Virus record (IMG/VR): IMGVR_UViG_3300012012_000067
Span: 1 to 32,101 of that record
DNA: 32,101 bases
Strand: one strand, 5' to 3'
From: a virus
In this document: positions 1 to 32,101 of the stretch, piece after piece
How positions within the stretch are numbered: the first letter of the stretch is position 1
Layout of the letters: each line of letters starts with the position of its first letter
Made by a program: the position numbers and the translations under genes
The notes under the pieces: model-generated
The model's input: only the letters and a program-made list of their open reading frames with translations
Told to the model about the DNA's origin: nothing
Databases searched by the model: none

Positions 1-378
1 GCGTATCAAACAACACATGACTGGGTGGAAGAAGTCGGGTTTATCAAGCACCCGACAATCGAGTGGTTTGGGGCTTCACCAGACGGGCTTACAGGTGACG
101 GGCTGATTGAGATCAAATGCCCCAACACCTCGACGCACCTAGACTGGAGGCTCGATGGAGTAGTGCCTGCAAAGCACAAACCGCAGATGCTGGCACAGCT
201 CGCTTGCACAGGACGGAAGTGGGTGGACTTTGTATCGTTCGACCCACGCCTGCCAGAAAAGCTACAGTTGTTTGTAGTTAGATTTGAACCAGATCAGAAG
301 GAGATAGACGCACTCGAAACAAAGGTCAAAGCATTCTTAGTAGACGTACAAACAGCAATCAACAAACTGGAGCAGTGA
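1..378 (+). CDS. YqaJ/lambda-type exonuclease, C-terminal part (5' truncated by window edge)
   Basis: This is the C-terminal 125 residues of a YqaJ-like viral recombinase, a 5'-3' exonuclease that makes 3' single-stranded ends for phage recombination. The frame is open from base 1, so the start lies outside the window. The visible core is GASPDGL followed by LIEIKCP. The Asp and the Glu-x-Lys are the metal-binding and catalytic residues of the PD-(D/E)XK fold. A Gln-rich helix (HKPQMLAQLACTG) follows, as is usual for this family. It lies on the plus strand, opposite to almost everything else in the window, and its TGA overlaps the next start (TGATG). A recombination operon probably continues to the left. 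Family assignment is firm; the specific recombination partner is not visible. Confidence 0.9.
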   Translation, partial: AYQTTHDWVEEVGFIKHPTIEWFGASPDGLTGDGLIEIKCPNTSTHLDWRLDGVVPAKHKPQMLAQLACTGRKWVDFVSFDPRLPEKLQLFVVRFEPDQKEIDALETKVKAFLVDVQTAINKLEQ

Positions 379-575
379 TGGTTAAGTACGAACTCTCAGC
401 AGCAATCGGCACGTACCAGAAAGACGGTCAAGAAAAAACCCGGTGGGCAAAGATCGGTACGGTAATGGAAACCAAGTCCGGCAAGCTGGCACTGAAGATC
501 GACACGATCCCGGTCAACTGGGATGGTTGGGCTAGTTTGATGGAACCTCGCCCGAGGGATGATCTGCAATTTTAA
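378..575 (+). CDS. small protein with an SSB-like C-terminal tip, partner of the exonuclease
   Basis: This is a 65-aa protein starting at the ATG that overlaps the exonuclease stop (TGATG), so it is translationally coupled to it. I recognise it only as a small conserved phage protein found beside YqaJ-type exonucleases. It is mostly beta-strand in character (KWAKIG-like and KLALKIDTIPV stretches). It ends in RDDLQF, which resembles the acidic tip of bacterial single-stranded DNA-binding proteins (DDDIPF, with a terminal Phe). A role in binding ssDNA or recruiting SSB-interacting enzymes is inference. Its last 44 bases overlap the endolysin gene on the opposite strand. Confidence 0.75.
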   Translation: MVKYELSAAIGTYQKDGQEKTRWAKIGTVMETKSGKLALKIDTIPVNWDGWASLMEPRPRDDLQF

Positions 576-1095
576 GAGCAAGTTTCTCGCTCTCAATAAC
601 ACGCCTCTCCCAGCCTCGGCCATACGTCTCCCAGGTTGGGAGAGACTTCATATAACCTAAACGACGCGCACACAGGTCTTTTATCAACTCGTCTACAGGT
701 TGAGCCTCTACAGCCTGCAAAGTCATGCGACCTATAGCACCATCAGGGTTGGCACCGACAGCCTCTTGTAGGAGCTTTGCAGCCCTGCCAGGCCCACTGT
801 TAACACACGTATCAAACACGATGTAGTCAACACCGGCAGGTAGATCGTCTGCCTTAACAGCGTCCCAGTAGCGTCTCTTATAGAACCCGTTCACAAGATC
901 AGGCGTGAGTGCTTTCATCTCGTCATGAGTCACTTGTCTGCCGATATAACCCTCCCAGGCTTTCTGTGTGACACCGAGATTCGTACAACCCTTACGACCG
1001 TCTGGTAGTTGATTACCAGGATCGCGCTCGTCATCAGTGAAACCGCCCTCGTGAGCAATCATCTGCTTGAAAGCAAAGTCCCAGTTCTTATTCAT
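532..1095 (-). CDS. endolysin, GH108 N-acetylmuramidase
   Basis: This 187-aa endolysin cleaves peptidoglycan at the end of infection. The N-terminus has the GH108 (DUF847) signature: the catalytic Glu is in MIAHEGG (residues 12-18), followed by a long loop, TNLGVTQKAW and YKRRYWD. The middle contains VDYIVFDTCVNSGPGRA, typical of this family. The C-terminal third (GANPDGAIGRMTLQAV) matches the peptidoglycan-binding domain normally fused to GH108. No signal peptide or membrane segment is present, so it needs a holin, which is encoded just upstream with a 4-base ATGA overlap. Length is normal for the family. It is the last gene of the minus-strand late operon. Confidence 0.93.
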   Translation of the reverse strand: MNKNWDFAFKQMIAHEGGFTDDERDPGNQLPDGRKGCTNLGVTQKAWEGYIGRQVTHDEMKALTPDLVNGFYKRRYWDAVKADDLPAGVDYIVFDTCVNSGPGRAAKLLQEAVGANPDGAIGRMTLQAVEAQPVDELIKDLCARRLGYMKSLPTWETYGRGWERRVIESEKLALKIADHPSGEVPSN

Positions 1096-1499
1096 CGCTT
1101 CCTCATGTCAATGATCTTCTCAAGAGTCCGGCCACCAAAGTAAAACGACATAATGAGCATGCCCCACTGACCCAATAGCTCAACATAGTTCTGGTTTGTA
1201 TCCTTGCCAAACGCAGACATCATGGCAAACGTGAAATAGCCTGCCAGAATGAATATAAGCGTCATAGGGCGTATATTTTTTGACAGCCATGAGTCACTAC
1301 CCATGTCTGCTTTTAATCGCTCTGTGAGGTTGTTTTGCTCAATCTCAAAGAGCTTAGTTTCGTTGGCAATCTTGGCTAACTCACCGTCCTGGTGGAGTTT
1401 TGCAAGCTCAGCCTTAGCCTTGTCTGCTGCTGCTTGGTCAGGCAACACACGGTCAAGGATCTTGCTACCAACTTCAAGCAGAGGCCCGAGTGGAATCAT
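1092..1499 (-). CDS. holin, GTA_holin_3TM type
   Basis: This 135-aa membrane protein resembles the holin family first defined in gene transfer agents (GTA_holin_3TM). It has an N-terminal amphipathic segment (IPLGPLLEVGSKILDRVLP), a charged helix rich in Ala, Lys and Glu (residues 22-60), then two clear membrane segments at about residues 80-97 and 108-123. It ends in the family-like FYFGGRTLEKI. It lies directly before the endolysin and overlaps it by ATGA, as expected for a holin-endolysin pair. The Shine-Dalgarno AAGGAG lies just upstream, inside or beside a 13-base tandem repeat. Which of the five membrane proteins here times lysis is unknown, but this is the best holin candidate. Confidence 0.82.
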   Translation of the reverse strand: MIPLGPLLEVGSKILDRVLPDQAAADKAKAELAKLHQDGELAKIANETKLFEIEQNNLTERLKADMGSDSWLSKNIRPMTLIFILAGYFTFAMMSAFGKDTNQNYVELLGQWGMLIMSFYFGGRTLEKIIDMRKR

Positions 1500-1504
1500 C
1501 GTCC

Positions 1505-1777
1505 TTACTCCTTAGAAATGTTCCTTAGAAATGTTGCCGCAGCTTTAGCACCCTGGCGACCAGCAATACCGCCGACGGCACCGATAGACAACATCATTAC
1601 ATCTTTCAAAATCGATAGAAATTTGTCATCGATAGGGCTGATGTTCTCCATATCGTGTTCTACAAATAGAACCCCAAGAATAATCGACACGACAGAGATC
1701 ACAAGAATAAACGTGAGCGATAGAGCAATGATCGCCCAGACCCTGACCTCTATCTGTTCTGCGGTTAAGTCTTTCAT
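1505..1777 (-). CDS. small two-pass membrane protein of the lysis cassette
   Basis: This 90-aa protein starts at MKDLTAEQ. A longer reading frame extends upstream, but the added stretch overlaps the 39-aa gene and lacks a better start. It has one long hydrophobic segment (IIALSLTFILVISVVSIILG, about residues 14-33) and a second weaker one (MLSIGAVGGIAG, about 65-76), separated by an acidic loop. The tail is basic. No family is recognised. By position it could be a second holin, an antiholin or a pinholin-like regulator. Its last codons lie in a 13-bp tandem duplication that also affects the holin ribosome binding site. Confidence 0.72.
   Translation of the reverse strand: MKDLTAEQIEVRVWAIIALSLTFILVISVVSIILGVLFVEHDMENISPIDDKFLSILKDVMMLSIGAVGGIAGRQGAKAAATFLRNISKE
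1509..1534. repeat. perfect 13-bp tandem duplication over the end of the 90-aa gene
   Basis: The 13-mer tccttagaaatgt occurs twice back to back (1509-1521 and 1522-1534). On the minus strand each copy carries AAGGA, so the duplication reaches the ribosome binding region of the holin and rewrites the last codons of the upstream 90-aa protein. Confidence 0.9.
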
Positions 1778-1778
1778 G

Positions 1779-1898
1779 TTATTGCCCCAGGAGATACAGC
1801 ATCCACACAATGACAGCCATACAGATTGCAAGGATGACTGCTAATGCTCCAGCATCCTGCACGCTTTCATCTTCATCATTTTCGGGTTTACTGTCCAT
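1779..1898 (-). CDS. 39-aa single-pass membrane peptide
   Basis: This very short gene reads MDSKPENDEDE at the N-terminus, then one strongly hydrophobic segment (ALAVILAICMAVIVWMLYLL, residues 18-37) and ends in GQ. The acidic N-terminus and single membrane segment form a typical small tail-anchored peptide. Its start overlaps the end of the 162-aa gene by 11 bases, and its TAA lies one base before the ATG of the 90-aa gene, so it fits tightly in the chain. This spacing and its composition are the reasons for calling it real. Function is unknown; a lysis accessory role is inferred from position. Confidence 0.65.
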   Translation of the reverse strand: MDSKPENDEDESVQDAGALAVILAICMAVIVWMLYLLGQ

Positions 1899-2376
1899 TC
1901 GGCCATGCCTCGATGATGTAGTTGACCAGATGGTAAAGAATGATCCCACCAGTGCCGATCACCGTAGCAATCAATGCACGTTCTCGCTTCTGCTTTTCCA
2001 ACCTTTCAGCCTCACGCTTGGCAGCAAGTTCAGCAGCCTTGCGCTTTTGCACGATTGCTGTGTGTTCTGCAATGATCTCATCCCACACATCACCCTGCCC
2101 AGACCACACAAGGTATTGTTGTAGTTCTCGCTCCATATCTCGTATCTTGCGAGCAGCAATAACAGACTCCATCGCTTCTGACATTGCCGACCGCTGATCT
2201 TCTGGTTTTAGTTTGGCACGCTCTTCGTTACTAGCCTTTTGAACGGCATCACGCGCCTCGAAAAGCTGTAAAAAGTCACCAAGACAGTCTTGAGCCTGTT
2301 TGCCGATACTAATGGCTTTTTTGATGCCCTCAACCGCAGCCTCGGCAGTGGCAAGAGCTACGGCTACTTCTATCAT
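1888..2376 (-). CDS. coiled-coil protein with C-terminal membrane anchor
   Basis: This 162-aa protein has a mildly hydrophobic Ala-rich N-terminus (IEVAVALATAEAAVEGI), a long charged helical middle (residues 40-130, with KRKAAELAAKREAERLEKQK) and one membrane segment near the C-terminus (LIATVIGTGGIILYHLV, about 136-152). It starts one base after the stop of the XhlA-like gene and overlaps the 39-aa gene. No family is recognised. The long charged helix next to a membrane anchor would suit a protein spanning the periplasm, like a spanin, but the expected orientation (N-terminal anchor or lipobox) is not met, so this is only a suggestion. Confidence 0.75.
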   Translation of the reverse strand: MIEVAVALATAEAAVEGIKKAISIGKQAQDCLGDFLQLFEARDAVQKASNEERAKLKPEDQRSAMSEAMESVIAARKIRDMERELQQYLVWSGQGDVWDEIIAEHTAIVQKRKAAELAAKREAERLEKQKRERALIATVIGTGGIILYHLVNYIIEAWPNGQ

Positions 2377-2377
2377 T

Positions 2378-2533
2378 TCACACCTTCAGAACAAGCCCCA
2401 GCAATAGCAGGATGATAGCGCCAGCAGACCCTAGCAGGATAGTCTCAAGTCTCTTAAGCCTGGCGTTGATTCCCTCATATCGAACAGCGCAAACTTCTTC
2501 GTGAGCAGAAAAACGGGCTTCCAGTTCCATCAT
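2378..2533 (-). CDS. XhlA-like small membrane protein
   Basis: This 51-aa protein has an amphipathic N-terminal half (FSAHEEVCAVRYEGINARLK) followed by a membrane segment (TILLGSAGAIILLLLGLVL). That layout and the wording of the helix resemble phage XhlA-type (haemolysin-associated) proteins that help holin and endolysin release. Its ATG overlaps the stop of the preceding gene (ATGA), and its TGA is one base from the next ATG. A second ATG follows immediately in frame. Family assignment is from memory of similar phage proteins and is moderate. Confidence 0.72.
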   Translation of the reverse strand: MMELEARFSAHEEVCAVRYEGINARLKRLETILLGSAGAIILLLLGLVLKV

Positions 2534-2835
2534 GCACTCCAAGGCATTCCATTAGCGGTTACAGGATTCAGTTGCTTTTCGACCTTAGCCGTTAGATTGG
2601 CTTCTATCTCGGCCTTCTGATCGCCCAGCGCGTCATACACCCAGCCCAGCACGATTTCTTCGGTCAGGTTCTCGTAGGGGATGAATCCAGGCTCATCCGG
2701 GTTGTTAACGTAGGTAGTCGTACCACCGTAGAAGGCAGAGGCTGAGTCCTGTTGAGCGGTGCAAGACCACGCCACGTTGATAACAAACCCATCACTAAGC
2801 ACACGGGTCATGTTTTGGATAGTCCAAGTAATCAT
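2530..2835 (-). CDS. small tail-associated protein, DUF7936-like
   Basis: This 101-aa protein opens with TWTIQNMTRVLSDGFVINV, continues with a short beta region containing WSCTAQQD and SAFYG, and has a well-conserved central block YENLTEEIVLGWVYDALG. It ends with NPVTANGMPW. This pattern is shared with small phage proteins encoded beside tail fibres (DUF7936 by recollection). It contains no membrane segment or catalytic motif. It starts three bases after the tail-fibre stop, so it is most likely a fibre-associated or late accessory protein rather than part of lysis. The exact role is unknown. Confidence 0.75.
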   Translation of the reverse strand: MITWTIQNMTRVLSDGFVINVAWSCTAQQDSASAFYGGTTTYVNNPDEPGFIPYENLTEEIVLGWVYDALGDQKAEIEANLTAKVEKQLNPVTANGMPWSA

Positions 2836-2838
2836 GGT

Positions 2839-5800
2839 TTATTCCTCAATGAACTCTTGAATTGCGTCAAGACCAAAATGGTTGTTGACAAACCGAAGCA
2901 ACTTTTCAACATCAATCTTTAGCACTTTGCCCGTTGGCGTGTGTTTGGATTTGAAGATCCATTCATTTGTCTCTTTGTCGTGCGGTGAGAACAACGTGGC
3001 GTTACCCGCTGCGTCCATAACGTAGGCTTCACCAGCAGCAGAGTAAATCGATATGCCGTTGGCGAGGGTGCCGACAGGAGCAGTGCCGTTAAAGATGTTG
3101 AGCGCAGCCGTGCCAACCGTCGTGGCGCGGTTTGCTGTGTCGCCGATACTGACGTTGCCTGCGCTAGTGATACGCACTTTTTCAGTTGCCGCTGAGTTTG
3201 CGGCAGAAGTCCAAAACGACAAAGCACCTGCGACTGTTGTTGCGTTGTTATCTGCCAAGCTGCGGACTCTTGCAACAGTGTGCGGCCCAATTCCACTTGG
3301 GTCTGATGAGTAAAAATCTAAATCACCAACAGTGTCGTTAGCTGTCCATGTTTTACTCTGAGTGTCTTTAATCGTCAGGACAGGCGTTGTACCAGCTACA
3401 TCCAAAACACTAACAGGCGAACTTGTCCCAATACCAACCTGGTCGTTCCCCGCATCCACAAACAACGCATGAGTGTTAGTGTCAGACTCGACACGGAAGT
3501 CAGCGTCTACACCATCTTCGTTAAAAACAGCACCAGTGCCAGCAGCGGGTTTGGCGATGAGAGCGCCGGTGGAGTCGATGCGGAGGCGTTCATTTGCATC
3601 AACGCCGCCACCACCGTTGTCCCGTGTACCAAACACAAGTGCTGTATCTGGTGTACTTGATTCTGCTATTGAAGCAACATAAGCCCCAACACCGGCGGTT
3701 GGAGAAGATGCGTCAGAAGTAAAAAACTGTAAACCGCCTGTTGGTTGACCTGCTAATTGCCCCGTATCGGTATCAGTAATCCTAAGCAGAGTATTTCCGT
3801 AAGTTGCACCACCTACCTTGGTGTCAGAAACTGACGTTTGCGAAACGCTTACAGTGTATGTACCCGTACCACCCGTGCCGGTGCCCAACGCAGTAATGCG
3901 CGTATAGGGTTGAACAGTTAAACCAGCAACTAAATCACCAACAGCAAGAGTCCCAGAGGACACCGCTGTTACATCCATCGTTGTGCCAGTAATAGATGCG
4001 GTAACACTCCAAGTGTTGTTATTTGAACCAGCAATTTCCAGTTTTGTTAAAGGACTAGTTGCTCCAATACCGACGTTGCCGGAGGAGTCGATTTTTACTA
4101 CTTCATTGCCATCGCTTTTTTGCCATACAAAGTCAGTTGCTCGGTACGAAGCAGAAATGTTGGCAGAGAACGCATCGTTCAAGTAGTTGATACGAGCCGC
4201 TGTGCCGCTTGTTTGGAAAAAGAAGTTGTAACCGCTAGAGGGTTGAAGGCGAGCACTTCCAGCCACATCCAGCTTGTACCCCGGTAAATTCGTACCAATA
4301 CCGACGTTGCCATCTTTGTCGATACGCATTTTTTCAGACGCATCACCAACAGCATAAGCCGCAGTTCCAAACACTAAGTCAGCGCCACCCTGCGCTGATC
4401 CAAATGCTTGAGCAACAGTTTTCACAAAGGCTTTTACACCCGTGCCGTTGACAGATGCGTCATTGGTGTAGAACTGAATTTCGCCAATATCAGCGCCGGT
4501 TGTTACGGTATTTGTTGAGTTATTTAACCGCAGGATCGGGTCAACTGTTGTGCTGATTTCAACATTTGTATTGGGCGCATTCGTACCAATACCGACGTTG
4601 CCGGAACCGTCGATGCGCATCTTTTCTGTTGGATCGGCCCCGCTGGAATTGGTTCCGAAAGTCAACGCAGTTACGCCGCCGCCGACGTTGATAGCCTTGA
4701 TAAAACCAGCGCGAATACTTCCCAAAGTAAGGGTGCCGTTTGTCGGGCTTAGATACAGTGCAACGGTTGTATTAGTGGTTGTGCTGAAGTTTTGGAATAT
4801 AGTGGCTGCTTCTCCACCACCGTTTACCTCGTAGGTATTTAGTTTTGCGATGGGCGAAATCGCCCCAATACCAACCCGATTATTCGCAGCATCAATAACA
4901 AATGTGTTGCTATCAAAGTTCAGGCCATTAGGCGTACTAACCGCGCTGGAGTTGATTGTCAGGGCATCACCAGACGCATCACCAAGTGTTGCCCCGCCAT
5001 TAGCAGCAAAGGCAGTAGCAACAGTGACTGCACCAGTCGAATCCGCAATCGTGATGGCGGCAGTGCCATCTTTGGCGTTGATATTGCTGACTTCAATCGT
5101 GGTCAGATCCAATGCAGCGTTCGTGATCTGTACCTGTCCCGTACCATTAGGGGCAATGATGATGTTGCCGTTAACACCGTCTTCAATCGTAATACTGCCG
5201 GAGTTAGAACCATCATTCGTATCAAGTACAAGATCGCTGGCACCGTTAGTTGTAATCTTGGTTGTTGCGCTTGCATTGCCAGCAATAATGCTTGCAGCGT
5301 CTGCGAAGATCAGTCCAGTTCCATTTGTTTGCAAATAAATGCCACCGTTTGTATTTGTGGCTTTAATTAAGTTTGTACCTAGTGCAGCCTGGCCAACCTC
5401 AAGATTTCCGGTTTTTAGATAGTTACTAAACGTGGTAATACCAGTGCCGTTAGGCGCAACAACAATGTTGCCATTGGTATCTGTAGATGACAGCGTGTTG
5501 CCATCCAGACGGAGATTGTCGCTGTTGACCTGAGTGCCGGTGATTGTCGTTGCAGTCAGCGTACCGCCAAACGTAGCATTAGCACCGTTCCAATAAGCTC
5601 GTGGATTGCCATCACCGTCAGAAAGAACGATGTAGTTACTTGCAGTACGGATATCCAGACCGCCTTGATTACCGTCGTAATTGCCGATAATCGTGTTCTT
5701 GTTGCCGTTTGTAATTAACGAACCGGCAGCACTACCAACAGCCGTATTGTTGCTGCCTGTAGCCGTTCCAAGCGCACTCTGACCAATTGCAGTATTGTTG

Positions 5801-7071
5801 TTGCCGTTCAGGTTTGCAGTCAGTGAGCCAGCACCTACAGCGGTGTTCAACGAACCACCTTGGTGACTAGTCATTGATACATGACCTACAGCAGTATTCC
5901 CAGTTCCACCAGTGTTGCTAGTCAAGCTGAGATTGCCGACTGCTGTATTCAGATCACCGACCGTGTTAGCAGCGAGGGCACTTCTACCCAGAGCGGTATT
6001 CGTCAGGACAGATCCAAGACCCTTGCCAAGCGTCACTCCGTTTGCCGTAAGGTCTTTGGTAACAGTTATTGCACCAGTGCTGTTAGCGATAGATGCAGCA
6101 GCAGTACCGTCTCTAGCCTTGATGTTTGTAACCTCTAGGTTTTCAACATCAATCGGGCCATTGGTAAAGTTATGACCACCAGACGCCTCATACGTAATAG
6201 ACGGTGCCGTGCCGCCAGCACCAGATACACCTATAATTGATGCGCTAAACGCATTAAAACCGTCGTAAGACAAAAACACAACACGACCTAGAACATCTCC
6301 CAATGTGTTTGCAGCTAATGTACCAACGGTTCCAGACGGGTAATGTCTAAACGTCAGTGTAGATGAAAGACTGGCTGTTGCAGACCAATTGTAAAATCCA
6401 AGTGAAGGCCACAACCCAGATAATTCACTAGCAGTTCCATGAATTTCGATTTTGCTCGTTACTGAAGTTGTTCGCGCTGGCTTTCCTAAAATTACGTTTC
6501 CAAACTGATCGATAACAGTCGGTGTTGTATCAGGGTTTGTAGCATCTTCAACAAGCAGCGCATTGCCTGTACCAAGCTGGGTGATTCGTAGGGCAGCATT
6601 AATGTTATCGGTTGTCTCAATAACAGTTGCTTTGCTAAACGTCGCAATACCAGTAGAGTCAGCAAGCGATATCGAGGTAGTACCATCCTTCGCTTTGATA
6701 TTGGTTACTTCTAAATTTGTCGTGTCAATCGTGGTTGCGTTGATGTCGCCAGTAATGTTACCGTTCCATCCAGCAGACGAGAAATAACCAGCAGACGCAC
6801 CACCTACAGCAACACCCAACTGATTAGCAGCGTATCCGTATAGACCTGTATCAAGATCACCATACAGTTGAATACCAGGCGCAGCAGCAGTGCCTTGTGG
6901 AACAACATACACATCCATTGCACCGGATTGCCATTCTTTCAGGTCACTCATCAACTCCCGAATGGCATTGTTGATACCACTAGGCGCACAACCCTCAGCG
7001 ATATTGATACCGTTGATATCGGTATTGTTGCCTGGGGTAGTGGAAAATTCACTGATTTTGGTCTTTGACAT
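2839..7071 (-). CDS. long repeat-built tail fibre
   Basis: This 1410-aa protein is the probable receptor-binding fibre. The N-terminus ([20 protein letters not shown]) is a typical virion-attachment region. The rest is built from several repeat classes. NxKAxDGT-type units lie near residues 125, 320 and 668. A YadA-head-like block of NTAVG/NTAIG units lies at about 357-460. VAPNGTG units lie around 540 and 645. Five VGIGxxxP units lie near 735, 829, 926, 1000 and 1213. The C-terminus (about 1350-1410) has [15 protein letters not shown] and [11 protein letters not shown], a short end module seen on other phage fibres. I do not see a peptidase S74 self-cleaving chaperone. Start has AAGGA six bases upstream. 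Confidence 0.9.
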
Positions 7072-7073
7072 GA

Positions 7074-8672
7074 TTATTCCTTCATCTGCTCAGCTTGATA
7101 GAGCATATTCAACAATGCTTGATAGTTGATGTCAGAAGCGGCTTGTCTTGCACCTAAAAGACCCCTGGCAACCTGTCCGGTTCCATACGCAGCCTCACCA
7201 ACTACACGAGGTGATGACATTGCAGCCCCAGCAGCCGCAGCAGGCATACCACCTACCGAATACAATCCGATACCACCAAGAGGCGCTGTAGCCCTTTGGA
7301 TTCCTCTAGGAGCTAATTCGCTAAGAGCTTGACCTGCAAGAGCTGGCATCATCTGTTGCCCACCCTGCTGCTCTAATTGTTGAGCAAGTTGGAGACGCTG
7401 GCCGTAGTTCGTATTAGCATTGTTTCTCATCAACGATTGCAGCTTACGCATGGCCGTATCAGCAGAGGCTTTGTTACCAAGAGACAGCGCACGCTCGATC
7501 TCACGAATCTGATCTGTAGCCTCGCTGTAAGCCTGCATCGTCTTAGCGTACGTCGGCGCCTGCTTGTTGATCTCGTTCTTAATCGAGTTGTAGACACCTT
7601 TGACAACCATTTCAGCCTGGGTATTAGGCTTTACCGTCTCAAGCACTTGTCCGACCTTCTGTTTCAGTGCGTCCATGCCCTCTGGAGTATGGAAGTCAGT
7701 CGGGTTGAGGTTTTTCCAGTCCTGAATGGCTTGATTGACTTCTGACAGCTTAGATGCTGCCTCTTCGTTCTTGACCTGTCCCTTATAGGTAACTTTGCTT
7801 TCAGCTTGTTGCAAAGCGTTATCAATCCCGTTGAACGTCAGGACAGTTTTATCACCCCTGATGTTTTGCATGTTGGCACGATAGACATTACCGCGATCAA
7901 CACGCAACTGTTCAAGATTCTGTTTTGCAGCCTCAAGCACATCTGTCATCGGGGCTTGTCCACGCAAGTTCTCAACAAACTGAGCACCTCTAGCGCCACC
8001 CTCACGACCAGCTTGATACGCCTGACTGATAGCCTCTTTGCCTGCTCCAGTAGTAGCTCCCAACATGCTAGGAGCAACCGCCCCTACGCCTTGCACAGCA
8101 GCCGTTCCAGCGCGTGCAGTAAGCGCGAGAGGGTCTACATAGCTTGCAGCACGAGAAAGCGCCTGAGAGGCCGCAGGAAGCCTTGCAGTGGCCATTGAGC
8201 CACCCGTCAACACGGTAGACACATCTGCCATAAACGCAGCAGGATCGGTAGCAATCAATTTCTTGACAGCTTCAGTCGATCCGTACCGCTGGCGATACAT
8301 ATCAGCGACTTGACTAGCAGCTTGACGGGAAGCAGGGTCTTCGCCTATCGCTTGAACAAGTCTTTCTGGAAGGATGTTTTGCAAGGTTCCAGCGGCAACA
8401 TCTAACACAGCTTTGCCGGTTTGAATCGGGCTTGCAATGGCAGAGGCAATATCGCCAACCATGCGACCTACAGAACCAGGGAACGATGCAACGCCTCGTT
8501 CAGCGACTTCCATCGGCCCCATTTCACCGTAAGACACCCGGCTAACGTCGCGGATTTCTTTTTTGAAATCTTGACCAGCACGTTGTAAAACTTGTTCACG
8601 GGTGACGTTATTCGGCACGTTCTCATAAACATGCGTAGAACCGTCGCCAAAGGTAACAGTAATATCAGCCAT
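7074..8672 (-). CDS. candidate internal virion (ejection) protein, 532 aa
   Basis: This 532-aa protein starts at [12 protein letters not shown] nine bases upstream is an alternative with GGAG close by, but the ATG lies just after the previous stop (TAATCATG), the same junction as at the fibre gene. Residues 1-45 form a compact beta domain ([19 protein letters not shown]) also seen at the front of other phage virion proteins. The rest is Ala-, Gln- and Ser-rich helix with no catalytic motif, ending in a glycine/alanine-rich hydrophobic stretch (about 455-500) and a helical tail. Size, composition and its place between tail and fibre genes suggest an ejected core protein. No family name is claimed. 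Confidence 0.75.
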
Positions 8673-8674
8673 GA

Positions 8675-10009
8675 TTACCACTGACTCCTTCCGGTTCGTG
8701 CGCGAGTAGATTGAAGTTGCTTATCAATCTCTTTTGCAATTTCACCCGTTCCAAATAGTCTATCAAGATTAGCCATTGCGTCTAGGTTAGCTTCGTAACT
8801 TAAACTCGGATCTGTAGCAGCCCTGAGATACATCTGCATCTCAGCGTTTGAGTTCATCTGCTGGGCACTCATCCCAGTAGCGTTCTTGATGAGGTTCAAC
8901 AAAAGCGGACGAGTCTGCTCAATTGTCTGGCGCTGTTGCTCCGTCTTAGTTCCAACCGCTGCGCCAACCGCACGCCCAGCGCCGGAAGCAGACGCCCTTG
9001 CTCCTACGTTTTCTGTCGCAGAAGCCTCAGTGCTAACAATCCCACCTTCTTTCAGCAAAGTGTCATAGTTGCGCTTCAACTGCCGCAGAGTTGTTCCGAG
9101 TTGATCTTTGGCGTCTTCTCGTTTAGTAACTTCCTCTTGCCGCTTTTCCTGCAACGCTTGTTGCTGGGTAGTAAACTGCTCACGACGCAAGTCAACCATT
9201 TGTTGAGAGATGTCCTGCTGTGACTTGGCAAGCGTTGCGGTTAGTTCTTGTTGGCTCTTGGCAAGGTCAAGCGATTGCTGCATTTGTTGTTCACGCAGCT
9301 TTATGCTTTCAGCAGACGTAGATGCACGCTGGGCAGACTCGCCCAACTGTCGAATACGCTCATCAACCTTGTCTGGAGGAAGTTGACCAGTCGCATAGCT
9401 TTGTGCATATCGCTGGGCAATAGACCGCAACGATTGTGGCAACGTGTTGTCAGCAGTGAATATCTCAAACGGGTTGTCTTGAGCCATGCCACCAGCAGTT
9501 AAACCAACCTGCCTCATACCCTGCACAATCTCAGGCACGGCTTTAAGCGCAGCCAGCGGGTTGTCAGACAACGCAGCAAGCGCCATAAGACGCTGCGGAT
9601 CAAGCTGCAACCCACCTGCGGTAGGCATCTGACCGATCTGCACGTTACCGTCAGATTCTTCTGCAAACTGTGCAGGTTGACCAGGAGTGCGCTGGATGAT
9701 CGAACCGGATAGCTGTCGCATCTGTTCCATTCGACGCTGCTCTGCAATCTTCCGCGCAAGTTCCATCTCTTGCAGACGTTGGTTGTACACCTGCTGATAT
9801 GCCTGCTGGCCAGCAGATAGACCTTGTATCAACCCTTGTCCCAAACCAGGACGTACAGCAGCAGGCCCACCAGCAGCCAACAGACCTAGCCCGAGGTTCA
9901 ACAAACCTGCCTGCCTAGCCTGACCCTGTAGACGAGCGGCCTCCTCTTCGCCCAGTAGACCAGTTGCGTAAGAGGGTGCTTGCGGAAACAACAGAGATGC
10001 AATATCCAT
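8675..10009 (-). CDS. candidate internal virion protein, coiled-coil rich, 444 aa
   Basis: This protein has a hydrophobic Gly/Ala/Leu N-terminal segment (about 32-55, LLNLGLGLLAAGGPAA) followed by a Gln/Arg/Glu-rich helix (75-105). A long coiled coil lies around 220-315, with many Gln, Lys and Glu, and a looser helical C-terminus ends in RTGRSQW. There is no enzyme motif. A membrane-active N-terminus plus long helices, and location among other such proteins after the tail genes, are typical of podovirus ejection proteins. This is inference from architecture. The stop is two bases before the next ATG, so it is translated as part of the late operon. Confidence 0.75.
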   Translation of the reverse strand: MDIASLLFPQAPSYATGLLGEEEAARLQGQARQAGLLNLGLGLLAAGGPAAVRPGLGQGLIQGLSAGQQAYQQVYNQRLQEMELARKIAEQRRMEQMRQLSGSIIQRTPGQPAQFAEESDGNVQIGQMPTAGGLQLDPQRLMALAALSDNPLAALKAVPEIVQGMRQVGLTAGGMAQDNPFEIFTADNTLPQSLRSIAQRYAQSYATGQLPPDKVDERIRQLGESAQRASTSAESIKLREQQMQQSLDLAKSQQELTATLAKSQQDISQQMVDLRREQFTTQQQALQEKRQEEVTKREDAKDQLGTTLRQLKRNYDTLLKEGGIVSTEASATENVGARASASGAGRAVGAAVGTKTEQQRQTIEQTRPLLLNLIKNATGMSAQQMNSNAEMQMYLRAATDPSLSYEANLDAMANLDRLFGTGEIAKEIDKQLQSTRARTGRSQW

Positions 10010-10017
10010 GATTCACC

Positions 10018-11667
10018 TCACAGCAGCGTTACAGGGCGCTGTTGTACTAATTTAGGAGCGAGTAGAGATTGAATGGGGCTAGTGATGTCTACGGGTCTAC
10101 CAGGCGTGACCGAGGCAGAGGGCGCTGCTGTTGGTGCTCGTGACAACAGCCCACCGATGATAGGCCCAAGAAAATTAGAACCGCTACCTTGCTGTTGACC
10201 GCTACCTGTTGCAGCTTTGAATGCCTCTTTCAATGCGTCGGTTACAGATCCGGCAAATCCACCGCCAGTCAGATAGTCAGTAACGTCTTTAAGCGTAGCA
10301 GCAGGGCCAAGTGATGTGATTGGAGACGATGTAATAGGCGCTCCAGTAACCGTTAGGTCTGAAAGAGGCCCATATCCTTCATTGCTATACAGCGCCGCTT
10401 TTGTAGGATCGCCAGTAGTAACAGGAGTCATCGACCCTTCAACAGCAGTCGTGTTAATAATGTTTGCTGTGTCAGGCGATAACACGCCAGCAGGAGTTTC
10501 AACAACTAGAGGCGTAACAGGTAGCGTAGGGCTTAACATGAGCGCCTGTGCTTCTGGCGTCAACTGACCAGCAATGTTCTCAACAGCAAGCGGAGGCTGT
10601 GCAAGAGTTCCTGTTAGCGCAGTGTCACCAGGAACCAATAAAGGCTCACTGATGACAGGAGGTGGAACCATATTTAGAAGACCTTCGCCATACCCGGCAT
10701 TACTATACAGCGCAGCTCTTGTAGGATCTCCTGCTAGTGCTTCACCACCAAGCAATGCTTCTTTTGCAAAACCACCGGCGGCACCTAGCGCAGCGCCCTT
10801 GAGAGCGTCTCCGATATCCCCGCTTTTTAGAAGACCGCCAGCACCACCAGCTATCGCGCCAGCAGCAGCGCTAGACAACCCAAGACCGGCAGGCCCAAGA
10901 GCAATACCTAGTCCAATTGGTACAGCAACACCAGCAAGTTTTTCTAAACCGCTTTTGACAGTAGCTTGTTGTTGCGCTGTGAAAACAGGGACACCATCTA
11001 CAAAGTTGACGTTAAACCTAGTAGAGCCTTCCCCAGCAAATGTACCGCCCCAAGTTCCACCAGTGTCGCCCATTTGTGCAAAAGCATATTCAGGCGGTAT
11101 CGCTTGCCCTGTACGCTTGTTTATAAGCGCATTTTGCTCTGGGCCTGGGCCATAAATCTGTTCGCCACTTTCGCCGCCACCGCCGATAACTTGATCCGGC
11201 CCCGGAACCTTGCGAACCTCTAAGTCGTAAATAGTTTTTACGCCTGCCTTTGCAAGCTGACCCGCCATGTAGTCAATAGTGTCATCAACAGGAATTCCGG
11301 AGTTCCAATTGACACCTTGACCTGCTAGTGATTTTTGTTGATTAGCAATTTCTTGCCGGATGTTTTCTTTTGCATCTGCAACGCTCATGTTCTGAAGACG
11401 ATAATCTTCTGTCTTCATGTACTCTTTTACAGCGGCAATGTTTGGTGCCATCGCCTCTTCAACTTGTTGATATGCGTTTGACGGCATTTGCCCGACTGGG
11501 GCTTCCGTCCTGATTTCTGGGCTTGCTGAGAATGTTTGAACTGGCTCAGTTTGTCCTGGCAGTTTTCCATACACAGCCGCATAAACAGTACCTAAACCAG
11601 TCCCAAGCGTATCAATTAAATCTTGATACGACCACGTTGCCCAATCATTACCAGTTCTTACGGCCAT
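10018..11667 (-). CDS. candidate internal virion protein with glycine-zipper domain and duplicated motif, 549 aa
   Basis: The first 120 residues are mixed helix (MAVRTGNDWATWSYQDLID). The middle (about 245-310) is a long Gly/Ala-rich hydrophobic region (IGLGIALGPAGLG, AAAGAIAGGAGGLL, ALGAAGGFA) of the glycine-zipper kind, which can insert into membranes. After it the motif GDPT(R/K)AALYSN(A/E)GYG occurs twice, about 107 residues apart. The C-terminus is Pro/Ser/Ala-rich and ends in RPVTLL. No catalytic motif was seen. By composition and by place between tail and fibre genes it may be a DNA-ejection or inner-core protein. The function is inferred only. Confidence 0.75.
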   Translation of the reverse strand: MAVRTGNDWATWSYQDLIDTLGTGLGTVYAAVYGKLPGQTEPVQTFSASPEIRTEAPVGQMPSNAYQQVEEAMAPNIAAVKEYMKTEDYRLQNMSVADAKENIRQEIANQQKSLAGQGVNWNSGIPVDDTIDYMAGQLAKAGVKTIYDLEVRKVPGPDQVIGGGGESGEQIYGPGPEQNALINKRTGQAIPPEYAFAQMGDTGGTWGGTFAGEGSTRFNVNFVDGVPVFTAQQQATVKSGLEKLAGVAVPIGLGIALGPAGLGLSSAAAGAIAGGAGGLLKSGDIGDALKGAALGAAGGFAKEALLGGEALAGDPTRAALYSNAGYGEGLLNMVPPPVISEPLLVPGDTALTGTLAQPPLAVENIAGQLTPEAQALMLSPTLPVTPLVVETPAGVLSPDTANIINTTAVEGSMTPVTTGDPTKAALYSNEGYGPLSDLTVTGAPITSSPITSLGPAATLKDVTDYLTGGGFAGSVTDALKEAFKAATGSGQQQGSGSNFLGPIIGGLLSRAPTAAPSASVTPGRPVDITSPIQSLLAPKLVQQRPVTLL

Positions 11668-11675
11668 GATGTCAC

Positions 11676-12533
11676 CTACTTCTTAATACCGAGATACGTC
11701 AAAAGACCAGACGCAACAGCAGCAGGGATGTTCAGACTTCCATCAGACCCTAGAACAGCACCACCGGCTAGAGCAGCACCGAGAGACTGCAATGTTGGGT
11801 CTGATGTGTATTGAGTAGATACGGTCTGACCTGTTGGGATAGCAGATAGACCTGATAGGAAGGTCTGTAGCTGCGTATAAGGAGCGATCTGTCCTTCTTG
11901 GAACTTCTGCATCTCACCGATATTTTTAGCTTGCGTGTAACCCTCTTTAATCTGGCCGACGCGCAAAGCCTTTTCTATATCTGCATACCCAGCTTGAGAC
12001 ATAGTAGGTGCTAGAGCAGACGCAGCTTCCTGTCGTGCACGCTCAGACTCGTAACCTCTAAACGCAAGCGTTCCACCGATGTTTGACAGCTCTCGTGCCA
12101 ATCCAGTAGCCGCACGCTCTTGAAGTTGTTGAGCTGCACCAGAACCGTACCGCCCAGCACGTGATGCTTGAGAGACAATATCAGCTATCTGTTTTTGGAA
12201 AGCCTCTTCCACCGGGGCTTTTGCTGCTGCAAATGCTCCAGAAAAAAACGGATTCATTCCAAGATAATCGCCTGAAATGGTTTTAGTTTGCTGCGCTACA
12301 GCATCATTTAGCAGTTGATTAGTTCCTATTGCCTTGTTGTACGCAGCAGTTAGAGCGGCACTTGTTTCCGTACTCGGCTCAACATACCTAGCGCCCGTAT
12401 ATACAGAAGGCTGACCTTTGTCATACAACTCTTCAAGACGTTGCATGCCAAGTTGATACATGTTTTGCGTTTCACCCGTAGGGGTATACGCAACAGGCGC
12501 GGTCGTAACGGTAGATGAAGATGGGCCACTCAT
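11676..12533 (-). CDS. candidate internal virion protein, 285 aa
   Basis: This 285-aa protein begins with a low-complexity Ser/Thr/Pro head (MSGPSSSTVTTAPVAYTP). The bulk is helical and Ala/Gln-rich, with GRYGSGAAQQLQERAATGLA at about 145-165 and RGYESERARQEAASALAP shortly after. The C-terminus is hydrophobic with Gly and Ala (LGAALAGGAVLG, then VASGLLTYLGIKK). Similar proteins sit at this place in other environmental podoviruses, but I know no function. Its ATG lies one base after the stop of the GNAT-like gene (TGACATG). A structural or ejection role is inferred from neighbours. Confidence 0.72.
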   Translation of the reverse strand: MSGPSSSTVTTAPVAYTPTGETQNMYQLGMQRLEELYDKGQPSVYTGARYVEPSTETSAALTAAYNKAIGTNQLLNDAVAQQTKTISGDYLGMNPFFSGAFAAAKAPVEEAFQKQIADIVSQASRAGRYGSGAAQQLQERAATGLARELSNIGGTLAFRGYESERARQEAASALAPTMSQAGYADIEKALRVGQIKEGYTQAKNIGEMQKFQEGQIAPYTQLQTFLSGLSAIPTGQTVSTQYTSDPTLQSLGAALAGGAVLGSDGSLNIPAAVASGLLTYLGIKK

Positions 12534-12534
12534 G

Positions 12535-12930
12535 TCACACCTCTGCTGCCCACTTGACGGGCTTGAAACCCTGCTCAGGAGCTACTTGCTCCCAGCCAGG
12601 ACGTAATGATGAAAAGGTTAGTTTCTTAGCACCGGACTCTTTTGCAATCTGCTTGGCAAGTTCCATAGCACCGTCCAGATTCCACTCTGCCCAGCCAGCC
12701 CATAAGTGCATCCCAGTCCGCTCTGGCTGCATGACAGCAAACGCTACAGGCTTACCCTCTTCAACAGCCAGCCACAACGCTGCACGGCGCTCTTTGCACT
12801 CTGTATAAACATCTTCAGGCAGCCACGGCTCAGGAGATACTTGAGAGATCTCAACAAGTTTAGGACGTACCCACTCCCACACAGAAGCAAGCTGTTCAGG
12901 TTGTACGTATGTTTTAGCCAAGGACAACAT
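12535..12930 (-). CDS. GNAT-fold-like protein in the position of T7 gp13
   Basis: This 131-aa protein, started here at MLSLAKTY, could also begin 11 codons earlier. It has an acyltransferase-like pattern: a helix pair with EDVYTECKERRAALWLAV, a central strand-loop GKPVAFAVM, then AMELAKQIAKESGAKKLTF and the final EQGFKPVKW. No clear acetyl-CoA P-loop (Q/RxxGxG/A) is visible, so enzymatic activity is doubtful. T7 gp13, which is needed for assembly and also has a GNAT-like fold, sits just before the internal virion proteins as here, and that is the best analogy. The start overlaps the end of the C1q-like gene by 17 bases. Confidence 0.65.
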   Translation of the reverse strand: MLSLAKTYVQPEQLASVWEWVRPKLVEISQVSPEPWLPEDVYTECKERRAALWLAVEEGKPVAFAVMQPERTGMHLWAGWAEWNLDGAMELAKQIAKESGAKKLTFSSLRPGWEQVAPEQGFKPVKWAAEV

Positions 12931-13693
12931 ATTTGTAGGTTTTGTTAGCGGTTGAGTTAGCAAAATGGTTGACAGTGCATTGACCTTGTATCTGGTTCGA
13001 TGCGTATACGTCAGACGTTGATGACTCGTCTACCTTGTTAGCAGTGACAATGACACTCGGAGTCGATGGGCGAGTCGGGCTTGTCTGGGTAGGAAGGTGT
13101 TCAAGAATTACAGCAGTGTTAGTAGTCGACCACATTATTTCAACGTAGTCACCAGCATTAACTTGGTTGTAAAAGTTCAACGCTGCAATCAAATGGCCTT
13201 TAACAGAACCATGCTTGTTAGGAACCGAGAACTTCGAGTTAGACCCAGCAATGTCAGTGCCGTTCTTACGAAACCACACATCAACATCCTGAATCTGCGA
13301 GTCATCGTTAGCAAACTGAATAGAGAACTGAATGTTATAGATACCACCCGTTGCAAACGTGATCCGAGAATTGCTGACAATACTGACACCGTTACTGTAG
13401 TCAGTTGTGTTCAGCGTAATTGCATATGCCGCCGTGGTACTCGCAGCAGACTGGTCTGTGGTGTCTTGAAAAGCCCCGTAAGGCACGTTATCCGTGTTGG
13501 CAGCAGCAGAGGCAGCCACAAACAGAATAATGCTGTCCTCGCTGATTCTGGGGTCATACAGAGTGGTTGTAGTAGCACCACCTGTAGCAAGCGTAATAGT
13601 GCCTACAGAGTTGATCTTACCGTCAAGAGTCCGGTTAACGATCTCTGCAACGTCACGAGGTGTACCACCCTGCTGAGGTAGTCTGCGAAACAT
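12914..13693 (-). CDS. virion protein with C1q/TNF-like jelly-roll
   Basis: This 259-aa protein starts at the ATG that overlaps the preceding stop (TGATG). The first 35 residues (FRRLPQQGGTPRDVAEIVN) are a head that recurs on small phage fibre or decoration proteins. From about residue 80 it reads like a C1q/TNF jelly-roll, with ITFATGGIYNIQFSIQF, then VDVWFRKNGTDIAGS and NAGDYVEIMWST. Such domains usually form trimers on the virion surface and bind ligands. It lies directly after the tail protein gene, which suggests a tail or capsid appendage. Assignment of the fold is by motif recognition; the location on the particle is inference. Confidence 0.78.
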   Translation of the reverse strand: MFRRLPQQGGTPRDVAEIVNRTLDGKINSVGTITLATGGATTTTLYDPRISEDSIILFVAASAAANTDNVPYGAFQDTTDQSAASTTAAYAITLNTTDYSNGVSIVSNSRITFATGGIYNIQFSIQFANDDSQIQDVDVWFRKNGTDIAGSNSKFSVPNKHGSVKGHLIAALNFYNQVNAGDYVEIMWSTTNTAVILEHLPTQTSPTRPSTPSVIVTANKVDESSTSDVYASNQIQGQCTVNHFANSTANKTYKYVVLG

Positions 13694-15108
13694 CACCGGC
13701 CCCCTGCTGAGACTATCTCAACCTCTACACCAGTTGCGTTTGTCCAGTTACCTGTTGGCGTCAGCGAAACCCGGTGATACCGACCGATTGACCGTAGTGG
13801 GATTCTGTTTTCACTCGATGCTGCAATAGTGGTTGAGTAGTTCAAATCACCATCTAACCTGAACCTACTAGCAACAGATACCGTTGCAGATCCATTCGCC
13901 ACAAGTGGTCTAGCAAGCCTCAACATTGTATTAACAGGTTGCTCTATATCACCTGTCGTAAGAACAGCGGTCAACGGATTTCCGCTGAACGTGACAATCT
14001 TATCGTCCCTTACGCCACCGAGAACAATCTGACCGCCAGCCCACAAACGCGAGTCAAGCGACGCAGGAAGCGCATCCAGCGAGGCAGAATAAATATCCAA
14101 ACCTTCTACCGTTACAGGCTGTGTCGCCAATGTAGACACATAATCAGCCGTTGTCTGAGCATAAGACCATTTGTCTGCTGCCCAGTTGTAGATTAGTAGA
14201 TAGGTCTCGTCAAATGTATTCTTGAATCCCCAGATAACAACCTTGTTAACCGGATCGATTGCAGCAGAGATGTTCTGAATAACAGTAGGAGCTACGTTAT
14301 CAAAGAACCATTTATCTACACGATCATTCCCGATTGCTTTGACAGTTTGACCATCGCACACATAGAACCCGTCATCAGACAAGAAGTACGTGAAGCCACC
14401 AGACTGCACAATGCTTCCGCGACTCATGCAGCCAAGACTACGAGTAATATTGTCAAATTGGAAGTAAAGAGGCGCACCAATGTACGTCATCCGGTAGATG
14501 CTGCGCTCTAACAAGACAATGCCGAATTCGCCACCTGTAATCCCCATGATGTCGCCACCATCGGGAATGAACTGGCTATCAGACTGAGAACCAGTACCAG
14601 GCGTCCAATTAGTCTCGTCATTTACATCTGACCAAAAGACTTTATTTGGATCTGCTGTAGTTCCCGCAGCAACAACAAAGTCACGCACAACCGTCACGTA
14701 TTTAGCAGCAGGCGCAGCAGCATTAAGGTCTGCAAAATTCGTAGAGGTTCCTAACGTATAACCCTGTAGCTTGTTTTTCCCATTAGACATAACAAGAACG
14801 CCACCGAATTGAGCATGATCCCAGAAATCAGTTACCGTATAAGCTGTGACACGAGATACGTCATCTAGCGCAATGTTAGTCGGGTTGAACTTAAATATTT
14901 TGCTCTCGCCAGCAGCAAATAGATACTGCGTGCCAGCGAACTTGATCGGTATAGAAACATACAGATTCTGACTAGCTGCGGCACTGATATCTTCTGCTTC
15001 TTCCAGTGGCAAATAACCGACATTTGTTGGAATGACGTTTTTAGCCTCTGAGAGACTAGAAGCAATCCCAGGTCTGTCAGGCGTCCACTGATCAAACAAA
15101 ATCTTCAT
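13693..15108 (-). CDS. tail hub/stabilisation protein, P22 gp10-like
   Basis: This 471-aa protein starts with FDQWTPDRPGIASSLSEAKN, the usual opening of a large family of podovirus tail proteins, and is about the size of P22 gp10. It is beta-rich with repeated WD-like blades: FWDHAQFGGVLVMSNG, RDFVVAAGTTAD, VFWSDVNDETNW, ERSIYRMTYIG and FLSDDGFYVCDG. These proteins seal the portal-adaptor complex and hold packaged DNA in place. It overlaps the adaptor gene by ATGA and the jelly-roll gene by one base, which fits the adaptor-tail order. Family assignment is confident, detailed role moderately so. Confidence 0.82.
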   Translation of the reverse strand: MKILFDQWTPDRPGIASSLSEAKNVIPTNVGYLPLEEAEDISAAASQNLYVSIPIKFAGTQYLFAAGESKIFKFNPTNIALDDVSRVTAYTVTDFWDHAQFGGVLVMSNGKNKLQGYTLGTSTNFADLNAAAPAAKYVTVVRDFVVAAGTTADPNKVFWSDVNDETNWTPGTGSQSDSQFIPDGGDIMGITGGEFGIVLLERSIYRMTYIGAPLYFQFDNITRSLGCMSRGSIVQSGGFTYFLSDDGFYVCDGQTVKAIGNDRVDKWFFDNVAPTVIQNISAAIDPVNKVVIWGFKNTFDETYLLIYNWAADKWSYAQTTADYVSTLATQPVTVEGLDIYSASLDALPASLDSRLWAGGQIVLGGVRDDKIVTFSGNPLTAVLTTGDIEQPVNTMLRLARPLVANGSATVSVASRFRLDGDLNYSTTIAASSENRIPLRSIGRYHRVSLTPTGNWTNATGVEVEIVSAGGR

Positions 15109-15725
15109 CGCGCAATCACCGACATCGTTAGCGGAGAAGCACTGAACTCACCACGATCATCCGACTCACGCAGACCCAACAGACCACGGTCGTACATGGC
15201 CTGCCAAGTAGCAAGACGAGCATCGTTCATCAGATACGGCTCGGCCTCTGCAAGACTTCCATACAACAGAAGGTCAGGGCAGTTAGCAAGAAAGACGTTA
15301 GACGTATTGGCGTCGCTCAGAAACGCAGGCGCAGCGTAATACAGAAGAGGCACAGAGTAGGTCGTGTCAGGCGTGGCACCAAACTTAATCGTACTCGACA
15401 GAATCGTGTAGTACGAAGGTTTGTTCTGTTCGTATGTACGACCGTTGCGCTCAAGAGTAGATGGCGTGAGATAGGTCAGCGTCCACGTAGGATCGCCATC
15501 GATATAGATGTTCTTGAGTTCAAGAAAGTCGCTCGGCAGATTGACCGTTGATGTGCCGCCAGTCGTAGTTAGCGTGGTCGACAGCAGCATCTGCCGGATG
15601 CGTAGCTCACGGCGCAGTCGAATCTCAGCGAACTGGATAAAGTCAGGAATCTGACTTGTAAGGTCACTTCTTGCGAGATAGTTTGCGACGCTGGTCTTTA
15701 GGTCGCTGTATGTAGTCAGAGCCAT
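15105..15725 (-). CDS. head-tail adaptor, SU10/P22 gp4-like
   Basis: This 206-aa protein starts ALTTYSDLKTSVANYLARSD, followed by IPDFIQFAEIRLRRELRIR. The pair is the hallmark of podovirus portal adaptors, which bind the bottom of the portal ring. A beta region (TSTVNLPSDFLELKNIYIDG) and a helical C-terminus (LLLYGSLAEAEPYLMNDARL) complete the family pattern. It is followed by the gp10-like gene with an ATGA overlap. Its first 62 bases lie inside the end of the upstream glycosyltransferase gene in another frame. Because its N-terminus is the most conserved part, the overlap is believed. Confidence 0.85.
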   Translation of the reverse strand: MALTTYSDLKTSVANYLARSDLTSQIPDFIQFAEIRLRRELRIRQMLLSTTLTTTGGTSTVNLPSDFLELKNIYIDGDPTWTLTYLTPSTLERNGRTYEQNKPSYYTILSSTIKFGATPDTTYSVPLLYYAAPAFLSDANTSNVFLANCPDLLLYGSLAEAEPYLMNDARLATWQAMYDRGLLGLRESDDRGEFSASPLTMSVIAR

Positions 15726-16374
15726 GTTTTACGTCATCCCAGCCGTAGGTTTTGACTCCAATATGCCCGATGTGCATGGACAGTTCGTGGTCAACCCAGA
15801 CGGGAATGTCATTTTCCATGCACCTGACACAGAAAGTAACGTCTTCCCCAATCACATTACCGTGGTCAGTCCAAATAACATCAAACCACGGGCGAGGTAT
15901 CTTTTCAAAGACTTCTCTATTTACAAGTGTACACGCAAACCCTACCGCTGTCACTTGTTCGACGCCTTTTTTCCCTCTGCTTTCAACCTTGTGCCACACC
16001 TGTAACGCTTCACCCGTCGGATTACCGTTGAGCATCTGCTTTTCTATCTTAAGGTTCAGCGCAGTCGGCAGGATTGGCTCTCTTCGAGTTGTAGCATTCA
16101 CCCCAACAATCGGACAGTTTCGGGCCTGCAATACTTCTAATGTGTTAGACGGGAACCGCTGATCGGAGTCAATCCACAGCAGTTGATCTGCACCCCACTC
16201 TAATGCTTCTTGTGCCAGCTTTTCTCGCTGGGTAAAAATCAACGTCCCAGGCATCTGCAACAACTGTATCTCATTAACACCGCGACGAGTCTCATATCCG
16301 ATAAGTCTTGCAAGATCAAAGCAAAACCCGGCCATTACTTCATCCCGGCATGGGACACAGATTGCTACTTTCAA
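15664..16374 (-). CDS. GT-A fold glycosyltransferase inside the head module
   Basis: This 236-aa protein begins with MKVAICVPCRDEV, the nucleotide-sugar binding strand of GT2-like enzymes. It has the metal-binding triplet in LLWIDSDQRFP (Asp-Ser-Asp at residues 69-71) and a later GEDVTFCVRC that supplies the acidic acceptor-site residues. The C-terminus is basic (RPKDQRRKLSRKK). The start is a TTG overlapping the previous stop, with GGGG five bases upstream. It lies between the capsid-adjacent 101-aa gene and the adaptor, so it is expressed with the capsid. Likely targets are a virion protein or cell surface sugars, but no acceptor can be read from sequence. Confidence 0.82.
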   Translation of the reverse strand: MKVAICVPCRDEVMAGFCFDLARLIGYETRRGVNEIQLLQMPGTLIFTQREKLAQEALEWGADQLLWIDSDQRFPSNTLEVLQARNCPIVGVNATTRREPILPTALNLKIEKQMLNGNPTGEALQVWHKVESRGKKGVEQVTAVGFACTLVNREVFEKIPRPWFDVIWTDHGNVIGEDVTFCVRCMENDIPVWVDHELSMHIGHIGVKTYGWDDVKHGSDYIQRPKDQRRKLSRKK

Positions 16375-16676
16375 ATTTTCCCCGGATGCGTTCTAAAAAA
16401 ACGGTTATCAGGATGGTTCAGAAAGGCTTTGAATCGTGTTTGATCGATTACCTTAAACCCACGCATGATGCCTTTGCGGTTTAAGTCATCAACAACGGTC
16501 AGAGGCAAACGTGCGACATGGGTAATAACATCATCAAACTTACCGTCTGAATCATTAAACTGCCGCTTGTTTGCTTCGATGATTTTAGAAACATCCTGCC
16601 TTGTTTCTAAAATCACCCCGCTATCAGTCTCATGTGCGACTGTATAACGGCCATCTTCGACTGAGAATAGTTTCAT
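16371..16676 (-). CDS. conserved small protein after the capsid gene
   Basis: This 101-aa protein reads KLFSVEDGRYTVAHETDSG, then DVSKIIEANKRQFND and ends LNHPDNRFFRTHPGKI. The ending with DNRxFRT is a familiar block in a family of phage proteins encoded just after the capsid gene. Its function is not known to me. No membrane segment or enzyme motif is visible. There is no good Shine-Dalgarno within 15 bases of its ATG. Instead a GC-rich hairpin lies between the capsid stop and the start, so expression is probably lower than capsid. Confidence 0.8.
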   Translation of the reverse strand: MKLFSVEDGRYTVAHETDSGVILETRQDVSKIIEANKRQFNDSDGKFDDVITHVARLPLTVVDDLNRKGIMRGFKVIDQTRFKAFLNHPDNRFFRTHPGKI

Positions 16677-16683
16677 GTAAACA

Positions 16684-16705
16684 GGGGAGAGGTTGCCCCC
16701 TCCCC
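16684..16705 (-). terminator. GC-rich hairpin after the capsid gene, likely partial terminator
   Basis: On the minus strand the capsid stop is followed by GGGGAGGGGG-CAA-CCTCTCCCC. It folds into a six-base stem plus two more pairs past a single bulge, and a short T-containing run (TGTTTA) follows. The U-run is poor, so termination is probably incomplete. The position matches that of T7 T-phi, which lowers expression after the capsid gene. Confidence 0.55.
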
Positions 16706-16713
16706 TTCCTAGC

Positions 16714-17658
16714 TTACAGCGCCGGGTTTAGGTCAGCCACCAGAGCATGCGCGGCTTCATTACGCATTTCGAGGGTGAACTCAGCAAGAATCTGAGTCTT
16801 CTCGCTGTCGCCCGTCATAGCCAGATCATTAGTCTGGAACGGACGCAGGTACGCAACAGCCGCATACTCAGGATCAATCAGGAATGCGTCACGAGTACGC
16901 AGGAACCTGTCAGGTACGGTAGAAAGTTGGCCGAAGTCGCTCATATAGACATCAGCCGCCCCAATGATGGTCGTGGGGCCATCACCAGGTGCCATATAAC
17001 GCTGAGCAGCTATACCGGCAAACGTGCTGACCTTCTGCTTCAGACCGCTATTAACGATCAACATCGTGGGATTGCCGCCAGAATCAAACGCAGAAGCGAT
17101 TTCGTCTTTCAGCAACTGCTCGGTGAAAGTGCGGGTAGCACCATCCGAGCGGGTCGATACACCAATCGTCGTGGGATCAGTGCCAGACGTACCTTTAGAC
17201 GTATTCGTTTTGATCCAGGACAGCAGCGCACCCAGCTTACGAGCACTTGACGATGAACCAGCATCACGGCCTTGGTTGGCAGCAAGGATGGTTTCCATGT
17301 CGCGCTTAAGCTCGCTGGCAGCCTTAGAAAGCTGATAAGCCTTCTCCGACTTACGACCAGCCTTGTTTACCGCTTCCAGGGTGCCGGAGACCTGAATCGT
17401 CTTCTGCACGATCTGGCAGTAGTTGCCTAGACGGGTGGTCGGGCTAATGGTCGCAGAAACAGCGTCTGCACCTTCCACAGCAGCGTTTGCACTGGTAGCA
17501 GCAGCAAGGCTATCACTCTGCCACTCGTGAAACACGGCGGTTGCTTTGGTGCGAGCAAGGGTTGAAAGAATGGGGGTTTCGGTGGGGCTGATGTCATAAA
17601 TGACGTCGATCAGATCCTCACGCTGGCCAATGGCCGTATGGGCGGTAAAGGTGGGCAT
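16714..17658 (-). CDS. major capsid protein, SU10 type (DUF5309)
   Basis: This 314-aa protein is the capsid shell subunit. It starts with PTFTAHTAIGQREDLIDVIYDISPTETP, an N-terminal block shared by the SU10-like capsid family. Later blocks include GNYCQIVQKTIQVSGTLEAV, RKSEKAYQLSKAASELKRDME (the long spine helix), the Asn-Ser strand TMLIVNSGLKQKVS and the C-terminal KTQILAEFTLEMRNEAAHA. This is the HK97 fold order of N-arm, spine helix and P/A domains. It follows the scaffold gene by eight bases, as expected. Length and motifs are normal for the family. A hairpin follows its stop codon. Confidence 0.92.
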   Translation of the reverse strand: MPTFTAHTAIGQREDLIDVIYDISPTETPILSTLARTKATAVFHEWQSDSLAAATSANAAVEGADAVSATISPTTRLGNYCQIVQKTIQVSGTLEAVNKAGRKSEKAYQLSKAASELKRDMETILAANQGRDAGSSSSARKLGALLSWIKTNTSKGTSGTDPTTIGVSTRSDGATRTFTEQLLKDEIASAFDSGGNPTMLIVNSGLKQKVSTFAGIAAQRYMAPGDGPTTIIGAADVYMSDFGQLSTVPDRFLRTRDAFLIDPEYAAVAYLRPFQTNDLAMTGDSEKTQILAEFTLEMRNEAAHALVADLNPAL

Positions 17659-17666
17659 GATTTATC

Positions 17667-18560
17667 TCACAAGAATTTTTCAAAAAGGCTTGCGGCATCT
17701 CTGGCTTTGCCAGACTTCCGCAGTCGGTTGCGTTCAGCCTTATACGATTCGGTTTCTGGTTGGGCAGTTTTTGCAGCGCCGGACTTGAGAACTGGAGGTG
17801 CCTGAGTTACTTTCTTCGGCCCTTGGCTCACAAGTTTGTCGTACTGCGCTGCCTTCCATAAAGCCAAAACCGCACGGCTGTCATATACGTTTGCAAGCTC
17901 CTGATCGGTAAAACCTATCTGCTTGGCATAGTTGCGAATGTCTGCCCTGACTTGATCGGCCTTTTCAGGTTGCAAAAACTCAGGGATAAACTGACTTAGC
18001 TTCTGCGCTTCTTGAGCTAGATGAGCTTGCAGTGCTTGCTGCTGCTCGGCTTGTCGCATATGTGCGAGGCGTTGCTGTTCAGCCTGTACTGCTGCCAATT
18101 GCTCTTTCCGCTGCATCTGCTCGGCCATCTTTACTGCATAGCCAATCGGATCGGTTTCTTTCAGAGCTTCAATGTTTTCCGGTTTGTTCTGCTCAGCTAG
18201 AACTTTTTGAATCAGTTCCAGACGTTGAGCATACTGATCGCGGAGTTGTTTAGCCTGCTCGACAGCGGCTTTTTCAGCCTCAACAGCCTTACGCTGTTCT
18301 GCGAGCGCCTGGGTCTTTTGAGTGTAGTCAGTGCCTAATTGATACGACTTAATGAGTTCATCGATGGTAACTTCGCGTTCCTCACCTGCGGCTTTCACCC
18401 GGTAGCGCGGTGTTTCCTCGACTTGCTCTTGTTGCACCTCTTGCGTTTCTTCCTGCGGCTCTTGAGTCGGTTCTTCACCTTCATCGGCCATCATTCCGAG
18501 AATCGCATTGGCTGCACTGTTTACATCAAGTGGGCCACTTCCATTTGGATTGGTGTCCAT
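17667..18560 (-). CDS. capsid scaffolding protein
   Basis: This 297-aa protein has an acidic, Glu/Gln-rich N-terminal region (about residues 26-50), a short structured patch (YRVKAAGEEREVTIDELIKSY), and a long coiled coil (80-195, rich in Ala, Gln, Glu and Lys). The C-terminus is basic (AERNRLRKSGKARDAASLFEKFL), the usual place for binding to capsid protein. This composition, together with its place directly before the capsid gene and after the portal, identifies it as the scaffold that guides procapsid assembly and leaves before or during packaging. No protease fusion was seen. The Shine-Dalgarno GGGG lies about five bases before its ATG. Confidence 0.85.
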   Translation of the reverse strand: MDTNPNGSGPLDVNSAANAILGMMADEGEEPTQEPQEETQEVQQEQVEETPRYRVKAAGEEREVTIDELIKSYQLGTDYTQKTQALAEQRKAVEAEKAAVEQAKQLRDQYAQRLELIQKVLAEQNKPENIEALKETDPIGYAVKMAEQMQRKEQLAAVQAEQQRLAHMRQAEQQQALQAHLAQEAQKLSQFIPEFLQPEKADQVRADIRNYAKQIGFTDQELANVYDSRAVLALWKAAQYDKLVSQGPKKVTQAPPVLKSGAAKTAQPETESYKAERNRLRKSGKARDAASLFEKFL

Positions 18561-18567
18561 ATTACCC

Positions 18568-18795
18568 CTAAAGTATTTTCCAACGCTTTGATTTCATCTC
18601 AGTCGTGGCTGCAATAGCCTCAAAATGACTGACGATGGCATCAATTGCACGAATCATTCTATAAAAACTTTCTCTTTTGTCAATATCTGACTCATGAGTA
18701 TTTAGTAAAGCCTCAGTATATATAGACTTTAACTTGTTCAGTTCACCGCGAAACTCATCGTCTCGCATTAAGTTGGCAGCGCGTTCTGGCGTCAT
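18568..18795 (-). CDS. 75-aa protein between portal and scaffold
   Basis: This 75-aa helical protein (MTPERAANLMRDDEFRGELN... ending KRWKIL) has one long amphipathic helix region with evenly spaced Leu, Ile and Ala and no membrane segment. Its ATG overlaps the portal stop by ATGA, so it is coupled to portal translation. Similar small ORFs occur between portal and scaffold in related phages, but I know of no assigned role. A part in portal or scaffold assembly is only a positional guess. Confidence 0.7.
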   Translation of the reverse strand: MTPERAANLMRDDEFRGELNKLKSIYTEALLNTHESDIDKRESFYRMIRAIDAIVSHFEAIAATTEMKSKRWKIL

Positions 18796-20858
18796 CCAGG
18801 TATCTCAACATTCGCAGAAATACCTGCTCCAATCTTGGCAGCTTTCAACTGAGCCTCAACTTGGAACTCTTGCTGTTTCAATTGGAGTTCAGCCGCGGCC
18901 TTTTCTCTGGCTAGTTGAATATCAGCCTGAGCCTTGAGTCTTTGAGTCTCAATCGCCGCCATTGCCTTCTGCTGCTCGATCTGAATCTGAGCCTGAGCCT
19001 GCGCCATCATCGCATCCAACGCAGGGTTGCCCTGTTGCTGTTGCGGAGGCTGTGCAAGCTGCTGATCGACTTCAGGCGTGATCTCTTTGAAGAACTCGGT
19101 CGAATCTTTGAACCCTGCCGCCTCGATAAACCTACCCAGCGTCGCACGATACTGACCGACAGACACAAGCGGATTGGCAGGGCCATAACCCTGAAGGATC
19201 TGCTCCTGTTTAGCCAGAACCATCTGAAGCATGGCCATCTGTTCTTGTTTAGTTCCAGTGCCAAGACCGACAGAGATGGTTACATCGTACTGATTCGACC
19301 ACTCTCGCGGATCCATCGGCACAAACTTGCCGCGCATACGAATCAAACGAGGCTGGTCTTGGTACTTGCAGAGAAGATGCAGAATGCCTTTAAACAGGCT
19401 TTTTACACCCGTCTCAGCGAACAATCGAGCGATCAACTCTAGCTTGCCCTGTGCAGCGCCCATAGTAGCCGCTACAGCAGCCGCAGTGACGTTCTGTAGG
19501 ACGTTAGGGTCTAACCCCTGCTGTGCGTCTGAAACGCCTGTACGCTTCTGCTGGACGTTATCAAAGTACCCCAGCATCGGGAATGCACTGTCAGCGATAT
19601 TCGGCACAACCATCGGCGTTATTGCGCCGGGTGACTTCATGCGAACAACACCACCAGGCGTGACGTTTAGGAGGTCATCCAGATTAACCTGACCCTCAAT
19701 CGCACCAACCCGAGCATTGTTCGACAGATACAGGTTATCAAGAGCCTGCCTGACAAGAGTGGACTTAATCAGTTGCAAGTCCATCGTCCTGTCAGCCATA
19801 GACTGACCAAAGAATTTATGCGGGATCGGGAACGGGCAGATTACATGGAAAGGCACATAATCAACCGGAATGTTGGCTTTTGTACCATCAGCCCGAGTGA
19901 GAATCTGCTGATTGCTGTAGTAAATCTGACGAAGTTCTGCAAGGCCATCATCGTCTGAGTCTACGTAGATATAGCACTCGTATACTTCGACCTCTTGCAT
20001 GGACTCGTCAAGACTCTCCTGCTCAAACGGTTCTTCACCCGGCGAGTACCGAGCGATACGCTCTTCTGTAAAGTCCAGCGAATTGAACTGAGGCAGACTA
20101 TAAACCTCGTCTTTGTCGAAACCCATCTGGACAAGCTCAGTTCTCGGCACAAGCCTACGGTGAGCGCAGAAAGGCATCTTCTCCTGACCGAATACAGCTT
20201 TCTTGCTAACAATAAACTCTTCTGGCGGCACGCACTCAATCGCAACACGCCCAGACTTGTCTTTCTTTCTGACGGTAACGGTCGACGTTGTTGACATCAT
20301 CGGCTGACCGTCAAGACCCATCATTACGTTGCCATCAGGCCCGAGCATTTCTTCCTGCTCAATACTCTGCCCGACAATCTCTCGCGTACCATCTGACAGC
20401 AACAGAGCTAGTTCAGCATCGGTAAGGTTCCGATACTCTTCCTCGGTAACGTCGATGCGCTCGTCCCAGTACGCTTTAACCGTACCCGTTTTAGCCGTGA
20501 GCGCGTCCCAAAACCATTGATGCAGAATCGCAAAGCCTGGGTTGTCTTTGTAAAACACCCAGTTACAGTAGTCGGTAGCTTGTTTAGCGGTTTCTTCGTC
20601 ACCAGGCCCGACAGGTTCAAACCGAACGATATCGTCGCTTGCAGTGAAAACCCGCATCAACTGAGGCAAGGCACCGTCTACGGCTTCTGCAACCTCACCC
20701 GTTACGATCTGGCTGCGACCCTCTACTTCGTTGCCATACGGGTTACGCAGGTAGTAATTCAGGGCTTCAGCACGCTGGGCGGTTGTTTCGCTGTCCAGCA
20801 TGCCAATGGCGTCATCAATCTCTGCACTCAGGATTGATGCAAGGCGTCCTTCATCCAT
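18792..20858 (-). CDS. portal protein, P22 type
   Basis: This 688-aa protein forms the dodecameric DNA entry ring. It has the P22-portal order. An N-terminal helical stem carries YYLRNPYGNEVEGRSQIVTG, followed by EAVDGALPQLMRVFTASDDI and the ALTAKTGTVKAYWD wing strand. A long clip/crown region follows with VYECYIYVDSDDDGLAELR and PIPHKFFGQSMADRTMDLQL. The C-terminal stretch (about 590-675) is a Gln/Ala/Lys-rich helix (KAMAAIETQRLKAQADIQL) that resembles the P22 barrel. Length is typical. Its start lies inside the end of the small coiled-coil gene (31-bp overlap). Confidence 0.93.
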   Translation of the reverse strand: MDEGRLASILSAEIDDAIGMLDSETTAQRAEALNYYLRNPYGNEVEGRSQIVTGEVAEAVDGALPQLMRVFTASDDIVRFEPVGPGDEETAKQATDYCNWVFYKDNPGFAILHQWFWDALTAKTGTVKAYWDERIDVTEEEYRNLTDAELALLLSDGTREIVGQSIEQEEMLGPDGNVMMGLDGQPMMSTTSTVTVRKKDKSGRVAIECVPPEEFIVSKKAVFGQEKMPFCAHRRLVPRTELVQMGFDKDEVYSLPQFNSLDFTEERIARYSPGEEPFEQESLDESMQEVEVYECYIYVDSDDDGLAELRQIYYSNQQILTRADGTKANIPVDYVPFHVICPFPIPHKFFGQSMADRTMDLQLIKSTLVRQALDNLYLSNNARVGAIEGQVNLDDLLNVTPGGVVRMKSPGAITPMVVPNIADSAFPMLGYFDNVQQKRTGVSDAQQGLDPNVLQNVTAAAVAATMGAAQGKLELIARLFAETGVKSLFKGILHLLCKYQDQPRLIRMRGKFVPMDPREWSNQYDVTISVGLGTGTKQEQMAMLQMVLAKQEQILQGYGPANPLVSVGQYRATLGRFIEAAGFKDSTEFFKEITPEVDQQLAQPPQQQQGNPALDAMMAQAQAQIQIEQQKAMAAIETQRLKAQADIQLAREKAAAELQLKQQEFQVEAQLKAAKIGAGISANVEIPG

Positions 20859-20998
20859 TTTTCTGCTCGCTTGGTGTAGGGGCGCTTCTCTTCCTTTTCG
20901 GTGAGTAGCTGCCGGAGTTCGTTGATTTGCTGGCGAAGTTCTGCAATATCACGATCATAATCTCGCCGCAAAACGATATTGCCCTGTGGGACTAGCAT
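20828..20998 (-). CDS. small coiled-coil protein between terminase and portal
   Basis: This 56-aa protein starts at the ATG that overlaps the terminase stop (TAATG) and reads LVPQGNIVLRRDYDRDI, then a heptad-like helix ELRQQINELRQLLTEKEEKR and a basic tail. It overlaps the portal start by 31 bases in another frame. A small helical protein here is common in phages, but its function is not known to me. The tight overlaps on both sides support it as a real gene. It could act in terminase-portal docking, but that is speculation. Confidence 0.68.
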   Translation of the reverse strand: MLVPQGNIVLRRDYDRDIAELRQQINELRQLLTEKEEKRPYTKRAEKWMKDALHQS

Positions 20999-22260
20999 TA
21001 GACCACCCAACGTGTGTTAACAGGCAAGGGTTTGCCCCAGTTGTCATTATTCATCATCTCTAGCGATTGAGCAAGGTATCGAAAAGCGTCAGCCGCGTGA
21101 GAATGCTCATCGTGCAAAGGCGCACCGGCTTCTTGCGTAACCTGATTTATCTGCCGCCTGTAGCGTTTTAGGTGATTAACCAACTCTGTACACCTGTCAG
21201 CATCGAAATAAGTGCGGGGAAATATCATTCTGGCTAACCTTATCCCCTCTTCTGGGTTGCCTCTAGCTAATACTTGGACGTTTCTGCCGAGCGTCTGTAG
21301 CAGTTCCTGAGTGGACTTACCAGACTTAAAGTCTCGGTGAGCACCGTCGTGCGGTATGTAATCTGTGCCCCAGTTCCACTTTCTTTCTTGTAACTGCATT
21401 ACGTAGCTGTCAATCGTTCGGTGAGAGTCTTCTATGTAATCGATCACCCGGACTTCTGACGCAACCCTCTGCACGCAGATAATCGACATGGAGTCGTTCC
21501 AACCCAAGTCCCAGACCGTATGAACTTTAAGCTGCGGATCGTATGGCACAGCACGAATCCGGCCCTCTCTCTGGGTGGCTTCGATCTCATTAGCGTAAAT
21601 AGCGCCCTCGACAGCAGGTCGGCACTTACCCTCCCATGTCGTGAGATAGCCAACAGGGTCACGGTCTAACCACTGTCTGCGCTCTTTATCGAGTTCAGGC
21701 GGAAACCACGGGTTATCCTGCCAGTTCATCTCGATAATGACAGATTCTTCTGGCGGTCTAACAACAAACCGGCTGAAAGTCTCGTCTGTATCAAGTTCAG
21801 GGTTAAACGTCACCCAGATCTCTGAGCCTGGCTTTCTGATCGTAGGTATCAGTACATCCCAACTCTTTTTTGTAACGACCTGAGCCTCTTCTACCCAGCA
21901 GATATCGGTTCCCTCGTAGCTTTTAAGGTTGAAGACACCCTGCTGACGTATGCCTGCAAAGGTGAACTCTGTGCCGTTTGTGCCGAGAATCTTGTTCTCT
22001 TGGATGGTATAGAACTGATCTAAGCCTAGAGACTCGATCTGGTCTTTTAATAGTCTGTGAACCGACTCTTGAATAGACTTCTGCGTTTCTCGTGCACAGA
22101 GAACCCGAATAGGCTTTGTCGCACCAATAGAAACCAGCGCCCTTGCTACCGACCAGCTCTTAGCACTACCTCGACCACCGTGGATGACTTTGTACCGCTT
22201 CGGCTGGAAGAGAGGTAGCAGCTTCTGCGGTATCTCAATTCTCGTTTTGGATACCGACAA
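20998..22260 (-). CDS. terL: terminase large subunit
   Basis: This 420-aa DNA packaging motor has a PBSX-type (Terminase_3) layout. The ATPase domain has Walker A GGRGSAKS (residues 28-35), Walker B and catalytic Glu in ICWVEEAQ (about 119-126) and the coupling motif TFNPE. The nuclease domain has DLGWNDSM, IPHDGAHRD and the last acidic site DEHSHAADAF. All key residues are present. The start is a TTG inside the end of the small subunit gene (26-bp overlap). No better in-frame start is near, so the exact N-terminus is tentative. Confidence 0.95.
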   Translation of the reverse strand: MSVSKTRIEIPQKLLPLFQPKRYKVIHGGRGSAKSWSVARALVSIGATKPIRVLCARETQKSIQESVHRLLKDQIESLGLDQFYTIQENKILGTNGTEFTFAGIRQQGVFNLKSYEGTDICWVEEAQVVTKKSWDVLIPTIRKPGSEIWVTFNPELDTDETFSRFVVRPPEESVIIEMNWQDNPWFPPELDKERRQWLDRDPVGYLTTWEGKCRPAVEGAIYANEIEATQREGRIRAVPYDPQLKVHTVWDLGWNDSMSIICVQRVASEVRVIDYIEDSHRTIDSYVMQLQERKWNWGTDYIPHDGAHRDFKSGKSTQELLQTLGRNVQVLARGNPEEGIRLARMIFPRTYFDADRCTELVNHLKRYRRQINQVTQEAGAPLHDEHSHAADAFRYLAQSLEMMNNDNWGKPLPVNTRWVV

Positions 22261-22534
22261 TCTCTAGCACCGTTTGAATAGGGCCACCGTTCGACCCTGT
22301 GACCTGTGTCTCGACAGGAATCAGCCTTGCAGCCAACTTATAAAACTCGGTAAGGTGCTTTGGGTCTTCCTGCGCCCACTGCACCATGCGTTGAGTTCCA
22401 CCCAGTTGCTCGAAGGCTTCAGCGATAGCTATTTTCATGCTCTGGTGTACTTTATTCGGCACACCCTTTGGTCGGCCAGCACCCGCTCTTGGGCCACCTC
22501 TTTTCCTGATTTTTTCTTGTATGATTTCTGACAT
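22235..22534 (-). CDS. terS: terminase small subunit
   Basis: This 99-aa protein has a very basic N-terminus with RGGPRAGAGRPKGVPNK, a motif typical of phage small terminases and other DNA-binding proteins. A helical part (MKIAIAEAFEQLGGTQRMVQWA) and a C-terminal tail follow. It overlaps the large subunit gene by 26 bases, and this context supports the assignment. It recognises phage DNA and feeds it to the large subunit. The basic patch is like an AT-hook region and could contact DNA. The recognition site cannot be read from here. Confidence 0.85.
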   Translation of the reverse strand: MSEIIQEKIRKRGGPRAGAGRPKGVPNKVHQSMKIAIAEAFEQLGGTQRMVQWAQEDPKHLTEFYKLAARLIPVETQVTGSNGGPIQTVLEIVGIQNEN

Positions 22535-22562
22535 TTCCTGACTCCTGTCGGTTGGTCAGTAA

Positions 22563-23246
22563 TTACTTACATCGGTTTTGTATCAGCCTTGCAACATACG
22601 GGTCTTGTTTTTGGTCTTTTGTTGGAGCAAACAACGCCCTACTCCTGTTATCCGTATTGTCAGGCTCACATAGATAATACATTGCCAGGCTGTTTCTAGT
22701 AACCCCCTGAGGGCAATCTATCGGTTCTGGTAAACCATGCCAGCTACCTCTTGTGTCGAAAATGACCGCTCGGTTATATATTGGGGCCACGGTTTTAACA
22801 AGGTTGTCCGGATCTTTGTACAGACCTAGATGCCCACCCCAGTCTTCTTGCCAGTTTGGAGTGAGGTAGACGATAAGGTTTAACCGCCTCTGTAACGGCA
22901 GCTTAGGGTGCATGTTGTAGTCTAGGTGGACGTTGAGCTTTCCACCCCTGCCGTGCTGGTGTAACCCGCCACCGTGTAGACCGATATCAGGAATGAGACT
23001 GCACTCTGTCATCGACTCCAACATGTAAAGCATTGCTGAACTGCTGAAGTAAGTAAATGTTTTGTACGTCTCTTTGCCGAACCTGTCGTAGTGGTTGCAG
23101 GTTTGCTTTATCTCTAGCGGGTTGTCGTACTTGAACCAGCACTTATCATCTTGCGCTGGGAACTCTCTTGCTACAGGGTCTGGGTCTATCAAGAAGTCGT
23201 CGATAATCGCATGCCAATACGGTTTTGTGTCGACGTATATTTTCAT
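22563..23246 (-). CDS. 2-oxoglutarate/Fe(II)-dependent oxygenase
   Basis: This 227-aa protein has a double-stranded beta-helix oxygenase pattern. The iron ligands are His107 and Asp109 in LNVHLDYN and the distal His170 in TRGSWHGLPEP. Arg184 in VTRNSLAMYYL is the likely 2OG-binding residue. RRLNLIVYLTPNWQEDWGGHL between them is a standard strand pair of prolyl-4-hydroxylase-like enzymes. It starts at the ATG overlapping the ADP-ribosyltransferase stop (TGATG). Such genes are frequent in aquatic phages. Substrates may be a protein, sugar or nucleic acid, and sequence alone does not decide. Confidence 0.88.
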   Translation of the reverse strand: MKIYVDTKPYWHAIIDDFLIDPDPVAREFPAQDDKCWFKYDNPLEIKQTCNHYDRFGKETYKTFTYFSSSAMLYMLESMTECSLIPDIGLHGGGLHQHGRGGKLNVHLDYNMHPKLPLQRRLNLIVYLTPNWQEDWGGHLGLYKDPDNLVKTVAPIYNRAVIFDTRGSWHGLPEPIDCPQGVTRNSLAMYYLCEPDNTDNRSRALFAPTKDQKQDPYVARLIQNRCK

Positions 23247-24316
23247 CACTCAACTTTCAGCATCTTGACAGATTCTTCCTCACCTGGGAATACGACAAAG
23301 TTGCGAGTGCCTTGGCCACCACCACGAGAGCCTTGGTCTAAGTACCGAATACCAGGGATTCCAGCAGCCCTAAGCATCTCAGCAGTTTCAGGGCTGTTAC
23401 CAAACGTCTGAAGAATTGTTTTGCCAGGCATATCCATAATGCCTTTGTATACGCCTTTTGTTGTTGGGTTTTTGTTCAAATTCTGGAACACCTCTAACAA
23501 AGGCCTACCTTGATTCATAACGAAATCTTTAACTTCTTTAGGCTGATCTTTAAGCGGCTTGTCGTAATCCAGCATCTTGCCAATCATCTCGTCTGGGATG
23601 TCTACTGTGTATAAGTTTCCACCTTTTCCTATTTCATATCCTTCCGTTTTAAGATTTCGCAACGCATTAAGAATCTGTCTCTCCTCGCCAATGCTGCGTC
23701 CAGTTTCCTCCAGTATGGCCATTCCTTGTCCATCCTTCGGCGAATTTTGTAAGATTCTAGTTTGTTTAGATAAAGCCTCATCAACCGATCCAGCACCGAG
23801 CGCACGAGATTCTGCCAACATTTCCGCATACGTCCTTGCCTCAAAAGCAGTACCATCACGATAAAGTCTTGGCATCGGAGATTGCATAGCGCGATAGGTA
23901 TCGGCAACATCCGGCGACTCAGCAAAGTACAATCCATGCCCGTACACCTGCGCTCCCTCGCCCGTGCCGATCTTAGAAGCGTCAAACTTGCTGAATTTAT
24001 GCGGACTACCGTGATACGCAGTAAGCGCCAATAGCCCTGCAAGCTCATCCGACCCTTTGGCGGCTTGCATGACATCAGCCAGCAACCCAGGCACCTGCGC
24101 AGCGGCTTTCATAGCACCAGCCGGAATACCAGCAGCAGGCATATTGCTCACCGCCTGTCCTGTTCTATACGCTTCCTCTGACCCGTATTCCGGCCTTTGC
24201 AATCCCAGGAATCCACGGCCGAATGGGCCAGCAACATTAGCAAACGGCTGGCCGATATACCGCTGGTAAGTATTGGCAGGGTTTATTGCCTGTAGCAGTT
24301 CTTCCAGCGTAGCCAT
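23246..24316 (-). CDS. ADP-ribosyltransferase-like protein, ART-PolyVal type
   Basis: This 356-aa protein starts at MATLEELL. The core matches the ADP-ribosyltransferase domain first described in polyvalent proteins: TAYHGSPHKFSKFDASKIG at residues 99-117, GTGEGAQVYGHGLYFAES at 118-134 and a C-terminal RYLDQGS and RNFVVFPGEE near 340. These would supply the His, Tyr and Glu positions of H-Y-E transferases, with YHG and GLYFAE as the best matches; the catalytic Glu is not certain. The first 95 residues are Gly/Ala-rich helix and might be a virion or membrane targeting region. It would modify a host or phage target with ADP-ribose, but the target is unknown. Here it stands alone beside the terminase genes. 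Confidence 0.78.
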   Translation of the reverse strand: MATLEELLQAINPANTYQRYIGQPFANVAGPFGRGFLGLQRPEYGSEEAYRTGQAVSNMPAAGIPAGAMKAAAQVPGLLADVMQAAKGSDELAGLLALTAYHGSPHKFSKFDASKIGTGEGAQVYGHGLYFAESPDVADTYRAMQSPMPRLYRDGTAFEARTYAEMLAESRALGAGSVDEALSKQTRILQNSPKDGQGMAILEETGRSIGEERQILNALRNLKTEGYEIGKGGNLYTVDIPDEMIGKMLDYDKPLKDQPKEVKDFVMNQGRPLLEVFQNLNKNPTTKGVYKGIMDMPGKTILQTFGNSPETAEMLRAAGIPGIRYLDQGSRGGGQGTRNFVVFPGEEESVKMLKVE

Positions 24317-24317
24317 G

Positions 24318-24614
24318 TCATTTCGCCTTATTCCTTGCGCTGATAGCCTTTGCCTTAGCCTTGGCATCCGCTTTGGATGACGCACCCCACGCTCTCAGCG
24401 ACAGCAAAAGCCTAGTAGGCTCACCGTTCTTGTACTCTGGCCCAGGCATGTTGCCCATTCTTGCCAGAAACGACGCTCGCCTTGGATTATCGCCAGATTT
24501 GACAGGAGCCTTTAAATTACTCCCAGGGTTCTCTCGCTCGTAAGACTTGCGCCCAGCCTCATTCAACCCACCTTTGGGACTCTTGCCAGCCTTTCGAGTC
24601 CAAGCAGCAGTCAT
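24318..24614 (-). CDS. DUF6321-like basic protein
   Basis: This 98-aa protein is very rich in Lys, Arg, Gly and Ala. It reads AAWTRKAGKSPKGGLNEAGR, then NLKAPVKSGDNPRRASFLAR, MGNMPGPEYKNGEPTRLLL and ends in an Ala/Lys-rich tail. This sequence pattern is shared by a phage family I recall as DUF6321. Its function is not known. The basic charge would suit DNA or RNA binding. Its start overlaps the 51-aa gene by ATGA and its stop is one base before the ADP-ribosyltransferase ATG (TGACATG). Confidence 0.78.
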   Translation of the reverse strand: MTAAWTRKAGKSPKGGLNEAGRKSYERENPGSNLKAPVKSGDNPRRASFLARMGNMPGPEYKNGEPTRLLLSLRAWGASSKADAKAKAKAISARNKAK

Positions 24615-24766
24615 TTCTTTCTCGCGGCTCGCATATTGTCGATTAAATTAGGGTAAGGTCGGCCAGCAGATGCTGCCATCGCCTTAGCTGACCGCTTTTC
24701 TTTCTTGCTCAGCGGGTCAGGCTTGCCCAGCTTTTTAGGCCTGGGCTTATCCCAGATCGCTTTCAT
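24611..24766 (-). CDS. 51-aa basic peptide
   Basis: This 51-aa product is Lys-rich: MKAIWDKPRPKKLGKPDPL, then SKKEKRSAKAMAASAGRPYP and NLIDNMRAARKK. It has about 15 Lys/Arg and only a few acidic residues. It overlaps its neighbours by ATGA on both sides, which is strong evidence of a real gene. Similar peptides lie beside DUF6321 genes in other phages, by recollection. It might coat nucleic acid or bind the packaged genome, but that is a guess from charge. Confidence 0.68.
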   Translation of the reverse strand: MKAIWDKPRPKKLGKPDPLSKKEKRSAKAMAASAGRPYPNLIDNMRAARKK

Positions 24767-24849
24767 TTCTTTTTACTCGGCAACATGGGAGCATTGTTCT
24801 TGGCAGGCTTAGGCTTCTTTTTGTAGTTCGGCTGATTGGTAGTACCCAT
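24763..24849 (-). CDS. 28-aa basic peptide
   Basis: This tiny ORF encodes 28 residues, MGTTNQPNYKKKPKPAKNN followed by APMLPSKKK, with nine Lys and no acidic residue. Its ATG overlaps the previous stop (TAATG) and its end overlaps the next start (ATGA). There is GGAGG about seven bases upstream. The case for it is spacing and a good ribosome site, not homology. It may be a short nucleic-acid-binding peptide or mainly serve to couple translation. Confidence 0.55.
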   Translation of the reverse strand: MGTTNQPNYKKKPKPAKNNAPMLPSKKK

Positions 24850-25193
24850 TATTCATCCTCCATCATCCGTGCCATCTTTAACATAATCTTGTGCTTTTCT
24901 GTCATTCCCTTTACAGGGCCACCAGCAAGCCAACGGTCACAAGCGTAGTCTTCTGAACAGCGAAAGTCCCAGCGTGCGCAGTAACCGATGTCATCGTCAT
25001 CAACAATGTCCTGCATTTCTTCCGGCAGGCCAGCAACAATGCACTCGATCATGTCAGGCGTTTGAATGAACCGCGCACAATTACCGCACTTGTACTCGTC
25101 ATCCTCAGCCTCAGCATAACCAGCTTTTGACTCAGCCTCGGACTTGTTCTTGTCGTTGGCTTTCTGATCTTGAGTAGCGATAGGGCACTGCAT
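24849..25193 (-). CDS. Cys-rich putative metal-binding protein
   Basis: This 114-aa protein starts at MQCPIATQ (the ATG overlapping the previous stop, TGATG). The N-terminal 40 residues are charged and Ala/Lys/Glu-rich. The core has CGNCARF, ECIVAGLPEEM, then GYCARWDFRCSEDYACDRW, that is six closely placed Cys. This spacing resembles Cys-rich phage proteins reminiscent of small iron-sulfur or zinc proteins. The C-terminus is a Met/Lys-rich helix. Metal binding is likely; which metal and what role are not known. It sits among the small basic proteins of the accessory operon. Confidence 0.7.
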   Translation of the reverse strand: MQCPIATQDQKANDKNKSEAESKAGYAEAEDDEYKCGNCARFIQTPDMIECIVAGLPEEMQDIVDDDDIGYCARWDFRCSEDYACDRWLAGGPVKGMTEKHKIMLKMARMMEDE

Positions 25194-25357
25194 CACATCT
25201 TCCCCTTTTTAGCCGGCATCTTGCCGTAGGCTTTTTTAGGGGTCTTGGCAATCATCTCTTTTGCAACAGACATAGGCACCCCGGTCTGTTTAGCCACCTT
25301 CTTACTGCCAGCAGCCGCATACATGAGACGTTGCTGCGCTTTTGATGTGATAGGCAT
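25193..25357 (-). CDS. 54-aa basic helical protein
   Basis: This 54-aa protein begins MPITSKAQQRLMYAAAGSKK, continues VAKQTGVPMSVAKEMIAKTP and ends KKAYGKMPAKKGKM. The S-K-x-Q-x-R-L-M opening recurs in small phage proteins of unknown function. It is strongly basic. An upstream ATG exists, but this start has GAGG six bases before it and follows the previous stop by one base (TGACATG), so it is preferred. Its end overlaps the Cys-rich gene (TGATG). No function is known. Confidence 0.7.
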   Translation of the reverse strand: MPITSKAQQRLMYAAAGSKKVAKQTGVPMSVAKEMIAKTPKKAYGKMPAKKGKM

Positions 25358-25358
25358 G

Positions 25359-26012
25359 TCAATCCTCGACATAATGAGATAAGTGGCCGATTCTGCCCCT
25401 AACACCTATAGTATCAAGTTCGTGCAAATGTTGTCTAGGTAGAAACTTATAAAAGCCATGCTCAAGGTCAAACACCCCACCAGACCCCCACTTGTGCCAG
25501 TGATACTCCTGAATTTCAGACAACGTGTCTCTGATAACCGGGATCAACTCACGCGAGAACGAGTAGAGCCGAGTCATCAACATTCCAGTCGTGCCGCATT
25601 GCTCCTGGCTAAACCCGGTCGGTAACGCTCGCTTAAATGTCGCTAACTTGTGATCTTCCGGCCTGAAGTTATCTGTAAGCTCATACCGCCCAGAAAGTTT
25701 GAAGATCCGGTTGTGAAACATTGGCTGACGTAATAATTCACGAGTCGTATAAGCCTCAATCGCACTCTTAATAAACCCTAATTCTTGACGTTCGCTATAC
25801 ACTCGCTTGACATACGGGTCATCCCAAAAGGTAAACAACTTGGCTCTTACCGGGATATGCCCCACAAACGCACTAGAAAGGCCTTGGCGCGACGATTCTG
25901 CAATCCAGATATCAGACAGAGGGTAACGCCTCCAAATCGATTCTAGGCTGTCTAAAGTCTCTGCAAGCCTCATCGGGTCGTTGTTGATAGCAGAGTTGAT
26001 GAGAAAGATCAC
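25359..26012 (-). CDS. putative glycosyltransferase-like protein
   Basis: This 217-aa protein opens with IFLINSAINNDPMRLAETLD and LSDIWIAESSRQ, the kind of strand-helix-strand seen at the front of GT-A enzymes. A central KLSGRYELTDNF and later QEQCGTTGMLMTRLYSF follow. K-x-SGRY is seen in other putative phage and virus glycosyltransferases. A clear DXD triplet is not visible, so activity is uncertain. It overlaps the next-upstream DXD glycosyltransferase gene by 4 bases, and the pair may act together. A cell-surface or virion glycan is a plausible substrate, by inference only. Confidence 0.6.
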   Translation of the reverse strand: MIFLINSAINNDPMRLAETLDSLESIWRRYPLSDIWIAESSRQGLSSAFVGHIPVRAKLFTFWDDPYVKRVYSERQELGFIKSAIEAYTTRELLRQPMFHNRIFKLSGRYELTDNFRPEDHKLATFKRALPTGFSQEQCGTTGMLMTRLYSFSRELIPVIRDTLSEIQEYHWHKWGSGGVFDLEHGFYKFLPRQHLHELDTIGVRGRIGHLSHYVED

Positions 26013-26611
26013 CAGACCCTCCGTGTGCTGTTCCAGGCTTGACTGGAGAACACGTGGCCTTTACCTGAGTAAGGAAGACCGGCAAAGTGTGTCGGCAGAA
26101 AGTAGTGACTCGGGTAGATCGTGATGTCTCGGTACTGATGTTCATGTACAGCACGAGTGATTCTGCCTGGCCCTGACCACTGCCAAGGTGGAGCGTCTGG
26201 CGTCTCTTCTTTCATGTCGGCAATGATCTGACCGATCAAAGGATGTTCGGGCACAGCCCCGACAATACCGTTTGCAATCAACCCAGGTCGTAAAAGTTCT
26301 GACTCCCAACAGGCAAAGATGTCTGGTTCCAGCAGCCAGTCTTCCAGACTTCTCAGGCACTCGCTATCAGCGTCTAAAGCAATACCGCCGTGTTTGTAAA
26401 GAATCTCCCAGCGCATGCAGTCTGCTACACCACACAGTTCTTGGGAGTAGTAACGCATGGCGTTAGCAAGATGCCACGAGTTCTTGAGAGAGTCGTTGCC
26501 CCAGACTGTTACTTGATAGTCCGGGTTTAGAAGTCGCCAGGTGTTGATCTCTTTGTCCGGGCGTTTAGATTCGTCGCCCACCCAAACGAAATGTAGATGT
26601 TTGGGGATCAT
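26009..26611 (-). CDS. DXD glycosyltransferase (Gly_transf_sug/OCH1-like)
   Basis: This 200-aa protein starts at MIPKHLHFVWVGDES, the usual opening of the Gly_transf_sug family (I-P-K-x-I-H-x-x-W). It has RWEILYKHGGIALDADSECL, with the DXD-type metal site Asp-Ala-Asp at residues 80-82. It transfers a sugar from a nucleotide donor to an unknown acceptor. A longer frame upstream runs through the terminator and is not believed. The ATG abuts the T-run of a terminator, and its best Shine-Dalgarno (AGGGGTG) is the second arm of the hairpin. Translation may therefore be controlled by readthrough and folding. Confidence 0.88.
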   Translation of the reverse strand: MIPKHLHFVWVGDESKRPDKEINTWRLLNPDYQVTVWGNDSLKNSWHLANAMRYYSQELCGVADCMRWEILYKHGGIALDADSECLRSLEDWLLEPDIFACWESELLRPGLIANGIVGAVPEHPLIGQIIADMKEETPDAPPWQWSGPGRITRAVHEHQYRDITIYPSHYFLPTHFAGLPYSGKGHVFSSQAWNSTRRVW

Positions 26612-26636
26612 AAAAAAACACCCCTGAATAGGGGTG
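26612..26636 (-). terminator. rho-independent terminator at the early/late boundary
   Basis: On the minus strand CACCCC-TATTCA-GGGGTG is followed by seven T. A six-base GC-rich stem, a six-base loop and a T-run make a classical terminator. It lies 15 bases after the stop of the 62-aa gene and touches the ATG of the glycosyltransferase gene. No T-run follows on the plus strand, so it works only on minus-strand transcripts. Confidence 0.9.
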
Positions 26637-26651
26637 AGAAGGAGACGGGAA

Positions 26652-26840
26652 TCATTGTAGCGACATCCAGTAAATCTGTCGACCCTTTTTGACCGGAGCG
26701 ACCTTACCCTGCAACTGGAGCTTTCTAAGTGTGTTTCGGATGTGATCCTGTGTAACCATGTATCGGTCTGCAAAGTCTTTTGTGGTCATGCGAGTCTTGC
26801 AGTTTCTAAACCACCATGTCAGTTTTTCTTCAACGACCAT
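26652..26840 (-). CDS. 62-aa winged-helix DNA-binding protein
   Basis: This 62-aa protein has a compact helix-turn-helix pattern: MTTKDFADRYMVTQDHIRNT with LRKLQLQGKVAPVKKGRQIY, where QDHIRNTLRKLQ is the recognition helix and KVAPVKKGRQIYW the wing. The size is that of a minimal winged-helix domain. The start has GAGG eleven bases upstream. It is the last gene before the strong terminator, where lambda-type phages place their late regulator (Q). A late switch or repressor role is inferred from that location only. It overlaps the zinc-finger gene by 22 bases. Confidence 0.75.
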   Translation of the reverse strand: MVVEEKLTWWFRNCKTRMTTKDFADRYMVTQDHIRNTLRKLQLQGKVAPVKKGRQIYWMSLQ

Positions 26841-26974
26841 CGTTCATTTTGCCTCTTATGTGATTGTTCCAATTCTGTGTTGGTCTTGCATCGCCTCATA
26901 CTGGCTGGCCCTGAGAAGTGTTTCTCGAATGCTTTTTGATTGGCAAAGGTTCGCAAGCACTTAGGGCATTCCAT
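26819..26974 (-). CDS. 51-aa zinc-finger protein (C-x2-C...H...C)
   Basis: This short gene reads MECPKCLRTFANQKAFEKHF, then SGPASMRRCKTNTELEQ and a basic tail. Cys3, Cys6, His19 and Cys29 are spaced as in a family of phage proteins with one C2HC finger (C-x2-C-x3-F-x5-AF-x2-H...RC). A second member of the same type is at 27757-28023. It overlaps the winged-helix gene by 22 bases and starts two bases after the 20-aa ORF stop. It probably binds zinc; a role in nucleic-acid binding is inferred. Confidence 0.72.
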   Translation of the reverse strand: MECPKCLRTFANQKAFEKHFSGPASMRRCKTNTELEQSHKRQNERWSLKKN

Positions 26975-26976
26975 AG

Positions 26977-27039
26977 TCACCACCAGAATCGACAGATGAA
27001 GTAAGCCAGCACAAGACAGACGATCTCAAGTTCTGTCAT
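26977..27039 (-). CDS. 20-aa hydrophobic mini-ORF
   Basis: This ORF encodes MTELEIVCLVLAYFICRFWW, a single short membrane-like segment. It overlaps the 61-aa family gene by 14 bases and ends two bases before the zinc-finger ATG. It may be a true micro-membrane protein, or only bridge two genes. There is no homology argument, so confidence is low. Confidence 0.35.
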   Translation of the reverse strand: MTELEIVCLVLAYFICRFWW

Positions 27040-27199
27040 TTTCTTGCTGGATCTGTATCTGATGATACAAAGATCTGGAGTCTGCAATCAACTCTATACA
27101 GACCTCTCTGGCTTCATCGTATCGGTGGTGAATAAGTAGATCGTATATCTGACTGGTTTTATTTTTGATAGCTAAACAACCTTCTGAATAATCGAGCAT
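27026..27199 (-). CDS. 57-aa helical protein, hypothetical
   Basis: This 57-aa product starts at MLDYSEGCLAIKNKTSQIYD and continues LLIHHRYDEAREVCIELIAD with a Gln-rich tail. It is all helix with no membrane segment. Its Shine-Dalgarno (GGGAGGACTC before ATG) is excellent, which decides the start. The sequence resembles small hypothetical proteins common in early regions of phages. No function is known. It overlaps the upstream gene by 28 bases. Confidence 0.75.
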   Translation of the reverse strand: MLDYSEGCLAIKNKTSQIYDLLIHHRYDEAREVCIELIADSRSLYHQIQIQQENDRT

Positions 27200-27537
27200 G
27201 AGTCCTCCCACAAAAGTTTATTGATACGAAAAGACCGCCTTTGGTTTGATGAGAATCCTGCAACAGCATTTTCGGTTCTATCGTCCATTAGCTTGATGAG
27301 TTTGGCCCTGAAAAACTTAACATCGACATCTAGCCAGTGTAAATAGCTTTCAACAGAATCAGTCCATAAGAATCTGTGAGCTGTTCTGGCTTCATCGGTC
27401 AGCTTTGTCTCTTTCCCGATCTTGATGGGCGTGTGGCAGGCATCGTACACAGCCATTCGGATGACAGCACCTAATAGTTGTTGTTCTGGGATGAAGTGGT
27501 CTGAAACTTCAGTTTGAAAAAAGTGGTTCGGCGTCAT
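27172..27537 (-). CDS. 121-aa early-region protein, hypothetical
   Basis: This protein starts at MTPNHFFQTEVS, although a start eight codons earlier is possible. The central block KLTDEARTAHRFLWTDSVES followed by YLHWLDVDVKFFRAKLIKLM is a phrase I recall from phage hypothetical proteins. It is soluble, with mixed charge and several Trp. There is no enzyme motif. It overlaps the gene before by 29 bases and the one after by 28 bases, so the small-gene run is very dense. Function unknown. Confidence 0.7.
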   Translation of the reverse strand: MTPNHFFQTEVSDHFIPEQQLLGAVIRMAVYDACHTPIKIGKETKLTDEARTAHRFLWTDSVESYLHWLDVDVKFFRAKLIKLMDDRTENAVAGFSSNQRRSFRINKLLWEDSCSIIQKVV

Positions 27538-27736
27538 CAGGAATCGTCCCCCAGCGTTCATCGAAATAGGTATACCCAGAGTTCTCGTAATGCTTACGCC
27601 AGGCTACAGGCTTGCGGTGCTCTATTGCAGCGCGGAGAGCTTCTCTCGCAGCGTAGTAGCGTGGTGCGCTTGCCTCAACAGAAGGTGCAACCGTGTCCAT
27701 GACTGCAAGCACCTGTTTCATTACGTCTATGCTCAT
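27509..27736 (-). CDS. 75-aa protein with PVAW...EPLF motif
   Basis: This 75-aa protein has a helical N-terminal half (IDVMKQVLAVMDTVAPSVEA) and a beta C-terminal half with KPVAWRKHYENSGYTYFD and AEPLF. A PVAW segment followed some 20-30 residues later by EPL(F/Y) is a repeated theme in many small phage proteins of unknown function. The Shine-Dalgarno GGAG lies seven bases before the ATG. It is transcribed with its neighbours. No catalytic site is apparent. Confidence 0.75.
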   Translation of the reverse strand: MSIDVMKQVLAVMDTVAPSVEASAPRYYAAREALRAAIEHRKPVAWRKHYENSGYTYFDERWGTIPDDAEPLFSN

Positions 27737-27756
27737 CCGTTTCTCCTGCTGTGATT

Positions 27757-28023
27757 TCAGGCGTTAAAAGGGTGGGTGGCTACCCCTATACCAACCGACC
27801 CCTGATCGTCGCTGTTTTGCCAGTATAACGAGGCTCTTTGAGGCATTGGCGAGCCAACCCAGAACCCGGCAGCATTCTTGACCATCCCTTTACCCAACAT
27901 TTCGACATCGGTCAGGCACCTGCGACGGTTATGTAGGCCTGTCCTGTGTTTGCTGAACGCATCCGTTGAGTTGAAATAGGAATTGCAGCCACGGCATTGG
28001 TTTCGGTCGCCAGTCAACTTCAT
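27757..28023 (-). CDS. 88-aa zinc-finger protein (C-x2-C...H...C)
   Basis: The first 40 residues have CRGCNSYFNSTDAFSKHRTG and HNRRRCL, so the ligands are C-x2-C, one His and one Cys, the C2HC finger common in small phage proteins. The C-terminal part (GMVKNAAGFWVGSPMPQRAS) is less regular. It is related in pattern to the 51-aa protein at 26819-26974, although overall identity is low outside the finger. The ATG overlaps the previous stop (ATGA). It probably binds zinc and perhaps DNA; the function is not known. Confidence 0.82.
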   Translation of the reverse strand: MKLTGDRNQCRGCNSYFNSTDAFSKHRTGLHNRRRCLTDVEMLGKGMVKNAAGFWVGSPMPQRASLYWQNSDDQGSVGIGVATHPFNA

Positions 28024-28193
28024 TTAGCCCTCTGTATGTCGTAATAGCTTTTTGCTTGCAGGATCTTTGAGTAGTCGATGCCGTTCTTTTTCAGCTCCTT
28101 TTCTATGTCTGAACTGAGTTCTGTTTGTAGATACCGATGCAGTACATCGAACGTGTGATACGCAAGAATGATGTGCTCTTTATGCCAGTCCAT
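28020..28193 (-). CDS. 57-aa helical protein, hypothetical
   Basis: This gene is started at MDWHKEHIILAYHTFD, where AGGAG lies six bases upstream. A longer frame exists, but it would cover the upstream zinc-ribbon-like gene and has no better signal. The protein is helical and charged (LSSDIEKELKKNGIDYSKIL) and ends in DIQRAK. No family is recognised. It overlaps both neighbours (14 and 4 bases). Confidence 0.68.
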   Translation of the reverse strand: MDWHKEHIILAYHTFDVLHRYLQTELSSDIEKELKKNGIDYSKILQAKSYYDIQRAK

Positions 28194-28377
28194 TGTCATC
28201 TCCTGTGTTGTTCCATCTTGCTCGATCTTTATCAGCTTGTGTATTAGGGAAAACCCGCATTTTTTCTGATCCGCACTCAAGACATACCCAGACTTCTATG
28301 GCTGTATCTGGGTATTGATCTATGACAGCAGGTGTGACAGGCCACTTATGAGCTTCTTGCATGCAACGGCAGATCAT
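28180..28377 (-). CDS. 65-aa putative zinc-ribbon protein
   Basis: This 65-aa protein has CRC near the N-terminus and CLEC in the middle (VWVCLECGSEKMRVFPNTQ), about 28 residues apart. The two Cys pairs with CLECGSE look like a zinc ribbon. The C-terminus is Asn/Asp/Arg-rich. The ATG overlaps the previous stop (ATGA). A 19-bp motif encoding the FPNTQ region recurs in two other early genes. No function is known. Confidence 0.68.
   Translation of the reverse strand: MICRCMQEAHKWPVTPAVIDQYPDTAIEVWVCLECGSEKMRVFPNTQADKDRARWNNTGDDNGLA
28238..28256. repeat. 19-bp motif, copy 1 of 3
   Basis: The plus strand reads TGTGTATTAGGGAAAACCC. It is nearly identical to copy 3 (18 of 19) and similar to copy 2. 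It lies inside the 65-aa gene, in the same orientation as the other copies. Confidence 0.6.
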
Positions 28378-28721
28378 GGCTTTTCCTTTGACAGCATGGC
28401 TTTTAGATTGGCAAGAGCTATCTTGCCTTTGTCTGTTGGCTCGTGTTTCTGGCGCAGTGCAACAAACTCGCGTTGCTCGACACGATCAAAGTCTTTGCAC
28501 ATGCCGATAAACTCGGAAAGGTTTGGTGGCCACTCTCGCTTTTGATGCGGCAGCGTTTCCATCACCTTTCTGAGAACATCAGGCTTAACAGACTGCAAGA
28601 AGTTCTCCCAGGCTTCTTTCGCTGGCATGATCGCGTTATCGTCATGCTCGAACATGACCTTGAACTTCTGCGCACCGTATAGCGCAACAAATCGCTCAAA
28701 AACTCGGGCCGCTAAGGACAT
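28374..28721 (-). CDS. helicase-loader-like replication protein (WPP motif)
   Basis: This 115-aa protein has an N-terminal helix (LAARVFERFVALYGAQKFKV), a middle with PAKEAWENFLQSVKPDVLRK, and REWPPNLSEFIGMC at about residues 62-75. The WPP-x-x-x-EF-x-x-x-C block is common in lambda P-like and related phage replication proteins that bring the host helicase to the origin. It overlaps the DUF1376 initiator gene by 26 bases, the same O-then-P order as in lambda. It is shorter than lambda P (233 aa), so it is probably a minimal version or a partner. Helicase loading is inference. Confidence 0.65.
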   Translation of the reverse strand: MSLAARVFERFVALYGAQKFKVMFEHDDNAIMPAKEAWENFLQSVKPDVLRKVMETLPHQKREWPPNLSEFIGMCKDFDRVEQREFVALRQKHEPTDKGKIALANLKAMLSKEKP

Positions 28722-29451
28722 TTAGCTTCTCCTGATAGTCAGCATCAATAACGTCAACAAAGTCAGGCTGACGTCTGCCTAGCAACAAATCGAGCTTGCC
28801 ATCCTTCTTTGGTTGTTGTGTATTAGTAGAAACCCGAGTGTTACGAACCCAGTTGCGCCAAGTCGCCATCCAGTCAGCTTTGGCACCCTTCTGACCAGGC
28901 ATGGCAACCCAATAATCCCGAAACGACTCGAACACCTCGTTCGGGTTCAGCTCTGGTCGATGCTGCTTGCAGAAGTCAAACCATTCGTCAGGCATCTCAA
29001 AATTTGGAAGCATGCGCGTACCACGCGCTGCGCTCTTATCTTTTATTTGGTTATTGGTTACTGGTTCTTGGTTATTGGTTAGTTGAACGCCTGTTGTAAC
29101 GCTGTTAGACACCTGTTCAACACCTGTTGAACTACTGTTCGACCGACGTTCAGCAGATGCCTTACCGGCGTTGCGTTTCTTGTGGATAAGTTGCCTGTAC
29201 TCTTCAATCTCTTTGTCGCATCGCGTGTGCCTCCAGGCCGATTCATCACGCTTGAAAAACGACAACAGGATTAACTCAACGGTCTTTGTGTCGGTTCCAA
29301 CCTGAAAAGCAAGCACCTCCAAATCGTCTGGTAGCGGCTTTTCGCTGTCGTAATACATCCACAACAGACGAAGGTATGCCATCGACTGAGCATCTGTCAG
29401 CCGTGACGTAGCTTTCAGGAAGTCACCAATATGGTGATGGTAGTAATGCAC
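28696..29451 (-). CDS. DUF1376 replication initiator-like protein
   Basis: This 251-aa protein starts at a GTG (HYYHHHIGDFLKATSRLT), with GGAG seven bases upstream; the longer frame is rejected. Residues 1-95 are the DUF1376 domain, with LTDAQSMAYLRLLWMYYD, followed by a linker of Ser, Thr, Asn and Gln (about 113-150). The C-terminal half (PDEWFDFCKQHRPELNPNEV, then WRNWVRN) is a helical domain typical of phage replication proteins. DUF1376 proteins are thought to be origin-binding initiators. The linker is coded by two blocks of tandem repeats that may be the origin itself. The stop overlaps the loader gene. Confidence 0.85.
   Translation of the reverse strand: MHYYHHHIGDFLKATSRLTDAQSMAYLRLLWMYYDSEKPLPDDLEVLAFQVGTDTKTVELILLSFFKRDESAWRHTRCDKEIEEYRQLIHKKRNAGKASAERRSNSSSTGVEQVSNSVTTGVQLTNNQEPVTNNQIKDKSAARGTRMLPNFEMPDEWFDFCKQHRPELNPNEVFESFRDYWVAMPGQKGAKADWMATWRNWVRNTRVSTNTQQPKKDGKLDLLLGRRQPDFVDVIDADYQEKLNVLSGPSF
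28817..28835. repeat. 19-bp motif, copy 2 of 3
   Basis: The plus strand reads TGTGTATTAGTAGAAACCC, inside the C-terminal part of the DUF1376 gene. It shares TGTGTATTAG and AAACCC with copy 1. Confidence 0.5.
29047..29081. repeat. five contiguous 7-mers, candidate origin element
   Basis: On the plus strand TTGGTTA occurs at 29047, 29054, 29068 and 29075 with CTGGTTC at 29061, giving five exact 7-base steps. The period is not a multiple of three although the region is coding. An AT-rich stretch (29033-29048) borders it. It looks like a DNA-level element inside the initiator gene. Confidence 0.8.
29091..29139. repeat. five 11-bp iterons, candidate replication origin
   Basis: CTGTT starts at 29091, 29102, 29113, 29124 and 29135, exactly 11 bases apart. 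The middle copies share a longer core (ACCTGTTCAAC and ACCTGTTGAAC). A degenerate sixth unit (ACGTT) lies at 29146. Eleven bases is one helical turn, so a protein would contact one face of the DNA. They code for the Ser/Thr/Val linker of the DUF1376 protein. Confidence 0.82.
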
Positions 29452-29621
29452 GAACAATCTCCATCGGTGCTGGCCTATCCGGTGGAAATTCCGGCAGGTC
29501 TGCACCCAGGACGGGTTAAGAAACGGTCAGATAGACCAGCCCGATAGAGACTGCCTCACTGACCTGCTATGCGCTTTCCACGGCGCAAGAACAGTCTACA
29601 ACGACACCATGCCAGAATCAA
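29452..29621. other. 170-bp non-coding gap with inverted repeats
   Basis: No convincing gene is seen here on either strand. GGTCAG at 29525 and CTGACC at 29559 form a six-base inverted repeat. GATAGACC and GATAGAGA are imperfect direct repeats between them. A promoter or operator for the DUF1376 gene would be expected here, but no clear -35/-10 pair was found. Confidence 0.5.
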
Positions 29622-29816
29622 CTATCCCTGTGTATTAGGGATAACCCTTACTTTGCAACTGTGATGCAAGTTGTGTGATTTGCCGTTTCTATCAACACAG
29701 TCCCGCCGATAGCCAGATGGGGTTTCTGGCCTAGCAGCAACCAGCGTGTAGAACTCGCCAGTCCTGCAAAGCTCGAACTGCTCGCCAACTTTTACCCGTT
29801 GCAATCTGAAATACAT
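29622..29816 (-). CDS. 64-aa beta-rich hypothetical protein
   Basis: This 64-aa protein reads MYFRLQRVKVGEQFELCRTG, then EFYTLVAARPETPSGYRRDC and NLHHSCKVRVIPNTQG. It looks like a small SH3-like beta-barrel. The three Cys and the HH pair leave metal binding possible. The Shine-Dalgarno GAGG is well placed. Its last codons contain copy 3 of the 19-bp motif and a 7-bp perfect inverted repeat. No function is recognised. Confidence 0.7.
   Translation of the reverse strand: MYFRLQRVKVGEQFELCRTGEFYTLVAARPETPSGYRRDCVDRNGKSHNLHHSCKVRVIPNTQG
29629..29647. repeat. 19-bp motif, copy 3 of 3, in a perfect hairpin
   Basis: The plus strand reads TGTGTATTAGGGATAACCC. This copy overlaps a perfect inverted repeat, TATCCCT (29623-29629) and AGGGATA (29637-29643) around a seven-base loop. 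There is no T-run, so it is not a terminator; an operator or RNA structure is more likely. Confidence 0.6.
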
Positions 29817-29827
29817 TCACGCCCTCG

Positions 29828-30460
29828 CTAAACCGTGAAAAAAGCATCCATCGTGATAGGCGCAACCTCTCGTAACACCTGTAACACCTGCATTGCTATC
29901 TCTCTGTGTTCTTTCTGTGTAGTAGGGTCAAGCCTCTGCTTTAGGTAGAAGATCCAGCTACGCATGTTGCCGTTCATGTACATACGGCTCATTGTTAGCC
30001 CCTCTGGAAGCAGTGCCCTAGCCTGCTCTTTTGCGATACCAAGGTCTAACGCCTGGCGATATGCGTTTACCGCGGTGCGTTCAACCCTGTGTTGCAGACT
30101 CTCCCACTCCATCCTCAGCTTGTCATCTGTGCATTCCAGGCTGTTTTGTCTGTTCTTTGTATCCTGTAGCCGACACTCTCGGTTGACAATAGTCCCGAGC
30201 TTGCCAGCGTCTTGATAGCGTTGGCTGAACTCTTGAAAGCTAAACGACCTGTGTCTCAGTATCTGCCGACCTATGTCTCGCGTTGTCTCAATCTCGATAC
30301 ATACGTTAGCCATCTCGAACGGCGAAACGTGACCGTGTTCCATGAGATACGCAATCAGCCGAGTGTTCTCTGACCTTTGGTTGTCTGGATTAGACACTCT
30401 GGCCATGTACAGAATCTGTTGATCTATATCCGGCGTTGCCCACTGTAATCTCACTTGCAA
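29828..30460 (-). CDS. thyX: flavin-dependent thymidylate synthase
   Basis: This 210-aa enzyme makes dTMP from dUMP with FAD, NADPH and methylene-tetrahydrofolate, and supplies nucleotides for phage DNA replication. The ThyX signature is RHRSFSFQEFSQRY (about residues 69-82). EHGHVSPFEMANVCIEIE before it and the substrate-binding RSWIFYLKQRLDPTTQKE near the C-terminus complete the pattern. The start used is TTG with GGAG six bases upstream. A GTG two codons later forms a GTGA overlap with the YbcO-like stop and may be the real one. Length is normal. Confidence 0.95.
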   Translation of the reverse strand: MQVRLQWATPDIDQQILYMARVSNPDNQRSENTRLIAYLMEHGHVSPFEMANVCIEIETTRDIGRQILRHRSFSFQEFSQRYQDAGKLGTIVNRECRLQDTKNRQNSLECTDDKLRMEWESLQHRVERTAVNAYRQALDLGIAKEQARALLPEGLTMSRMYMNGNMRSWIFYLKQRLDPTTQKEHREIAMQVLQVLREVAPITMDAFFTV

Positions 30461-30735
30461 GTCAATCTCCCTGTCTCAAATAACGCTAAAAGAGTCTTTC
30501 TAAAAGCAGACTCCCACATCTGCTGCCGCTCGTCTGCTGACAAGTTCTTGCCTTGATCCAGTTCGGCATGGCAACGGATGCAGAGAGCAGCAACAAAGCA
30601 ATCGTGAGCTTTCTGACCCATGCCCTTACCGTATATGCCCCAGTTGGCATGCGCTGCTTGAGTCATACCCTCTACCCCGCAATGCTGACAGGACAGTTCA
30701 CTTACGGCTTTCAATAGCTTTTTCGATCTGTACAT
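30451..30735 (-). CDS. YbcO-like (DUF1364) HNH nuclease
   Basis: This 94-aa protein has SCQHCGVEG, AAHANWGIYGKGMGQKAHDC and ALCIRCHAELDQG, the order of Cys-x2-Cys, His and a second C-x2-CH that defines YbcO-like nucleases of lambdoid phages. The HAELDQG motif would hold the metal and catalytic His. These enzymes act in recombination or DNA processing. It lies directly after a small Cys protein and NinB, in the region where lambdoid nin genes occur. It overlaps the upstream gene by 38 bases and ThyX by about 10. Confidence 0.82.
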   Translation of the reverse strand: MYRSKKLLKAVSELSCQHCGVEGMTQAAHANWGIYGKGMGQKAHDCFVAALCIRCHAELDQGKNLSADERQQMWESAFRKTLLALFETGRLTCK

Positions 30736-30946
30736 TCATATCGTCCATCAGTTGACGTTTTGCATTGTTTCCACGCTTTTCTTCTACTCTCTCTAAATAA
30801 GCCTGCCGCCACTTAACACTCTTTGTCAGCAGAAACCGGGCTTCACACGCACGCCTGTACTCTTCAGAATGAATCCACATGCCGTCGATCATGCGAGCAT
30901 TGTCGTGTCGCTTGCCACATGCGTAACAGAGTGATCCGTCGCCCAT
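30698..30946 (-). CDS. 82-aa Cys protein overlapping ninB
   Basis: This protein begins MGDGSLCYACGKRHDNARMI and DGMWIHSEEYRRACEARFLL, followed by a charged helix. CYACGKRHD with a later Cys could bind zinc. It overlaps the ninB gene by 58 bases in another frame, and it has a reasonable GAGGG upstream (nine bases). Because the Cys motif lies inside the overlap, the start is believed. The function is unknown; location in the nin-like block suggests a DNA metabolism accessory. Confidence 0.7.
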   Translation of the reverse strand: MGDGSLCYACGKRHDNARMIDGMWIHSEEYRRACEARFLLTKSVKWRQAYLERVEEKRGNNAKRQLMDDMNVQIEKAIESRK

Positions 30947-31275
30947 GCTGTCACCCTCTCAACGTACTCTGAGAACTGTTCTTTGTTCAGACCTGTAGTT
31001 GACGGTTCTTGTTCGATCAACTCGCCCGTCGGCAGCTCGATCATCCTGCCTGGCAGAAACAACGTCTTGAAGTAGATGTGCCACGTATCCCGAGAGTGAC
31101 TCTTACCACCCGGCATTACCTGCTCGCTGATAGATTGCAGCAAGGCCCAATAGAAGGCGTTCTGAGCGTTTGTTCTGTTGGCTGGCTCTATCCGTACCAC
31201 CCAGCCTATTTTCGCGGCTCTGAGGGCTTCTAAAGCGGTCTTACGGTGGGCTTCTGATTTGAGCTCGAAGATCAC
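30889..31275 (-). CDS. ninB: NinB recombination protein
   Basis: This 128-aa protein follows the NinB pattern: WVVRIEPANRTNAQNAFYWA at residues 25-44, then SHSRDTWHIYFKTLFLPG at 59-76 and LNKEQFSEYVERVTAWATDH towards the end. NinB (Orf of lambda) binds single-stranded DNA and SSB to help recombination mediators. The N-R-T-x-A-Q-N-A core is the clearest mark. The length is close to that of lambda NinB. It overlaps the PP-loop protein gene by 4 bases and the Cys gene by 58 bases. Confidence 0.9.
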   Translation of the reverse strand: MIFELKSEAHRKTALEALRAAKIGWVVRIEPANRTNAQNAFYWALLQSISEQVMPGGKSHSRDTWHIYFKTLFLPGRMIELPTGELIEQEPSTTGLNKEQFSEYVERVTAWATDHSVTHVASDTTMLA

Positions 31276-32012
31276 AGTTCCACCTCATTACTCATATCCT
31301 GTTCAGCAAGATGGCACAAAAAATCACACTCTGGCGCAATTGGCTCTGTCACAGGATGGTTGATTGGGATCTCGTCTATGAAAATTCGCTCTTCTCCGAT
31401 TCTTGTTAGCCTAGCGTTTAACTTTCTAGACAAGTCTGCCATCCTATGAAACTGTACTGGAAATTCTTTTCTTACTAGCGCCCAGTAAGATGGGCTTGTT
31501 GCCTTAACGCATGGGATACAGTTTGCGTTTGGAAAGCCCATTGCATAAACCCGTGGTGGCTGGATATTTGCCGTCAAAATCATAGCTAAACAAGCTGCTT
31601 TTGTAAGACCTTTATCAATCAACGGAGTTGAAATTTTGAGATCTGGCCAGTTCTCTCGTAATGCTTCTGCTCGCCTTACATCATTGGCGTCTGCGGTATA
31701 GCCGAAAACGTGAATGTCGTCTGCTTGCTGAAACTCTAACCGAGGTTGTATTTTTAACTCGCCAGTGCAGGGAGCACCATCCATCCCATTGAGAAACTTT
31801 CGTTTCTCCCATAATTGCCAAGTATCTGCCCACTTCTTGTTTTTAAGTCGCAACACAGATTGCCCAAACCAGTTTTCACAGTCCAACATGAACCGCTCAT
31901 TATCTGTGTCTTCGCTGCCAGTATCGCAGTAAGCAATGACGTCAGGTTTCGACAACTTTGTTGCTACCGCAGACGCTGCCCCACAAGAAAACCAACTAAC
32001 AACTCTGCTCAC
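31272..32012 (-). CDS. PP-loop ATP-pyrophosphatase, PAPS-reductase-like
   Basis: This 246-aa protein starts at a GTG with GGAG close by. The PP-loop (SCGAASAV, residues 9-16) near the N-terminus, VIAYCDTGSEDTDNERF and the later DDIHVFGYTADANDVRRAE follow the adenine-nucleotide alpha-hydrolase pattern of phage PAPS-reductase-like proteins. FPNANCIPCVKA contains a C-x2-C that may hold a metal or sulfur. Sulfate reduction itself is unlikely in a lone phage gene. Related enzymes act in DNA phosphorothioation (DndC) or tRNA thiolation. The substrate is not known. Confidence 0.85.
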   Translation of the reverse strand: MSRVVSWFSCGAASAVATKLSKPDVIAYCDTGSEDTDNERFMLDCENWFGQSVLRLKNKKWADTWQLWEKRKFLNGMDGAPCTGELKIQPRLEFQQADDIHVFGYTADANDVRRAEALRENWPDLKISTPLIDKGLTKAACLAMILTANIQPPRVYAMGFPNANCIPCVKATSPSYWALVRKEFPVQFHRMADLSRKLNARLTRIGEERIFIDEIPINHPVTEPIAPECDFLCHLAEQDMSNEVEL

Positions 32013-32101
32013 AACTCCACCTCCTTAACCTTCCAGCGGTTGCCCTCTTTGTACCAGCCATGCAAGACAATGCGCCAGCCTGAACGAAGCATCTCAGGGT
32101 A
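32009..32101 (-). CDS. C-terminal fragment of an upstream gene (truncated by window edge)
   Basis: This is the last 30 residues of a minus-strand ORF, with YPEMLRSGWRIVLHGWYKEG and ending RWKVKEVEL. Its TGA overlaps the GTG of the PP-loop gene (GTGA), which is the reason for calling it a real gene. The fragment contains several Trp and is beta-like. It is too short to assign to a family. Confidence 0.6.
   Translation of the reverse strand, partial: YPEMLRSGWRIVLHGWYKEGNRWKVKEVEL

Follow-up and report, generated by a model that had tools for sequence, protein, structure and literature searches.

The DNA studied here is the IMG/VR record IMGVR_UViG_3300012012_000067, positions 1-32,101, the whole of which (32,101 nt) was analysed and is called the window below. 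On its minus strand, as are the features of this locus given hereafter, lies an initiator-like gene (28696-29451; 251 aa) with a GTG start at 29451 and a reading frame open upstream as far as 29505. Its product belongs to Pfam DUF1376 (PF07120; 70.4 bits against a curated cut-off of 30.1, E=1.6e-19 in a Pfam profile search) and matches PHROG families of primosomal and replication initiation proteins. The N-terminal DUF1376 domain (29197-29451) is predicted to be a winged helix. The AlphaFold2 model shows helices and a beta hairpin, residues 11-90 averaging a pLDDT of more than 90, and VIA-align returned, for residues 18-81, Z scores of 6-7 to many winged-helix nucleic-acid-binding domains, matches that support the fold and the fold only. 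The winged helix was seen only via these weak structural matches: Foldseek gave no match in the PDB at E<=0.001, no PDB sequence relative of DUF1376 was found (best only E=0.76) and plasmid Rep families were absent among the Pfam matches of the initiator. In the model, residues 109-141 form a linker of mostly pLDDT <50, predicted to be disordered, followed by a small helical C-terminal domain (28699-29045); over residues 109-234, this part matches the replication initiation families PHROG 1408 and 1032, and its type differs widely in the alignment of relatives of the protein. The overlapping gene downstream (28374-28721; 115 aa) is a candidate P-like helicase loader, on a weak match to PHROG 109 (E=1e-4, residues 4-77).

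Six 11-bp iterons, with a consensus of about nGTTnAACAGG, occupy positions 29079-29144 in the disordered linker and read, in coding-strand order, GGTCGAACAGT, AGTTCAACAGG, TGTTGAACAGG, TGTCTAACAGC, GTTACAACAGG and CGTTCAACTAA. A previous, sequence-only reading of this DNA had placed CTGTT repeats on the plus strand at 29091, 29102, 29113, 29124 and 29135 with an exact 11-bp spacing, and all five are there. It had added a degenerate sixth copy at 29146, which proved to be a weak ACGTT, a better in-register sixth copy being found on the other side of the series (CGTTCAACTAA, minus strand, 29089-29079). Its view that the repeats encode the linker between two protein domains agrees with the predicted domains and disorder, and its proposal that DNA function constrains this linker more than protein function does is supported by a synonymous-codon null: with the same peptide recoded 20,000 times using the phage's own synonymous codons, 20.8 +/- 3.35 lag-11 matches are expected and 35 of 55 are observed (P<=5e-5). 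Across the whole window, no other 66-bp stretch scores as high at lag 11 as the iteron region (36/55), the runner-up reaching 27. As a separate observation, a small ORF has a perfect 13-bp tandem repeat of 2.1 copies at its end (1509-1535).

Directly abutting the iterons, a second array is made of five 7-bp units AACCAAN (29046-29080; called by TRF at 29047-29081), which are, from 29080 to 29046 and with no gap after the iterons, AACCAAT, AACCAAG, AACCAGT, AACCAAT and AACCAAA. The span given earlier for the candidate origin (29047-29150) had covered this array but left it undescribed. Here, 25 of 32 positions match at lag 7 against 13.9 +/- 2.3 in synonymous recodings (P<=5e-5); since each array exceeds its synonymous-codon null, the peptide dictates neither the 11-bp nor the 7-bp repeat. 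The region 29030-29081, on the 3' side of the iterons, is 65% AT versus 52% in the iterons, and the 40-bp stretch at 29036 ranks, for low duplex stability, in the top 0.16% of the 40-bp stretches of the window.

The peptides encoded by such 7-mers reveal how strongly the codons are fixed. Among 78 peptides N[QH][EQK]P.T, from 71 genes of a sample chosen by the N-terminal domain (see below), Asn is AAC in 100% of cases (60% elsewhere in the same genes), Pro CCA in 96% (31%), Thr ACC in 99% (33%), Ile ATA in 100% (16%), Arg AGA in 100% (11%) and Glu GAA in 100% (56%). Regarding the free seventh base, T is used in 63/78 and 41/57 cases in the phases where it is allowed and in 0/78 in the third phase, in which it would give a TAA stop. 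Because the codons are nearly fixed and T is absent only in the stop phase, the heptapeptide NNQEPIT is, from these counts, best read as a translated TAACCAA repeat with the stop avoided.

Close relatives of the window provide a view of how these arrays vary. The sequence-only reading had proposed to see whether repeats and period are kept in related phages while the amino acids drift, and this is what was found: in L003, L137 and L139, whose proteins are 67-78% identical, six copies stand in exact 11-bp register while the peptide differs (RSNSSSTGVEQVSNSVTTGVQ versus RTNTSSTPVEQVPNTQPTDVQ). Likewise, L003, L137, L138, L139 and L146 all carry six in-register copies, mostly with the core AACA, followed directly by the 7-mer array, the peptide being altered. 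Compared with the window, L001 has two base differences in its iterons; both fall at less conserved positions, and one replaces Thr by Pro. In two other relatives, the segment 28960-29570 is replaced between colinear flanks of 89-92% identity (L004 and L005, 90-92% over 28959-28020; the long upstream flank in L005 only, 89% over 31289-29836): an HTH_36 O-like N-terminal domain with its own GAACGACGTTCACCCC repeats stands in place of the DUF1376 domain and both arrays, with a junction near 28959, beyond the 7-mers. N-terminal domain and repeats were thus exchanged as one cassette in L004 and L005, and an initiator-origin pair would be expected to change its DNA-binding domain and its repeats together in this way. 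The same neighborhood also contains four minus-strand copies of GGGTTnnCCCTAATACACA within 3 mismatches (28238-28256, 28817-28835, 29629-29647 and 29916-29934; 0.02 expected), three of which fall within ORFs and are read as V..NTQ in their frame, with similar copies in L001-L005.

An exact search of IMG/VR for (AACCAAN)4 returned at least 120 stretches, and 107 of the 120 ORFs bearing them among the matches listed contain Pfam DUF1376. Among the rest of those listed are two proteins from a different PHROG family of replication initiation, and in one of them (L078) the 7-mers come after 11-bp repeats of its own, GCGTTAGTAAC. Of 369 sampled bacterial genomes, only four carried (AACCAAN)4, in every case as a pure simple repeat. 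The permuted word (CAAACAN)4 was dropped as a control, its matches including a DUF1376 subclade with a variant array as well as, in other phages, arrays located just before a start codon. In this subclade (L298, L306, L311, L317 and others), which has AACCC-type iterons, (CAAACAA)n occupies the place of AACCAAN, so that the 7-bp pitch is kept with a different A/C-only sequence. In addition, (CAAACAA)n stands directly before a start codon (peptide MAKFI) as an unexplained 5' leader repeat of many viral contigs (L301, L303, L305, L310 and others).

As the first sample had been picked by the repeat itself, a second one was taken by the DUF1376 N-terminal domain alone. At least three 7-mer units are present in 101/159 of these genes, that is, in 28/80 genomic and 73/79 viral genes, the latter not being a DUF1376-wide rate because the viral sample consists of the nearest 80 of 591 relatives; the 7-mers begin about 125 codons past the start of the domain. 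In the 90 bp upstream of the 7-mers, 66 deduplicated array genes give z values of 22.2, 25.7 and 15.3 at lags 11, 22 and 33, against a synonymous null that uses pooled codon usage and in which relatives count as separate genes beyond an 80-85% identity filter. The lag-11 match is 0.490 versus 0.340, with 57 genes individually at P<0.05; after these three lags comes lag 12 (z 4.6), perhaps owing to families with 12-bp repeats. The 11-bp period is general among DUF1376 genes, but not all of them have the two-part layout, since 52/80 genomic genes are without three 7-mer units and a significant 11-bp period is found in only 18/47 deduplicated genes without the 7-mer array.

Between families, the iteron sequence differs while its period and place stay, and the 7-mer is nearly constant; by sequence comparison, the 7-bp array is the more conserved half of the layout. 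With labels set by us as simple motif rules, unlike iteron types were distinguished (GTTnAAC, TGCGAACGCAA, AACCCAG, the 12-bp AAATCAGATCTG and C-rich types), and these cluster on the tree of the DUF1376 domain, with 17 changes versus 38.9 when shuffled (0/200 shuffles), a tracking partly expected from linkage within one gene. Most GTTnAAC cores also keep one register to the 7-mers: of 129 such cores, 84 precede the first perfect 7-mer by 8 bp (mod 11), and another 34, by our reading of the residues 4 and 0, agree with this register on the assumption that the array opens with one or two imperfect 7-mers. In a distant DUF1376-like gene (L010:3001-3642; 28% identity), a second 11-bp run, of the GAACGGACGTT type, lies inside the DUF1376 domain, besides the linker copies.

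The sequences thus show that both arrays exist, that their order and register are fixed, that they are constrained at the level of the DNA and that they occur across many phages; they also show that iteron type tracks the N-terminal domain and that this domain and its repeats were exchanged together as a cassette. We consider it very likely that this region is a phage replication origin located inside the gene of its own initiator, with a layout like that of lambda O. Using the N-terminal winged-helix domain, copies of the DUF1376 protein would occupy the six iterons next to each other, with one copy for each helical turn, and the resulting complex would open the adjoining AACCAAN array, one strand of which is A/C-rich and its complement T/G-rich. 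On the opened 7-mer strand, the C-terminal domain, together with the helicase loader of the next gene, would place the host replicative helicase. A literature search found no paper linking DUF1376 to a replication origin, and the recurrence of the two-part layout in many phages points to a type of origin that is widespread and, it seems, undescribed. The GC skew, which had been proposed as a check, lends no support: in the window it follows the coding strand and is monotonic because nearly all genes are on one strand, and in four complete relatives its extremes fall off the array, at 4.7-18.6 kb from it. It carries no information for or against an origin.

Tandem winged-helix sites would equally suit autoregulation, and as the origin role is deduced from sequence, we have considered that the iterons are an operator by which the DUF1376 protein regulates transcription of its own gene, replication beginning elsewhere. 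We judge this very unlikely, as the sites are some 300-370 bp inside the gene, away from the promoter, and are followed by a low-stability 7-mer array for which an operator has no need. Also very unlikely, in our view, is that only the iterons are functional and that the 7-mers serve chiefly as a recombination hinge, a set of shared short repeats at which phages exchange N- and C-terminal domains. The 7-mers do lie at the domain boundary, C-terminal types vary widely and cassette swaps are seen; however, the junction observed in L004 and L005 falls past the array, and a hinge leaves unexplained both the 7-bp pitch kept with (CAAACAA)n and the preference for T at the free seventh position. Finally, although the linker is modelled as disordered and slippage can create tandem repeats, a low-complexity protein linker or slippage product devoid of DNA function is highly improbable, given that neither 11 nor 7 is a multiple of 3, that synonymous nulls are strongly exceeded across many divergent genes and that iteron type varies by family while period and place persist.

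Beyond the window, the origin reading can be extended to a phage-wide grammar, which we advance tentatively, as a proposal falling slightly short of probable. Interchangeable 11-bp iterons would be read by the matching DUF1376 domain, a near-invariant AACCAAT array would be read as a single strand by a shared loading machinery, and NNQEPIT would exist only because the repeat crosses the frame without a stop. The origin reading would give DUF1376, still listed as a domain of unknown function, both a function and a binding-site code. Origins could then be located directly from sequence in many phages and prophages, and that of the Rac prophage in E. coli K-12 would have a candidate place. Moreover, it would be a clear example of a protein sequence dictated by what its DNA does, even to the point of avoiding a stop codon, and would open the way to study origin opening and helicase loading in phages.

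Among known systems, iteron plasmid origins combine repeats near helical-turn spacing with an unwinding element. The window has such repeats and, in its 7-mers, a candidate unwinding element, and differs in having its repeats inside a coding sequence and in the absence of plasmid Rep families from the Pfam matches of its initiator. A parallel in layout, already drawn by the sequence-only reading and borne out here, is with the lambdoid O-type origins (lambda and the Stx phages P27 and 933W), in which tandem iterons followed by an AT-rich tract lie in the middle of gene O; the tract is described as essential to unwinding, whereas O can bind without it (PMC7466680). In the window too, the repeats are inside the initiator gene with the AT-rich tract 3' of the iterons. 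The P loader gene comes next in lambdoid phages (PMC7466680); the next gene of the window has the weak PHROG 109 match. The lambdoid protein has an O N-terminal domain and that of the window a DUF1376 domain: Pfam gives DUF1376 only, with no O-like N-terminal match, and O-like PHROGs match the swapped L004 version and not the window protein. The pitch is 11 bp in the window, while in Stx phages 13 residues come with two extra iterons, or about 20 bp per iteron; and, unlike the lambdoid AT-rich tract, the low-stability tract of the window is a precise 7-bp repeat common to many phages.

The unwinding region of the B. subtilis oriC, with its DnaA-trios and DnaD recognition element, similarly places short single-strand repeats beside double-strand initiator sites, and DnaD binds single-stranded DNA that carries two 5'-TnnT-3' cores (PMC10201434). 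Each TTGGTTN unit on the T-rich strand of the window holds one TGGT that would fit such a core. The B. subtilis region is chromosomal, DnaA-driven and built on 3-bp repeats; we regard the likeness as a lead only. Finally, an active but normally repressed origin, oriJ, has been reported for the Rac prophage (PMC3945230). In E. coli K-12, Rac ydaU (b1359) is a DUF1376 gene followed by the DnaC-like loader gene ydaV, and its linker contains GTTCAA/GTTGAA repeats (NC_000913.3, 1421506-1421589; L358). A DUF1376 gene with linker repeats is common to ydaU and the window, and a loader gene follows in Rac as a candidate one does in the window; the ydaU repeats differ in their uneven spacing (P=5e-4 at lag 23, P=0.09 at lag 11), and the AACCAAN array is absent. 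No mapping of oriJ to ydaU was found in the literature search, and we suggest the linker repeats of ydaU as a candidate site for this origin.
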